NCBI RefSeq assembly: GCF_004194535.1
Contig: NZ_CP025781.1
Coordinates: 2,666,001-2,730,000 of the forward strand
Length of the DNA: 64,000 nt
Source: Iodobacter fluviatilis
GTDB lineage: Bacteria > Pseudomonadota > Gammaproteobacteria > Burkholderiales > Chitinibacteraceae
Direction of reading: 5' to 3'
Notes under the pieces: model-generated
What the model was told of the DNA's origin: nothing
Database searches by the model: none
What the model saw: the letters and a program-made list of their open reading frames with translations, nothing else
Program-made: the position numbers and the translations under genes
In this document: positions 1-64,000 of the stretch, in pieces
Numbering within the stretch: position 1 is the stretch's first letter
How the letters are laid out: each line of letters opens with the position of its first letter

Positions 1-951
1 AGCCAGATGCTCAACGTAACCATCAAACGGGGTCGGCATCGGCATCATTTCTAAACGCTCTTGCTCCAACATCTCGGCAATGCTCAGACCTTTGAATTCG
101 GGATGCCTGAGCACGCCCCATAAGACGCGACAACGCTCGGCCAGCCACGCATTCAATGCGTCAAAGGTACTGAACTTGATGCTTTGCGCCTCCAGCCAGA
201 TTCGCCGCCGACTATCTTGGACATTCTTTTCAACCACGCCTTTTTCCCAGCCAGAGGCGACATTGCAAAAGTCGGGATCAAACAAATAATGGGCGCACAT
301 CACCGAGAATCGGGCATTCACGATCCGGCCTTTGCCTTTCAATACCTTATCAACAGCGGTCTTCATATTGTCGTAAATGCCTCGGCGCGGCACACCCCCT
401 AAAGCCGCAAAGGATCGAGTATGCGCATCGAACAACATTTCATGCCCTTGACTGGGATAGGCCACTAACCAGAAGGCGCGACTGGCACACAATTTCAGAT
501 GGGAAACTTGAATGCGCCGATAAATACCACCAATAAGTAGATGCTCCTCACTCCAATCAAATTGAAAGGCTTCGCCCAAAGCAAATTGCAAGGGCACAAA
601 ACCCTGTGGGGTCTTACCGGCTTTGCCCCGCCAAGCACGAACGAAATCAGTGACGCCACTGTAAGCCCCTGTATAACCCTCAGCTTGAATCTGCTCAAAC
701 AAGGCTTTGGCGGTGCGACGATTCTGCTTGGATCGGAAGGAGTCGGCAGTCAGGGCTTGTTCTAGAGTGGCATGATAGGGCGTCAGTTTGCCAGGCTTAC
801 GCTGCCGTACGTATTGCGGCTCAGCCTTGGCAGCGGGTTTGCGAACCCAAGCGCGAATAGTGTTACGCGCCAGCCCCGTGCGCTTGGTGATTTCGTGCAG
901 CGACAGATTATCGCGAAAATACATCCTGCGGATTTTGCCCATCATTTCCAT
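1..951 (-). CDS. istA: IS21-family transposase IstA, 5' part, runs off the window
   Basis: The complement reads open for 317 codons from an ATG at 951 to the left edge with no stop. The N-terminus is a helix-turn-helix (about residues 15-45, including LARNTIRAWVRK). The catalytic triad of the IS21 rve-type domain is visible: first Asp in FQFDWSEEH, second Asp in RGIYDNMKTAVDK, Glu in [12 protein letters not shown]. IstA binds the element ends and cuts and joins DNA with its ATPase partner IstB, which would lie outside the window to the left. Unlike the second IS21 copy in this window, this frame is intact, so the copy may still be functional. It is transcribed leftward. The family call is firm; completeness cannot be judged. 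Confidence 0.93.
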   Translation of the reverse strand, partial: MEMMGKIRRMYFRDNLSLHEITKRTGLARNTIRAWVRKPAAKAEPQYVRQRKPGKLTPYHATLEQALTADSFRSKQNRRTAKALFEQIQAEGYTGAYSGVTDFVRAWRGKAGKTPQGFVPLQFALGEAFQFDWSEEHLLIGGIYRRIQVSHLKLCASRAFWLVAYPSQGHEMLFDAHTRSFAALGGVPRRGIYDNMKTAVDKVLKGKGRIVNARFSVMCAHYLFDPDFCNVASGWEKGVVEKNVQDSRRRIWLEAQSIKFSTFDALNAWLAERCRVLWGVLRHPEFKGLSIAEMLEQERLEMMPMPTPFDGYVEHLA

Positions 952-1060
952 GGTGATCACCTTTTATCCTCTGCTCAAGAGTTAAGCAGAATAAGTAAAG
1001 CACCTGGGTCAATTTTGGATCGGCAGAACTAGCTGTGGTGGGTCAGTTTTCGGTCGGCGT
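952..1060 (-). mobile_element. IS21 terminus with two internal end repeats
   Basis: Upstream of the leftward istA are two related direct motifs on the + strand, GGGTCAATTTTGGATCGGC near 1009 and GGGTCAGTTTTCGGTCGGC near 1042. Repeated motifs of this kind are typical of IS21-family ends, where IstA binds. The outer boundary is inferred to lie near 1060, where the sequence changes abruptly into the 5' end of a second istA copy. No target duplication can be shown because the other end is outside the window. Confidence 0.6.
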
Positions 1061-1069
1061 CAACACACC

Positions 1070-1168
1070 ATGGAAATGATGGAAATCACCACGCGCACAG
1101 GGCTGGCGCGTAACACCATTCGCGCTTGGGTTCGCAAACTCGCTGCCAAGGCTGAGTCGCAATACCGA
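1070..1168 (+). pseudogene. istA: 5' remnant of a second istA copy
   Basis: Starts ATGGAAATGATG as in the leftward istA and continues EITTRTGLARNTIRAWVRK, so it is the same gene in the opposite orientation. About 17 residues are deleted after the first four, and similarity ends near codon 32, close to the end of an inserted IS3 element. The rest of this copy reappears at 4851-5464 beyond the IS3 and MITE insertions. It cannot encode a functional transposase. Confidence 0.8.
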
Positions 1169-1202
1169 GGGCTGCGTCAATCACGGACACCACGCTTTGG
1201 GT

Positions 1203-1638
1203 TTATTCCTGATTTGCTAGCTCAAATTGCTTGGCAAATACTGCTGGCTCTTCATCGTTCAAACGTGAATGACGGCGAATTCGGTTGTAAAAAATTTCAA
1301 TATATTCGGTGATTTCCTCCTGCGCTTCCACTCGTGTTTTGTAGCTACGGTGATGAACCAATTCATTCTTCAATGAGCCCACTTTCCATTGGCGCATTGT
1401 CATAGCAGTTCCCTTTGCGTGACATAGACCCCCGCAAGCCCGCCAATGCCACTTGCCTGGCTCCCTCGATCCGAATGTAAAATCAATCCTTCCTTAGGTC
1501 GCTTTTGCGCCAAGGCCAGCTTCAATGAGGCACTCACCAACTCTTTTGTCATTCGACTACCCATCGCATAACCGACGATTTCACAAGTAAACACATCCTT
1601 GATTCCAGCCAAATAAAGCCAGCCTTCTGTGGTCGGAA
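1203..1638 (-). pseudogene. IS3 transposase orfB, 3' exon, degenerate
   Basis: This is the C-terminal half of an rve-type DDE transposase. It opens with PTTEGWLYLAGIKDVFTCE, holds the second catalytic Asp in LILHSDRGSQ, and ends with FYNRIRRHSRLN. Relative to the family, several residues are missing just after HSDRGSQ, and a small deletion at ATGGAAAGT-GGCTCATT throws the remainder (GSLKNELVHHR onward) into another frame. The first codon is completed across the intron by the last base of the 5' exon at 3919. Because of the indels, even a spliced message would not give a full transposase. Confidence 0.85.
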
Positions 1639-1639
1639 G

Positions 1640-1689
1640 TGGAGTAAGAGACGGGGCGTAGTCGTACTATTTCCCCGTCTCTCCTCTCC
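1640..1689 (-). ncRNA. Group II intron domain VI with branch-point adenosine
   Basis: On the minus strand, AGAGACGGGG pairs perfectly with CCCCGTCTCT around a loop, and a basal GGAG/CTCC stem leaves an unpaired TA. The adenosine at 1645 is seven nucleotides from the 3' end counting the last base, the canonical distance for the branch point used in lariat splicing. Confidence 0.78.
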
Positions 1690-1723
1690 GAACCGGACTT
1701 GCACCTTTCAATGCATCCGGCTC
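1690..1723 (-). ncRNA. Group II intron domain V (catalytic hairpin)
   Basis: A 34-nt hairpin on the minus strand begins GAGCCGGATGCATTGAAAGG and ends AAGTCCGGTTC. Length, the GAAA-type loop and the GAGCCG/CGGTTC base match the strongly conserved domain V of bacterial group II introns. It lies between the maturase stop codon and domain VI, as expected. Confidence 0.9.
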
Positions 1724-1884
1724 TTCATCTAAGTGCTGCTCATCGCAAAGGCAACCTCACCATACCTCGACTCCATGGTGCTGATCGGCTCGTCGTGCAA
1801 TATGAATGGATTTTCAGTCAAGGTTCGCCATTTGAACCGACTCTTCCGGCTTGTAATCAGCCGCCGGAGTGTGAGGGCTCCATA

Positions 1885-3255
1885 CTAGCCATGAGTGTTT
1901 TGCCCTCCAATCAACCAAGTTTTAGCGACACCGTTTGCTGGCGATTTAACATAATCTCGCATGAGCGATCTAAAGCCGCGTCGGTATTTACGCGCCAGCC
2001 AATAGCCAAACTTCCAGAAGATGGCGCGATCTAACTTGCTGAATAAAGTGGCAGTAAAGTCGGTGTATTGGTGAAAGTTTGCCCACCCAGTGAGGTGTCG
2101 GTTAAGACTCGCCAGCATATCCATTCGATTCGTGCTGTAATTACTCGACAGTTGCTTTACCAACTTCTCGGTAAAGCGCCGATATTTATCCCATGGAATT
2201 GTACTCACCACCCGCATCTGACCGCGCGCGCCACGCTTACGAATGATTCGATGCCCCAGAAACACAAAGCCATCGTTAACATGCGGAATGTGGGTTTTCT
2301 CAAGATTCAGCGTCAATTTAAGCTGATCTTCAAGAAATGCTCGGCAGTCTGCGCGCGCAGTTTCAGCTTGCGCTTTGCTGCCTTTGACAATCACAACAAA
2401 ATCATCAGCATATCGACAATAAGATATTGCCGGTTTCCACTGGCGCTGCTCCCGTACCGCAATGGGCGCTGGTTTTGTATGCCAAAGTTCCATGCCCAAC
2501 GATCTTTACGTACTTTCTTGTTAAGGTATTTCGCTTCCATCCAAGTATCAAACTCATGCAGCATGATGTTTGATAACAAAGGTGAAATAACCCCACCTTG
2601 CGGTACGCCTTCACTTGCCGCCCGAAATAAACCGCGATCTACACAGCCCGCTTTGATGAACTTCCATAGCCAGTAAACGCGGGTCTGCGATACGCTTGCG
2701 CATTGCTTTAAGCAGTAATCGATGGTGAATGGTATCGAAGTAGCTGGCCAGATTGCCTTCAATAATCCAGCGCCCAGCTGTGCTTTGTTCTCCCCCATCC
2801 TGTAGCTGTAATTTCACCGTGCGAATGGCGTGATGTACGCTGCGCGCTTTTCTGAATCCGTATGAAACGGTATGGAAATCACTTTCCCATATCGGCTCCA
2901 TCACCATCAAAATGGCACGCTGTACAATCCGATCACGCAGGCAAGGGATGCCCAAAGGCCTCATCTTGCCATTGCTTTTTGGAATTTACACACGACGGGC
3001 GGCTTGTGGCTGAAACGTGCCAGCAAGTAGCTCGGTGCGTAAGGTTTCAAGTTCATGCTGGAGATGATTTTCCATATAAACCCGAGTGACACCATCGATT
3101 CCCGGTGTCTTTGCTCCACTTGACGCCAGCGTAGTGTGAGCAGCTTCGCGTAGCCAGACCGGTTCAGCAATGAGCCTCAGCAGACGATCGAACTTGCGTT
3201 CTTTATCCTTTGAAGACCATATTGCCAGCTTGCTTTGCATTTCACTGATTATCAA
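1885..3255 (-). pseudogene. ltrA: Group II intron reverse transcriptase/maturase, broken
   Basis: This intron-encoded protein should reverse-transcribe and help splice the intron. Visible RT blocks are KTPGIDGVTR, the RPLGIPCLRDRIVQRA block, EGVPQGGVISPLLSN and the catalytic CRYADDFVV, followed by a maturase-like region with HRIIRKRG and a basic C-terminus. No endonuclease domain is evident. It is disabled in three places. An in-frame TAA at 2986-2988 stands where the family has Tyr (ARRV-stop-IPKSNGK). Two frameshifts lie near 2680 (after RIADPR) and near 2490 (before PIAVRE). The start is taken at 3255. Confidence 0.9.
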
Positions 3256-3918
3256 AGGTCTTCACCTTATTGTGGTCAGTTAGTCGACCCAGCAAACCAC
3301 TTAAACTGCCTCCCTTCGCCATGTAACTGGCTTTCCCAGTTTCGGACTACTACGGAGGCTCCGCCAACTCGCACATCATCGGGGGCACACTCCCTTGGCA
3401 TTTGTGCAAGCCTTCCCCAGTTCACATGCTGGACTCAACGCATGGGTGAGGTTGCCTATCGCAGTCTTTATCCTTGCTTTCCGCAAGTCGATTTAGATGC
3501 CATGGTCTAGCTACACACTCCCCATGACTCCATACAGACCAGTCTACATTTCTGGCTACAATCGCGGCATCAGTGGATATATGTCACTGATACCAATCCA
3601 AATCCAGCCTGTTAAACGGTGTAGGCCGTGGTGACATTTCAATCCTCAGATGCGGTTTAATAGGTACGTGTTCCTCAACCGTCCCATGCTCAGCCTAGAG
3701 GTTCATCTTGGCGTAACCGCTTCGCCGCAAACCCCGTTTCCCACGGACTTCGTCACCCTGCCAGTGTCAGCAGGTCACCGCCGCTTCGGCTCACTTCCCC
3801 TTGTAGCAGAAGAAGGGCATTCCCCAGCGCAACATCAACGACTTGCTGGGATACTGCATTCCAAACATGCTCAAGCAGCATCACCCCAATCAATGCAGGC
3901 TACGCTGGCTGGGCGTAC

Positions 3919-4335
3919 TGTAACTAATATCGCTCACCCACATTTCATTCGGCTTGACCGGTTCGAAACATTGCCCGAGTAAATTCTCTTTCACTGGCAA
4001 GCTATGATTTGAATGGGTCGTCGCCTTGAATTTCTTCGCTTGAATGCAGCGCAAACCCAGTCTGCGCCTCAAATAGCGCAATTGACTCAAGCCAATTTGT
4101 ACCTCATCAGCCGCAAGCTCTTTCTGTAAACGTCGTGGCCCATAAGTCATTCTGCCGTGCGCATGTGCTGCACGTATTTTGACTTCCAGCAGCAGGCGAT
4201 GCGCCTGCTTTGGTGCTGATTTGGACTGTAGCCAGTTATAAAATCCGCTGCGCGACAGGCCAAGCCATTGTGCCATTTGTGAAATCGGATACTGCTTTCT
4301 TTGCTGTTTCATGAACGCGTACTTAGCGTGAATTC
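3919..4335 (-). pseudogene. IS3 transposase orfB, 5' exon
   Basis: This is the N-terminal half of the IS3 transposase: KYAFMKQQRKQYPISQMAQW, then an HTH_21-like region (AHAHGRMTYGPRRLQKEL), ending at the first catalytic Asp in EMWVSDISY. The last base (A at 3919) begins the Ile codon finished by the 3' exon. Without splicing, translation runs into the intron and stops at 3890. It is entered from orfA by a probable -1 frameshift near 4357-4363. The residues seen in this half look intact. Confidence 0.85.
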
Positions 4336-4602
4336 CTTGGCAAAGTACGTGGCGGCCTTTTTTAAAAAAGCGCACTCCATTTTGCTTTCGGCCAGTTCTC
4401 GTTTGAGCCTGGCGACCTCGGCGCTGAGCTCGTCGACAGGCTGAACGCGATGTTGATCCAGGCCCGCTAGCTTGCCTTGCTGTGCCAATTTGACCCACTT
4501 ATCCAGCGTCTGTTTGGGCATCGCTTGCGGCACATTCAAGTGTTGTTCGAGTACTAATTTAACGGCTTCTGCACGAAATGCAGTGGTGTAACTACTGGCC
4601 AT
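4309..4602 (-). CDS. IS3-family transposase orfA (helix-turn-helix subunit)
   Basis: A 97-residue protein beginning MASSYTTAFRAEAVKLVLEQ. It has a helix-turn-helix, then LDKWVKLAQQGKLAGLD and a leucine-rich coiled segment (ELSAEVARLKRELAESKMEC) typical of IS3 OrfA. Related proteins carry a few more residues between the first helix and MPKQTLDKW, so a small in-frame deletion is likely. A GGAGG ribosome-binding site precedes the ATG at 4602. It overlaps orfB and probably also yields an OrfAB fusion by frameshifting. Confidence in family is high, in function low. Confidence 0.82.
   Translation of the reverse strand: MASSYTTAFRAEAVKLVLEQHLNVPQAMPKQTLDKWVKLAQQGKLAGLDQHRVQPVDELSAEVARLKRELAESKMECAFLKKAATYFAKEFTLSTRS
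4357..4363 (-). promoter_or_regulatory. Probable -1 ribosomal frameshift site (A6G) of the IS3 element
   Basis: On the minus strand the codons TTA AAA AAG in orfA contain the heptamer A-AAA-AAG. Slipping back one base turns FLKKAATYF into LKKGRHVLCQG, which leads straight into the orfB frame (KYAFMKQQ). A6G motifs are the usual slippery sites for OrfAB fusion in the IS3 family. Confidence 0.7.
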
Positions 4603-4669
4603 GACTTACCTCCAGAGAAGATTTTATCTCAATTGAAGGTGTCCATAATTAGCAGCCTACCTCAGAGTT

Positions 4670-4853
4670 CCATGAGCGATTTTTAACTTTCGTTCCGCCC
4701 CAAAAATGGGCTAAACCCGAAGGGCTGAGCCGGAAAATGGCCATTCACTGCGTTATGCTCCTCGACAATAACCCGTTATTGCCTTCGTCACATGCCTTGT
4801 GCCTGGCCGTTTTCCGGCTCAGCGCAGTGGTGAATGAAACGCCAACAGGCCCT
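4670..4853 (+). mobile_element. MITE (CTAG-target family), left-truncated copy
   Basis: It matches the complete copy at 48700-48967 from CCATGAGCGATTTTTAACTT to the right terminal repeat GAATGAAACGCCAACAGGCC. About 85 bp at the left end are missing. The right end joins CTAG at 4852-4855 and then istA sequence (GAACAAGC), where the intact istA copy has CTCTAGAACAAGC. So the element landed in a CTAG of this istA. There is no coding capacity. Confidence 0.85.
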
Positions 4854-5464
4854 AGAACAAGCTCTGACTGCCGACTCCTTTCGCGCTAAGCAGAATCGTC
4901 GACCGCCAAAGCCTTGTTCGAGCAAATTCAAGCTGAGGGTTATACAGGGGCTTACAGTGGCGTCACTGATTTCGTTCGTGCTTGGTGTGGCAAAGCCGGT
5001 AAGACCCCACACAGGGTTTTGTGCCCTTGCAATTTGCTTTGGGCGAAGTCTTTCAATTTGATTGGAGTGAGGAGCATTTGCTTATCGGTGGTATTTATCG
5101 GCGTATTCAAGTTTCCCATCTGAAATGGTGTGCCAGTCGCGCCTTCTGGTGAGTGGCCTATCCCAGCCAAGGGCATGAAATGTTGTTCGATGCGCACACC
5201 CGTTCCTTTGCGGTTTTAGGGGGTGTGCCGCGCCGGGGCATTTACGACAATATGAAAACCGCTGGTGATAAGGTATTGAAAGGCAAAGGCCGGATCGTGA
5301 ATGCCCGATTCTCGGTGATGTGCGCCCATTATTTTTTTGATCCCTACTTCTGCAATGTCGCCTCTGGCTGGGAAAAGGGCGTGGTTGAAAAGAATGTACA
5401 AGATAGTCGGCGGCGAATCTGGTTGGAGGCGCAAAGTATCAAGTTCAGCAGCTTTGATGCATTT
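4851..5464 (+). pseudogene. istA: Second istA copy, 3' portion, broken
   Basis: It is clearly homologous to the leftward istA, from LEQALTADSF through RGIYDNMKTAGDKV and [19 protein letters not shown]. Inactivating changes include a 1-bp deletion in CGTCG-ACCGCC near 4900, two extra bases in CCCACACAGGG near 5010, and TTA to TGA just before VAYPSQG near 5148. It then fuses to istB sequence near 5464, losing the last third of IstA and the start of IstB. Confidence 0.88.
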
Positions 5465-6045
5465 ATTGCAAGCAGAACACAGCGATAGTAAGGTGCGCTC
5501 GATTCAGCATCAAATGAGCGCAGCGAAGTTCCCCGTGCATCGAGATTTAGCGGGATTCGACTTTAGTGCGAGCAAGGTAGATCAAGCACTGGTCAGTCAA
5601 CTGGCGACATTGGCCTTTACCGACACGGCACAAAATACCGTACTGATTGGTGGTCCGGGCACGGGCAAAACGCATTTGGCTACGGCGCTAGCGATCGGCG
5701 GGATCACGCATCACGGCAAGCGCGCCCGTTTTTATTCGACCGTGGATTTGGTCAATTTATTGGAAAAAGAAAAACGTGAAGGCAAAGCAGGCCGTATTGC
5801 ACTTGCTCTTATGCGAGTGGATGTGGTGATTTTGGATGAACTGGGCTACTTACCCTTTAGTCAGGCAGGAGGCGCATTGCTGTTTCATTTGTTGTCGAAG
5901 CTCTATGAGCACACCAGCGTGATCATCACCACGAATCTGAACTTCTCGGAATGGTCGAGTGTATTTGGCGATGCCAAGATGACCACGGCGTTGTTGGATC
6001 GGCTGACGCACCATTGCCACATTGTGGAAACGGGGAATGACTCAG
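5465..6045 (+). pseudogene. istB: IS21-family helper ATPase IstB, truncated at both ends
   Basis: An AAA+ ATPase with Walker [10 protein letters not shown], Walker [13 protein letters not shown] and sensor segment [12 protein letters not shown]. IstB delivers IstA to target DNA. The first 60 or so residues are missing: the frame opens inside [17 protein letters not shown] after fusion with istA. The C-terminus ends at VETGNDS, where ISAs1 sequence takes over. The ATPase core reads without interruption but has no proper start, so it is probably inactive. Confidence 0.88.
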
Positions 6046-6401
6046 CGCGAACTCAAGGGCAAGGGGACGACCAGACCACGATAGAAACGCGATATTTTAT
6101 CCGCAGTATGAATGCCACCGACCCGAAATGACTTGGGCAAGTAGTGCGTGCGCACTGGGGCGTTGAAAACCAATTGCACTGGGTATTGGATATGGCATTT
6201 GATGAAGATTCGCTGCGCTATCGAGAGGGAAATAGTGCGGCCAATATGTCGATTATTCGGGATTCGGGGCTAAATTTGGTTAGTGCTGAGAAAACTGCCA
6301 AGGTTGGCGTCAAAATCAAATGCCTAAAAGCGGGCTGGAATGACGATGATTTGCTGCTAGTTGTGACTGGCCAAGCGCCTGTTGGTGAAGGAAAAACTTA
6401 G
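6046..6401 (+). pseudogene. ISAs1-family transposase, C-terminal remnant
   Basis: The translated fragment [14 protein letters not shown], then (after a TGA at 6129-6131) VRAHWGVENQLHWVLDMAFD, SLRYREGNSAANM and KCLKAGWNDDDLL, is the conserved C-terminal region of ISAs1-type (H-repeat) DDE transposases. The catalytic N-terminal two thirds are absent and an in-frame stop interrupts the fragment. It is fused directly to the 3' side of truncated istB, a deletion junction. Confidence 0.85.
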
Positions 6402-6439
6402 GAACTTGTTTTACCAGTCAATTTAAATGCGATTGCCCT

Positions 6440-6706
6440 AGGGTCTGTTGACGTTTCATTCACAATTATGCTGAGCCGGGAAACGGCCAAGCACAAGGCA
6501 TGCGACGAAGGCAATAACGAGTTATTTCCGAGGAGTATAATGCAGTGAATGGCCGTTTTCCGGCCCAGCCCTTCGGTTTGGCTACATTTTTGCGGCTGCA
6601 CGGCGTTAAAAGACGCTCATGGTACCCGTACCACCTCACGTCTTTTACCTTGTTCAGCCGCAAAACTGCAACTAACATCGCCGCGAATGAAACGTCAACA
6701 GACCCT
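6440..6706 (-). mobile_element. MITE (CTAG-target family), complete copy
   Basis: A 267-bp non-coding element with perfect 22-bp terminal inverted repeats (GGGTCTGTTGACGTTTC inward), flanked by CTAG at 6438-6441 and 6705-6708. Its interior is related to the 4670 and 48700 copies but in inverse orientation, and is rich in inverted repeats around GGCCGTTTTCCGG. A TA or CTAG target is typical of IS630/Tc1 and some IS5-group transposases, which may have mobilised it. Confidence 0.9.
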
Positions 6707-6767
6707 AGTGTACTGGGCTGGTTTTTATTTAAGCCTATTGCGTTGATGGGCTAAGGGGTGAGATAAA

Positions 6768-6799
6768 TTACCGCCTAAAGCGCGATATTTAGGCGGTAA
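6768..6799. terminator. Intrinsic terminator hairpin after the ferric-reductase-like gene
   Basis: A perfect 12-bp stem TTACCGCCTAAA / TTTAGGCGGTAA with an 8-base loop lies just downstream of the leftward gene ending at 6809. It marks the border between the mobile block and the ordinary chromosome. Confidence 0.7.
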
Positions 6800-6808
6800 T
6801 AGCTATTT

Positions 6809-8089
6809 TTAACGCATGGAAAATGCTTCGTGATGAAAGCGTGGTGGTCGGCTCATCTGGGCTAGATGTTCGCTAATCGCCGAGCCTAAGCTTTGTGGGC
6901 CGCAGTACCAGATATCGGCCAGTGTTTCGGGCTGTATTTGGGTGATATTTAGCCTTTGGCCTAAGTCACTTTCGATCAGATGTAGGTAAATATTTTTTGC
7001 GAGGCAAGCGGCTTGAATCTCATCCAATCTGGTGGCTTCAGCTGCGTTTTTTACGCAGTAATAAAAATCGATTTGAGCGTTGCTAAAGCTAGGGCTTTCT
7101 AGCCAAGCTAAAAAGGGCGTGATGCCAATACCACCCGCAATCCACGCTTGGCGCTGCATGTTTTTCCCACCATCAAAGCAGCCGTAAGGCCCTTCTACCT
7201 TGATCCGCTGGCCTACTTTTAGCGTGCTGCTTAATGTGCTGGTGTAGTCTCCTAGTGACTTAATAATAAAGCGCAGCTCATCAGATTTACGTGGGGCTGA
7301 GGCAATAGTGTAAGGGTGTGAGCCTTCTTTTGGATCAAAGTTCAGCAAAGCAAATTGCCCAGCTTGATGCTCAGGCCATGTGCTATTCATCTGGCAAATA
7401 ACCTCGAGCTGATTGGCTGGGAGTGCTGTGATCTGGCTAATTTGGCCACTAACTTGCTTGCGGCTGCCAATTTTCCCCGATAGGGAGTAGATCGCACAGA
7501 TTGAGCCAATGCCGAGCAAAGCTGCCATTAAAGCGCCAACAGGGCTGAACCATAAGCTTTTAGGCATTAGAATCAGCGCATGAAAAACACCCATCAAATA
7601 CAGTGGTGCAAACAGCTTATGAACCTTTCTCCACAGACGGTATGGCACGGCGCGAAGCAGGGCGAGGATTATCATAGCCAATACCGCCCAAGCGGCCCAC
7701 TCCCCCATATCTTTGGCTAGCGACATCAGCGGGTCTTTTGCACCTTTGCCATGCTTAAGTTTTGGGGCAGCCCACTCCATCGCCATTACCAGCTTGGGTG
7801 ATAGTTTAATCAGCCAGTGGCAGGCGAGTAGTAAGCCCGCAGCAATTCCTAGCTGCTTGTGTAGGCCATACATCTTATCTAAGCCATTGAGCGGCTTTTC
7901 TAGCCAGCTTGGGCGCGCAGCGAGCAGCATGGCTGCCGACATCACGCTCATTAATTGCACGCCGCTCAGCAGCACCAGCTCATGCCGCCAATCCCAATAT
8001 TGAGTGGGCAGGCCGTTTTGCAGATAGCTACAAACGGCGTAGAGCACCGTTGCAAGTAGCAGGAGGAGTGGGATAGGTTTCTTTAGCAC
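6809..8089 (-). CDS. Ferric-reductase-like transmembrane flavoprotein
   Basis: A 426-residue membrane oxidoreductase. The first half has about six hydrophobic segments with paired His in GLHKQLGIAAGLLLACHWL and VHKLFAPLYLMGVFHAL, the haem ligands expected of the FRD/NOX family. The second half is an FAD/NAD(P)H reductase module with HPYTIASAP (FAD), GPYG, AGGIGITPF (nucleotide) and a final WYCGPQSLG. It should pass electrons from NAD(P)H through FAD and haem across the inner membrane, to iron or another acceptor. It stands alone and divergent from a TonB-like gene, which would suit a role in iron uptake, but this is inference. The real substrate is unknown. Confidence 0.85.
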   Translation of the reverse strand: MLKKPIPLLLLLATVLYAVCSYLQNGLPTQYWDWRHELVLLSGVQLMSVMSAAMLLAARPSWLEKPLNGLDKMYGLHKQLGIAAGLLLACHWLIKLSPKLVMAMEWAAPKLKHGKGAKDPLMSLAKDMGEWAAWAVLAMIILALLRAVPYRLWRKVHKLFAPLYLMGVFHALILMPKSLWFSPVGALMAALLGIGSICAIYSLSGKIGSRKQVSGQISQITALPANQLEVICQMNSTWPEHQAGQFALLNFDPKEGSHPYTIASAPRKSDELRFIIKSLGDYTSTLSSTLKVGQRIKVEGPYGCFDGGKNMQRQAWIAGGIGITPFLAWLESPSFSNAQIDFYYCVKNAAEATRLDEIQAACLAKNIYLHLIESDLGQRLNITQIQPETLADIWYCGPQSLGSAISEHLAQMSRPPRFHHEAFSMR

Positions 8090-8251
8090 GGGGATTCTCT
8101 GTTATTCACGCTTTAAGCCTGTATTTAACGCCTTAAATATGAAGTGAAACTTAAGCTGCGTTGGTAGTTATGCCAGTGAATGGCAGAAGTTTACTGTTAT
8201 AAGGGCCAGTGCTTATGTAGAATGCCCCGCACAGTTTTCTATTCGGGTGCT

Positions 8252-9046
8252 ATGGATAACGCTTCGTTTTATGAAATCAAGAAAAGCTCGGTATGGCTAT
8301 GGTCTGGCCTTGCGATCTCTATTCTTGCACACCTGTTATTCTTGTTGCTACCTGCTGCTGCGCCGCGTGCTTTGCCACAGCAGGGGGATTCATCGATTCA
8401 GCTGCAATTGCAGCCCAAGCCAGCAACTAAGGCTAAGCCACGCCCAACGCCAGAGCCTACCTTGGTACCTACCCCGCCACCGGTGATGACTAAAGCGCCA
8501 ACTAGAGTGCCCCAAAAGAAAGACTACTCAGTGCCTGCTCGCCCAGCAAGCGCCGTTGCAAGCAAGCAGCTAGCTACGAAAGAAGTGGTGATCGATGGCT
8601 TAGGGGACGCGTTGACGACTAATAAGCCACGCGAATTGATTACCCATTACGCCGATATCAAGCCTAAAGAAGATAGACAAGAAGATGGGGCTAATCGGGC
8701 GCAGCAAAGCGTGGATACACGTGCTTTATTTGCGATTTGGGAGCCACAAATTCGTCGCAAGGTAGAGCGTATCGGGCAAATGAATTTCCCTAAGGATGAA
8801 AATGGCCGCTCAATGTTTGGCACTTTGCAGTTTCGTCTGGTGCTTAACGGTGATGGCAATATCGCCGCACTGACACTAGAGCAAACCTCTGGCAACCCTG
8901 CTTTGGATGAAGCGGCTTTGCAGATTGTGCGCCGCTCAGCCACCTTTGGCCCCGTACCTCCGGCGCTTTTGGATAGAAATAACCAGATTATGCTGCTGCG
9001 CTACTATCAGTTTATTAATGAAAGAGCTGCTTGGGGGAGATCCTAG
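8252..9046 (+). CDS. TonB-like energy transducer protein
   Basis: Taken from the ATG at 8252 (264 residues; the frame is open from 8180). There is a short cytoplasmic start, one hydrophobic anchor (LAISILAHLLFLLLP), a proline/lysine-rich periplasmic stretch (KPRPTPEPTLVPTPPP) and a TonB-type C-terminal domain (FRLVLNGDGNIAALTLEQ, NPALDEAALQIVRRS, FGPVPPAL). TonB proteins couple inner-membrane proton motive force to outer-membrane receptors. No exbB/exbD or receptor lies nearby, so it must use partners encoded elsewhere, or it may be a TonB-domain paralogue with another task. The start is uncertain: 8180 and 8222 are alternatives and no strong ribosome site decides. Confidence 0.8.
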   Translation: MDNASFYEIKKSSVWLWSGLAISILAHLLFLLLPAAAPRALPQQGDSSIQLQLQPKPATKAKPRPTPEPTLVPTPPPVMTKAPTRVPQKKDYSVPARPASAVASKQLATKEVVIDGLGDALTTNKPRELITHYADIKPKEDRQEDGANRAQQSVDTRALFAIWEPQIRRKVERIGQMNFPKDENGRSMFGTLQFRLVLNGDGNIAALTLEQTSGNPALDEAALQIVRRSATFGPVPPALLDRNNQIMLLRYYQFINERAAWGRS

Positions 9047-9108
9047 GTTTTGGGGTATTGATCGCTGTGGCATGTTATCAAAGTGCCGCGTGCGATAAAC
9101 TGCAGGCG

Positions 9109-9133
9109 AAAAAAAACAGGCTGAACGCCTGTT
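9109..9133 (-). terminator. Intrinsic terminator of tRNA-Tyr
   Basis: On the minus strand the stem AACAGGC / GCCTGTT (9115-9121 with 9127-9133) is followed by a run of T's (complement of the A run from 9109). It lies 12 bases beyond the tRNA 3' end. Confidence 0.8.
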
Positions 9134-9144
9134 GATTTTGTTGC

Positions 9145-9230
9145 TGGTGGGGGGGGAAGGATTCGAACCTTCGAAGGCTTAGCCGCCGGATTTACAGTCC
9201 GGACCCGTTGACCGCTGGGGTAACCCCCCC
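9145..9230 (-). tRNA. tRNA-Tyr (GTA anticodon)
   Basis: 86 nt on the complement. The acceptor stem is GGGGGGG/CCCCCCC with discriminator A and encoded CCA (9145-9147). The anticodon loop CTGTAAA gives GTA, a long variable arm follows, and the T arm is GAAGGTTCGAATCCTTC. The long variable arm and length are normal for bacterial tRNA-Tyr. Confidence 0.96.
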
Positions 9231-9363
9231 ACAGAGGCCCGAATAGTACGATTCATCTGGCGGCTTGTCAACGCCCTTTCCGCAAATCAGTCATATTTTC
9301 TTCATAAAACGTTCTGGAATGGCTTAGACTGCCGCTGTCGAGTTTTTAGCTATAAAAAATATC

Positions 9364-9720
9364 ATGATGAAAAAAGCTTTAGGTGGCCTCGTTTATTCCA
9401 CCGAACACGGAACAATGTGCCCAGATTGCAGCCAGCCCAAAGACGCGTGCATTTGCAAAAAACAGCCGCGCCCAGCGGGTGATGGCGTTGTGCGCGTTTC
9501 TATGGAAACCAAGGGCCGCAAGGGTAAGGGCGTCACGTTGATCAAAGGTGTGCCTTTGGATGATGATGAATTAGCTGTGCTGGCTAAGCAGTTGCGCACC
9601 CGCTGCGGTTCAGGTGGCACGGTTAAAGACGGTGTGATCGAAGTGCAAGGGGACCATTGCGATGTGGTGCTGGAATTCTTAAAGCCTAAAGGCTGGGTGG
9701 TGAAGAGGGCGGGTGGCTAG
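9364..9720 (+). CDS. yciH: SUI1/eIF1-like translation initiation protein YciH
   Basis: 118 residues. A short N-terminal part has two CxxC-like pairs (MCPDCSQPKDACICKK). The SUI1 fold follows from about residue 40: TKGRKGKGVTLIKG, LAKQLRTRCGSGGTVKDG, IEVQGDHCDVVLEFLKPKGW. In E. coli YciH is an eIF1 homologue thought to affect start-site fidelity and stress translation. The start is MM at 9364/9367; no strong Shine-Dalgarno decides. It is monocistronic, behind tRNA-Tyr and before a repeat region. Confidence 0.9.
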   Translation: MMKKALGGLVYSTEHGTMCPDCSQPKDACICKKQPRPAGDGVVRVSMETKGRKGKGVTLIKGVPLDDDELAVLAKQLRTRCGSGGTVKDGVIEVQGDHCDVVLEFLKPKGWVVKRAGG

Positions 9721-9815
9721 GCTGTGTTTTTATGTAGGGCGGGTGAAACCCGCGAGCAATATTGGATAAATACGCGGGGTGCAGCCCATACGCGCTAACC
9801 AAAGTCAAAAAGATC

Positions 9816-10062
9816 TTTTTAGTGCCTTCGGCACGTTGATTTTGGAGCGGTGGCCACCGCGGGGGCGTTCTTTTCTTGAACGGCCAAGAAAAGAACCAAA
9901 GCCGCAACCTCAAAAACACGAAGGCCCCTTCGCTGCGGACAATCGAGTCGGCGGCGGGCGGGATTGGCTCGCTCCCTCGCTCCCAAGCGATCCCCCACCC
10001 CGCTTAGTCCTTGCTCCGGCGTGTTGCAAGGGGATTGTTAAGCCCCGAGCAAAGAGCGTGGT
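9816..10062 (+). repeat. Structured dispersed repeat, copy A
   Basis: First of three related units of about 250 bp (others at 11144 and 13774), all in the same orientation. Shared landmarks in order are TAGTGCCTTCGGCAC, a TTTCTTG-CAAGAAA hairpin, CACGAAGGCCCC, GCTGCGGACAATCG and AAGGGGATT-TAAGCCCC. Here the hairpin is a perfect 12-bp stem, 9867-9878 with 9885-9896. The rest of 9721-10237 holds a GGGCGGGTGAAACCCGC hairpin near 9737 and no convincing gene. Confidence 0.85.
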
Positions 10063-10237
10063 TGTTATGCTTTTTCGCTTTTGCTAATGAAAAACTAATT
10101 TGCTTAGTGTGTATGGGGTTTCACCCGCGCTACGAATATCTGCACAAGTCTCGTGCAAGTCGGGCGGGATCACTGAGTTGATTTAATTTAAAGCCTGATT
10201 TTCTCCGTGTTTCAAGGTTTGGGTTTATCCCGTATTT

Positions 10238-11107
10238 TTATTCCGCCAATAAGGCCGCTTTCAAGTATTCAATAAAGCGGCTGACTTTGGGCGGGATAAA
10301 GCGGCTGCGGGGCGCGATGGCCCAGATGCCGTCTGTGAGTGCAAAAGGCTCGAGCACGCTGATCAGCTGGCCGCTTTGCAAATATGTATCGACGTAATAA
10401 TCCGGCAATTGCACCAGCCCCAAGCCTTTTAAAGCCGCTTGCACTAGGCTGCCTCCGCTATTACAGCGCAAACGCCCGTTGACGGATATTTCGCGGTGTT
10501 GCGTGCCTTCCTTAAATCGCCACATATTCATCGCACCAATTAAGCATTGCTGCTGCTTTAGCTCGGCCAGCGTATGCGGTGTGCCGTGTTGATCTAAATA
10601 TTGCGGCGATGCGCATACATGGTGAATACGGCTGCCTAGCTGCGTCACCATCAGGGATGATTCATCCATCGGCCCCAGCCGAATGGCCAAGTCGATATGA
10701 TCTGCCACCAGATCGGCTTTGCGGTTATCAAGCAGTAATTCAGCATTGAGCTGGGGAAAGTCGATCAGGTATTGGTGCAAGATGGGCGCCACTACGGTTT
10801 CGCCGTAATAAACTGGCGCGGTGATACGCAATTTGCCTACGGGCTTATCTTGCGTTTGCAGTAGCGCCAGCTCGGCTTCGTGCAGGCCATCGAGTAGCGG
10901 GCGGCAGTATTGATAATAAAGCTGGCCTTGCTCGGTCAGGCTGACTTTACGTGTGGTGCGGTGCAATAAACGCGCGGCAAGGCGCTGCTCCAGTGCGCTG
11001 ACTTGGCGGCTAACCTGCGCCACTGACATCTCCAGCTTTTGCGCTGTTAGCGTAAAGCTTTGCGTTTCTGCCACGCTGATGAATTCAACAATTCCTTGCC
11101 ATTGCAT
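10238..11107 (-). CDS. LysR-family transcriptional regulator
   Basis: 289 residues with an N-terminal winged helix-turn-helix (residues 1-60: FISVAETQSFTLTAQKLEMS, VSRQVSALEQRL) and a periplasmic-binding-like effector domain (GKLRITAPVYYGETVVAPIL onward). LysR proteins bind upstream of their targets and switch with a small ligand. It is divergent from adhC but separated from it by 536 bp containing a repeat, so control of formaldehyde detoxification is possible but not shown. The effector region resembles the subgroup often annotated as AaeR/DmlR-like. The ligand is unknown. Confidence 0.9.
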   Translation of the reverse strand: MQWQGIVEFISVAETQSFTLTAQKLEMSVAQVSRQVSALEQRLAARLLHRTTRKVSLTEQGQLYYQYCRPLLDGLHEAELALLQTQDKPVGKLRITAPVYYGETVVAPILHQYLIDFPQLNAELLLDNRKADLVADHIDLAIRLGPMDESSLMVTQLGSRIHHVCASPQYLDQHGTPHTLAELKQQQCLIGAMNMWRFKEGTQHREISVNGRLRCNSGGSLVQAALKGLGLVQLPDYYVDTYLQSGQLISVLEPFALTDGIWAIAPRSRFIPPKVSRFIEYLKAALLAE

Positions 11108-11143
11108 GGTTTGATTCTCGGTTTAACTTAAGTCCAAAAACTA

Positions 11144-11395
11144 TTTTTAGTGCCTGCGGCACATTGATTTAGGCGCGGGCGTCCCGCTGGACCTTCCTTT
11201 CTTGCGCGGCCAAGAAACGAAGCCAAAGAAGGCCGCCCCGACCAGCACGAAGGCCCCTCACTGCGGATAATCGGCTCGGCGAAAAAGGCTGCTCGCTCGC
11301 TGCCTCGCTACCCCTTTTCCGAAACCCCGAGCCACTTATTCCTCGCTTCGGCGTGCTTCAAGGGGGGATTTAAGCCCCATGTCACGAGTCGCGAT
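11144..11395 (+). repeat. Structured dispersed repeat, copy B
   Basis: Same family as 9816 and 13774. The hairpin here is TTTCTTG (11198-11204) with CAAGAAA (11211-11217). The end AAGGGGGGATTTAAGCCCC is at 11360-11378. The sequence up to 11643 adds a CTCCGTGTTCTCTGG fragment near 11477 and an AT-rich stretch that probably holds the adhC promoter. No gene is visible in it. Confidence 0.82.
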
Positions 11396-11547
11396 AAAAA
11401 GTTAGTTCGCTGGGTTTGAAAACATTTAAAACCTATTTAAATATCGTAATTCAAAATCTATTTTTCTCCGTGAAACTCCGTGTTCTCTGGGGCCGAAGTG
11501 GTCAAGATTTGGGTTTTTTCGCTTGATGGGGTTCTCCCGCGTATTAA

Positions 11548-12762
<1,215 letters not shown>

Positions 12763-12791
12763 GGTTTTATCCGCGTATAAAAAGCCTAAGT

Positions 12792-12879
12792 TCTGTAGAC
12801 ACAGAGAAAAACGAATGAATTCTGAGTTTTTCTTAATGGTTTTCTCGCTGTTCTTCTTCGTGTTCTCTGTCTCTACAGA
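12792..12879 (+). repeat. Short inverted-end repeat (TCTGTAGACACAGAG family), copy 1
   Basis: 88 bp with ends TCTGTAGACACAGAG (12792-12806) and CTCTGTCTCTACAGA (12865-12879), inverted with one mismatch. A second copy with perfect ends is at 35008-35115. It lies between frmA and fghA, where it could fold into a long hairpin in a shared transcript. Confidence 0.8.
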
Positions 12880-12928
12880 TCTGTTTTAGGTTTTTTGTAT
12901 TTAGCTTTTGGATATTTAAAGGATGCTT

Positions 12929-13768
12929 ATGTCTCTGGAACTTATCAGCAGTAACCGCAGCTTTGGTGGCTGGCATAAACGTTATAAGCATCAGGCCAGC
13001 AGCACTTCGTGCGAGATGACGTTTGCGGTGTATTTGCCGCCGCAAACGGCTCAAGGTGGCAAGGTGCCGGTGGTTTATTGGCTATCTGGCCTGACCTGCA
13101 ATGACGAAAACTTTGCCACCAAAGCAGGTACGCAGCGGGTGGCGGCACAGTTGGGGATTGCTTTGGTCATGCCAGACACCAGCCCGCGCGGCAGTGAAGT
13201 CGCCGATGCGGGGCGTTATGATTTGGGGCAGGGCGCGGGCTTTTATGTGAATGCCACCGAGGCACCGTGGCAGCGGCATTACCAGATGTACGATTATATC
13301 GTCAGCGAATTGCCTGCTTTAATCGAAGGGCATTTTCCTGTAACGAATATAAAGTCCATTAGCGGGCATTCGATGGGTGGGCATGGCGCTTTGATGATTG
13401 CTTTAAAAAACCCGCAAGCCTATCGATCCGCCTCGGCTTTTGCTCCGATTGTGAATCCCGCCCAAGTACCTTGGGGTGAAACGGCGTTTAGTGAGTATCT
13501 GGGGGATGATAGAAATAAATGGCTGGCTTATGACAGCTGCCATTTAATGCAGCACGCAAGCCGAATGTTGCCGCTACTGATTGATCAGGGCGATCAAGAT
13601 AGCTTTATGCCACAGCAATTGCAGCCGGAGGCCTTAGAGAAAATCGCCTTGGCCAAACAATGGCCATTTACATTAAATATCCAGCCGGGCTACGACCACA
13701 GCTATTACTTTATCGCCAGCTTTATTGAAGCGCATTTACGTTTTCATGCGGATCATTTGGGGGTGTAG
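12929..13768 (+). CDS. fghA: S-formylglutathione hydrolase
   Basis: 279 residues from the ATG at 12929 (AAAGGA 8 bases upstream; an earlier in-frame ATG at 12923 overlaps that site). An alpha/beta hydrolase with nucleophile GHSMGGHGA, oxyanion segment [13 protein letters not shown] and catalytic acid/His region DQGDQDSF and [10 protein letters not shown]. It hydrolyses S-formylglutathione to formate and glutathione, the step after FrmA. It is the frmB/fghA/esterase D family. It is probably co-expressed with frmA, although a repeat lies between them. Confidence 0.95.
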
Positions 13769-13773
13769 TTCAG

Positions 13774-14020
13774 TTTTAGTGCCTTCGGCACGTTGGTTTT
13801 GGTGCGGGATCCCCGCTGGGACTCACTTTCTTGCTTCGCCAAGAAAGTAAGCAAAGAAGGCGACCCCACGAAACACGAAGGCCCCTGCGCTGCGGACAAT
13901 CGAGTCGGCGGCGGGCGGGATTGGCTCGTTCCTCGCTCCCTTGCCGAAACCCCGCCCCGCTTGTTCCTCTCTCCGGCGTGTTTCAAGGGGAGATTTAAGC
14001 CCCGTGCCACCAGCCGCTAT
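13774..14020 (+). repeat. Structured dispersed repeat, copy C
   Basis: Third copy, starting 6 bases after the fghA stop. The hairpin is ACTTTCTTG (13825-13833) with CAAGAAAGT (13840-13848), a stem different in sequence from copy A but still fully paired. The terminal AAGGGGAGATTTAAGCCCC ends near 14003. Between here and ppa lies only a CTCCGTGTTCTCCGTG fragment and a terminator. Confidence 0.85.
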
Positions 14021-14143
14021 ATGAATCCTTATTGCGGGGCTTTAAAATACTCAAAATCTACAAAACAACATAACTCAAGCCTTGTTTTTCTCCGTGTTCT
14101 CCGTGGTTCAATATTTGAGTTTTGTAAGCTAAAATTACAATAA

Positions 14144-14208
14144 AAAACGCGGGCCCCATCCACCCTTTAAGATCAATTATCTTGTAGGGTGGGTGAAACC
14201 CGCGTTTT
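14144..14208. terminator. Bidirectional hairpin downstream of ppa
   Basis: Long inverted repeat: AAAACGCGGG (14144-14153) and CCACCCT (14160-14166) pair with AGGGTGGG (14186-14193) and CCCGCGTTTT (14199-14208). It is one of several GTAGGGTGGG-type hairpins in the window, here placed as a terminator for the leftward ppa gene. Confidence 0.65.
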
Positions 14209-14242
14209 ATCGTGTATCTATCGGCAGGGTGCCGAGTATTTA

Positions 14243-14770
14243 TTACTTCTGTGCGCGATCGTAGCTTTCCATGATCTCAGCATGGGCTGCGGCTTTGTCG
14301 CCCCAACCCGTAATCTTCACCCACTTGCCTTTTTCTAAGTCTTTATAGTGCTCGAAGTAGTGTTTTACTTGAGCCAACAACAGTTCTGGCAGGTCTTCCA
14401 GTTTTTGGATGTGTGCATACATAGCACAAACTTTTTCTACGGGTACGGCAATCACTTTTGCGTCCATACCTGCTTCGTCTTCCATGCCCAATACGCCAAT
14501 CGCGCGGCATTTGATAACCATACCTGGCAGCAACGGGAATGGGGTGTGAACCAGCACATCCACAGGATCGCCATCTAGGGACAGGGTGTGCGGCACAAAG
14601 CCGTAGTTCATTGGGTAGGACATCGATGTGCCAACAAAACGATCGACAATGATAGCGCCCGATGCTTTATCGAATTCATATTTGATTGGGGGTGCATTAG
14701 CAGGGATTTCGATAATGACATTGAAATCGTTGGGTAAATCTTTGCCAGCGGCAATTTTGCTGATGTCCAT
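14243..14770 (-). CDS. ppa: Inorganic pyrophosphatase
   Basis: 175 residues from the ATG at 14770 ([13 protein letters not shown]), the normal family length; the seven codons upstream are not conserved. It hydrolyses pyrophosphate to two phosphates in the cytoplasm, pulling biosynthetic reactions forward. It has the family I signature DGDPVDVLV, plus [23 protein letters not shown] and [11 protein letters not shown]. It is monocistronic, divergent from the pat-like gene with start codons about 150 bp apart. Confidence 0.96.
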
Positions 14771-14922
14771 TGGATGATTCCATAGTTTCAATTGAGAACG
14801 GCGGCAATTATAAAGCCTGCAGCTCTGCCATGTACAAATGCTTATGCATAAAAGTCATAGCTACGCAGCAGCCAACACTTTGGCGGTATACACTACGGTC
14901 AATCTTTTATGATTTGACTGCG

Positions 14923-17604
14923 ATGAAGCCACATTATCTTTCCCCATTATTTGATCCGCGCTCTATAGCCGTGATTGGTGCCTCTGAAACGCTAGGGGCG
15001 GTAGGCACAACTGTCTTTGCCAATGTACTGGAGGGGGGGTATGGCGGTAAATTATTCCCTGTTAATTTACATCGCGAGCAGGTCTTGGGTATTGCCGCGT
15101 TTAAATCGATTGCCAAAGTGCCAATGGTGGTGGATTTAGCCATCATTACAACTCCGGCGAAAACGCTGCCTGATTTAATAGAAGAGTGTGGCAAAAAAGG
15201 CATAAAAGCCGCCGTAATTATGTCGTGCGATTTTGTGGGCACAGATAAAAAAAGCCAGCTTCTGCTCGATAAAATCATGGAGCGTGCACGGCATTATGGC
15301 CTGAGGATTATTGGCCCAACGGTATTTGGCCTGTGCCGCGTTAGCTCCAAGCTGATGGCTGGCAATTATCAAGGCAAGCTTAAAAACGGCAGCATGGCGC
15401 TGGTGTCGCAGTCTTCATCAATTACCTCTGCGATTTTAGATTGGGCTGAATCGCATGATGTAGGGTTTTCATCGGTGGTGTCCTTAGGCACAGCGGTGGA
15501 TGTGGATGTGGGCGAGGTGCTCGATTACCTAGTGGCAGATCCTAAAACGCAAAGTATTTTGCTGTATATCGAAGATTTACAAGAGGCGCGCACCTTTATG
15601 TCGGCGGTGCGGGCTGCTGCACGTTCCAAACCGGTGATGGCGCTGAAAGTCGGCCGCTATAACGATAACTCGGTAGCGCATGGTCGTACCCATTCTGAGC
15701 GTTTAATTGGCCGTGATGATGTGTTTGATGCGGCGCTGAAACGCGCTGGTGTGCTGCGTTTGCGTTCAATGAATCAGCTCTTTACCGCAGCCAAAGTGCT
15801 GAATGGCACTTTTAAAACCAAGGGCCGCCGTCTTGCGATTGTTACCAACGGCATTGGTGCGGGCATGATGGCGGTAGATAGAGCGCGCGATTTACACGTG
15901 GAGCTGCCTGAATTAACCGCTGGCACGGTCGCTTGGTTGACAAAAAACCTACCCGCGCAGGCGCGGCGAAATAATCCAGTGGATATTCTGGGCGATGCAT
16001 CCCCTGAGCGCTTTAAGCTAGTGGCAGAGGCCTTGCTGGCGGACGCTAATATTGACGGTGTGTTGGTGGTATTTACCCCGCAAGCGGGTACCGATCATTT
16101 ACGCACTGCCGAAGCCATGATTGCGCTGAAAAAAACCAGCGATAAACCGCTGTTGATGGCGTGGATAGGCGGCAAGAAAGTCGATGCCAGTCGTAAATTA
16201 TTAAATAAGGCCGGTTGCGCTAGTTTTTCTGCACCAGAGCACGCCGTAGAGGTGTTTTATTCTTTAGCTGCTTGGCAGCATAACCAGCAGCTCTTGTTAC
16301 AAACGCCTGCACCGCTTGGTGAGTGGATTGCGCCAGATATGGAAACGGCGCGCATGGTGATTGATAACGCGCTGGCTTCAGGGCGCAGCATGCTCGATGA
16401 AATCGAATCTAAGGCCGTGCTGCGGGCATTTCATATTCCAGTTGCGCTCACTGTAAGGGCCAATAGCGCCGATGATGCGGTAAACGCTGCCATGGGGATG
16501 GGCCTGCCGGTGGTGCTGAAAATAGACGCCATTGATGTGATGCACAAAACGGATATAGACGGTGTAGTGCTCAATCTAAACAGCCTAATTAGCGTGGCCA
16601 CTGAGGCGAATAAAATGCTGAGCCGTGCGCATGATCGCTTAGGTGTAGAGCGGGTGCGTGGGTTAACGGTACAACCCATGCATGGCAAAAAAAATGCGCG
16701 TGAGTTGATGGTTGGGGTGGTCAGTGATTCGGCATTTGGCCCAGTTATCAGCTTTGGTGCGGGCGGGATTGCGGTTGAAGTATTTAATGACATTGCAGTT
16801 TCTTTGCCGCCGCTCAATGGTTATCTGGCCGAGAATTTAATCCGCCGTACCCGCATAAAAAAAATGCTTGCACCGTTTAGAAACCAGCCTGCGGTGGATA
16901 TCGAGGCGGTTAAAAATGTGCTATTGCGTGTTTCTGAGATGGTTTGTGAGCTGCCGCAGATTCAGCAGCTGGATATTAACCCGCTGGTCGCCGATGAAAA
17001 CGGCGTGATCGCCGTTGATGCAAGTATTATTGTGGGGGCCGTGGATAGCAAAGCCCGCCGCTACGCGCATATGGCGATTCATCCCTATCCATCACATCTA
17101 ATGCAGCTTACTCAGTTAAAAACCGGTATGCCGATGGTGTTACGGCCTATCCGTCCTGAGGATGCAGAGCTGCTGATCCAGTTTGTGAGTCGTTTATCGG
17201 ATGAAACACGTTACAACCGCTATATGAGCGTGCTTAAGTCCCTGCCGCAAAGTCTGCTGGCGCGCTTTACCCACCTAGATTACGCCAGAGAAATGGCCAT
17301 TGCCGCGACGGTGCAGGCAGGGCAGGGTGAGCAAATTATTGGCGTGGCACGCTTTACTGCCAATCCAGATAAAGATAGCTGCGAATTTGCAGTGGTGATC
17401 GATGATGCTTGGCAGGGTAAGGGCTTGGGCAACCGCCTGATGGAAGCACTATTTACCGCCGCACGGGATATGGGTATTTCGGTGATCGAGGGTGAAGTGC
17501 TAAGTAGCAATAAGACCATGCTGGCGTTTATGAAATACCTTGGTTTCACCATTCAGACCCATCCTGAGGATAATGGTCTGAAGTGGGTAGTGAAAATGCT
17601 GTAA
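14923..17604 (+). CDS. Pat-like protein lysine acetyltransferase (acyl-CoA synthetase-like plus GNAT)
   Basis: 893 residues from the ATG at 14923 (MKPHYLSPLFDPRSIAVIGA). The order of domains is a CoA-binding Rossmann fold (about 10-130), a succinyl-CoA-ligase-like region (150-450), an ATP-grasp domain (about 480-700, with LPVVLKIDAIDVMHKTDIDG) and a C-terminal GNAT acetyltransferase (about 735-893, with AWQGKGLGNRLMEAL). This is the YfiQ/Pat layout, in which the GNAT domain acetylates lysines of enzymes such as acetyl-CoA synthetase and the NDP-forming part senses ligand. The ORF is open further upstream to 14770, but that part would overlap ppa and is unlike the family. Confidence 0.9.
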   Translation: MKPHYLSPLFDPRSIAVIGASETLGAVGTTVFANVLEGGYGGKLFPVNLHREQVLGIAAFKSIAKVPMVVDLAIITTPAKTLPDLIEECGKKGIKAAVIMSCDFVGTDKKSQLLLDKIMERARHYGLRIIGPTVFGLCRVSSKLMAGNYQGKLKNGSMALVSQSSSITSAILDWAESHDVGFSSVVSLGTAVDVDVGEVLDYLVADPKTQSILLYIEDLQEARTFMSAVRAAARSKPVMALKVGRYNDNSVAHGRTHSERLIGRDDVFDAALKRAGVLRLRSMNQLFTAAKVLNGTFKTKGRRLAIVTNGIGAGMMAVDRARDLHVELPELTAGTVAWLTKNLPAQARRNNPVDILGDASPERFKLVAEALLADANIDGVLVVFTPQAGTDHLRTAEAMIALKKTSDKPLLMAWIGGKKVDASRKLLNKAGCASFSAPEHAVEVFYSLAAWQHNQQLLLQTPAPLGEWIAPDMETARMVIDNALASGRSMLDEIESKAVLRAFHIPVALTVRANSADDAVNAAMGMGLPVVLKIDAIDVMHKTDIDGVVLNLNSLISVATEANKMLSRAHDRLGVERVRGLTVQPMHGKKNARELMVGVVSDSAFGPVISFGAGGIAVEVFNDIAVSLPPLNGYLAENLIRRTRIKKMLAPFRNQPAVDIEAVKNVLLRVSEMVCELPQIQQLDINPLVADENGVIAVDASIIVGAVDSKARRYAHMAIHPYPSHLMQLTQLKTGMPMVLRPIRPEDAELLIQFVSRLSDETRYNRYMSVLKSLPQSLLARFTHLDYAREMAIAATVQAGQGEQIIGVARFTANPDKDSCEFAVVIDDAWQGKGLGNRLMEALFTAARDMGISVIEGEVLSSNKTMLAFMKYLGFTIQTHPEDNGLKWVVKML

Positions 17605-17615
17605 AAAGGCGGCCT

Positions 17616-17894
17616 ATGACAACAATAACCTGTAGTACTTGCAAAGCCTGTTGCTGCCAGCTAGAAGTGATGCTTATCGCTGGTGACGACGATGTGCCGC
17701 CGCAATATATTGAACAAGACGCATGGGGCGGCGAGATTATGCATCGCCTTAGCGATGGCTGGTGCGCAGCGCTAAATCGGCAAACCATGCTTTGTACGAT
17801 TTACGAGCAAAGGCCATGGATTTGCCGTGAGTATGAAGCGGGTGATTTTGATTGCATGGAGCAGAGAAAGCGTATTCCTTTGCTGCAAATTTAG
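17616..17894 (+). CDS. Small YkgJ-type cysteine-cluster protein
   Basis: 92 residues starting 11 bases after the pat stop, with GGCGGCC just upstream. Clustered cysteines CSTCKACCCQ near the start and DGWCAALNRQTMLCTIYEQ with RPWICREYEAGDFDC resemble the YkgJ/UPF0153 zinc- or iron-binding family, whose function is unknown. It is likely translated from the pat transcript. Confidence 0.82.
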   Translation: MTTITCSTCKACCCQLEVMLIAGDDDVPPQYIEQDAWGGEIMHRLSDGWCAALNRQTMLCTIYEQRPWICREYEAGDFDCMEQRKRIPLLQI

Positions 17895-17906
17895 CGCCTG
17901 CTCGCG

Positions 17907-18494
17907 TTAATCCTGAGGCAAGCTTTTTTCGACGCGCTGGTCTGGGATAAACCAAATCACCGCCACCGCAATATAAAGACCGATTGCAATCCATCTACTG
18001 ACAAACGCAAGAGGAATCGCCGCCGCGTATAAAGTAACTGATAGCTTGCCTTTTCTATCTTTGCCCATTGCAATCGCCAATGGTGATTCATAGCCATGAA
18101 TCTTAATCAAAATATGCATCATAATTGGCCAAGCAATGCCTGCCATCAATAGCACCACACCATAAAGCGCCACGGACAGAGGGGAGAAATGGCTTTCCTG
18201 CATCCAGCCCGTGGTGACCGGAATTAACGACAGCCAGAAAAGCAGGTGTAGATTGGCCCAAAGCACGCTGCCATTAATTCTCTGCACCATATGGAATAAA
18301 TGGTGATGATTATTCCAGTAAATCCCTACCATGATAAAGCTAAAGATATAACCCAAAAAAATGGGGATCATTGGCAAAAGCACGCGGGCATCTTCGCCAT
18401 GCGGCACTTTTAATTCTAATACCATGATGGTGATAATAATGGCGATCACCCCATCACTAAACGCCTCCAAACGTGTCTTCCCGATTGCCCCCAT
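17907..18494 (-). CDS. TMEM175/DUF1211-family membrane protein
   Basis: 195 residues from the ATG at 18494 (AAGGGGG 4-5 bases upstream supports it). It has about six hydrophobic segments and the hallmark RLEAFSDGVIAIIITIMVLE near the N-terminus, the RxxxFSDG motif of bacterial TMEM175-type potassium channels. NNHHHLFHMV follows helix 2. Predicted to form a K+ leak channel in the inner membrane; the role in bacteria is poorly known. It converges on the cysteine-cluster gene with a 12-bp gap. Confidence 0.85.
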   Translation of the reverse strand: MGAIGKTRLEAFSDGVIAIIITIMVLELKVPHGEDARVLLPMIPIFLGYIFSFIMVGIYWNNHHHLFHMVQRINGSVLWANLHLLFWLSLIPVTTGWMQESHFSPLSVALYGVVLLMAGIAWPIMMHILIKIHGYESPLAIAMGKDRKGKLSVTLYAAAIPLAFVSRWIAIGLYIAVAVIWFIPDQRVEKSLPQD

Positions 18495-18701
18495 GATTTC
18501 CCCCTTATTTGTATATTGAAATGTCATTCTAGCTGGATTTCATTTTCCCAGCCTAGCCTAACTAGTGGTTTGCTATAGTTTTACTCAATAGTATTTAACA
18601 ATGTTAATTATTTAAACTATCAATTAGACCTCAGTGAGTAGGGGCGTTAAGATGACTTCACTGCTTCACAAACAACACATTCACTAGCTAGGAGTAACAC
18701 C

Positions 18702-19265
18702 ATGTCTTTGATTAATAGCGAAATTAAACCATTTAAAGTTAACGCATACCATGCAGGTAAATTCACTTCGGTAAGCGAAGCCGATCTAAAAGGCAAGTGG
18801 TCGATTGTGTTCTTCTACCCAGCTGATTTTACTTTTGTTTGCCCTACCGAATTGGGCGACTTGGCTGATTTTTACCCAGAATTCCAAAAAATGGGTGTAG
18901 AGGTTTACTCGGTTTCTACCGATACCCAGTTCACTCACAAGGCTTGGCACGATACATCGGACACGATCAAAAAGATCAACTACCCGATGCTGGCTGACCC
19001 TACCGGCACACTGACCCGCAATTTTGATGTGATGATCGAAGAAGAAGGCCTGGCACTGCGCGGCACTTTCTTGATCAACCCAGAAGGCCAGATCAAGCTG
19101 TGCGAAATTCACGATAACGGCATTGGCCGCTCTGCTTCTGAGCTGATGCGCAAAGTGCAAGCCGCTCAATATATTGCAAAGCACCCAGGTGAAGTTTGTC
19201 CAGCTAAATGGCAACCAGGTGCTGCAACCTTGGCTCCATCGCTTGATTTAGTGGGTAAGATTTAA
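18702..19265 (+). CDS. ahpC: Alkyl hydroperoxide reductase subunit C (peroxiredoxin)
   Basis: 187 residues, the typical length. Peroxidatic Cys is in [10 protein letters not shown] and resolving Cys in GEVCPAKW. AhpC reduces hydrogen peroxide and organic peroxides in the cytoplasm and is re-reduced by AhpF. AGGAG lies 8 bases before the ATG. The upstream 170 bp are AT-rich and contain a plausible promoter; an OxyR site could not be established. ahpF follows after 114 bp. Confidence 0.97.
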
Positions 19266-19272
19266 TTAAACG

Positions 19273-19299
19273 CGTAGGGTGGGTTATACCCGCCCTACG
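19273..19299. repeat. GTAGGGTGGG hairpin between ahpC and ahpF
   Basis: CGTAGGGTGGGT (19273-19284) pairs with ACCCGCCCTACG (19288-19299), 12 bp with one G-U. There is no T run after it on the + strand, so it may lower rather than end transcription into ahpF, or stabilise ahpC mRNA. Confidence 0.65.
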
Positions 19300-19379
19300 A
19301 TTATCGCTTTTATTGCAAAAGCACTTTCTTTATCAGCGCAAAGCGCTTTTTCAATAAAAACTATTCCGGAGAATTCACC

Positions 19380-20924
19380 ATGCTTGAATCAAATATTAAA
19401 TCCCAACTTGCTGCCTATTTAGAAAAACTGCAATTCCCCATTGAGCTGATTGCTTCTTTAGATGAAAGCAGCGCTGCGCTAGAGATGAAAAGCTTGCTGC
19501 AAGAAATCACCGAGCTTTCAGACAAAATCACCCTGCGCTTTGATGATGCTGCGTTGAAACCTTCCTTTGGCATTGCACGTATTGGGGAAGAGGCCCGTGT
19601 GCGTTTTGCTGGGATTCCGATGGGGCATGAGTTTACTTCCTTGGTGCTGGGCCTGCTGCAAGTTGGTGGGCATCCGCCCAAGATTGAAGCAGCGCTGATT
19701 GAGCAAATTAAAGCTTTGCCTGGCGAGCTGCGTTTTGAAACTTTTATTTCGCTGACCTGCCAAAATTGCCCAGAAGTGGTGCAATCGCTGAATTTACTAG
19801 CGGTGCTTAATCCAAAGATTAGCCATGTGATGATTGATGGTGCGCTGTATCAAGATGAAGTGAATGCTAGGCAAATTATGTCCGTGCCTTCGGTTTATCT
19901 CAATGGCGAGGCTTTTGGTCAAGGCCGGATGGGCGTAGAAGAAATTGTTGCCAAGCTCGATACCGGCTCGTTAGAGCGTCAGGCTGAAGTGATCACTGCT
20001 AAAGCACCGTTCGATTTGCTGGTGATTGGTGGTGGACCCGCTGGCGCAGCGGCTGCTGTTTACGCAGCACGTAAAGGGATTCGTACCGGCGTGGTGGCCG
20101 AGCGCTTTGGTGGGCAAGTGCTTGACACTATGAGTATCGAAAATTTTATCTCGGTACAAGAAACCGAAGGGCCAAAGCTGGTCACCGCATTAGAGCAGCA
20201 CGTGAAGCAATACGATGTGGATATTATTAATCTGCAACGCGCCGAATCGCTGAGCCTAGATGAAAATGGCATTAGCCAGATTCGCCTTGCTAGTGGCGCT
20301 ACCTTAAAAAGCAAATCGGTGATTATTGCGACCGGTGCACGCTGGCGCGAAATGAATGTGCCAGGTGAAAAAGAATACCGTGGTCGAGGCGTTGCATATT
20401 GCCCGCATTGCGATGGGCCACTATTTAAAGGCAAACGCATAGCGGTAGTGGGGGGAGGCAATTCTGGCGTTGAAGCCGCCATTGATCTGGCTGGGATTGT
20501 AGAGCACGTTACCCTGCTGGAGTTCGGTAGCGAGCTACGCGCCGATGCGGTGTTGCAGAAAAAACTTTATAGCCTGCCCAATGTGGTGGTGCTGAAACAA
20601 GCGCAAACTACATCCGTATTGGGCGATGGGCAAAAGGTCAGCGGCCTGCAATATACCGATCGCCAAACAGGTGAATCGCATCAAGTCGACTTAGCAGGAA
20701 TCTTTGTGCAAATTGGCTTGCTGCCGAATACCGATTGGCTAAAAGGCACGCTTGAATTAAGTAAACATGGCGAAATTGAGGTTGATAACCGTGGGCAAAC
20801 TTCTTTAGCTGGGGTGTTTGCCGCAGGGGATGTCACTACCGTGCCCTTCAAGCAAATCGTGATTGCGATGGGCGATGGTGCAAAAGCATCGCTGGGCGCG
20901 TTTGATTACTTGATGCGTCATTAA
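19380..20924 (+). CDS. ahpF: Alkyl hydroperoxide reductase subunit F
   Basis: 514 residues. The N-terminal tandem thioredoxin-like domain carries the CxxC of [10 protein letters not shown] (about 130). The thioredoxin-reductase-like part has FAD-binding [19 protein letters not shown], redox pair [13 protein letters not shown] loop [12 protein letters not shown] and GVFAAGDVT near the end. It passes electrons from NAD(P)H via FAD to AhpC. GGAG lies upstream of the ATG. It probably shares a transcript with ahpC, with the hairpin in between setting relative levels. Confidence 0.97.
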
Positions 20925-20926
20925 AA

Positions 20927-20960
20927 TGTAGGGTGGGCACATTTTTGTGCCCACCCTACA
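20927..20960. terminator. Bidirectional terminator between ahpF and the peroxidase gene
   Basis: A perfect 14-bp stem TGTAGGGTGGGCAC / GTGCCCACCCTACA with a T-rich loop lies between convergent genes whose stops are 40 bp apart. It is a member of the GTAGGGTGGG hairpin family. Confidence 0.8.
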
Positions 20961-20964
20961 AGTT

Positions 20965-21486
20965 TTACTTCTTCAGCCAGCCTTCAATTTTGCCAATAAT
21001 TTCTTTATCGTCTGGTTCGGTGACTGAGCTGTAGGCATTGACTGTTTTGCCATCTGGGGCGATTAAATATTTGTAGAAGTTCCACTTGGGCGAGGTGTCA
21101 GAGGCGGTGGTGAGTCTTTTAAACAGCGGGTTTGCGTCTGAGCCGCGTACGCTGGATTTCTCTAGCATGGGGAATTCTACAAAGTAGGTGAGTTTACAAA
21201 AATCGCCGATTTCTTTGTTATCGGCTAGTTCTTGTTTGAAGTCATTGGATGGAAAGCCCACCACTAGTAATCCTTGCTCTTTGTATTTGGCGTAGATTTT
21301 TTCTAGTTTTTCAAATTGCGGAGTAAAGCCGCATTTACTGGCGGTATTCACCACCAGTATTGGCTTGCCGTTATAGGCGCATAAATCAAATGGTTTGCCT
21401 TGCAGCGTTTTGCTTTGAAAATCGAGTAAGGGCGGGCAGGCAGCGCTGCTGATGCCACTGACGAGTAAAAGTAATAGTGCACGCAT
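20965..21486 (-). CDS. Exported glutathione peroxidase-like thiol peroxidase
   Basis: 173 residues with a hydrophobic N-terminus (MRALLLLLVSGISSAAC) that looks like a signal peptide, possibly a lipoprotein signal with Cys17. The GPx fold shows NTASKCGFTPQF (peroxidatic Cys rather than selenocysteine), GFPSNDF and the WNF motif in PKWNFYKYL. It should reduce peroxides in the periplasm or envelope, complementing cytoplasmic AhpCF next door. The true electron donor may be thioredoxin-like rather than glutathione. Confidence 0.88.
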   Translation of the reverse strand: MRALLLLLVSGISSAACPPLLDFQSKTLQGKPFDLCAYNGKPILVVNTASKCGFTPQFEKLEKIYAKYKEQGLLVVGFPSNDFKQELADNKEIGDFCKLTYFVEFPMLEKSSVRGSDANPLFKRLTTASDTSPKWNFYKYLIAPDGKTVNAYSSVTEPDDKEIIGKIEGWLKK

Positions 21487-21574
21487 GGTGTTTCCTCGCC
21501 GTAGGTGTATTCGCAGGCATCAGTATAAGCCTGATGCCTGCGTAAAAGGCACGGCATGCCGCGCCTTGCATGGT

Positions 21575-22786
21575 TTATTTCTTGCAGCTACCTAAGTCCT
21601 GCCATACACCCCACTGACCGCTTTTTGCTGGTTCCTCACCAGTAGTCCACCATTTATTCTGATAGTTATGCAGATTCTGGCTGACTTTGGTATTGACCGT
21701 GGCATAAGTATTGGCAGCTTTCCAATCCGGTGCGCAGCTTGTGGACGGCGTAGGCGTTGGCACTGGTGTTGGCACTGGTGTTGGCACTGGTGTTGGTACA
21801 GGTGTTGGTACTGGAGTCGGCACGGGGGTTGGAACAATGACTCCACTGATATCCACTTTAAAGGTGTATTCACCATTATTGCGGGCGTAAACGCGATTAT
21901 CCTGCACAGATTTAACCGGCGATACGCTGCCATTGGTGGCCAGTACCCCCACGCTAATATAGCGTGAGCTGATATTGACCTTCTGGGCTAGATAGAAAGG
22001 CCAGTTTGCTGCCAGCGCGGTATTTTCGCCGGTTTGGGTGTCGTAGCCGGTGGTAATGGAGAAGCTTTCTACGTCGCGGCCATCTTTATCAAATAGACGG
22101 AAAGTGATTTTGCTATCGGCTTTTAAATCCTGCTGAGCACGGATTTGTCCTAGCTCCTTATAGGTAGAAAGGCCTCCGGAGAAATTGACATCCGAGCAGG
22201 AGTAAAACGCTTCAGCACTGTCGCTGCGCTGCCACACATTATAAATAATATGCACACCGGTTTTTTTAGGCAGCGGGCAGCTGAGTGTGTATTTTTTATC
22301 TATGGCTGCCGTATTGCCCAGCGTGCAAAACGGCGTGTCTTCTAGATCAGACCAAGCCAGTGTTTTGTTTGGGTTCCAGCCATCTTTGGTAATAAAAAAC
22401 TGCCAGTTGCGCGTTTGGTGGGGTGCTGGTGCGGTGTAGATAAAATCGAATTGGCCATTGGCATCGGCGGCGATCGGTGTGGCTGGCCAATCGCTGCGGG
22501 CCAGATTCATGCCTGCGTAATTAGATTTACCCCCTGCACAGAGTTGGCCATCAGGAACAAAGGCTTGGTGATTGCCGTTTGGCAGTTGGTTTACACCTGA
22601 CCAGTCGTAGAGCATTTGTGGGCCAGATGTAGCCACAGCAGCTTGGCAGGCCGCAGATTTAGGGTTTTCAGGGCCTTCTTTAGAACAGCTTAAAATGCGG
22701 CTTATCGGAACTTCCATACTGCCGTGAGTACTGGCAAGTGGCGATAGCAGGCTGGCCAGCAGGGCGGGTAGGGCGTATTTATTCAT
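21575..22786 (-). CDS. gbpA: Secreted GbpA-like chitin-active lytic polysaccharide monooxygenase (AA10)
   Basis: 403 residues from the ATG at 22786. After a signal peptide (MNKYALPALLASLLSPLAST) the mature protein would begin at His21, one arm of the copper histidine brace; the second is the His of APHQTRNWQFFIT. The AA10 domain spans to about residue 205. A GbpA domain-2-like module follows (ADSKITFRLFDKDGRD...VEYTF-type end near 310). Then come a PTPV-repeat linker and a C-terminal carbohydrate-binding module of CBM5/12 type (APDWKAANTYATVNTKVSQN, KWWTTGEEP). It should oxidatively cleave chitin outside the cell and aid attachment. It is monocistronic. The start at 22951 in the longer frame is not credible. 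Confidence 0.93.
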   Translation of the reverse strand: MNKYALPALLASLLSPLASTHGSMEVPISRILSCSKEGPENPKSAACQAAVATSGPQMLYDWSGVNQLPNGNHQAFVPDGQLCAGGKSNYAGMNLARSDWPATPIAADANGQFDFIYTAPAPHQTRNWQFFITKDGWNPNKTLAWSDLEDTPFCTLGNTAAIDKKYTLSCPLPKKTGVHIIYNVWQRSDSAEAFYSCSDVNFSGGLSTYKELGQIRAQQDLKADSKITFRLFDKDGRDVESFSITTGYDTQTGENTALAANWPFYLAQKVNISSRYISVGVLATNGSVSPVKSVQDNRVYARNNGEYTFKVDISGVIVPTPVPTPVPTPVPTPVPTPVPTPVPTPTPSTSCAPDWKAANTYATVNTKVSQNLHNYQNKWWTTGEEPAKSGQWGVWQDLGSCKK

Positions 22787-23000
22787 TGTTGTCTCATCCA
22801 TCGTTATTGAAAGGGAATCTCTGATCTCTGTCAGATGATTTTTTGAAAGCATTAAAAACATTAAATTGGGTTTATTTTGATAAAAATAGTAAAAATTTAT
22901 TACATTGAGTGTTTGTTGAGGCGAATGAGTAACAAATCGGGTGCTGTCCAAATTTGTTTAGGTTTTGGATCAACGCTGGGCGATGCACAAAGCGCGGAGC

Positions 23001-26000
23001 TTAAGTTTGTGGCGGGTACAGGCCCAACTGGCTGAGCGCATTGCAGCTTTGCTGGAAGAGCGAGTTAAGCGTAGCTATTTGCTCCGGCAGCTCGGTGGCT
23101 GAGGTGTTATTTTCTAGCTCAGCCAGCATGGCTCCAAGCGGCATGGCACCTATGGTTAGGGCGATGGCTTTTAGGCGATGGCTTTCTTCTTGTATCTTAA
23201 GAAAATCTTTGTTGATAAAAGCTTGATTCAGTGTTCCTAGCCCTTCATGGACAGCACTGACAAACTTCTCACAATATTTTTGTTGCCGCTCGATGTTGCT
23301 GCCTAGCATATTCTCTAGCTCTGTGAGATCGATAAGCACTTGGTTTGGTGTGTTTTCTAATGGTACTTGAGGGGTGGGCTGGGGCTGAGTGATGTTTAGC
23401 CCTAGCCCTAGCCCTAGGCATTCGGCTACGGTGTGGTACAGTTTTTCGGCCTGCACCGGTTTGGCAATAAAATGATTCATCCCCGCATTACTACAATGCT
23501 GCTGGTATTCCGGCGAGATATTCGCGGTCATGGCGATAATAGGTATTTGATCAAAGGCAGGGTTTTGCCTGAGTAGTTGGCAGGCGGTAATGCCATCCAT
23601 TTCAGGCATTTGTACATCAAGTAAAATAAGATCAAATACAGACTCACTGCTTAGGCGCATCACTTCAAGACCATTATTGGCGATCACAACTTCGGCCCCC
23701 ATTAGCTCTAATAGCTCGCTGCCTATTTGTTGATTAAAAGGGTGGTCATCGGCTAGCAAAATACGTTTGCCACTTAAGAAGTGCGCTGCTTGGCTTAAAG
23801 GAGGCGGGGCTAAAGCTAGTGGGGCATGTGCGGCGGGTAATTGCAGCTGAAAGCTAAACTCACTGCCTATCCCCAGCTGGCTTTGCAGGCTCAACTCTCC
23901 CCCCATTAATTGGACTAACTCACGGCTAATGACTAGCCCCAGCCCAGTGCCACCGTATTTTCGGGTAATTGAATTATCTGCTTGCTGAAAGGAGTTAAAT
24001 AACTGCGTTTGCGCTGCCGCTGAAATCCCAATGCCACTGTCGATGATGCAAAATAGCAGCGTGTCACCTTTGGCTTTTATGTTGAGGCTGACATGCCCTT
24101 TTGCTGTAAATTTAATGGCGTTGCTGAGTAAATTCAGCAAAACTTGTTTGAGACGCAAATCATCGCCATGTAGATAATCAGGGATGTGCTGCTCGATATT
24201 AATATTGAGCTGTAGGCCTTTTTCCTCGGCTTTAAGCCGCAGTAGCTCTTCAATCTGTGCGATTAATTTAGCTAGGGCAAAGTCTTGCGGATTGAGCTCT
24301 AGCTTGCCCGCTTCAATTTTAGAAAAATCCAGCACATCATTCATTAGTTCTAAAAGATGCGTTCCAGAGTGCGTGATTTTTTCTAAATAGCCTCGCTGCT
24401 TGGGGTTTAGCGCGGTGAGCTGAGCAAGCTGAGCCATGCCTAACACGCTATTGAGCGGGGTACGAATTTCATGGCTCATATTTGTTAAAAAGGTGCTTTT
24501 AGCCTGATTGGCTTGTTCGGCCTGCAATTTAGCGGCTTCTAGCGCTTGAGTGCGCTCAATGACGCGCAGCTCTAGGGTTGCGGTAAATTGTATGAGTGCA
24601 TCATCGAGTGCTTTGCGCTCCGTAGTATCACGGATCATGGCGGTAAATACCGGGTTGCCATTGTTTTCTAGATAAGAAATGGTGACATCGGCCGGAAAGA
24701 TCCTACCGTCCGCTTTGCGGCCCTCTACGGAGCGTACCGATCGGCCATGCATTTGCCTTGGATTACTATCTATGTTTGCAAAGTGATGCATCTGTTGGCG
24801 GAGGCCAGATGCCAGAGCTAGGGGGATGAGGGCTTCAATGGGGTGGCCCAAGATATCTTGCTGGGCGTAGCCAAACATTTCTTCTGCAGCACCGTTAAAC
24901 AAAATAATATTGAATGCTGCATCGGTACTGATAATGGCATCCATCGCCGTTTCTATCATTCCCTTTAGTTGTGCCTGCTGAGCAAGTAGGGCGGCATCAG
25001 CGTTTTTGCGGGTGGTGATATCGCGGGTAATACCAATGAAATAGCTGATGATGCCTTGCTGATTAAGCACAGGAGTGATAATTAAGTCATTCCAAAAAAT
25101 ACTGCCATCTTGGCGGTAATTTATAATTTCCCCCGCAAACGGCTGGCCTTGCTCTAAAGCGCTACGGATCTGGCTAATGGTTTGCAGATCTGTTTGAGGC
25201 CCTTGGAGAAACCGGCAGTTTTTGTTAATAAAATCTTCACGCTGATAGCCGGTAATGCTGAGCAAAGCGTCATTGACTGAAATAATTTTTTGCTCAGCAT
25301 TACTAATGATCACCCCTTGAGAAATAGATTTTAGAATAAGGTCACTGAGTTTTAATTGCTCCTGTCCCCGCTTAATTGTGCTGATATCTGTCAGTAATAC
25401 AAAAAAGCCTTTTAGTACACCATCCGTTTTATCTGCAATATATTGCACCAGTAGATGGGTTGTTTCCCCTGCGCTATCTATACCGTTGCGCTCGTAGCAT
25501 TGGTTTTCTCCATTAAGTGCGGCGCTGACATAGCTGTTTATTGTTTTAAATAAGGCACCATCTAGCAAGTCCTGCATTTGGATGTTTTGCATCTGTTCTG
25601 GCGAGCGATTAAAAAGTGTGGCGTAAGATTTATTAGCAAATGCGCAGTGCAAGCTGGGTGTCCAGTAAGACACCATACAGGGAATATTTTCTGTGATAGC
25701 ACGGATAAAGTACTCACTTTGTTTCAGCGCATCTTCACGCTCCGCCAGCGTTTTAAGTAGCAGGTTAAAGCTGCCGAGCAGTTGGCCGATTTCATCGTTA
25801 TGATGAATCGGCAAGGCTTGCAAGGGTTGATCATTGCTGGCCATTCGGTTTAGGGCGCTGACGGCCGCACGCAATGGGCCCATTTGATGCCTTAATAGCC
25901 AAGCACTTAGCACGCTCGCTAGCAGTGTCATCAGCAGGGTAATCAAAAACATTCGCTGCTTCATGGCCTCAATAGGGGCAAAGGCTTCGTTTGTCGGTAG

Positions 26001-26825
26001 AGTCACGACGACATACCAATCTGCGGCAGTAATGCGCTTGGCGGAGATCAACACTTTTGTTTGGAGTGAAGTGACGGTTATGCCCGTGCCTTCTTCGCCA
26101 GCTGTAAATTGATCAATCAGTGGGCTCATCCCTAGCTCAGGGGTATGCGTCATAATCAGGCGTTTATCGGTAGCGCTTACAATGAGCTTATCTTTTGGGG
26201 CAATCAGTAGGTAACTGCCTGTTTTTCCATAGTTGTGCCCAATAAAGGTATCTAAAAAATTAGTCTGGGTAAGATCAATGACGCCTATCAGGCTGGCTAT
26301 TACTTTGCCCTGAGCATTGCGTATAGGGGCTGTCATCACAAAAAATGGCCGGTGCTGCTTTCCCATAAAGGGGGCACTGATCGTGTTGCGATTATTGTTA
26401 AGCGTGGTGGTGATGAAATCGCTTTCGAGCTCGTGCTCTGCGTGTCGGCCAAGGAGGGAGGGGATGGATGCAGTGACAGCGCCCTTGGCTTGGGCAATAA
26501 ATAGGCCGCCATTAAACAGCGTAAGCAGATAGCGGTTGTCTTCTAAATAGGATTGTAAGGCTGCGGCATTATTAAGCTTGATAGGGGGGATTTTAGTTGT
26601 AAAGTTGCTGAGTATATTGAGCCGTTCTTGTAGATCTTGGTTGATATGCGCGGCGGCGATGGAGGCGGTAGAGAATTGTTGGTCGCTAAGTAGGCGCTGC
26701 ATATCCTGCTGCAGCATCCGCTGCGCATAAAATGCCTGTGCCCATAGGCTGATCACAAAAATGAGCAGAGTAAAAAGAGTCACTCTGGTACTGAGTGAGC
26801 TCAATGGCCAGTGCTTTGCCGTCAT
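23001..26825 (-). CDS. Membrane hybrid sensor histidine kinase (Cache-HAMP-PAS-HisKA-HATPase-REC-Hpt)
   Basis: About 1274 residues from the ATG at 26825 (GGAG 6 bases upstream; an earlier ATG at 26852 has no such site). Two membrane helices (near 15-35 and 295-315) flank a periplasmic double-Cache sensor. HAMP follows (RHQMGPLRAAVSAL), then three PAS domains, HisKA with phospho-His in [15 protein letters not shown], an ATPase with [12 protein letters not shown], a receiver ([22 protein letters not shown]) and an Hpt domain (SHRLKAIALTIGA). It is therefore a complete intramolecular phosphorelay. It is last in a three-gene leftward operon with a response regulator and a second hybrid kinase. 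The ligand is unknown. Confidence 0.92.
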   Translation of the reverse strand: MTAKHWPLSSLSTRVTLFTLLIFVISLWAQAFYAQRMLQQDMQRLLSDQQFSTASIAAAHINQDLQERLNILSNFTTKIPPIKLNNAAALQSYLEDNRYLLTLFNGGLFIAQAKGAVTASIPSLLGRHAEHELESDFITTTLNNNRNTISAPFMGKQHRPFFVMTAPIRNAQGKVIASLIGVIDLTQTNFLDTFIGHNYGKTGSYLLIAPKDKLIVSATDKRLIMTHTPELGMSPLIDQFTAGEEGTGITVTSLQTKVLISAKRITAADWYVVVTLPTNEAFAPIEAMKQRMFLITLLMTLLASVLSAWLLRHQMGPLRAAVSALNRMASNDQPLQALPIHHNDEIGQLLGSFNLLLKTLAEREDALKQSEYFIRAITENIPCMVSYWTPSLHCAFANKSYATLFNRSPEQMQNIQMQDLLDGALFKTINSYVSAALNGENQCYERNGIDSAGETTHLLVQYIADKTDGVLKGFFVLLTDISTIKRGQEQLKLSDLILKSISQGVIISNAEQKIISVNDALLSITGYQREDFINKNCRFLQGPQTDLQTISQIRSALEQGQPFAGEIINYRQDGSIFWNDLIITPVLNQQGIISYFIGITRDITTRKNADAALLAQQAQLKGMIETAMDAIISTDAAFNIILFNGAAEEMFGYAQQDILGHPIEALIPLALASGLRQQMHHFANIDSNPRQMHGRSVRSVEGRKADGRIFPADVTISYLENNGNPVFTAMIRDTTERKALDDALIQFTATLELRVIERTQALEAAKLQAEQANQAKSTFLTNMSHEIRTPLNSVLGMAQLAQLTALNPKQRGYLEKITHSGTHLLELMNDVLDFSKIEAGKLELNPQDFALAKLIAQIEELLRLKAEEKGLQLNINIEQHIPDYLHGDDLRLKQVLLNLLSNAIKFTAKGHVSLNIKAKGDTLLFCIIDSGIGISAAAQTQLFNSFQQADNSITRKYGGTGLGLVISRELVQLMGGELSLQSQLGIGSEFSFQLQLPAAHAPLALAPPPLSQAAHFLSGKRILLADDHPFNQQIGSELLELMGAEVVIANNGLEVMRLSSESVFDLILLDVQMPEMDGITACQLLRQNPAFDQIPIIAMTANISPEYQQHCSNAGMNHFIAKPVQAEKLYHTVAECLGLGLGLNITQPQPTPQVPLENTPNQVLIDLTELENMLGSNIERQQKYCEKFVSAVHEGLGTLNQAFINKDFLKIQEESHRLKAIALTIGAMPLGAMLAELENNTSATELPEQIATLNSLFQQSCNALSQLGLYPPQT

Positions 26826-26891
26826 TACCGCTCCAGTTTCATCCGTCTGCACAGTAGCTCAGTGCTAAGTCCGAGAGCCTGCTCACCGCGT

Positions 26892-28031
26892 TTATGTTTT
26901 TGTAATCGTGTTTTGTAGTGCTTTAATGGCTTGGCTGAGTTGATCTTGAAAATCAGCATCGGCATGCAGGGTGTTGGAGACATCTTCTAGCCCGTAACGC
27001 ACGATATCGATAAAAGATGTTTCTTGACGTTCTGTAAGCTGCAATCCAACCAAAGATGCTTCAATGCGCGCGGTGACGCTGTTTAAAATAATGGCAGCTG
27101 AAGCGCGGCCATTTCTTTGTTTTTCGTCGATATTGCTGAGTGCCATCGTCAGCGATTTAACGGTGGCGGCAATGGTAATATCGCGCTGTTTGGCTTGTAG
27201 CATGATGTTGAGGGCTTCGAGTCGATATTCTGTAAATTCGACTAAGATGGCTAAATTGTCGCGCAAGCGGCCACAGCGATCAGGATCATGCACGGGCATA
27301 TTGCTGATAAAGGCACGACTATGCGGGTAGGTAATCGACATCCGGCTTTTAAATTGGGTGATGCGATCCATGCTCGACATATGGTGCATGATCGATACTT
27401 CTAGCGCACTGGCAGGCCCGCGCGCATTCACGGCGAGTGATTCATCATTGGGGAGAATCAGCTCAACGACGCTTTCCACCTCAAATAGTGCAAGGGCGTT
27501 GATCAGTGCCTTGGCCAGATCGAGCGGTGCGCTACAGTTGTTAAAATATTTGAGCCCTTCAATCAATAGCCCTGTTTCACTCATGCTCACCATCGCCAGC
27601 ATGGCGGTATTGGTGGCGTATTGGGCCTGTGATTTTAATTGCTGGCGCTCTTCAATCAGCTGCAAAACATGGGCCACTTTAGCTTGCAGCACTCTAGGGT
27701 TAGCGGGTTTGAGCACAAAGTCTTCTCCCCCCACATCAAAGCCCTGCAGCCGGTCTTCAATGCCATCAAGGGCAGATAAAAACAATACTGGGGTGTCGCT
27801 GATATCAAAATCATCTTTGATCTGGCGGCATAATTCATAGCCATCCATTTCTGGCATTTTGACATCGGCCAATACCAGCTTGGGGTGTTGCTGCTGCGCC
27901 AACAGGAGGGCGGTTTTGCCATTTTCAGCGGTGATGACATTACACGTTTCGCTCAGAGCGTCGAAGATAAAATCCAGCATAAACAGATCATCATCAACGA
28001 TGAGTACCAGTGGTTTGTCGTGATCATTCAT
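26892..28031 (-). CDS. Response regulator with unrecognised C-terminal region
   Basis: 379 residues. The receiver (1-125) is complete: LIVDDDLFMLDF acidic pocket, phospho-Asp in LADVKMPEMDGYE, FLSALD, and Lys in FVLKPANP. A coiled stretch (130-155) leads into about 220 residues with no DNA-binding, GGDEF, EAL or HD-GYP motif. Segments such as GLLIEGLKYFNNCSAPLDLA and VVELILPNDESLAVNARG look GAF-like in pattern only. It sits between two hybrid kinases, 11 bp after one and 66 bp before the other, so it should receive phosphate from one or both. The output is unknown; protein-protein signalling is likeliest. Confidence 0.85.
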   Translation of the reverse strand: MNDHDKPLVLIVDDDLFMLDFIFDALSETCNVITAENGKTALLLAQQQHPKLVLADVKMPEMDGYELCRQIKDDFDISDTPVLFLSALDGIEDRLQGFDVGGEDFVLKPANPRVLQAKVAHVLQLIEERQQLKSQAQYATNTAMLAMVSMSETGLLIEGLKYFNNCSAPLDLAKALINALALFEVESVVELILPNDESLAVNARGPASALEVSIMHHMSSMDRITQFKSRMSITYPHSRAFISNMPVHDPDRCGRLRDNLAILVEFTEYRLEALNIMLQAKQRDITIAATVKSLTMALSNIDEKQRNGRASAAIILNSVTARIEASLVGLQLTERQETSFIDIVRYGLEDVSNTLHADADFQDQLSQAIKALQNTITKT

Positions 28032-28042
28032 AAAGTTAATCC

Positions 28043-31000
28043 TTAGCGGCTATTGGCTTTGGGAGGGTGGCTTTCCCACATTTGTTTCCATTGCATAAAT
28101 TCAGTAGCAGGCATAGGGTGGCCAATCAGATAGCCTTGCACTTCATGGCAGCCAATGCTGGTCACTAAATTCCAGTCCGCTTGCGTTTCTACGCCTTCAG
28201 CAACAAGGTTTAGATTGAATTTTTGGCCCAAGTTAACGCTGTGCTCAAGAATGGTTTGAGCGGAGGGGTCTTGGGCGGCTCCACTAACAAAGGCTTTGTC
28301 TATTTTTAGCTCGGTAAATGGAATCTGAATCAGATGCTCCATGGTGGAAAACCCCGTACCAAAATCGTCTACAGACAAGCCAAATCCCATAATGCGTAAG
28401 CGGGTTAGAATATCTAGGCTCAGTACATAATCGTGCGAGAGCTGGGTCTCGGTAATTTCCAGCGTGATCAGCTCTGGGCTAATGCCACTGGCTTGGAGTA
28501 TTTCATTAAATAAATCTGGTAGCTCCAAGCGATGCAGGTTTCCCATGGATACATTGATGGATAAGTGAATCTGCTCGCCCTGATCTAGCCACTGTCTTAA
28601 TTGGAGGCTGGCGAGCTTAAATACACAGAGCGTGAATTCATCAATTAAGCCAAGCGCTTCGATAGCAGGGATAAACAATTGTGGGCCAAGTAGGCCGCGT
28701 TGAGGGTGCCGCCAACGCGCAAGGCTTTCGGCCCCTAGTACGCTGCGGTTACTGGTGGAGACCTTGGGTTGGAAATACAACTCCACCTCGCCATTCGCTA
28801 GGCCACGACGGAGCTCTTCTTCAAGCAGTTGCAGTTCTGGCTGGCGGCTTACGCTTGGTAACAAATCGTTTTTTACTGGGTTTTGCAGCAACATCTGAGC
28901 CAGTTGGTCTTTTTTGATGGGTTTGGTGAGTGTTCCACCTAGTTTTAGATTAAATGATTGGGCCAGCAGCACTACGGCTTTAAGTACTTGCTTATCCATC
29001 GCAGAAAGTATCGCGATATAGCCTTCATACTTAAGTAAGCCTAATTGCCGTAAAAAAGCGACTCCATCCATATCTGGCATTTGCAGATCGCAAAAAACCC
29101 AATCGGGCTGAGGCAGTTGAGCCAGTCTTTCTAAAGCGGCTTTGGCGCTTAAAAAAGGTAAAACTTGGGTGATGCCTGAATCATTTAAATGCTGCTCTAT
29201 CACTTCCAGCATAAAGGCATCATCGTCGACCAAAAAGATGCAAAGCGAAGATTGGGTAGTTAGTGTTGGGGCTTGCCAGCTAGGCAGTGAGCTTATATCT
29301 AGCAAGCCAACCTGTTGCAAATACTCACAGGCTTCATTGAAAAGTTGCTGTAGTTTTTTAATATGCTCACAACGCTCGGCAGTGCTGTTTTGATCGTTTA
29401 TTTTTTCCATTAAGGCCAGCTGATGACCAAGCAACATGGCCCCTATGGTGCGGGCGATTGATTTTAAGCGGTGGCATTCTGGGCCAATTGGCTGATTACT
29501 GCTGTGGGCTTGCCAGATGACGGCTATCCCTTCTTCAAACGATTGAGCAAATTTTTTACAATATTTACGCTGGCGATCGGGGTCATCGCCAAGCATGCTT
29601 TGCATTTCGGCAAGCTCTATTACACAGCTGGCGTGCTCTGTGATGTTCTCTGGCTCAGCTTGTGGCTTTTCGAGAAGGTCGGCGGGTTTAATTTCTGTCA
29701 TTGCTTTGGCTTGCGGATCCAGCCAGTAAGCTAAGGTTTGGTACAGCTTCTCTGCCTGTACCGGTTTACCGATAAAATCATTCATGCCCGCATCTAGGCA
29801 GTTTTGCCGGTATTCCCCAGAGACATTCGCGGTCATGGCAATGATGGGAACATGGTTGAATTTTGGGTTTTTTCTGAGGGCTTTGCTGGCGCTAATGCCA
29901 TCCATTTTGGGCATTTGCACATCCATTAAAATGGCATCAAAATGCCCTTCATTTGCCAGTTGTAGTGCTTTAATGCCATGGCTGGCGATAACGACCTCTG
30001 CGCCAACAATTTGTAATAGTTCTGCGCCAATTTGCTGATTAAAGGGGTGATCATCGGCCAGCAAAATGCGTTTCCCAGCCAGTAAATGCGGCTCCATACC
30101 TTGTTTATTAATATGCGGCGGTTGGATTAACGTTTGGATTTGCGGCAAGGTGAGGCTAAAAGTAAACTCGCTTCCCGAGCCTAGTTGACTCTGAACACTG
30201 ATTTCTCCATCCATCAGCAGCACGAGCTGGCTACTGATCGCTAACCCAAGGCCGGTGCCTCCATATTTACGGGTAATGGAGTTATCTGCCTGTTGAAAAG
30301 ACTGAAATAACTGCGCTTGTGCACTGAGCGAAATACCAATTCCAGTATCTTTAATGCTGAAAATAATCTGACTATCTGGGGCTTGGCTGATCGTTAGTGT
30401 GATTTTTCCATCTTCTGTAAATTTGATTGCATTGCTTAGCAAATTTATCAACACCTGTTTGATTCGCAGATCATCGCCTTGCAAATACAGTGGAACTGCG
30501 GCCCCAATGACAATATGGAGCTGTAGGCCTTTTTCTTCGACTTTTTGCTGGATTAACTCTCGAACATTATTGATCAGCTCAGGCAGTGAAAAATCATGAT
30601 GGCTAATTTCTAGCTTGCCCGCTTCAATTTTAGAGAAGTCCAAAATGTCGTTAATCAAATCAAGCAGGTGGTTAGCAGATAGGGTAATTTTGTGTAGGTA
30701 ATCCCCTTGCTTGGTATTTAAAGTGGTGAGTTGGGCTAAATGAGCCATGCCTAATACACTATTAAGTGGGGTGCGAATTTCATGGCTCATATTGGCTAGA
30801 AAAGCACTTTTTGCTTGATTGGCATCTTCCGCCCGTAGCTTGGCGGTTTCTAATTCTTGGGTACGTTCAATAACCCGCTGCTCTAAGGTGTTAGTTAATT
30901 GTAATAGGCTGGTTTCATACGCTAACCTATCCGTAATATTGCGTACCATTGCGGTGTAAATGGGGTTACCAAAATTCTCTAAGTAAGAAATCGACACTTC

Positions 31001-32917
31001 GATTGGAAACTCATTGCCATCGGCGCGTGTGCCCATCACTTGGCGAGCCGCGCTTCCCCCCATTTTTCTATGCCCTTCACCTTGGGCTCCAAATTGATGC
31101 ATTAATTCGCGGTGCTTAGCCACAAGCTTGATGGGGATGAGCACTTCAATAGGGCAACCCAGCATTTGTCTGGCTGGATAGCCAAACATGTTTTCTGCGG
31201 CTTGATTAAATAAAATGATATTGAATTCGGCATCGGTGTTGATAATGGCATCCATAGCCGAATCAATCATGCCTGCCAATTGGGCTTGGCTGGCTGACAG
31301 TGCATTTTCATTATCCTTGCGCTCGGTAATATCATGAACCGTGCCGAGGACTTGCAGCGGTAAGCCCTTATCATCCCGCGCCACCACCACTCCTCGTTCA
31401 ACGATCCATTTCCACTTTCCCTCTTTATTGCAAATCCGATATTCATGTCTGAAAAAGGGCGTTGAGCCTTGTAAATGCGCTTGTATATTGCTGATTACGC
31501 GAAGAAAATCGTCTGGGTGTACGCGGTTTTTCCACTCGTTGTAATGATTGCTGATTTCATCTTCGCTAAAACCCAGCATTTCTTTCCAGCGACGGCTGTA
31601 AAAAATCGTATCTGAGCTGAGATCCCAATCCCACAGCCCAGCGCCTGAGCCTTCAATTGCAAATTGCCAGCGGCTTTCGCTTGCTTTACGCTCGCTGATA
31701 TCCTGAATACTTACCGGCACAATCCGTGCTTCTTCTGCCGTAGAGGGAATCGGGTAGGAAAGCCGTGCCTGAAAGGCTTTGCCATGTAGGGTTTTTAAAT
31801 TGATTTCACTACGAAAAACGGTGTCACCACGCCAAAAAGCAAGAAGCTCCTGCCGTATCACTGCTAATGCATTCTCGCCAAATAAAGAGGAAAACCCCTC
31901 TATAAATTCTTCTTTGCTTTGACCATCAAACAAGACGAGCGTGGCGGGGTTGATATCAATGACGCGAATCATGCTGATCATATTGAGCAAGGCCGCAGGT
32001 GTTTGATCAAGGTAGGTGGCAAGATCGGTAATGCCTGCTTCGCGCAAAGTGGTGATATGGCTTAGCAGGGCGGTCATATCTTGGTTCCAGATCGATAGAT
32101 CGGCATTATCAAACAACTGCCGGTAGCGCTGGGCCCGTTCTTGTAATTCACTTTTTTGTTGATAAAGCTCGCTTAAATCAACCAGGGTAATGAGCAGCGC
32201 TTCACTTTGCTCAAAAGGAAAAACAGCGCGGCTAGCTGTTACGGTTTTATAGCTGCCATCTTTGCAGCAAATACGTAGCTCTAAGGTAGGAAATACCTCG
32301 TTTTTAGCCAGTTGAGTGGGATATTGGCTTTGTTCTATTACCCAATGCCGGTAATCAGGATCTGGATAAGCTTGTTTTAGCCAGTCTTCTAGTTTGGGCA
32401 CATCCGCTAAGCAATAGCCAAATGTGCGGCTAAAGGCGGGATTGAGATAAATGGCTTGGTGCTGAGTGTCGTAAATAATTTTGGGGATCGGCGAAGCTTT
32501 AATCAGAGTATAAAAAGTACCTGCATCTTGTTCTTCTAGATGGCTGGTATGGGGCAGCGTGAGATCTTCAACACTACCGATATAGCTAACTACTCCGCTT
32601 TGCTCGTCTATAAGTGGTTGCGCTTTTGAGCGAACATAGCGCTGATCTTGAGCTGAGGGCAAGATGCGAAAGCACATTTCAAAATGATCTTGAGTGCTGA
32701 GCGTTTTAAGCCATTGCTCTTGCACGGTATGACGATCATCGGGGTGGATTTTTTTTAACCAGCCTAAGCCCGTGCACTCTGCAGCAGAAAGCTGAAATAG
32801 CGCTTGAAGGGCTAAGTTAGTGTAACTGTATTGCCCGCTGGCTTCGCTGAGGTAAACGCAGCTGGGGAGCTGGTCAATCAGTTTTGCTTGGACAAGATCA
32901 GGTAAAGTGCTAGGCAT
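28043..32917 (-). CDS. Cytoplasmic hybrid kinase with multiple PAS, REC, Hpt, second REC and EAL domains
   Basis: 1624 residues, no membrane helices. Roughly five PAS-type domains fill residues 1-690 (e.g. [36 protein letters not shown]). HisKA ([19 protein letters not shown]) and the ATPase ([12 protein letters not shown]) are near 720-950, a receiver ([23 protein letters not shown]) near 970-1090, Hpt ([12 protein letters not shown]) near 1170, a second receiver ([23 protein letters not shown]) near 1260-1375 and an EAL domain at 1385-1620. The EAL signature is ESL, but the other catalytic positions remain ([37 protein letters not shown]). It probably hydrolyses or binds c-di-GMP under phosphorelay control. 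First gene of the operon. Confidence 0.92.
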
Positions 32918-33090
32918 GAAGCAAGGCCCTCTCTGCGATACTTTTTATTCCTTCTCCTAGCTTAGGTTAGTCTTGGCAAGCGTCAAGCTAATTGTAATTT
33001 TTAAACGTGTATATTCTTTTTATTTTATTGTTTTTTATAAAAAATAAAGAAAGTTTTAAGTAATTTTTTGAAATTAAATGCTTGTTCTCT

Positions 33091-33142
33091 AGTATCTGTT
33101 GACGTTTTATTCGCAATTGTGAATGAAACGTTAACAGACACT
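33091..33142. mobile_element. Deletion derivative of the CTAG-target MITE (ends only)
   Basis: Only the two terminal repeats remain (AGTATCTGTTGACGTTTTAT and GAATGAAACGTTAACAGACA), separated by 8 bases and flanked by CTAG at 33089-33092 and 33141-33144. It would fold as a near-perfect hairpin upstream of the kinase operon and beyond the lpdA terminator. Confidence 0.85.
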
Positions 33143-33155
33143 AGTTGTGGGGCAT

Positions 33156-33183
33156 AAAAAAACCCAGCAAGCTGGGTTTTTTT
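33156..33183. terminator. Intrinsic terminator of the pyruvate dehydrogenase operon
   Basis: A perfect stem AAAAAAACCCAGC / GCTGGGTTTTTTT with a 2-base loop, 13 bp beyond the lpdA stop. Leftward transcripts end in a T run. Confidence 0.92.
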
Positions 33184-33195
33184 ACAGAAGAAGTG

Positions 33196-34965
33196 TTATT
33201 TCTTTTTTTGCGGAGGTAGATCTGTACATACGCCTTTGAATACTTCGGCGGCCATACCAATCGATTCGCCCATGGTTGGGTGAGGATGGATGGTTTTGCC
33301 GATATCCACGGCATCGCAACCCATTTCGATCGCTAGGCAGATTTCACCGATCATATCGCCAGCGTGCGGGCCAACAATCGCGCCGCCGATGATTTGCTTG
33401 GTGTCTTGATCAAAGATCAATTTGGTAAAGCCTTCGTCACGGCCATTGGCAATGGCACGGCCAGATGCGGCCCATGGGAATACGCCTTTACCGTAGTTGA
33501 TACCGTTTTTCTTGGCTTCATCTTCGGTAACACCCACCCAGGCGACTTCTGGATCGGTATAAGCCACGCCAGGAATTACGCGGGCATCAAAGAAGGCTTT
33601 ATGATCGGCTGCGTTTTCAGCGGCAACGTGCGCTTCGTGTACGGCTTTGTGCGCCAGCATAGGCTGGCCAACTAAATCGCCAATCGCAAAAATATGCGGC
33701 ACATTGGTGCGCATTTGATTGTCGACAGGGATAAAGCCGCGATCAGTGACGATCACACCGGCGTTTTCTGCGCCAACTTTGCCGCCGTTAGGCACACGGC
33801 CGGTAGCGTGGAGTACGAGGTCGTAGCATTGCGGCTCTTTTGGGGCGTTTTCGCCTTCAAAAGTGGCCCAAATACCATCTTCTTTAGCCTCTAGTGCGAC
33901 GGTTTTGGTCTTGAGCATGATGTTGTCAAAGCGATGGGAATTCCATTTTTCCCATACTTTAACCAAGTCGCGATCAGCACCTTGCATCAGGCCGTCGAGC
34001 ATTTCTACCACATCAAGGCGTGCGCCCAGTGTGGAGTAAACCGTGCCCATTTCTAGGCCAATAATCCCGCCACCCAAAATCAGCATGCGTTTTGGCACTG
34101 ATTTGAGCTCCAGCGCGCCAGTTGAATCAACCACGCGTGGATCGTTCGGCACGAAAGGCAGCTTAAATACTGAAGAGCCAGCGGCAATAATCGCTTTCTG
34201 GAACTTGATGATTTTGGTCTCGCCAGTGACTTCTTTGCCATCACCCGAAGTGATTTGCACTTCCATATGGTGAGGATCAATAAAGCGCGCTATACCACGT
34301 ACAAACTCAACTTTGCGCGCCTTGGCCATACCGGCTAAGCCCGTAGTTAGCTTACCAATGACTTTTTCTTTAAAGCCACGTAACGCGTCGATATCGATCT
34401 CTGGCTCGCCAAATTTAATCCCGTTGGCCGCTAGGTGTTTCACTTCGTCAATCACCGCCGCATTGTGTAGCAAGGCTTTAGAAGGAATACAACCGACGTT
34501 TAAACACACACCGCCCAGCTTAGAAAAACGCTCAACGACGATGGTTTTCATGCCAAGATCAGCAGCACGGAAAGCGGCGGAGTAGCCACCGGGGCCACCA
34601 CCGAGTACCACCATTTCGCATTCATAGTCGGCAGCGCCGCTGTGGCTGCCAGCGACGGGGGCGGCTTGTAGTGCTGGGGCAGGAGCTGCTGAGCTTGGTG
34701 CTGGAGTAGCGGTTGCCGTTGCGGCTACTTCTAAAATCACCAGCAGGCTACCTTCAGAAACTTTACCGCCAACTGCAACTTTGACTTCTTTTACTACGCC
34801 AGCATGGGTGGAAGGCACTTCCATCGTCGCTTTATCGGTTTCTAGCGCAATCAAAGATTCTTCAACGGCCACCGTGTCGCCGACTTTAACGAAGACTTCG
34901 ATGATATCCACATTGTCATGGCCACCGATATCGGGGACTTTAATTTCGATTAGATTGCTCATCAT
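33196..34965 (-). CDS. lpdA: Dihydrolipoyl dehydrogenase (E3) with N-terminal lipoyl domain
   Basis: 589 residues, longer than ordinary E3 (about 470) because residues 1-80 form a lipoyl domain with its target Lys in [11 protein letters not shown], then an Ala/Pro linker. The E3 body has FAD loop [19 protein letters not shown], redox disulfide [16 protein letters not shown] loop [12 protein letters not shown] and active-site HPHPTMGES. It reoxidises dihydrolipoamide of the pyruvate dehydrogenase complex with NAD+. Neisseria E3 proteins have the same added domain. It is last gene of aceE-aceF-lpdA. Two adjacent ATGs (34965, 34962) could start it. Confidence 0.95.
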
Positions 34966-35007
34966 TTATTCCATTTGATCTGTGCAAGGGGCTGAACGTC
35001 TAAAAAT

Positions 35008-35115
35008 TCTGTAGACACAGAGTACACAGAGCTTAAAAGCAGAACACGGAGAAAACCTTAATCTTTGTTTTTCTCTGTGTGCTCTGTGTTCTTATTTTTT
35101 CTCTGTGTCTACAGA
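35008..35115 (+). repeat. Short inverted-end repeat (TCTGTAGACACAGAG family), copy 2
   Basis: 108 bp with perfect inverted 15-base ends (35008-35022 and 35101-35115). The interior repeats CTCTGTGTGCTCTGTG-like runs. It lies in the aceF-lpdA gap of an apparent operon, as copy 1 lies between frmA and fghA, so in both cases it falls inside a likely mRNA. Confidence 0.85.
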
Positions 35116-35126
35116 TCTTTGTCTGC

Positions 35127-36755
35127 TTACAACACCAAGCGGCGGATGTCGCTTAGGAGCTTGCCGAGTTGCACGGTGAAGCGGCCAGCCATTGCGCCGT
35201 CGATTACGCGGTGATCGAAGGACAGCGACAATGGGCACATCAGGCGAGGCACAAATTCTTGGCCATTCCAGATCGGCTTAACTTGGGATTTGCACACACC
35301 AAGAATCGCCACCTCAGGCGCGTTGACAATAGGCGTAAAGCTGGTGCCACCAATGCCGCCAAGGCTAGAAATGGTAAAGGTTGCGCCTTGCATATCGGTT
35401 GGCTTGAGTTTCCCTTCACGCGCTAAGGCGGAAAGGTCGGTCAATTCTTTGGCGATTTGCTTCAGGCCTTTTTGGTCGACATTTTTAATAACAGGTACAA
35501 CCAAGCCATTTGGCGTGTCAGCTGCAAAGCCGATGTTGTAATACTGTTTTAAGATCAAATTGTCGCCATCGAGGCTGGCGTTGACGGTAGGGAAAGCTTT
35601 AAGCGCTTCAGCCGCGGCTTTAATAATAAAGGCCAGTGGCGAGAGCTTCATGCCGCTCTTTTCCCACTCTTTACCGATGGATTTGCGGAATTCTTCCAGC
35701 TCGGTGATATCGCATTCGTCGTTAAACGTCACATGCGGAATCACCACCCAGTTGCGGTGCAGATTAGCGCCAGATAGCTTCTGGATGCGGCTTAAAGGCT
35801 TGGTTTCGATTGGGCCAAACTTGGCAAAATCAACTTTTGGCCAAGGCAATAGATCAAGGCCAGAGCCTGTACCTGTTGATGCGGGCGCATTTGGCGCTGC
35901 AGCTTGGCCGCTCATGATGGATTTCACATAAGCTTGTACATCGCCATGCAAGATACGGCCCTTAGGCCCAGTGCCGGTGATGCGGCCCAGATCAACGCCC
36001 AATTCACGCGCAAAGCTGCGAATCGAAGGCGATGCATGGGATTTTTTGAAGCTGGCTTCGTCAACTGTACGCGCTGCTGCTGCCGGAGCTGCAACGGGAC
36101 CAGGCGCTGCAACTGGAGTCGGAGCCGCCACGCTAGCAGATGCAGCCACAGGTGCTGCGGCAGCTGATGAAGCAGTGCCTTTCAGTACCAGAATCAAGCC
36201 ACCTTCGCTGATTTTGTCGCCTACTTTGAGCGTGATGCTTTCAACCACACCCGCTTCAGGGGACGGTACTTCCATCGAGGCTTTGTCGGTTTCTAGCGTG
36301 ATCAGTGATTGTTCTTTCTCAACCACATCGCCGACTTTTACAAACACTTCAATCACATCAACTGCATCGTGGCCACCGATATCCGGTACGCGCACTTCGA
36401 TGCTGCTGGCAACGCTGGCTACGGGAGCCGCAGCCGGTGCTGGAGCAGCTACAGGAGCAGGCGCAGGCGCAGCTGCAACGGTAGCCGCAGCAGGTGCAGC
36501 TGCACTGGCGGTATCTGCAGCTTCTAGCAGTAAAACAATGCTGCCTTCAGACGCTTTATCGCCAATTTTAATCTTCATTTCTTTTACTACACCGGCGTGG
36601 GTCGATGGCACTTCCATCGTTGCCTTGTCGGTTTCGAGTGTAATCAGTGATTGCTCTACTTCAATGGTATCGCCAACTTTTACAAAAACCTCGATCACTT
36701 CAACGCCCTCGTGGCCGCCGATGTCGGGGATTTTTACTTCAATCAATGTGCTCAT
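35127..36755 (-). CDS. aceF: Pyruvate dehydrogenase dihydrolipoyllysine acetyltransferase (E2)
   Basis: 542 residues. Two lipoyl domains (about 1-80 and 118-195), each with [11 protein letters not shown] or [11 protein letters not shown] as lipoylation site, are joined by Ala/Pro/Val-rich flexible linkers. A peripheral subunit-binding domain ([19 protein letters not shown]) follows near 245-285. The catalytic acetyltransferase core ends with [15 protein letters not shown], the DHRxxDG active site. It forms the core of the complex and moves acetyl groups to CoA. It lies between aceE and lpdA, with about 100 bp between aceE and aceF. Confidence 0.96.
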
Positions 36756-36855
36756 ATATACGAATCCTGTGAGGGGTATGGAGTGAGAGGGGAGAAGGGA
36801 CGAATCCCTTCTCCTTGTCTTTTAAGCGTGCTGCTTAAGACAAAGTCTCACTGCT

Positions 36856-39513
36856 TTACACGGTCCAAGGCGCTGGGCGGTTGGCAATGCCGTACTTTTC
36901 GATGGCCTCTGCTACTTTCGCAGCAGGAATTTTACCTTCGTCAGCCAGTGCTTTCAGTGCAGCAACCGCAACGTGGTAGCGATCCACTTCAAAGAAGCTA
37001 CGCAATGCTTTGCGTGAGTCGGAGCGGCCATAGCCGTCACAACCCAGCACTACGTATTTAGCAGGAACGTATTCACGAACTTGATCTGCAAAGGCGCGTT
37101 TGTAATCGGTTGCCGCAATCACAGGCCCTGTACGACCAGTCAAGCATTCAGTTACATAAGGCACTTGCTGCGCTGCCATTGGGTTGAGCATATTGTGACG
37201 CTCAACCGCCATACCATCACGGCGCAATTCGTTAAAGCTTGGGCAAGACCAGATATCTGCATCCACGCCGAAATCGGCTTTCAGTAAGTCTGCCGCAGCG
37301 ATTACTTCACGGAAGATCGTTCCTGAGCCCATTAGCTGCACTTTCAGTGCAGTATCTTTATTACCTTCTTGGAACATATACATGCCGCGCAGGATGCTGG
37401 CTTCTGAGCCTTCTGGCATAGCTGGGTGGCTGTAGTTTTCATTCATTACTGATAAGTAGTAATAGATGTTCTCTTGGTTTTGATACATGCGGCGCATACC
37501 GTCTTGCACAATCACCGCCAGCTCGTAAGCGAAGGTTGGATCGTAAGACACGCAGTTCGGGATAAACTCAGCAAACAGATGGCCGTGGCCGTCTTGGTGC
37601 TGCAAGCCTTCGCCGTTCAGCGTAGTGCGGCCAGCCGTACCACCAACCAAGAAGCCGCGAGCGCGTAAATCGCCCGCTGCCCATGCCAAGTCGCCAATAC
37701 GTTGGAAACCAAACATCGAGTAGTAGATGTAGAACGGAATCATGGTGACGCCGTGGTTGGCGTAGGACGTTGCCGCAGCAATCCAATCGCTCATCGCACC
37801 GGCTTCGTTAATCCCTTCCTGCAATACCTGGCCAGTCTTGGACTCTTTGTAGAACATTAGTTGGTCTGCATCTTGTGGCTCGTACAACTGACCCACGTGT
37901 GACCAAATACCCAGCTGGCGGAACATGCCTTCCATACCAAAGGTGCGCGATTCATCCGGCACGATAGGCACGATGCGGTTACCGATTTTTTTGTCTTTAA
38001 CCAAGGTGTTCAAGATGCGAACAAAGGCCATGGTGGTGGACATTTCACGCTCACCGCTGCTGCCCAATAAGCCTTGCAATGCGTCTAAACTAGGTACTTC
38101 TAGAGGCTCGTCGATTGGCTTTCTGGATGGCACAAAGCCGCCAAGTGCCGAACGGCGCTCGTGCATATGCTTCAGCTCTTGGCTGTCGTCAGCAGGGCGG
38201 TAAAATTTGCAAGCAATCGCTTCTTCGTCGGTTAGCGGGATATTAAAGCGATCACGCAGGTAAAGCAGATCGGTATCGGACAACTTTTTGGTGTTGTGCG
38301 CTACGTTTTGCGATTCGCCTGCCGCGCCTACGCCAAAGCCTTTCACTGTTTTAACCAGCAACAGTGTCGGTTGATTTTTGTGCTCAGAAGCCGCTTTATA
38401 AGCTGCGTACACTTTATAAAGATCGTTACCACCGCGAGTCAGACGCCAGATATCGTCATCTGACATCGCCGCAACCAAGTCGAGCAATTCTGGGTAAGCA
38501 CCAAAGAAGTGTTCGCGTACATAAGCGCCGTTTTTGGATTTGTAAGTCTGGTATTCACCATCGACTACTTCCATCATGCGTTTTTGCAGCAGGCCTTTTT
38601 TGTCCTGAGCAAGGATGGCATCCCAGCCTGTGCCCCAGACAACTTTAATCACATTCCAGCCCGAGCCACGGAAATCGCCTTCCAGTTCTTGAATAATTTT
38701 GCCGTTACCGCGTACAGGGCCATCAAGGCGCTGCAAGTTGCAGTTAATCACAAAGATCAGATTGTCGAGCTTTTCACGGCCAGCTAGGGAAATCGCGCCC
38801 AGAGATTCTGGCTCGTCCATCTCGCCATCGCCGCAGAAGCACCAAACTTTACGATCGCCTTTTTGCTTAAAGCCACGATCGTCCAGGTATTTCATAAAGC
38901 GGGCTTGGTAAATGGCCATCAGCGGGCCAAGACCCATCGATACCGTTGGGAACTGCCAGAAATCAGGCATCAGCCAAGGGTGTGGATAGGACGACAAACC
39001 ACCGCCTTCTACTTCACGGCGGAATTTATTCAGTTGGTCTTCAGTAATGCGGCCTTCAAGGAAAGCCCGTGCATAAACGCCAGGTGCAGAGTGGCCTTGG
39101 AAGTAAACTAAGTCGCCGCCGTGGTTTTCTGAAGGCGCGTGCCAGAAGTGGTTCCAGCCGATATCGTATAAAGTGGCTGCGGAGGCGAATGAAGAAATAT
39201 GGCCGCCTGGCTCTGCTTCGTCGCGATTGGCTTTAACCACCATCGCCGCTGCATTCCAGCGGGTATAGGCCAGAATACGTTCTTCCAGATTAGGCTTACC
39301 TGGGTGCTTGGCTTGCAGGTGTGCTGGGATCGTATTGATATAAGCTGTAGTAGCGGTATACGGAATATTGACGCCATCTTGGCGCGCATGATCAACAAGC
39401 TTTTCAACCAGGAAATGAGCGCGCTCTGCGCCTTCTTTTTCGAGGACGCTATCGAGTGACTCTAGCCATTCTTGCGTTTCTTGGGGATCGAGGTCATGAA
39501 GCTGCTCTGCCAT
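36856..39513 (-). CDS. aceE: Pyruvate dehydrogenase E1 component (homodimeric)
   Basis: 885 residues, the usual length of the single-chain E1. The thiamine diphosphate motif is present (FCGDGEMDEPESLGAISLAG, ending in VINCNLQRLDGPVRGN). Other conserved segments are GHSAPGVYARAFLEGR, GTAGRTTLNGEGLQHQDGH and GCDGYGRSDSRKALR. It decarboxylates pyruvate and transfers the acetyl group to lipoyl-E2. First gene of the operon; the 124-bp gap back to pgi should hold its promoter. It fits downstream of the Entner-Doudoroff genes, which supply pyruvate. Confidence 0.97.
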   Translation of the reverse strand: MAEQLHDLDPQETQEWLESLDSVLEKEGAERAHFLVEKLVDHARQDGVNIPYTATTAYINTIPAHLQAKHPGKPNLEERILAYTRWNAAAMVVKANRDEAEPGGHISSFASAATLYDIGWNHFWHAPSENHGGDLVYFQGHSAPGVYARAFLEGRITEDQLNKFRREVEGGGLSSYPHPWLMPDFWQFPTVSMGLGPLMAIYQARFMKYLDDRGFKQKGDRKVWCFCGDGEMDEPESLGAISLAGREKLDNLIFVINCNLQRLDGPVRGNGKIIQELEGDFRGSGWNVIKVVWGTGWDAILAQDKKGLLQKRMMEVVDGEYQTYKSKNGAYVREHFFGAYPELLDLVAAMSDDDIWRLTRGGNDLYKVYAAYKAASEHKNQPTLLLVKTVKGFGVGAAGESQNVAHNTKKLSDTDLLYLRDRFNIPLTDEEAIACKFYRPADDSQELKHMHERRSALGGFVPSRKPIDEPLEVPSLDALQGLLGSSGEREMSTTMAFVRILNTLVKDKKIGNRIVPIVPDESRTFGMEGMFRQLGIWSHVGQLYEPQDADQLMFYKESKTGQVLQEGINEAGAMSDWIAAATSYANHGVTMIPFYIYYSMFGFQRIGDLAWAAGDLRARGFLVGGTAGRTTLNGEGLQHQDGHGHLFAEFIPNCVSYDPTFAYELAVIVQDGMRRMYQNQENIYYYLSVMNENYSHPAMPEGSEASILRGMYMFQEGNKDTALKVQLMGSGTIFREVIAAADLLKADFGVDADIWSCPSFNELRRDGMAVERHNMLNPMAAQQVPYVTECLTGRTGPVIAATDYKRAFADQVREYVPAKYVVLGCDGYGRSDSRKALRSFFEVDRYHVAVAALKALADEGKIPAAKVAEAIEKYGIANRPAPWTV

Positions 39514-39637
39514 TGGTCTCTCTACCTTGTGAGTGGGTTAATTCTCCGCAGATTTTGCTGCGGAGGCTGACGGGTTGTGTGGACCTGCCAGCTTTAAAAG
39601 GGCTGCATTGTAATAGCCATATAAAAATACATCCCGT

Positions 39638-41284
39638 TTAACGGGGGGTATTTCGCTTGTAATAATTCACCAGACCATTGGTCGAAGCGTCATGGTTTGT
39701 GGTTAAACCCGGAGTAGTTAAATCGGCTTCAATGGCTTTTGCCAATTGTTTGCCAAGCTCAACACCCCATTGGTCATAGGAATTAATATTCCAGACCGTG
39801 CCCTGTACGAATACTTTGTGCTCGTACAGCGCAATCAATGCACCTAAACGCCGCGGAGATAAACGCTGCATTAAGATGGTATTCGTTGGGCGATTACCTT
39901 CAAATACTTTATGCGGAACTAAAGCATCTTGGGCTTCGCCGGTAATGCCTTGGATATCTAATTCTGCCCGTACTTCGGCTTCATTTTTACCGCGTAAAAA
40001 CGCTTCTGTTTGGGCAAATACATTGGCCATCAGAATCGTGTTATGCGGTTCAGGAATATCTGGATGCTCGATTGTGGCAATAAAATCAACGGGCACAATT
40101 TGGCTGCCCTGATGCAATAACTGGTAATAAGCGTGTTGCCCGTTAATGCCGGTGTCACCCCATACCACGGGGCCGGTGCGATAATTCACGCGTTTGCCAT
40201 CCAAATCAACCGTTTTACCGTTTGATTCCATATCCAGTTGTTGCAAATATGCAGGGAAGCGATAAAGCGATTGGTTATAAGGGGAAATCAGCTGAGTAGA
40301 TGCGCCAAAGAAATTAACGTACCAAACACCTAACATGCCCATAATGACTGGCAGATTTTGCTCTAATGGCTTGCTGCAAAAATGCTGATCCATGGTATAT
40401 GCACCATGCAGCAAATCTTGGTAATTATGTTTGCCTAAATAAATAGCAATCGGTAAACCAATTGCGCTCCATAGGCTATAGCGGCCACCAACCCAATCCC
40501 AGAACTCAAACATATTATTGGTATCAATACCAAATTCGCCTACGGCTTTGGCATTGGTCGAAACGGCCACAAAATGTTTGGCAATATGTTTTTCATCACC
40601 CGATGCTTTTACAAACCATGCACGTGATGTGCGGGCATTGGTCAGCGTTTCTTGGGTGGTAAATGTTTTGGATGAAATAATAAAGAGCGTTGTTTCTGGG
40701 TTAAGTTCCGCTAGTACTGACATCACTTGATCGCCGTCTACCGTCGAAACAAAATGCATTTTTAAGCGTTTGTGGCCGTAATCTTTGAGTGCTTGGCACA
40801 CCATCAGCGGGCCAAGGTCGGAGCCGCCAATGCCGATATTGACAATATCTGTAATCACTTTTCCAGTGTAACCCAGCCATTCACCTGAGCGAACTTTATC
40901 TGAGAAGTCGCCGATTTTTTCTTTAACGGCATTGACCTTGGGCATGACATCTTCGCCATCCACGATTAATGGATGCTTGTCTAGATTGCGCAATGCGGTG
41001 TGTAGCACGGCACGGTGTTCGGTGCTGTTGATTTTTTGCCCAGAAAACATCGCTTTGATACGCGCTTCTAGGCCGCACTGACGTGCCAAGTCCATCAGCA
41101 AAGTCATGGTCTGGGCGGTGATGCGGTTTTTTGAATAATCAAAAAACAGGCCGCCTGATTCAAGCGAAAATTTGTCAAAGCGCTGTGGGTCGTCGTTAAA
41201 CAAATCACGCAGATGCAGGTGCGACACTTCTTTGAAGTGCTCTTCTAACGCCAGCCACGCGGGTGTTTGAGTGAGGTTTGACAT
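39638..41284 (-). CDS. pgi: Glucose-6-phosphate isomerase
   Basis: 548 residues, normal for the bacterial enzyme. Signatures are [51 protein letters not shown], and [15 protein letters not shown] with the catalytic His region. It interconverts glucose-6-phosphate and fructose-6-phosphate, letting fructose-6-phosphate from gluconeogenesis or chitin-derived amino sugars feed the oxidative branch. It starts 19 bp after hexR, so it is co-transcribed with zwf-pgl-hexR. Confidence 0.97.
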
Positions 41285-41303
41285 CTAATCTATCCTTATC
41301 TAA

Positions 41304-42155
41304 TCAGCTGTAATTGTCATGACCACGAACGCGCTTTTCTTTAAGGCTGCGCTTCATTTTTTCGAGTTGGTCTATGAGTTCTGGCCCACGCCTGAGCGCC
41401 ACGCCAACTGCAAGTACGTCGATAATTACCAGATGCACAATGCGGGTAATCATTGGAGTGTAGAGATCGGGGTCTTCCATCGTGTCGGCATATAGACAAA
41501 GCGTGCAACGCTTAGCCAATGGCGATTTGGAATGGGTAATGCCGATTACGTCGGCTCCAGCATCGCGGGCAATTTCTACTGAGCGCAGTAAATCCAAAGT
41601 GCGGCCTGAGTTAGATACAGCAACTACCGCATCCCCTGGCCCAAGCATGGATGCGCTCATGCCATGCATATGTGGATCGGTATAGGAAACGGTAGGCACG
41701 CCTAAGCGGAAAAACTTATTTTGCGCATCAATAGCCACCGCGCCAGATTGCCCCTGACCATAGACTTCGATCTTTTTGGCATTCGACATGATGGTAATTG
41801 CACGCTCCAATACATCGGTGTCCAGCTCATTACGGCAACGCAGTAGGTGCGAAATATTGTTATCAAATAATTTGCGTGCTAGATCGTGTGCTGAATCATC
41901 GCGGCTCACCATAGAGTGCACATAGGGCACGCCAGACACCAAGCTGCGTGTGAGACGTAGCTTGAAATCTTGCAAGCCAGAGCAGTTGAGTGAACGACAG
42001 AATCGAATCACAGTCGGTTGTGAAACCAATGCCAGTTCGGCAATTTGAGCGATCGGGGCGTTAGCCACCAAATTAGGTTGCTCAATCACCAACTCTGCGA
42101 CTTTGCGTTCTGATTTGCTGAGGCTATCGAGTGCGGCCTTGATACGTTCGAGCAT
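41304..42155 (-). CDS. hexR: RpiR-family regulator HexR
   Basis: 283 residues from the ATG at 42155 (MLERIKAALDSLSKSERK; AGAGAG lies upstream), nine codons after the longest possible start. The N-terminal HTH_6 domain covers about 1-75 (VSQPTVIRFCRSLNCSG) and the SIS sugar-phosphate-binding domain about 120-260 (GQGQSGAVAIDAQNKFFRLG, SNSGRTLDLLRSVEIARDAG). HexR homologues repress zwf, edd and related genes and release DNA when KDPG binds. The gene lies within the zwf operon, and two matching palindromes lie upstream of zwf and edd, which supports this identity and autoregulation. Confidence 0.93.
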   Translation of the reverse strand: MLERIKAALDSLSKSERKVAELVIEQPNLVANAPIAQIAELALVSQPTVIRFCRSLNCSGLQDFKLRLTRSLVSGVPYVHSMVSRDDSAHDLARKLFDNNISHLLRCRNELDTDVLERAITIMSNAKKIEVYGQGQSGAVAIDAQNKFFRLGVPTVSYTDPHMHGMSASMLGPGDAVVAVSNSGRTLDLLRSVEIARDAGADVIGITHSKSPLAKRCTLCLYADTMEDPDLYTPMITRIVHLVIIDVLAVGVALRRGPELIDQLEKMKRSLKEKRVRGHDNYS

Positions 42156-42182
42156 GTATTTTTCTCTCTGTAGGTTAGGCAT

Positions 42183-42229
42183 TTGCCCACGCAGAACTTT
42201 GACATCGACGCGTGGGCAATGATGCCCAC
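42183..42229. repeat. Hairpin between pgl and hexR
   Basis: TTGCCCACGC (42183-42192) can pair with GCGTGGGCAA (42210-42219), or GTGGGCA (42212-42218) with TGCCCAC (42223-42229); the two folds exclude each other. A CCCACCCTACA tail ties it to the GTAGGGTGGG family. Read leftward it may attenuate or protect the operon mRNA. Confidence 0.6.
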
Positions 42230-42239
42230 CCTACATCTC

Positions 42240-42941
42240 TTATGCGGCCCAAAATACCTGTTTAAGCCCATTGCACTGATTCAGTACTCGGCGGATAGGA
42301 AATAGCTCGGTTTCGGTTTTTTGCTCAAGTAAAGCTTCTTGCAATAATGCTTTTTTACTCTCACCAGTGATATGTACGATTACCGAGCGGGCTGCCGCCA
42401 AGGTCGGCAGCGTCAGTGTAATACGCTGATGCGGTGCGGCTGGTGGGGTAACTGCAGCGCAGCGCGCTGTTGAGGCACAGGCAAATTCTAGCTCTGCGGC
42501 CTTAGGAAATAGCGAGGCGGTATGGCCATCATCTCCCATGCCTAAAATTAATACATCAAGCGGAGCGGGCAGGGCTGCAAGGCGAGCTTCAATTGTGGCT
42601 TGCCCTTCATGGGCTGTTTGGGCGCTGGAGACTTGTGAGATAAATGTGGCGCTTGCCGCTTTATCTTGCAGTAGATTCTCGCGGGTGAGGCGCTCATTAC
42701 TATCGGCATGATCGGGGGCAACCCAGCGCTCATCGGCTAAAGTAATGATGACTTTTGACCAATCTAGCTCTTTAACGCGTAGCGCTTTAAACATGCCTGC
42801 TGGCGTTCTGCCACCAGATACCGCAATCCCTGCCTGGCCACGTGCAGCAATGGCCTCGCTTAATGTTTGTGCGATAAAGTCAGCCAGTTGTTGATCTAGC
42901 TCGCCTTTAGAGACAAATTCCTGCCAGGACAGAGACGACAT
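42240..42941 (-). CDS. pgl: 6-phosphogluconolactonase
   Basis: 233 residues of the NagB/DevB-like type: [15 protein letters not shown] near 45, [19 protein letters not shown] near 80, and [19 protein letters not shown] near 130. It hydrolyses 6-phosphogluconolactone made by Zwf to 6-phosphogluconate, the substrate of Edd. It is placed 62 bp after zwf in the same direction and before hexR. Confidence 0.95.
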
Positions 42942-43003
42942 GTAGTTACCTTTAATGATGATGAAAGAACGGGCCAGAAAACCGGCCCGCTTGTTAATTT
43001 AAA

Positions 43004-44458
43004 TTAATCTTCTTCGTGCCAGCATAGGCCATCACGGGATAGTAAAGCAGAAGAAGCCGCTGGGCCCCAAGTGCCTGCCGTGTATGGCTTAGGACCATCT
43101 GGGCTGCTTTCCCAGTTATCGATAATAGGCTCCACCCAACGCCATGCGGCACGTTGCTCATCGCGGCGTACAAATAGCGATAGATCACCACGAATCACAT
43201 CTAGCAACAGACGCTCATAAGCTTCTGGGCTGCGGGTTTGGAAGGTTTCTTTGAAATCCATATCCAAATGCACAGGGCGCAAGCGGCCTTGATTACCCGG
43301 CTCTTTTGCCATCATATAGAGGCGCACGGATTCATCGGGCTGCAGCTGAATCACTAAGCGATTCGGCGTGCTGGCGGCGCGGCCATAGATAGAATGAGGC
43401 GTTTCACGGAAGTTAATCACGATCTCGGCAAGGCGGTCAGATAGACGTTTACCTGTGCGCAGGTAAAACGGCACACCTGCCCAGCGCCAAGTTTGAATCT
43501 CTGCCTTAAGGGCAACAAAGGTTTCGGTTTTGGAGCCAGCAGGCACATCTGGCTCATCTAAATAGCCAGGCACAGGTTTGCCAGCCACGGCCCCAGCACG
43601 GTACTGACCACGTACTACTTTGGTGTGTACATCTTCAGGGGATAGGGGTTTTAGTGCACGTAAAATTTTGAGTTTTTCATCACGGACGGCATCGGCATCG
43701 ATCGATGCTGGTGGCTCCATCGCAACGATGGTGAGCAGTTGCAAGAGGTGGTTTTGCACCATATCGCGCAGTGCACCCGTTTTATCGTAAAAATCCGCAC
43801 GGGATTCAACACCAACTTGTTCGGTTACGGTAATTTGTACGTCGCGAATCCATTCCCTGCGCCAAAGTGGCTCAAGCAGCGTATTGGCAAAACGCAGCGC
43901 CATTAGGTTTTGGACGGGCTCTTTGCCCAAATAATGGTCGATTCGATAAATTTGGTGTTCTTGGAAATATTCACCGACTTCATCATTAATTTTATTTGAT
44001 GAGGCTAAATCGTGTCCAAGTGGCTTTTCAAGCACCACGCGGGCATTACCAGCGGCAAGGCCCACTTCAGAAAGACTCTTGGAAATAGGAGCGAATAAAT
44101 CAGGTGCAGTCGAGAGGTAAAACACACGAACACGCTTAGGAAAAGCATTCAGCGCATCGGCTAATTTGGTGAATTCTTCTGGATGATTGGAATCAAGATG
44201 CAAATATTCAATCCGTTCAGCAAATGTAGCCCAGTCGGCGTCATTGTAGTGCTTGCCCAGATAGCCTACAGCTAAAGCGTGGGCTTTATTGAGGTAAGCT
44301 GCGGTATCAGGAACACTACGGCCTAAACAGACAATGCGCCCTTCTAGGGGCAAATTCCCTTCTTGATGTTGGTGATAGAGCGCTGGTAATAATTTACGCA
44401 TTACCAAGTCGCCAGTGCCGCCGAACAGCACCATGTCGAAAGCGTCGATCTGAGTCAT
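43004..44458 (-). CDS. zwf: Glucose-6-phosphate 1-dehydrogenase
   Basis: 484 residues. N-terminal nucleotide fold VLFGGTGDLVMRKLLPALYH, active-site motif RIDHYLGKEPVQNL, and conserved WAGVPFYLRTGKRL in the C-terminal domain. It oxidises glucose-6-phosphate with NAD(P)+, entering the Entner-Doudoroff and pentose phosphate routes. First gene of zwf-pgl-hexR-pgi, divergent from edd. A HexR-type palindrome is centred about 100 bp upstream of the start. Confidence 0.97.
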   Translation of the reverse strand: MTQIDAFDMVLFGGTGDLVMRKLLPALYHQHQEGNLPLEGRIVCLGRSVPDTAAYLNKAHALAVGYLGKHYNDADWATFAERIEYLHLDSNHPEEFTKLADALNAFPKRVRVFYLSTAPDLFAPISKSLSEVGLAAGNARVVLEKPLGHDLASSNKINDEVGEYFQEHQIYRIDHYLGKEPVQNLMALRFANTLLEPLWRREWIRDVQITVTEQVGVESRADFYDKTGALRDMVQNHLLQLLTIVAMEPPASIDADAVRDEKLKILRALKPLSPEDVHTKVVRGQYRAGAVAGKPVPGYLDEPDVPAGSKTETFVALKAEIQTWRWAGVPFYLRTGKRLSDRLAEIVINFRETPHSIYGRAASTPNRLVIQLQPDESVRLYMMAKEPGNQGRLRPVHLDMDFKETFQTRSPEAYERLLLDVIRGDLSLFVRRDEQRAAWRWVEPIIDNWESSPDGPKPYTAGTWGPAASSALLSRDGLCWHEED

Positions 44459-44549
44459 CCGCGAGAATCCTTATACTTGAGTCGGTTTTTGGCCCTTAGC
44501 ACAACTGCTTCGTAAAAACAGAGCAGAGCCTACTTGGCGCGTAAGACTT

Positions 44550-44564
44550 TGTAATCTTACTACA
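44550..44564. promoter_or_regulatory. Probable HexR operator, zwf side
   Basis: TGTAATCTTACTACA fits the HexR consensus TGTARTWWWAYTACA except for one spacer base. It lies about 92 bp upstream of the zwf start in the zwf/edd intergenic region. Confidence 0.8.
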
Positions 44565-44719
44565 CAGCTAAATAGTGGCGCAAACGAAATTCGCCAAGGG
44601 CCGTTAATGATGGGGGTTAACACGTAGCGTAGAATGGTAACCCTGTGTAAATGTTGACTATTGATGCAGCGCAACGAAATTGTATTTCCCAGTCGATGCG
44701 GTTGAAGTTATAGATGCTT

Positions 44720-44734
44720 TGTAGTAAAACTACG
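44720..44734. promoter_or_regulatory. Probable HexR operator, edd side
   Basis: TGTAGTAAAACTACG fits the HexR palindrome with one end mismatch. It lies about 60 bp upstream of the edd start, a typical place for repression. With the site at 44550 it would let one repressor control both divergent operons. The rest of 44459-44794 holds no gene. Confidence 0.82.
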
Positions 44735-44794
44735 ATCAATTTTATAGAAATGTACGTGGCGTCGTGATGCCGCCGTAACTCGGAGCCCCTGTTT

Positions 44795-46621
44795 ATGTCT
44801 GTTCATCCCAAGCTTGCTGAAGTCACCGCCCGTATTATTGCAAGAAGCCAAGGCCCCCGTTCGCGTTATTTGGCCCACCTTGAGTTGGCCGCAAGTAAGG
44901 AGCCTTCACGTAAAGGTTTAGCCTGTACCAATCAGGCTCATGCTTGGGCTGCTGCGCCAGAAAACGACAAAATTATGATGCGTGAAATGCGTCAGCCTAA
45001 TTTGGGAATTGTCTCTGCATACAATGACATGCTGTCCGCGCACCAACCCTTTGAAGCTTTCCCTGCCCTGATTAAAGAAGCCGTTCGTCAAGCCGGTGCG
45101 ACTGCGCAATTTGCCGGTGGCGTACCCGCAATGTGTGATGGGGTAACCCAAGGCCAGCCGGGCATGGAGCTGAGCTTGTTTAGCCGCGATGTGATCGCAA
45201 TGTCTACTGCGGTTGGACTATCACACAATGTGTTTGATAGCGTAGTTTGCTTAGGCGTTTGTGACAAGATCGTACCGGGGTTGTTGATTGGTGCTTTGCA
45301 GTTTGGCCATTTACCAACGGTATTTGTTCCTGCTGGGCCAATGACTTCTGGCATCGCTAACAGTGAAAAAGCCAAGGCGCGCCAATTATTTGCCGAAGGT
45401 AAATGTGGCCGTGAAGAATTATTAGCCTCTGAAGAAGGCTCTTACCACGGTGCCGGTACCTGCACCTTTTTTGGTACGGCCAATTCTAATCAAATGTTGA
45501 TGGAAGTCATGGGCTTGCACTTGCCTGGTGCGGCCTTTGTAAACCCGAATACCCCACTGCGTGATGCCTTAACTGTTGCGGCAGCACAACGTGCTATTGC
45601 TATTACTTATAAGGGCAATGAGTTTACCCCTGTCGGAAAAGTGGTTGATGAAAAATGCATTGTGAACGGTATTGTTGGCCTGATGGCAACCGGTGGCTCA
45701 ACCAATCACACCATTCATTTGATTGCCATTGCACGGGCTGCTGGCATCATCATTGATTGGAGTGATTTCGACGATTTATCCGCAATTATTCCATTGCTCG
45801 CAAAAATCTATCCAAACGGCTCTGCAGATGTAAATCACTTCCATGCCGCTGGCGGTATGGGTTTCTTGATTCGTGAATTGCTAGATGCAGGTTTGATGCA
45901 CGAAGACGTGTTGACCGTGGCAGGTAAGAGCTTGCGCCCTTATGCCAATGAGCCTTTCCTTGGTGAAGATGGTAAGGCGGTATGGCGTGCAGCGCCTACC
46001 GAGCCAGTGGATGACAATGTAGTTCGTCATGCAAGTAATCCATTTAGCGCCGATGGTGGTTTACGTCTTTTGGTTGGTAATTTGGGCCGCTCCGTGATTA
46101 AAATTTCGGCCGTTAAGCCAGAAAACCGTAACGTAGTTGCCCCTGCAATTGTGTTTAATGATCAAGACGATGTACTGGCGGCATTTAAACGTGGCGAGCT
46201 AGAAAAAGACTTTGTGGTGGTGCTGCGTTTCCAAGGGCCACGTGCCAATGGTATGCCCGAGCTGCATAAGCTCACCCCTGTGCTGGGTTTATTGCAGGAT
46301 CGTGGCTTTAAAGTAGCGCTGGTTACCGATGGGCGCATGTCGGGCGCATCGGGTAAAGTACCGTCGGCTATCCATATGACGCCAGAAGTATTAAATGGTG
46401 GGCCACTCGGTAAGGTGAGAAGCGGCGATATGATTCGCTTAGATGCCGATGCGGGCATCGTTGAAGCCTTGGTTGATGCGGCTGAATGGGCTGCTCGAAC
46501 CGTGGATACTGCAGATTTATCTGCAAATGAACATGGCATGGGGCGCGAGCTGTTCGCGACTTTCCGTGGTGCAGCAACCGGCGCAGAAGAGGGCGCGATC
46601 AGTATGGGCTTGGCTCATTAA
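44795..46621 (+). CDS. edd: Phosphogluconate dehydratase
   Basis: 608 residues, the usual Edd length (IlvD/Edd family). Conserved cysteine-containing segments for the 4Fe-4S cluster are [31 protein letters not shown] and [18 protein letters not shown], and the signature [18 protein letters not shown] is present. It converts 6-phosphogluconate to KDPG. Divergent from zwf and probably HexR-controlled; eda follows after 84 bp. Confidence 0.97.
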
Positions 46622-46635
46622 TTAAGTTGTACATC

Positions 46636-46664
46636 GGATGGGTGGAGCTGCGTTTAACCCATCC
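46636..46664. repeat. Hairpin between edd and eda
   Basis: GGATGGGT (46636-46643) pairs with ACCCATCC (46657-46664) around a 13-base loop. No T run follows, so a partial terminator or mRNA-stabilising hairpin is more likely than full termination. Confidence 0.55.
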
Positions 46665-46705
46665 TACTCATCACATCATTTACTACAGAACAGGAAGAAC
46701 AACCC

Positions 46706-47329
46706 ATGCAAATTCGCGAAATCATGCGCTCTTGTCCGGTGATGCCGGTTTTGGTCATCGAGAAAGTAGAACACGCCGTGCCATTGGCTAAAGCCTTGGT
46801 AGAGGGGGGCATCTGTGTTCTTGAGGTGACTTTACGTACCGAAGCAGCTTTAGCTGCAGTGCGTGCGATTGTTGATAATGTGCCTGGCGCTATTGTGGGT
46901 GTGGGCACCGTGGTTCGACCTGAACAATTTGCTGAAGCGAAAGCTGCCGGAGCAGTCTTTGCTGTAACCCCTGGGCTGACACCTAAGTTAGCTGCTGCCG
47001 CTCGTGCTGCACAAATTGAATTACTACCCGGTGTAATGACGCCTTCTGAAGCGATTGCTGCTTTGGAAGAAGGCTTTGATGCGCTGAAGTTATTCCCTGC
47101 TGAGCAAGCCGGTAGCTTGGGTATGCTGAAAGCAATGGGTGGACCGCTGCCACAAATCTTATTTTGCCCAACTGGTGGTGTAAGCCCTGAATCTGCACCT
47201 AAGTTATTGGCCTTGCCAAACGTAGGTTGCGTGGGTGGCTCTTGGTTGGCGCCTAAGGAAATGGTTGCAGCGGGTGATTGGGCTGGTATTACAGCGCTTG
47301 CTCGTGCTGCGGCGGCATTTGGAAAGTAA
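46706..47329 (+). CDS. eda: KDPG aldolase (2-dehydro-3-deoxy-phosphogluconate aldolase)
   Basis: 207 residues, standard for class I KDPG aldolase. Glu of LEVTLRTEAAL, phosphate-binding GVGTVVRPEQF, and the Schiff-base Lys in DALKLFPAEQAG are all visible. It splits KDPG to pyruvate and glyceraldehyde-3-phosphate. GGAAGAAC precedes the ATG. Second gene of the edd-eda unit; gap, which uses one of its products, follows. Confidence 0.97.
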   Translation: MQIREIMRSCPVMPVLVIEKVEHAVPLAKALVEGGICVLEVTLRTEAALAAVRAIVDNVPGAIVGVGTVVRPEQFAEAKAAGAVFAVTPGLTPKLAAAARAAQIELLPGVMTPSEAIAALEEGFDALKLFPAEQAGSLGMLKAMGGPLPQILFCPTGGVSPESAPKLLALPNVGCVGGSWLAPKEMVAAGDWAGITALARAAAAFGK

Positions 47330-47340
47330 TTAAATTGTAA

Positions 47341-47364
47341 GGTGGGCATAAAAACGTGCTCACC
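47341..47364. repeat. Hairpin downstream of eda
   Basis: GGTGGGCA (47341-47348) pairs with TGCTCACC (47357-47364) with one mismatch. Related to the other GGTGGGCA hairpins; possibly a weak terminator separating eda from gap. Confidence 0.5.
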
Positions 47365-47511
47365 CTCAGATTTAAATCAATATTTCATTATTTATAGGGA
47401 ATAGCCATATCGTCAGCAAGGCGACAGTTGGGTATTCTTTGTATTCGATTTTTTTATGCGCGGCTCTATAACGGGCGCGTTTTTTCTGAACTCTCTGAGG
47501 AGCACCAGGCA

Positions 47512-48528
47512 ATGGCAGCAATTCGTATCGCAATTAACGGCTACGGTCGTATCGGTCGCAATGTACTGCGCGCTTTGTATGAGTCTGGCCGTACTGATGA
47601 ATTCCAAATTGTGGCAATTAACGATCTGGGCGATGCTAAAACCAACGCTCACTTAACACAATACGATACTGTGCACGGTAAATTTGCTGGCAAAGTATCG
47701 GTAGATGGCGATTTTATGATCGTAAATGGCGATAAAATTCGCGTTTGCGCTCAGCGTAACCCCGCTGATTTGCCATGGAAAGAGATCGGCGTGGATGTCG
47801 TGATGGAATGTACTGGCTTTTTTGCTAGTAAAGCAAAGGCTTCTGCGCACATTACTGCTGGCGCGAAAAAAGTCATCATCTCCGCTCCTGGTGGCAGCGA
47901 TGTAGATGCAACCATCGTGTTTGGCGTAAACCATGACACACTGAAATCAACAGACACTGTTATTTCAAATGCATCATGCACAACCAATTGCTTAGCGCCT
48001 TTGGTTAAGCCTTTGAACGATAAAATTGGCCTAGTTTCTGGTTTGATGACCACGATTCATAGCTACACCAACGACCAAGTTCTGACTGATGTTTATCATG
48101 AAGATCTACGTCGTGCTCGTTCAGCAACTCATTCTATGATCCCTACTAAGACCGGCGCTGCGGCGGCTGTGGCCTTGGTATTGCCAGAATTAAAAGGCAA
48201 GCTGGATGGTTTTGCTGTGCGCGTACCAACGATCAATGTGTCTTTGGTTGACCTGACATTCACCGCTGCGCGTGAAACAACGGTTGAAGAAATTAACCAA
48301 ATCATGAAAGAAGCGTCGGAAGGCTCACTAAAAGGCGTGTTGAACTACAACGACCTGCCTTTAGTGTCGATTGACTTCAACCATGACCCCGCTTCTTCTA
48401 CTTATGAAGCATCGCAAACTAAGGTTTCCGGTGGTACTTTGGTGAAAGTTCTGTCTTGGTACGACAACGAGTGGGGCTTCTCCAACCGTATGCTAGATAC
48501 CACTAAGGCTTTGTGGAACGCAAAATAA
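47512..48528 (+). CDS. gap: Glyceraldehyde-3-phosphate dehydrogenase
   Basis: 338 residues from the ATG at 47512 (GAGGAG about 10 bases upstream). NAD loop [15 protein letters not shown], catalytic Cys in [17 protein letters not shown], and [13 protein letters not shown] near the C-terminus. It oxidises glyceraldehyde-3-phosphate to 1,3-bisphosphoglycerate, continuing from Eda. The upstream 180 bp contain no HexR-like palindrome that I could find, so it may be regulated separately from edd-eda. A longer open frame to 47428 lacks family similarity. Confidence 0.97.
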
Positions 48529-48549
48529 GCGTCCATTATTGCTTGTAAA

Positions 48550-48580
48550 AAAGTGCCCACAGCGATGTGGGTATTTTTTT
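48550..48580 (+). terminator. Intrinsic terminator of gap
   Basis: Stem CCCACA (48556-48561) / TGTGGG (48566-48571) followed by a run of seven T's, 20 bp past the stop codon; an A run on the other side makes it possibly bidirectional. Confidence 0.88.
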
Positions 48581-48699
48581 GCCCACTATTTTTGCATCAT
48601 GCAATAAGACTGCACTGAGCACTCAAAGCATCGTGTGTGATTGTTTTATATTCCACAGTATCCTGCCGTGGGATGGGTTTGTGTCGCTCACTTAAGCCT

Positions 48700-48967
48700 A
48701 GGTTCTGTTGACGTTTCATTCACGGCTGCGTTTGGCCCCGATTTGGGGCTGAACAAGGAGAAAATGGCGACATGGTACGAGCACCATGAGCGATTTTTAA
48801 CTTTCGTTCAGCCCCAAAAAGGGGCTAAACCCGAAGGGCTGAGCCGGAAAATGGCCATTCACTGCGTGATGCTCCTCGACAATAACCCGTTATTGCCTTC
48901 GTCACATGCTTTGTGCCAGGTCGTTTTCCGGCTCAGCGCAATGGCGAATAAAACGTCAACAGACCCT
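48700..48967 (+). mobile_element. MITE (CTAG-target family), complete copy
   Basis: 268 bp with terminal repeats AGGTTCTGTTGACGTTTCAT (48700-) and GAATAAAACGTCAACAGACC (48946-), flanked by CCTAG and CTAG. Internally it contains nested inverted repeats (CAGCCCC/GGGGCTG, GCCGGAAAA/TTTTCCGGC). An ORF drawn across it (48641-49180) has no family resemblance and is treated as spurious. Confidence 0.9.
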
Positions 48968-49133
48968 AGCGGGCTGTCGGACTTAAGACTGATCGACTAC
49001 GGAAAAGCCGGATTTTGCCATATTTCACGCATTTTCTCGTTGAATAGCCAGCTATTCGCCTCAAAAGCCCGCGAAATCTGTCTCAAACCGGTCTTTCCCT
49101 CGCTACGATCGTTTAAGTTCGACAGGCTGCTAG
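48966..49133 (+). mobile_element. Second, unrelated MITE-like element sharing the CTAG
   Basis: 168 bp bounded by CTAGCGGGCTGTCGGACTTA and its inverted partner TTAAGTTCGACAGGCTGCTA, matching at 18 of 21 positions. The left CTAG is the same four bases that end the preceding MITE. The interior (GCCAGCTATTCGCCTCAAAA and neighbours) encodes nothing obvious. Confidence 0.72.
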
Positions 49134-49721
49134 CGGCGAGTTCTGATTTTGATGTGTTTGGGGATGATTACGGCAGCTAGGGATAAACCCCTGGAGGTGT
49201 GATGGAATTTATTTGTTTCTCTTTTGAGGCTATTAGATGTTGCAGATCAGCAACATCAGCTCTTTTTTTGGTGTAGAGGCTAATTGTTTTAAAGTACCAA
49301 TTAAAATGCCAAATGAATTTATTGGCTTTGTTTTTTATTTATACCGTAAGAGTTTGCTGTAAGTATTTCTAATGTTTTAGTATAAATACCTTGTAGTACA
49401 TATCACCATTTAAGTAATTTGTTTTGGTAATTTTTGTTTTATTTTGTGTTTTTTATTATTAGATATTTTTTTTAAATTAACGTATATCGCGCCTGTTTAT
49501 TAAAAATAATGTTTATTGCTTAGTGTATTTGGGTTTTTTGTTTGTTGGTATTTTTACTTATAAGGGTTTGGTATTTTTACAGCAGAACAAAATTAATCGC
49601 TGTGTTTATATATGGGCTTCGGAGCACCTAGTACGCATATTTATTTATAAGTGGATTCGTATTGATGAATTAGCTTTAAGTAAAGCGCTGCAAGGTAATC
49701 CATTTAAAATCATATGAATCC
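49134..49721. other. AT-rich intergenic region before the porins
   Basis: About 590 bp, strongly AT-rich, with no credible gene; a 64-codon frame at 49523-49717 has no ribosome site or recognisable motif. It holds one strong orphan terminator (49236-49268). The region probably carries the porin promoter and long leader. Confidence 0.6.
49236..49268 (+). terminator. Orphan intrinsic terminator
   Basis: A perfect 8-bp stem GATGTTGC / GCAACATC with loop AGATCA is followed by AGCTCTTTTTTT. No gene ends nearby: the next upstream gene (gap) has its own terminator. It may end a small RNA that begins within or just after the MITEs. Confidence 0.7.
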
Positions 49722-49740
49722 GAATTCACACAGTGAATTC
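49722..49740. promoter_or_regulatory. Palindrome in the porin leader
   Basis: GAATTCAC-ACA-GTGAATTC, a perfect 8-bp inverted repeat 30 bp before the porin start. It could be an operator or an mRNA hairpin near the ribosome site (AAAGGAATC at 49758). Confidence 0.45.
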
Positions 49741-49770
49741 GTGGCTCAACCAAGATAAAGGAATCTCAGT

Positions 49771-50874
49771 ATGTTTAAGCGCGTTCTTATCGCTACTGCC
49801 GTATCCGCAATGTTTGCAGCTCCTGCATTCGCTGACGTAACTATCAGCGGTTCTGCTGAAATGGACTTGATGTACAAGACTAACCAAGCTGGTACAAATG
49901 GTAAGGGCAAAGTTGCTGAAGAAATTGCAGTTATCGTAAACATCGACGGTACAGATAAGCTTGATACTGGCGATACGCTGAAATGGCGTCTGGCGCAAAA
50001 AGTAGCAACTCCAGGTCGTTACGATAGCTTCGGTCAACGTGAAGCTTGGATCGGTTACGAAACTAAGTTTGGTGAAGTTCGCTTCGGTAACCAGTTCTCT
50101 AACCAATACCTTGAAATGGATGGTTTCGCGAACAATGGTTCAGGCAACTTGTGGGCTGACTTTGGTTCACAACAAGTTCAATACGCGAACGGCGTAAGCT
50201 ACTTCTCTCCTAAATTCAGCGGCTTTAGCTTTGCTGGTCAATACGATCTAGGTAACGGCCGTAACTCAGCCCGCGCTATGGAATTGACAGCAAACTACAC
50301 TGGCTACGGCTTTAATGTTGCTGCTGGTGCTGCTGAAGCTAAGAATGGCAAGAGCGCTTCATCTGAAGCTGGTACATTCGGTGCCAATGGTAAGGGCTGG
50401 GGAAACTCAGGTGACTTCACTGTAGGTACTAATGCAGAAAACAAACTGCGTACTTACAATATCGATGCGAAGTACAAGACTGGCGCGTTTGATTTAGCTG
50501 CTGGTTACAAGCGTAACGAATGGAATGGCGCTGTTGATTTGGCTGTAGCTGGCCAAAAAACTACAGTTGACCAATTCTTGGTTGCTGCTGGTTACACTAT
50601 GGGCAAAAACAACTTCAACCTTGGTTATCAACGTGTGCAAGACAGCAAGACTGATGGCACAAAAGTTGATAACGGCATGAACGTTCTTAACGCTCAGTAC
50701 AACTACACACTGTCTAAGAACACTGTTGCATTTGCTCAAGTTCGTCACCACATGTTGGATACAGCGGGCAAAGCTAGCGTAATGACAGGTGCTTCACAGC
50801 TTGATGGTTTTGCTATCGGTTCAGACAAGAAAAACGCAACACGTCTGATGGTAGGTACATGGACAGCGTTCTAA
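49771..50874 (+). CDS. Gram-negative general porin, first of two
   Basis: 367 residues. A signal peptide (MFKRVLIATAVSAMFAAPAFA) is followed by DVTISGSAEMDLMYKTNQ, the start of a 16-stranded betaproteobacterial trimeric porin. Alternating strands run to a C-terminal Phe (MVGTWTAF), required for outer-membrane assembly. It lets small solutes diffuse across the outer membrane. It is about one gene away from a paralogue at 51158, each with its own terminator, so the two may be expressed under different conditions. Confidence 0.95.
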   Translation: MFKRVLIATAVSAMFAAPAFADVTISGSAEMDLMYKTNQAGTNGKGKVAEEIAVIVNIDGTDKLDTGDTLKWRLAQKVATPGRYDSFGQREAWIGYETKFGEVRFGNQFSNQYLEMDGFANNGSGNLWADFGSQQVQYANGVSYFSPKFSGFSFAGQYDLGNGRNSARAMELTANYTGYGFNVAAGAAEAKNGKSASSEAGTFGANGKGWGNSGDFTVGTNAENKLRTYNIDAKYKTGAFDLAAGYKRNEWNGAVDLAVAGQKTTVDQFLVAAGYTMGKNNFNLGYQRVQDSKTDGTKVDNGMNVLNAQYNYTLSKNTVAFAQVRHHMLDTAGKASVMTGASQLDGFAIGSDKKNATRLMVGTWTAF

Positions 50875-50938
50875 TTTAGAACCTGCTCATAAGCAAGACA
50901 CCGGCAATACGTCGGTTGAACGCTTAGCCACTTAAAAA

Positions 50939-50968
50939 ACGCCATGATGCAAATCGTGGCGTTTTTTT
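50939..50968 (+). terminator. Intrinsic terminator of the first porin
   Basis: ACGCCA (50939-50944) pairs with TGGCGT (50957-50962), extended by inner ATG/CAT-like pairs, and is followed by a T run. It is preceded by an A run. Confidence 0.85.
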
Positions 50969-51157
50969 GTGCGTGCCAGCATCTGCGCCACTTATAGCCA
51001 ATCGGTGTTGCGTTTGGGCCACACAATGTTGCAGATATACGACGCAATATTGCGTGGGTTTGTACCTATTGAGTATTCTTGTTTCGTAACACAAGCAATA
51101 TATGCCTTGATGTACTGAAGTTAAAAAAATCAAATTCGCCTTTAGGAGAGATGAATT

Positions 51158-52159
51158 ATGTTTAAACGTGCTCTGATTGTGGCTGCTGTTGCAGCTGCTT
51201 GCTCCGCTTCTGCTTATGCTGAAGTCACTATTAGCGGTTCAGCAGAACTGAATGTAATGTACTACAGCAATCAAACGGCTGATGGTAAGGGTAAGTTTGC
51301 TATTGATGCACCCGTTATTCTGAATTTTGATGGTGTGGATAAGTGGGATAACGGTATGTCCACTATCTGGCGCATTTCGCAAAAGCCAGGTCCTGGCGGT
51401 AGCGATAAAGCTACTGGCCCTGCTGCATTTGGTACTCGTGAAGCTTATATCGGCGTTAAGAGTGGTTTGGGTTCTGTTAAATTTGGTCGTATGTTCCAAG
51501 CAACTTACCTGCAAAAAGATTGGCCTTACCTGACAGACGGTTCGGGTAACGCTGGGCAAGACCGTGGTGTTACTGAAGCGGCATTCTGGGATAACGCCGT
51601 TGCTTATGAAGGCTCTTTCGGCGCTGTAAACGTATTTGCATCTGCTGATTTGGGCAATGGTTTTACCGATAAGAAAAATGGCTCACAAGGCTATGAGTTA
51701 GGTGGTGGCGCAAATATTGGCGCTTTCCATGTTGATGCTTCTTATTTAGCCGCTAAAAAAGGTGCTGAGTACGACAGTACATTCTTCTTGGGTGGCCGTG
51801 GTACTTTTGGTGCTTTGACTTTGTCTCTGGATTGGGCGCATGACAAGTTTGGCATGACAGATATCAAAGAAGATGCGATCCACGGTAAAGTTGGTTACAA
51901 CTTCAATGACAAGCTGTCTCTGAACGCGGGTTGGACTAATATCAAGGATAGCGGTGGCGGCGATAAAAAAGCTGATCAGCTGAGTGCACAGCTTGGTTAC
52001 AACGTATCTAAAAATACGATGGCATTTGTTCAGTATCGTTATATCAAACTGGGTGATGCAGGTAAGAGCCCTGTTGGCTTTGTAACGCAAAACCAAGGTA
52101 TTGCTGGTACCAAAGACAGCATGCAACGTCTGCTTGTTGGTACATGGACAGGTTTCTAA
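51158..52159 (+). CDS. Gram-negative general porin, second of two
   Basis: 333 residues. Signal peptide MFKRALIVAAVAAACSASAYA, mature start EVTISGSAELNVMYYSNQ, and C-terminal LLVGTWTGF ending in Phe. It is homologous to the porin at 49771 but about 34 residues shorter and with different loop sequences, so the pair is an old tandem duplication rather than a recent copy. GGAGAG lies 8 bases before the ATG. Confidence 0.95.
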   Translation: MFKRALIVAAVAAACSASAYAEVTISGSAELNVMYYSNQTADGKGKFAIDAPVILNFDGVDKWDNGMSTIWRISQKPGPGGSDKATGPAAFGTREAYIGVKSGLGSVKFGRMFQATYLQKDWPYLTDGSGNAGQDRGVTEAAFWDNAVAYEGSFGAVNVFASADLGNGFTDKKNGSQGYELGGGANIGAFHVDASYLAAKKGAEYDSTFFLGGRGTFGALTLSLDWAHDKFGMTDIKEDAIHGKVGYNFNDKLSLNAGWTNIKDSGGGDKKADQLSAQLGYNVSKNTMAFVQYRYIKLGDAGKSPVGFVTQNQGIAGTKDSMQRLLVGTWTGF

Positions 52160-52184
52160 TCGTTTAAGTCATTTAAACGAAATT

Positions 52185-52210
52185 AAAACCCCGCTTAGGT
52201 GGGGTTTTTT
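52185..52210 (+). terminator. Intrinsic terminator of the second porin
   Basis: AAAACCCCGC / GTGGGGTTTT stem with TTAG loop and a T run, 26 bp past the stop codon. Confidence 0.88.
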
Positions 52211-52273
52211 GCGTTTGTTATTTGGGTGCAAAGGGAGGCTGGGGGGAAGTGTTTTTCGTTGCTATAAACGCAT

Positions 52274-52306
52274 AAAGCCCCTGATTTTTATCAGGGGCTT
52301 TATTTT
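52274..52306. terminator. Bidirectional terminator next to tRNA-Ser
   Basis: A perfect 11-bp stem AAAGCCCCTGA / TCAGGGGCTTT with a T-rich loop, 8 bp beyond the tRNA 3' end on the minus strand. Confidence 0.8.
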
Positions 52307-52313
52307 TGAATCC

Positions 52314-52403
52314 TGGCGGAAGCGGTCGGATTCGAACCCACGGAGGACTTGCATCCTCGGCAGTTTTCAAGACTGCTGCCTTAAACCACTCGGCCACACT
52401 TCC
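52314..52403 (-). tRNA. tRNA-Ser (TGA anticodon)
   Basis: 90 nt on the complement, starting GGAAGTGTGGCCGAGTGG. The anticodon loop CTTGAAA gives TGA, there is a long variable arm typical of tRNA-Ser, and the T arm is GTGGGTTCGAATCCGAC. The acceptor is GGAAGTG/CGCTTCC (one G-U pair) with discriminator G and encoded CCA. Confidence 0.96.
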
Positions 52404-52551
52404 TTTCATCTTTGTCTTGCGACTCAGACAGGAACGCATTCTAGCAGCTTTTCTAGGCTTGTGTAAACTATTTGAATGAGATAACGTTTTTTTTTTGCAA
52501 ACGCTTAGAAATTCTACACAACGCGCTGATTAATCACTGCACCCAAGTCTT

Positions 52552-54078
52552 TTAGAGTTTCTCAAGCACCGCAAACTTAGCTAACACACATTGCTCTGTA
52601 TGCTCCATCGCTGGGGATAAGCGAATGCGGTAGGATTTTTCTTGTGCGGTGAATTTGTATTCTTGGTTCTCGGCAAAAACAGCGCTAGGGATAATCAGAA
52701 AGCGTGCGGGGTTGGTGCTTGGCCCTTCTGGCGCGTAAATGCACTGGAATCTCTCTTCTGTTAGTAAAGGGGAGAGGCTAACGATTACAGGGTTTTGAGT
52801 GAGTGTTTCTACGCCGATACTCATAATGCCTTTTTGGCTGCGATTCACTCGGCGCACTATACCAATGGTAAATGGGTGTTGGCCAATATTAGCTAGCCCC
52901 AGAAACTCGCCGACCTCCAATGGCGTGTCACTGTGATAATTCAAGCCAAATCCACCCGCGCTTGCGTCTGCTAGCTCCCATTTTTGTGCCTCTAAAAGGT
53001 CTGCGCTGCTTGCTGTGGTTTGCTGTGTGATAAACGGGATTATTTTTTGTATCCCGGTAATAACATGAATCGATTTTGTATTGTTTTGCCTTTCATGTTG
53101 TCTTACTGGAGTTAGCGAATCTCGTGACCAAAGATTACTAAGCGTTTGCAATAGGTCTAAATTGGCAGGCGAGGATGTTTCTTCTGGCAAGCCAAGGGAT
53201 GCAGCGGATTGGCCTTGGTTTAGCTGTTGAATAAGCTGGTTTATATGCTCTGCAATGGGAGTGGTTGTCCAATAGCGCCAGTTTTCGCCAACCATATCTC
53301 GACGTATACGTTTGGGCTTGCCGGTTCCGGTGATATTTATTGCAAATAAGTGCTTTTGTGGTTTTAGCTCTGGCTCAAGCTCAATAAGCGCGCTCCATTT
53401 TTTTAGCCAAGTCGCAATCAAGTTGATTTGGCTAGATTGAACTTTGTCAGGGTTCGCGAGCGATAACATGAGCGTTTGAATATAATGATCTTGAATATTT
53501 GATGGTTCACTGCTGCTGTAAGTAATTTGTGGTGTTTTTGCGAAATTGTTTTGCTCGGAAAAATGATACAGGCGATTAAGATTTCGCCAGATATGGTTGT
53601 CTAAATCCAGATGACGCATATAAGCGTAGCGTGCTTGAGTCGCAAAAAGCTCGATGGCTCTTAAGGTGAATAACTGTAGCTTTTTATCTTGGGTTCGACC
53701 AACTTTTTGACTGGCTAGCTTGATGCCAATTAGGTAGCCTGTGGCCATTTCTTGCCAGAATGATAATACAGTAGGCAGGACTTGGTGAGGAGAAATGCCT
53801 TCTTCGATAATCCGTCCGTGGTAAATATCGAGTAAATGGCTTTGTAATGGTCCAGCTTTTTCGTCAAGATAAGGGATAGTTTTGAATAGCTCGTTGCTAC
53901 TAATTTGTGGATTTTGATTAAGCTGTTGTAACGCTTTTACGATTTCTATCTGGGCTTGTAAAATATCGCTTTCTGGCAGCTCATCCATAAAGATCGTTGC
54001 TGATTTAAGATCAAATACGCCTTCTTGTGTAGTGGGGCGAAAGAGTGAGTTTACTAGGCCTTTTATATCAAACATCAT
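52552..54078 (-). CDS. Conserved protein of unknown function, possible C-terminal PilZ-like domain
   Basis: About 508 residues from adjacent ATGs at 54078/54075. The protein looks soluble. The first 370 residues are helical and Leu/Gln-rich with no motif I recognise (e.g. FDIKGLVNSLFRPTTQEG). The last 120 include WELADASAGGFGLNYHSD and FTIGIVRRVNRSQKGIMSIG, a pattern like the D-x-S-xx-G and strand layout of PilZ c-di-GMP-binding domains. The RxxxR part is not clear: IRRDMVGENWRYW lies earlier. If PilZ, it would be a c-di-GMP effector fitting the EAL kinase in this window, but this is a guess. It is monocistronic and faces away from ybiT. Confidence 0.6.
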   Translation of the reverse strand: MMFDIKGLVNSLFRPTTQEGVFDLKSATIFMDELPESDILQAQIEIVKALQQLNQNPQISSNELFKTIPYLDEKAGPLQSHLLDIYHGRIIEEGISPHQVLPTVLSFWQEMATGYLIGIKLASQKVGRTQDKKLQLFTLRAIELFATQARYAYMRHLDLDNHIWRNLNRLYHFSEQNNFAKTPQITYSSSEPSNIQDHYIQTLMLSLANPDKVQSSQINLIATWLKKWSALIELEPELKPQKHLFAINITGTGKPKRIRRDMVGENWRYWTTTPIAEHINQLIQQLNQGQSAASLGLPEETSSPANLDLLQTLSNLWSRDSLTPVRQHERQNNTKSIHVITGIQKIIPFITQQTTASSADLLEAQKWELADASAGGFGLNYHSDTPLEVGEFLGLANIGQHPFTIGIVRRVNRSQKGIMSIGVETLTQNPVIVSLSPLLTEERFQCIYAPEGPSTNPARFLIIPSAVFAENQEYKFTAQEKSYRIRLSPAMEHTEQCVLAKFAVLEKL

Positions 54079-54804
54079 TATTTTACCCAATGATACTAAT
54101 TCGTTTTGAGAGTAAAGCGTCTAGTTATGTATTACAAGTAAGGTATTACAGTTTACAGCAGTGTTATAAAATGATTAATAATCAATGGGCGTAATAATTT
54201 AATCTAACCAAATTTTGATTATATATTCTTTACGCTTTGTGTAATTTAAAATCAAAGAAGTGTGTGGTGTAAAAAACAAAGCAGCGCCTCGTTTTGAATT
54301 TTCTTCGTCAGAGTATAGTCAAGCGGTTGCTGGGCCGCTGTCATTAAAGGGCGGATTGCTTAGATTTACAGCACTTCAACTCGCTTCTTTTTCTACAAAA
54401 ATAGCAAACTAAAACCCTCTGCTGTGAGGCAAGGGCATAGTGGCGCTACGGTGTGATAAAATCAGCCGCTTTGTGTTGGCGTAGTGTGAATTCAAATCGC
54501 GCGGGCAGAGTCAATATTCTTACTTTTAATGATGTTTGGCATCGTTAAAAGAAAAAACGTAGCTAAAATCAAATTTACTATGGGTAAAGAACGATCCTCG
54601 CTTAGTTTAGGGCTTAACAGTCATCCTTAGCTAGGATTGGTGTTTTATGACAAGCTGCGGTGTAGAAGCCAACCCGCGATCGGGCGGGGAAATTTTTAGT
54701 TTTTATCAGTGATGAAACGATGAGCTTGCGCGCTGCGCAGGTCAATGACCGTTTCTTTTAAAGAATACAACGATGTATCTGGGTAGCAATAGGGCAAACA
54801 AACC
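54079..54804. other. Long intergenic region between divergent genes
   Basis: 726 bp with no credible ORF. A 12-bp stem CTTTTAATGATG / CATCGTTAAAAG (54523-54551) with a 5-base loop is present but lacks a T run, so it is not a terminator. The last 230 bp are GC-richer (CCAACCCGCGATCGGGCGGG near 54669) and may be transcribed as a leader for ybiT or as a small RNA. No known RNA family was recognised. Confidence 0.5.
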
Positions 54805-56409
54805 ATGATTAGTACTGCAAATATTACAATGCAATTTGGCGCGAAACCTTTATTTGAAAGGGTTTCAGTTAAGTTTGGTGACGGTAATCGTTATGGCTTG
54901 ATTGGCGCAAACGGTTGTGGTAAATCCACTTTTATGAAAATTTTAGGTGGTGATTTAGAGCCTACTGCTGGCAATGTAAGTCTAGAGCCTGGTGTTCGCC
55001 TGGGTAAGCTTAAGCAAGATCAGTTTGCTTTTGAAGATTGCCGCGTGATTGATGTTGTGATGCAAGGGCATACTGAGCTATGGGCGGTGCTGGCCGAGCG
55101 CGATGCAATTTATGCCAATTTAGAAGCCACCGAAGACGATTATATGCGCGCGGCTGATTTAGAAGGCAAAGTGGCCGAGTACGATGGTTACACTGCTGAA
55201 GCGCGCGCTGGTGCTCTATTGCTGGGGGCTGGGATTCCTATTGAGCAGCACGTTGGCCCAATGAGCGATGTAGCGCCGGGTTGGAAGCTACGTGTCTTGC
55301 TGGCACAAGCCTTGTTTTCTAACCCAGAAGTACTGCTGCTGGATGAGCCAACCAATAACTTGGATATCAACACAATTCGTTGGTTGGAAGATGCGCTGAA
55401 TGAACGCGATTCCACCATGATTATTATTTCCCATGATCGCCACTTTTTAAATCAAGTGTGTACTCACGTTGCTGACGTTGATTTCCGCGAAATTCGTATT
55501 TACCCAGGCACTTACGATGATTATATGATTGCTTCTACGCAAGCGCGTGATCGCTTGCTAACAGACAACGCAAAGGCTAAAGAAAAAGTGGCCGAGTTAA
55601 ATTCTTTTGCTGCACGATTCTCGGCAAATAAATCTAAAGCGCGTCAGGCTACAAGCCGCCTGAAACTGGCAGATAAAATTAAGGAAGCGATGGTTGAGGT
55701 GAAGCCCTCTAGCCGTCAGAACCCTTACATCCGCTTTGAGGTTGATGAAAAATCCAAGTTACACCGCCAGGCTGTAGAGCTTGCTGGTGTGTCTAAGTCT
55801 TTCGATAAGCCTTTGATTCAAAATTTGGATCTGATTTTAGAAGCAGGTCAAAAGATTGCCGTGATTGGTGGTAACGGTGTGGGTAAATCCACGCTAGTGA
55901 AGCTTTTGATGGATGTAATTAATCCAGATAGTGGCAAGATTAAGTGGGCCGAAAAAGCCCAGCTGGGTTACTTTGCACAGGATCATGAAGCTGATTTTGA
56001 AGAAGACATTACGCTGTTTGATTGGGTTAAGCAGTGGAGCCAGCCAGGCACGGATGATCAGGTCATCCGAGGTATTTTAGGGCGTCTGTTATTTAGTGGT
56101 GATGATGTTAAGAAATCAGTTAAGGTGCTATCTGGTGGTGAAAAAGGCCGCATGCTGTACGGTAAGCTGATCTTAGAAACACCGAATGTATTAATTATGG
56201 ATGAGCCGACTAACCATATGGATATGGAGTCGATCGAGTCCTTAAACTTAGCTTTGGATTTATATAAAGGTACTTTGCTATTTGTATCGCATGACCGAAT
56301 TTTTGTAAGCTCGCTGGCGACGCAAATCCTAGAGCTGAATGGTGATGGAACATACAATTACTATGTGGGCGGTTACGAAGACTATTTGGCTAGCCGTGGT
56401 TTAGATTAA
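54805..56409 (+). CDS. ybiT: ABC-F family ATPase, YbiT type
   Basis: 534 residues, two ABC ATPase domains and no membrane part. Walker A motifs are GANGCGKST (about 35) and GGNGVGKST (about 355). The first signature is degenerate, [19 protein letters not shown], a YbiT hallmark, while the second is a proper LSGGEKGR. Walker B/D-loops are [11 protein letters not shown] and [15 protein letters not shown] proteins bind the ribosomal E site and relieve stalled translation. It is monocistronic with its own promoter region and terminator. Confidence 0.93.
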
Positions 56410-56499
56410 GCAGAGGCTTCAATAAGCTAAAGCTGAGAACGCAAGCGCGCTTGTACTATTGCAAGTATTTAATTGACGTAGTGTGTAAGTGATTGTAGT

Positions 56500-56533
56500 A
56501 AAATAGAGGGGCGATTATTCGCCCCTCTATTTT
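56500..56533. terminator. Strong terminator after ybiT
   Basis: A perfect 15-bp stem AAAATAGAGGGGCGA / TCGCCCCTCTATTTT with a 4-base loop, T-rich afterwards and A-rich before. It lies between ybiT and the hydrolase gene, about 20 bp before the latter's start. Confidence 0.88.
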
Positions 56534-56552
56534 ATTTTGGCTGCGAATCGCT

Positions 56553-57551
56553 ATGTCTCGTGCTACCCCCTTTAAAGCCACCGAGTATCTAGCACCTTTC
56601 TGGCTACCTGGCGGGCATGCGCAGACGCTTTATCCTGCCACCTTAATGTGGAAAAAAACGCCTGCTTATCGGCGAGAATCGTGGATTACACCTGATTTAG
56701 ATTCGATTGTCGTGGATTGTCTGGATGGCGGTGCTGGCACGCCGTTGGTGGTGTTGTTTCATGGATTAGAGGGCAGTTCGCGCAGCCATTACGCTACCTC
56801 TTTATTCGATTACCTGTATTCGCTTGGTTGGCGTGGTGTAGTGCCGCATTTTCGCTCCTGTGGCAATGTGCTCAATCGCCTGCCTAGGGCCTATCACGCA
56901 GGGGATTCTGCCGAAATTGATTGGGTACTATGCCAGATTCGCGCTCAAAATCCAGGTGTGCCTATTTTTGCCGTTGGTGTATCGCTGGGTGGCAATGCTT
57001 TATTAAAGTGGCTGGGTGAGCAAGGAGATGCAGCGGTAGCAGTGATTGATGCAGCTGCTGCGGTCTGTGCCCCAATCGATTTAGCGGCGACGAGCGAGTC
57101 GCTTGATCAAGGCTTTAACCGCCGCGTGTACACGCGTGAATTTTTACGCAGCTTACGCAAGAAGACCTTTGCTAAGCTGAAGCTTGTCGATAATCCTTTC
57201 TTAGATCAAGAAGGTTTACGTCGTGTAAATACGCTTAGAGCGTTTGATGATTTATTGACCGCACCGATACATGGTTTTAAAAGCGTAGAGCATTATTGGC
57301 AAGAAGCCAGTAGTAAGCCTTTTTTGCCTTTGATCCGCTTACCCAGCTTAATTATTAATGCAAAAAATGATCCCTTTGTGCCGTTTGAATCTTTGCCTTT
57401 GCCGGCAGGAGTATCAAATAGCGTTACCTTATTGCACACCTTGGAAGGGGGACACGTTGGCTTTGTGTCTGGTGCTATTCCTGGGCAATTGCAATGGTTA
57501 CCGCACACATTGCATCATTTTTTTCAGTACCATTTACCGTTGCCTCGTTAA
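56553..57551 (+). CDS. YheT-family alpha/beta hydrolase
   Basis: 332 residues. An alpha/beta hydrolase with LVVLFHGLEGSSRSHYA (oxyanion region), nucleophile elbow GVSLGGNALLKWLGE, acid region NAKNDPFVPF and catalytic His in EGGHVGFVSG. YheT-type proteins are carboxylesterases related to eukaryotic ABHD1/3; the bacterial substrate is unknown. It starts about 20 bp after a terminator, so its promoter may overlap that hairpin, and it leads into the phosphomannomutase gene (12 bp gap). Confidence 0.9.
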   Translation: MSRATPFKATEYLAPFWLPGGHAQTLYPATLMWKKTPAYRRESWITPDLDSIVVDCLDGGAGTPLVVLFHGLEGSSRSHYATSLFDYLYSLGWRGVVPHFRSCGNVLNRLPRAYHAGDSAEIDWVLCQIRAQNPGVPIFAVGVSLGGNALLKWLGEQGDAAVAVIDAAAAVCAPIDLAATSESLDQGFNRRVYTREFLRSLRKKTFAKLKLVDNPFLDQEGLRRVNTLRAFDDLLTAPIHGFKSVEHYWQEASSKPFLPLIRLPSLIINAKNDPFVPFESLPLPAGVSNSVTLLHTLEGGHVGFVSGAIPGQLQWLPHTLHHFFQYHLPLPR

Positions 57552-57563
57552 AGGGATTTGATT

Positions 57564-58919
57564 GTGCCCGTCTTAGCTCATGGTCTGTTTAAAGCTTACG
57601 ATATTCGTGCTCAAACCTCATTGCTTACCCCTGAAGTGGCCCATTTTGTTGGGCGGGCACTGGGGGCGGAAGCGCATGCACGGGGAGTACAGCAAATTGC
57701 GGTGGCAAGAGATGGCCGCTTTTCTAGCCCGGCCTTAGCAAGCGCTTTAATTGATGCCCTCGTTGCTAGTGGGATCACGGTGCTGGATATGGGCTTGGCA
57801 GCTACCCCCTTGCTGTATTTTGCGGCGCGTCAGTATAGTGATGGCTCTGGTGTAATGATTACCGGTAGCCATAATCCGAGTGATTATAACGGCATTAAAA
57901 TGACGTTGGCCGGTGAAACCATTGATGGCGAGGCTTTGCAAGCTTTACGCCTGCGTATAGAAAACGATGATTTTATTGTAGGGCAAGGTCAGGTTCAGCC
58001 CTTAGATATTAGCCAAGCTTATTACGCTGCTGTGGTGGCGGCTGTTTCACTACAACGGCCTTTTAAGGTGGTGGTGGATTGTGGGAATGGCGTGCCAGGC
58101 GCGTTTGCTCCTGCTTTATATCGCGCCTTGGGCTGTGAGGTGATTGAGTTGTACTGTCAGGTGGATGGTGCTTTCCCTCATCACCATCCGGATCCTCAGG
58201 TAGAAGAAAACCTAGCTGATTTAAAGCGGGCCGTCGTGGCACATGCTGCAGATCTGGGCTTGGCGTTTGATGGTGACGGGGATCGTTTAGGCGTGGTGAC
58301 ACGGGATGGTGAGAGCATTGCAGGGGATAGGTTATTAATGCTATTTGCTGCTGCCGCTCTAGCCAAGCAGCCTGGGCACATTCTTTACGATGTAAAATCC
58401 AGCGGCCTGATTGCAGCTTGGGTAAGGAGCAAAGGCGGTAGCTGCGAGGCGATCCCAACTGGCCACGGGCATATGAAGCGCCATTTGCAATCAACTCAGG
58501 CACTGGTGGCTGGTGAGTTGTCTGGGCATTTTGCCTTTAATGATTGGCCTGATGATGATGCCCTGTTTGCTGGGGCAAAATGTTTACAAATGATGGCAGA
58601 GCAAGATTTATCAGAGGCCCTGCAAATATTACCTAGATCGCTCGTTACGCCAGAATTACAAGTGGCATTAGCGCAAGATGGCCATCAATTGGTGGCAGAA
58701 ATTGCTAAAAAAGCAGTGTTTCCCTTAGCCCTACGTATTTTTGCGATTGATGGTTTACGGATTGAATACGCCGATGGTTTTGGCTTGATTCGTGCCTCAA
58801 ACACCACACCGGTATTAACGCTAAGAATGGAATCGCAAACTGCGCTGGGCTTAGCAAGAATTCGCGCCGAATTAGCCGCGGCCATCGCGCCGCTGCAGTT
58901 GCCCCCTTTAATGCCATAA
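57564..58919 (+). CDS. algC: Phosphomannomutase/phosphoglucomutase
   Basis: 451 residues, probably from the GTG at 57564: AAGGG sits 8 bases before it, whereas the TTG at 57558 is too close. Signatures are FKAYDIRAQ, phosphoserine loop TGSHNPSDYNG, metal loop FDGDGDRLGVV, sugar loop GELSGHFAFND and phosphate-binding RASNTTPVLTLRME. It interconverts hexose-1- and hexose-6-phosphates for surface polysaccharide and nucleotide-sugar synthesis. Also called manB-type. Translationally close to the YheT gene upstream; nadC follows after 55 bp. Confidence 0.92.
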   Translation: MPVLAHGLFKAYDIRAQTSLLTPEVAHFVGRALGAEAHARGVQQIAVARDGRFSSPALASALIDALVASGITVLDMGLAATPLLYFAARQYSDGSGVMITGSHNPSDYNGIKMTLAGETIDGEALQALRLRIENDDFIVGQGQVQPLDISQAYYAAVVAAVSLQRPFKVVVDCGNGVPGAFAPALYRALGCEVIELYCQVDGAFPHHHPDPQVEENLADLKRAVVAHAADLGLAFDGDGDRLGVVTRDGESIAGDRLLMLFAAAALAKQPGHILYDVKSSGLIAAWVRSKGGSCEAIPTGHGHMKRHLQSTQALVAGELSGHFAFNDWPDDDALFAGAKCLQMMAEQDLSEALQILPRSLVTPELQVALAQDGHQLVAEIAKKAVFPLALRIFAIDGLRIEYADGFGLIRASNTTPVLTLRMESQTALGLARIRAELAAAIAPLQLPPLMP

Positions 58920-58974
58920 TGTTTTGCTCAATTTTTAATAAAATATCCTACATTGAACCACGATTGGAAAAACA

Positions 58975-59808
58975 ATGATTCCTGCTCCACACCTTATCGC
59001 CTCTCAAGTGGCTGCCGCTTTACAGGAAGACATTGGTCGCTGTGATTGGACAGCCATGCTGATTGCCCCAGATACCCAAAGTAGTGCCACGGTGATAGCA
59101 AGGCAGAGCGCGGTGCTGTGCGGGCAGGCTTGGTTTGATGAAGTTTTTCGCCAAGTGGATGATGAAGTGCAAGTGCAGTGGATGGTAAAAGAAGGAGAGT
59201 GTGTCGAGGCAGATCAAGTGCTCTGTCTTATTCTTGGCCCCGCTCGTAGCTTACTCACTGCCGAGCGTAGTGCGCTTAATTATTTACAAACCCTCTCCGC
59301 GGTGGCTACTGAGACGCGCCGTTATGTGGATTTAGTAGCACACACCTCGGCCAAGATTCATGACACACGTAAAACAATCCCTGGGCTCAGATTGGCGCAA
59401 AAATATGCGGTAACAGTGGGCGGGGGCTTAAATCAGCGGATTGGTTTGTATGATGGCATTTTAATTAAAGAAAACCATATTATGGCGGCGGGCAGTATTT
59501 CTGCTGCTTTAGCTGCTGCGGCAAAGTTGGCTCCGGCGGATGTCACTATTCAAATTGAAGTAGAAACCATCCATGAGCTAGAACAGGCTTTGCACGCAGG
59601 GGCTGTTTCAGTGTTGTTAGATAATATGAACTTAACGGATCTGCGTGCGGCGGTGGCTTTGGCTGGGCAGAGTGCTGTGTTAGAAGCCTCGGGTGGCGTG
59701 GATGAGAGCACGGTGCGCGAGATCGCAGAGACGGGTGTGCATAGAATTTCAATTGGTAAATTAACGAAAGATATTCAAGCAATAGATTTATCAATGCGTT
59801 TTGCTTGA
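58975..59808 (+). CDS. nadC: Nicotinate-nucleotide pyrophosphorylase (carboxylating)
   Basis: 277 residues, normal for the family. Conserved IHDTRKTIPGLRLAQKYAV, GGGLNQRIGLYDGILIKENH, IEVETIHELEQAL and EASGGVDESTVREIAETGV. It converts quinolinate and PRPP to nicotinate mononucleotide in de novo NAD synthesis. No nadA or nadB is nearby. Same direction as the phosphomannomutase gene and possibly on its transcript. Confidence 0.96.
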   Translation: MIPAPHLIASQVAAALQEDIGRCDWTAMLIAPDTQSSATVIARQSAVLCGQAWFDEVFRQVDDEVQVQWMVKEGECVEADQVLCLILGPARSLLTAERSALNYLQTLSAVATETRRYVDLVAHTSAKIHDTRKTIPGLRLAQKYAVTVGGGLNQRIGLYDGILIKENHIMAAGSISAALAAAAKLAPADVTIQIEVETIHELEQALHAGAVSVLLDNMNLTDLRAAVALAGQSAVLEASGGVDESTVREIAETGVHRISIGKLTKDIQAIDLSMRFA

Positions 59809-60032
59809 TTTTTATTCATGATAAATAAAATAATTTGTACGATGAAATTATTTATTAATGCTTTTTTATTAATATAAGGTTCGCTGCATTTATTCGTAAT
59901 TTTTGTAGATGTCGTGGATGATGTTTATTTGCTATGGTTGTCATGTGTTGCAAGTACATGGAGCTTTTTCTATTTAAAGTAATCCAATGTAGTGTCAGTT
60001 TTTTTCTCACGTAGTTCTAAGGAGCATTTCTT

Positions 60033-60332
60033 ATGAATACCAAAAGTGAAACTTTACTCGACCAATCCCAAGACATTTTACAAGAAGCTGAGCAGCTCTT
60101 GGTAGAGGCCTCGCAAGCAGGCGGCAAAGATGCAGAGGCATTGTACGCGCGTGCCGTTGAGCGTTTGCGTTCGGCTAAAACACGTTTAGTTGAAGTTGAA
60201 CAAGTGGCGGTAGCAAAGGCTAAGCAAGCCGCAAAAGTAACGGATGAATATGTCCACGATCATCCTTGGCAAGCCATTGGCGTGGCTGCTGCGGTGGGTG
60301 CATTGGTAGGCATGCTGATCTCGCGCCGCTAA
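60033..60332 (+). CDS. yqjD: ElaB/YqjD/DUF883-family membrane-anchored protein
   Basis: 99 residues. A long charged helix (about 1-70, rich in Glu, Lys and Ala) is followed by the family end HDHPWQAIGVAAAVGALVGM and a final ISRR, a C-terminal membrane anchor. E. coli relatives bind ribosomes at the membrane in stationary phase. AAGGAGC precedes the ATG. First of three genes that match the yqjD-yqjE-yqjK order. Confidence 0.92.
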   Translation: MNTKSETLLDQSQDILQEAEQLLVEASQAGGKDAEALYARAVERLRSAKTRLVEVEQVAVAKAKQAAKVTDEYVHDHPWQAIGVAAAVGALVGMLISRR

Positions 60333-60334
60333 TC

Positions 60335-60718
60335 GTGTCTCCCTATTTTGCAGGTGTCCGGCGTGTTTTAGCGCAGGCTGTGGGCTTAGCAAGTACGCAT
60401 CTAGAGCTACTGGGTTTAGAGCTGCAAGATGCTTTGCAGCGTTTTCTGGGGCATTTAATTTTAGGCATACTGGCGGCAGTCTTGGGTGGTTTAAGCCTTG
60501 CCCTTGCTGCGGTGCTACTGTTGATTATTTTTTGGGATAGTCATCGGATTGTAGTCGCGTCAGGGTTAATGCTGGTTTACGGCGGTGGTGCCTTGGTTTG
60601 CCTATGTTGGCTGCGTTATCGCTTAAAGCATGCTGCGGATTTATTTCCAGCGACGTGCGCGGAGCTGGTGAGGGATCGCAAGGCCTTACTGCGGCAAAGT
60701 GCTGAGGATGAAGCATGA
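60335..60718 (+). CDS. yqjE: YqjE-type phage-holin-like membrane protein
   Basis: About 127 residues from a GTG at 60335, two bases after the yqjD stop, which gives MSPYFAGVRRVLAQAVGLAS; starts further upstream would overlap yqjD. Two hydrophobic helices (LILGILAAVLGGLSLALAAV and ASGLMLVYGGGALVCLCWLR) suit the DUF1469/holin superfamily III. It probably depends on translational coupling, since no clear ribosome site is seen. Its function is unknown beyond association with YqjD. Confidence 0.82.
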   Translation: MSPYFAGVRRVLAQAVGLASTHLELLGLELQDALQRFLGHLILGILAAVLGGLSLALAAVLLLIIFWDSHRIVVASGLMLVYGGGALVCLCWLRYRLKHAADLFPATCAELVRDRKALLRQSAEDEA

Positions 60719-60993
60719 AACTAGCGCGCTTCTATCGTAAGCAATTTTTGCAGTTAAAAGCAGAGCAGCAGCGCCAAGCGCTGAGGCAAGCGCTGAGGCA
60801 AGAATTAAGATCTTTGGCCCAGCCTATGAATATGCTGCAAGAGGGTTTAGCCATGAGTCAGCCTCAATCAGGAATCTTAGGCTGGCTTAAATTAGCAAGG
60901 CTCGCTTTACGCACTGAAGGATGGAAAAAGCATCTTACGATTGGCATGGGCTTATTGCAAATAGCTCGATTTATTATCAAAAAACGTCGCTAA
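60715..60993 (+). CDS. YqjK-like small basic protein
   Basis: 92 residues, overlapping yqjE by an ATGA (coupled translation). It is basic and Gln/Arg-rich at first (RQALRQALRQELRSLAQ, a direct 12-base DNA repeat), with a mildly hydrophobic C-terminal helix LTIGMGLLQIARFIIKKRR. Position and composition fit YqjK; sequence similarity alone would be weak. Confidence 0.65.
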   Translation: MKLARFYRKQFLQLKAEQQRQALRQALRQELRSLAQPMNMLQEGLAMSQPQSGILGWLKLARLALRTEGWKKHLTIGMGLLQIARFIIKKRR

Positions 60994-61033
60994 GCAAAGC
61001 CCCCAGATCTGCATCATTGGGGCTTTTTGCTTA
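60994..61033 (+). terminator. Terminator of the yqjDEK operon
   Basis: AAGCAAAGCCCC pairs with GGGGCTTTTTGCTT around a loop of about 15 bases, right after the yqjK stop; a T run lies within the 3' arm. Confidence 0.75.
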
Positions 61034-61139
61034 GGTGGCTTGCGGTAATTTTTGCGGGGTTTGGGCTTGATTGATCATGCGTCGATGATCGTGAAAAATC
61101 ACATGTCAATTGTGCATGACTTATTTAATAAATTTTTGA

Positions 61140-61990
61140 TTATATAGGGCTTAAATACTGTTTGAGTTGCTCGCTTAATTCGCCATTAGCAGAGAATTTT
61201 CTGGCAAAAAGTGCGGGGCTAGTTTGTAAGCGCGGCAGATCGCTTATTTCAAACACACGCGGTGACCAAGCCCCGGTTTCCCATTCTAAATAGTGCAAAG
61301 AATCATTAATCAGCACATCTGCCAATGGCGTGTGCATTAACACGCTTTGCACAAACATTTCGTCCGGTACCAATGTGTGGCGAAAAAAGCGAATTAACTC
61401 TGGATAAATTTCGCAATAATCAAGTAGTGTTTGGCAGGCATTTGCCGATAAGCACCACCATTGCGAGCCAGAATAAATTGCTTTTAAAGGTGCGGGTAGT
61501 GGGCGCTTGAATAAACCGAGTCGGTTTAAAGGTCGCAGTATTTTTTGCAATAACTTGCCAGCCAAACGGCCATTAAGTCGTTCAGGGTGATAGCTTTGAT
61601 AGCGATAACGGATATCAAAATGGGGATCTGGCTGTCGGAGAAACTCAATAAAACCAGCGTGCCCGCTGAGTTTAGCCACAATTTGCTCATGTGTTTTAAG
61701 TGGAAAATCTTGGGCAGAAAGCAAAACTAAATAATCACAACCATCTTTCAGTGCGGCTTTAATGAGCTCAAGGCTGGCACTGACTAATGAAAATCCCCCC
61801 AGCGGCAAGCTTGCCGGTGAATAAACTGAGCCCCACTGGGTACATTGGCCTGCATGGCCTGCACAGTTTGATCGGCGGTATTGCCATCCACATGAATATA
61901 AATGTGGGCATCACGGTGGTGTAGCTGCTGGCAAAGCCTGCCTAATTGCTCTGGATGGGCGTGGCAAAGGATCAAGTAGGCAATTCGCAT
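61140..61990 (-). pseudogene. Core-2/I-branching-type glycosyltransferase (GT14-like), frameshifted
   Basis: The N-terminal part from 61990 (MRIAYLILCHAHPEQLGRLC, HIYIHVDGNT) runs into a stop near 61787 as CRWGDFH. The C-terminal part (GGFSLVSASLELIKAALKDG, DYLVLLSAQDFPLKT, YSGSQWWCLSANACQTLLDY, VPDEMFVQSVLMHTPLADVL) continues in another frame to 61140. One more G in the run of six at about 61795-61800 would give RWGGFSLVSA and one intact protein of about 284 residues. Such proteins transfer N-acetylglucosamine or related sugars in surface glycan synthesis. The change may be a true lesion, a phase-variable tract or a sequencing error. Confidence 0.8.
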
Positions 61991-62249
61991 TGAGATAACC
62001 ATAAATAAATAGCGCTTTATTCTAACTCGAATATTTTATAAATAATTTTTGAGGTAAAATTGGCGCAGTTTGTATTGACTACTGTAAGAATTAAAGGCTT
62101 TTGCCGCTCCCTTACCTATAAATTGCTGTATGAATGGCGGTTCGCTGATCTTTAATGGGCGAAGTGGGCTTGGGTGAGCGTTATTATCAAGATTGACTGG
62201 GTAGTCTCTGAGGACTATCGTTTACAACTTTATTCGGGAAATTTAGCAC

Positions 62250-62479
62250 ATGCCGAAAGCAACTAAACCCCCGAGAGCTTTGAAGTAGGCCTCCAAGAGT
62301 TGGAGAGCTTGATTGCTGAAATGGAAGCGGGCAATTTGCCGCTAGAAACTGCTCTAACTACGTACAAGCGCGGCACAGAATTACTACAATTTTGCGAAAG
62401 CCGCTTGGCAGACGCCGAACAACGTATTCGAGTGCTTGAAGGTGCAGAACTCAAGCCCTTCCCTGCGGATAATGCATAA
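62250..62479 (+). pseudogene. xseB: Exodeoxyribonuclease VII small subunit, apparent N-terminal frameshift
   Basis: The protein SFEVGLQELESLIAEMEAGN, LPLETALTTYKRGTELLQFC, ESRLADAEQRIRVLEGAEL is a typical XseB and runs to the TAA touching the ispA ATG. The conserved start ATG CCG AAA GCA ACT AAA at 62250 is one base out of frame: the C run after AAA has five C's, and six would give a normal 76-residue protein (MPKATKPPESFEV). XseB with XseA degrades single-stranded DNA. As xseB heads the isoprenoid operon, the lesion could be polar, or it could be an assembly error. Confidence 0.85.
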
Positions 62480-63373
62480 ATGACTTTAGAATTTAATCTC
62501 TGGATGCAAGGCGTTCAGTCCCAGATGGAACAAGCCCTCTCGGCTGTTCTGCCCGCACAAGATGCTATTCCTGCCCAGCTGCATACCGCGATGCGTTACT
62601 CTGTGTTGGATGGTGGTAAGCGTGTTCGTCCATTATTGGTGTTTGCCGCTGGTGCGGTTGTTAATGCACCTTTTGAGCGTTTGCAATATGTGGGAGCTGC
62701 AGTGGAGCTTATCCACGCTTATTCCCTTGTGCATGACGATATGCCCGCCATGGATAACGATGTGTTGCGCCGTGGTAAGCCTACCTGCCATGTGGCTTTT
62801 GGTGAGGCATCGGCTTTATTGGCTGGGGATGCACTGCAGACGTTGGCCTTTGATTTACTTTCCATGCATACCCTTGCCGATTCGGCGAGCCACCAACTCA
62901 CCATGGTGAATATCTTAGCCCGTGCTTCAGGCAGCTTAGGCATGTGTGGTGGACAGGGGATTGATCTTTATAGCGTGGGGCAAGCCTTGAGCTTGACCGA
63001 GCTAGAACGAATGCACGGCTTAAAAACCGGTGCTTTGATTCGGGCCGCCGTGCTATTGGGCTCTTATTGTGGCGAAGCGATCAGTGATGAGGATAGACAT
63101 CGCTTAGATTACTACGCGCGATGCATTGGGCTAGCGTTTCAAGTGGTTGATGATATCTTGGATGAAGAAGCAGATTCGGCAACTTTGGGTAAAACAGCGG
63201 GCAAAGATGCGGCCAATAATAAGCCAACCTATGTTTCTTTATTGGGTTTAGCCGCTGCAAAAGAGAAAGCGGCTGAGCTAAAGGCCGATGCATTAGCGAT
63301 GATTGCACCTTTTGGTGAAAAAGCGCGCCACCTTGTTATGTTGGCCGATTTTATTGTGGAGCGCTCAAGTTAG
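62480..63373 (+). CDS. ispA: Farnesyl diphosphate synthase (geranyltranstransferase)
   Basis: 297 residues. First aspartate-rich motif DDMPAMDND (86-94), second DDILDEEAD (224-232), with GGKRVRPLL near 45 and GDALQTLAF near 116. It condenses IPP with DMAPP and GPP to FPP, precursor of quinones and undecaprenyl phosphate. It starts directly after the xseB stop, and dxs follows after 117 bp: the standard xseB-ispA-dxs operon of beta- and gammaproteobacteria. Confidence 0.97.
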   Translation: MTLEFNLWMQGVQSQMEQALSAVLPAQDAIPAQLHTAMRYSVLDGGKRVRPLLVFAAGAVVNAPFERLQYVGAAVELIHAYSLVHDDMPAMDNDVLRRGKPTCHVAFGEASALLAGDALQTLAFDLLSMHTLADSASHQLTMVNILARASGSLGMCGGQGIDLYSVGQALSLTELERMHGLKTGALIRAAVLLGSYCGEAISDEDRHRLDYYARCIGLAFQVVDDILDEEADSATLGKTAGKDAANNKPTYVSLLGLAAAKEKAAELKADALAMIAPFGEKARHLVMLADFIVERSS

Positions 63374-63490
63374 GCGCATCCCAAGAGTCATTGCGCTTAA
63401 AAAACGCGTAAAGAACAGCCTGCCACAGCCCATAACAGCGTCTGCTGGTCAGTTTTAAAGTGGAACGCATTAAAAATGAAGAAGCTTGAG

Positions 63491-64000
63491 ATGAGTTATC
63501 CCTTACTTGATATGGTTTCCTGTCCAGCCGAGCTAAAAAAGCTTGCCCGAGATGATTTGCCACAACTGGCCAATGAATTACGTAGTTGCTTACTCGATTC
63601 AGTCAGCCAGACGGGCGGCCATTTTGCCTCTAATTTAGGCGCTATCGAGCTGACGGTGGCCTTGCATTACGTGTTTAACACGCCATATGACCGCTTGGTT
63701 TGGGATGTTGGCCATCAAAGCTATCCGCATAAAATCCTCACCGGCCGTCGCCAGCGCATGCATACCATGCGTAAGCAGCATGGCTTGGCCGCTTTTCCTA
63801 AGCGCGAAGAAAGCGAATACGATACTTTTGGTGTGGGTCATTCCAGCACCTCAATTGCTGCGGCATTAGGTTTTGCTGAAGCGGCTAAGCTAAAGGGTGA
63901 GGATCGCCATGCTATTGCTGTGATTGGTGATGGGGCAATGACGGCTGGTCAAGCTTTTGAAGCGCTTAATAATGCGGGTGATCGTGAGGTGAATTTACTG
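63491..64000 (+). CDS. dxs: 1-deoxy-D-xylulose-5-phosphate synthase, 5' part, runs off the window
   Basis: The first 170 codons are open to the right edge. The start is taken at 63491 ([20 protein letters not shown]); an in-frame ATG at 63476 is possible. Conserved [52 protein letters not shown] and the thiamine diphosphate motif [18 protein letters not shown] are present. It makes DXP from pyruvate and glyceraldehyde-3-phosphate, the first step of the MEP pathway whose products feed IspA. Confidence 0.95.

Follow-up and report, generated by a model that had tools for sequence, protein, structure and literature searches.

The window, a 64,000-nt stretch of the Iodobacter fluviatilis genome, contains an IS3-family element on the minus strand whose transposase gene is interrupted by a group II intron of 2280 nt (Table 1). 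The initial annotation had placed a sense-oriented group II intron with domains V and VI at 1639-3918, and this stands: the covariance model RF00029 matched 1725..1639 of the minus strand with 58.8 bits (cut-off 40), the 3′ limit of the match being exactly the 3′ end placed earlier, and four sister introns described below agree in their boundaries. The intron has a domain V/VI region and an AY terminus (..CAC), and starts with GTACG, a variant of the GUGYG-type start. The branch A proposed at 1645 is the seventh base from the 3′ end and fits domain VI; it is presumed from its position only.

The exons joined across the intron read WVSDISY-I-PTTEGWLYLAG, with the split codon restored as Ile, which is the in-frame joint (SDISY-I-PTTEGW) read before. 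The insertion site lies four codons past the first catalytic Asp of the IS3-family transposase. Pfam found HTH_Tnp_1, HTH_21, rve and rve_2 fragments in the element, that is, orfA and orfB with an rve DDE core. However, the joined orfB frame meets a stop 78 codons after the split codon, and we take the last catalytic residue to lie beyond that stop. The reverse transcriptase encoded in domain IV of the intron is disrupted by stops and frame changes. It is present in pieces, of which three of four matched RVT_1 (one below the family cut-off); one of these also matched GIIM, and the N-terminal fragment matched no Pfam family. The window intron is therefore decayed, with maturase and transposase both broken. 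As a consequence, the claim that splicing restores the transposase frame holds only locally: the split Ile codon would be rejoined. Exact frame restoration is in any case expected of any sense-strand retrohoming insertion and is no sign of adaptation.

Inverted repeats are present at the termini of the element, and no target duplication was found around it in the window. An internal-deletion derivative of the same IS, with its 5′ 141 nt joined to its 3′ end, lies elsewhere in the same genome (L020:4456-4662). IS21-type sequences in opposite orientation flank the IS3 element (window 1-1112, minus; 4835-6131, plus); Pfam identified IstB in them, and a further part is presumably istA. A repeated stretch with ..GGCACAAGGCATGTGACGAAGGCAATAACGGGTTATT.., by eye similar to a MITE or a small IS end, occurs at window ~4690-4830, 6430-6560 and near 48700-49000.

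Table 1. Features of the split IS3-family element and its intron in the window.
Feature	Position	Strand	Basis or remark
IS3-family element including intron	1166..4664	minus	~1219 bp without intron; ends are our reading
IS left end	4664	minus	homology break and L029
IS right end	1166	minus	deletion derivative L020
orfA of IS	4309..4602	minus	Pfam HTH_Tnp_1
orfB 5′ exon	3919..4312	minus	ends ..WVSDISY plus first base of split codon; Pfam HTH_21 on ORF 3890-4498
orfB 3′ exon, open in joined frame	1400..1638	minus	PTTEGWLYLAG.. to HSDRGSQ..; Pfam rve; frame broken beyond
Group II intron	1639..3918	minus	2280 nt; 5′ GTACGCCC.. to 3′ ..TTACTCCAC; Rfam end and boundaries common to four sisters
Domains V and VI, presumed branch A at 1645	1639..1725	minus	RF00029 match; branch A from position only
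Broken intron-encoded reverse transcriptase/maturase	1885..3255	minus	Pfam fragments; 512-codon sister frames
IBS2 candidate GATATT	3926..3931	minus	exon -8..-13; 6/6 pairing with intron 281-286
IBS1 GTTACA	3919..3924	minus	exon -1..-6; position and loop pairings
EBS2 candidate AATGTC	3633..3638	minus	intron 281-286; mean 5.17/6 paired in 30 introns
EBS1 candidate, first hairpin loop	3576..3581	minus	intron 338-343; covaries with exon -1..-6
Second hairpin loop TGTAGA	3543..3548	minus	intron 371-376; complementary to IBS1

Sister introns, empty sites and the insertion codon

Eight other genomes of this GTDB genus were searched, and three of them contain the same intron at 82-95% identity: G033 (L046), G035 (L047) and G030, the last with two copies (L048, L052). 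All four sisters start with GTACGCCC and end with ..TTACTCTAC (window ..TTACTCCAC) at corresponding transposase bases, directly after D-I-T-Y and one further base. Their exons differ, and the host transposase of L047 is clearly different. Stop-to-stop frames of 512 codons are present in all four. The sister IEP matched RVT_1 and GIIM only, the endonuclease domain being absent in Pfam, and scored 337 bits on TIGR04416 (cut-off 300).

Homologues of the IS without the intron, for which the initial annotation had suggested looking, occur in related genomes. When the joined flanks were compared with 43 genomes, 10 of the 24 matches listed ran unbroken across the joint by their coordinates, the closest of those listed (L023) at 88% identity. 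Three of them (L023, L024 and L038) were read base by base and cross the joint; the other seven are matches of 69-71 nt. This count leaves out the two intron copies of the own genome, whose matches reach 9 nt past the joint, and L025/L034, where another intron lies just upstream. A homologue in G031 (L033, ~1657) resembles the 3′ exon from the joint onwards, and its upstream sequence is unrelated. A class-wide search with a junction pattern, which was too strict, gave two places in one of 369 genomes. That the joint is a chance in-frame reading with the true ends elsewhere is practically negligible as an explanation: the Rfam match stops at the joint, the sisters share its boundaries and empty homologues span it, and nothing was found in its favour.

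Genome contigs were then scanned with the sister IEPs and the best 80 of 152 relatives were fetched, a sample that under-represents distant members and in which related copies are not independent. In 64 of these 80 both ends were located, the other 16 lacking one end. In 54 of the 64, D-[IFVLM]-[TS]-[YFW] directly precedes the split codon. These 54 include the G033 and G035 sisters again (L064, L065), two loci that stop one base into the 3′ exon (L087, L134) and one with 13 bases of 5′ exon (L133). Among the ten that fail this strict motif, six use the same codon with a changed motif (L072, L074, L078, L088, L095, L111) and four have an unreliable 5′ end (L071, L103, L142, L143). Judged by their record titles, the relatives come from alpha-, beta- and gammaproteobacteria, Nitrospira and Paenibacillus, among other hosts. 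The GTACG start is common to the sisters and to betaproteobacterial and Paenibacillus relatives, and a GTGCG start is found in alphaproteobacterial and some gammaproteobacterial ones. All three loci in named records (E. coli S1, an E. coli plasmid and a Paraburkholderia plasmid) lie at the motif, and in E. coli (L144, L169) the intron follows DITY. The IEPs of the E. coli relatives, plasmids included, are ~64% identical. Of 5426 E. coli genomes, 2291 contain DNA like the reverse transcriptase gene of L144, and in 1861 of these the match covers 80% or more of the query; identity is 80-90% in most records. In the one E. coli chromosome record viewed, the split transposase is annotated as incomplete pseudogenes.

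Pfam identified rve in nine of ten 3′ exons chosen for spread, L073 having none. Of 49 loci whose frame has a bounding stop on either side, 30 have a host frame that stays open for 80 codons or more ahead of the split and 130 or more after it; in the other 19, including the window, L064 and L065, it is shorter than this on one or both sides. These 49 are the window, both G030 copies and 46 relatives, the last being what remains of the 54 once L114 and seven loci interrupted by a contig end are set aside. Two relatives (L083, L091, ~3325) lie in a transposase-like frame with the motif VDETY, and a Pfam search with this exon found no family. Their 281-286 site reads ATCGTC, matching the VDETY site, and their region 3′ of domain V is nearly the same in both and unlike the others. 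Two further loci, L139 and L140, share identical stretches of 5774 nt in MAGs named as two genera, which reflects either transfer or a binning error.

Pairing between intron and exon

Two hairpin loops of the intron could serve as EBS1 (Table 1). In the window, the first loop pairs with IBS1 at 4/6 positions and the second at 5/6, and over 30 close introns the mean pairing with exon positions -1 to -6 is 4.37 and 4.90, respectively. Of 20000 shuffles of the 30 introns, the observed score was reached by 2 for the first loop, 715 for the second, none for the best of two and 19 for the 281-286 site. After removal of L078, L083 and L091, these numbers became 0, 11988, 26 and 5628; neither set of counts can be read as probabilities because the rows are related. 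The covariation of the 281-286 site thus rests on outlier sites. From the shuffle results with and without the outliers, the first loop appears to be the better EBS1, and the 281-286 site is likely EBS2.

Our first choice for EBS1 had been the second loop, which we rejected once its covariation disappeared without L078, L083 and L091. L078 (~3322), inserted at DITE|F, points in the opposite direction, its altered exon pairing at 6/6 positions (one wobble) with the second loop and at 2/6 with the first. The second loop also scored best in 35 introns of the GTGCG type, without covariation (2328 of 5000 shuffles); in these introns the columns chosen for the first loop are off register. The weak EBS1 candidate of the initial annotation (3555-3560) was abandoned: the first 640 nt contain two 6/6 matches, of which this is one, and it falls on the 5′ flank of a hairpin, beside the loop, and is unconserved in the 30 introns.

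A tuning of the loops to codon degeneracy is only partly borne out by these comparisons. G, which accepts C and U, faces the third codon position at -11 in all 30 introns, and that at -2 in 24 of 30 (first loop) or 28 of 30 (second loop). By contrast, the third position at -8 is faced by A in 30/30, leaving C unpaired, and position -5 is mixed.

Intron copies and a second intron at the same motif

The own genome carries another copy of the intron, 100% identical, at C1:1413392-1415671. The block common to both copies corresponds to window 1113-4664, with one mismatch in 3552. That the pair arose by transposition of the IS with its intron is very improbable. The shared block does begin at the IS left end in both copies, as this would require, but homology runs past the IS right end into a fragment that we take to be istA-like (Pfam gave only IstB nearby). 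Further right, after insertions that differ between them, both copies reach the 5S side (3′) of an rRNA operon, and a target duplication sought at both was absent. The spacers of the two operons differ, with two tRNAs in one and none found in the other. As the right flank is common to both copies, duplication or recombination rather than IS movement produced the pair, which was ruled out as proof of transposition.

Genome G030 contains two copies of the IS with its intron (L054:7125-10684 and L055:10381-6822) in unrelated flanks. Both have the same inverted ends, and each is bordered by a 3-bp target duplication (AAG or CAC). Their exons are identical (0/774 and 0/500 differences) and the transposase is open in both. 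A search of G030 with the 3′ exon returned these two copies and one 101-nt fragment at 77%, and no other full copy, empty or otherwise. The NCBIfam IS3 model NF033516 aligned to the exons at model positions 78-225 and 227-368, which leaves 226 for the split codon; the 5′ exon alone scored 146.7, below the whole-protein cut-off of 160. The two copies, with identical open exons and target duplications at unrelated loci, are an indication, though no proof, that in G030 the IS transposes together with its intron. A point against co-transposition is that 64 alignment columns over 2286 nt differ between the two introns, all of them confined to intron nt 323-1572; either later conversion or separate homing must have taken place. 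The simplest account is joint transposition of IS and intron, followed by conversion of a patch in one of the introns; a gene-conversion patch of ~700 bp is described for another intron in passages of PMC3522654. Alternatively, mosaic donors may have homed into the two IS copies independently. The earlier idea that the intron once let its IS stay mobile gets no support from the window copy, whose maturase and transposase are broken and whose counterpart in the same genome is a duplication or recombination product, but gains support in G030 from identical open exons, target duplications and unrelated loci.

A different intron of 1836 nt, with RF01999 and RF00029 matches, is present in two full copies in G029. 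It is inserted 6 nt upstream of the site described above (GACATCA^CYTATA^). Its two copies are 100% identical, and the exons of their host IS differ at 55/767 and 26/511 positions; no target duplication was found at these two IS copies. A further 452-nt 5′ piece lies in another IS variant of G029. In G020, CCTATA separates the 3′ end of the second intron from the first ~148 nt of a window-type intron. There, an exon of 6 nt lies between two different group II introns arranged in tandem (L058:7380-7629), the downstream one cut short by other sequence. At either end, the G020 contig breaks off within the second intron. In such a tandem, the upstream intron would have to splice before the IBS1 of the other is whole. 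The site preference of the second intron is drawn from G029 and G020, 13 relatives (46-65% identical) having no confident ends. It may be nearer to the class D of RmInt1, judging by a C-run at the 3′ splice site and by the size of its IEP, which we take to be informative of class.

Interpretation and known systems

That a 2280-nt group II intron splits an IS3-family transposase in the window is confirmed. We consider it probable (about 0.85) that an E.c.I4-like intron retrohomed into the IS3 transposase at the codons of the first catalytic Asp, was spliced while intact and has since decayed. Under this reading, an endonuclease-less group II intron would enter the transposase gene by retrohoming, its RNA loops pairing with the codons at the first catalytic Asp (GAY-ATY-ACN-TAY-N). 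An intact intron would then leave the transposase mRNA with the help of its own reverse transcriptase/maturase and the split codon would be rejoined, so that the IS would still make transposase and the intron would gain a dispersed, conserved target. Because maturase and transposase are both broken, the window copy would yield no whole transposase and would at best be spliced with a maturase from elsewhere. What we infer, as distinct from what the sequences show, is in vivo splicing, retrohoming within the lineage and transposition of IS and intron as a unit.

A serious competitor, to which we give somewhat less than even odds, is that the intron is only a parasite, which homes into IS elements already in place, splices poorly and inactivates them, the two never moving together. 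The identical G029 introns in diverged IS copies are the mark of recent homing, and the 19 loci with a shortened transposase frame, window included, would fit inactivation. RmInt1, another intron of a transposase gene, ligates <1% of exons in vivo and has been proposed to limit its IS, according to parts of PMC4238363; for this reason splicing may restrain rather than shield the IS. On the other hand, both exons are open in the 30 loci noted above, and the G030 pair, with its identical exons, target duplications and no empty full copy, argues against an intron and IS that never move together.

Beyond retrohoming at this one codon, a wider reading is that the first catalytic Asp codons of DDE transposases form a shared homing hub. 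An E.c.I4-like lineage ranging from proteobacteria to Paenibacillus would use it across IS3-type and perhaps VDETY-type transposases, with loops placing G opposite some third positions. An unrelated intron lineage would insert 6 nt upstream, tandems with a 6-nt exon would be possible, and IS and intron would transpose as a splicing-dependent unit. We regard this full combination as unlikely, and lowered our estimate slightly because the fit to codon degeneracy is only partial. The pattern across the relatives is of more interest than the window copy. Introns that bind codons which the transposase cannot easily change have a suggested reason for their spread across IS elements. Open and decayed copies, empty sites and two lineages on one motif provide a natural set for distinguishing shielding from restraint, and pseudogene annotation of split transposases may hide live elements. 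In the accessible parts of the open-licence literature, we found no paper on catalytic Asp codons as a common intron site or on two lineages there.

E.c.I4-type introns in IS3-like transposases have already been published (passages of PMC3522654), and the E.c.I4 IEP is of class A, among ORFs without an endonuclease (passages of PMC3552965). The window intron appears E.c.I4-like and of class A type on the basis of its endonuclease-less sister IEP, the ~64% identical E. coli relatives and the IS3 site. E.c.I4 and S.f.I1 (Escherichia/Shigella) are the closest known introns, sharing the IS3-like transposase site and an endonuclease-less IEP; the likeness is drawn through E. coli relatives, which may not be E.c.I4 itself. 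The specific position in IS3-like transposases that characterises the E.c.I4 type is shared by the window intron, its sisters and the 54 of 64 relatives. Unlike E.c.I4, the window intron has an Iodobacter-type betaproteobacterial host, ~36% IEP divergence and a decayed sequence. In IStrons the intron lies at the IS edge and the whole element is spliced from the host gene, whereas the window intron lies inside the transposase. IStrons also bring a self-splicing RNA and a DNA transposon together, but with a group I intron (excerpts of PMC4227781). RmInt1 in ISRm2011-2 is, like the window intron, a group II intron within a transposase gene on whose splicing the IS depends in its own case (excerpts of PMC4238363), but its host is of the IS630-Tc1 type and it belongs to class D. 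Bacterial twintrons are likewise known (excerpts of PMC4424553 and PMC4649490). The window intron is a decayed example of an intron type already known to specialise in IS transposase genes.
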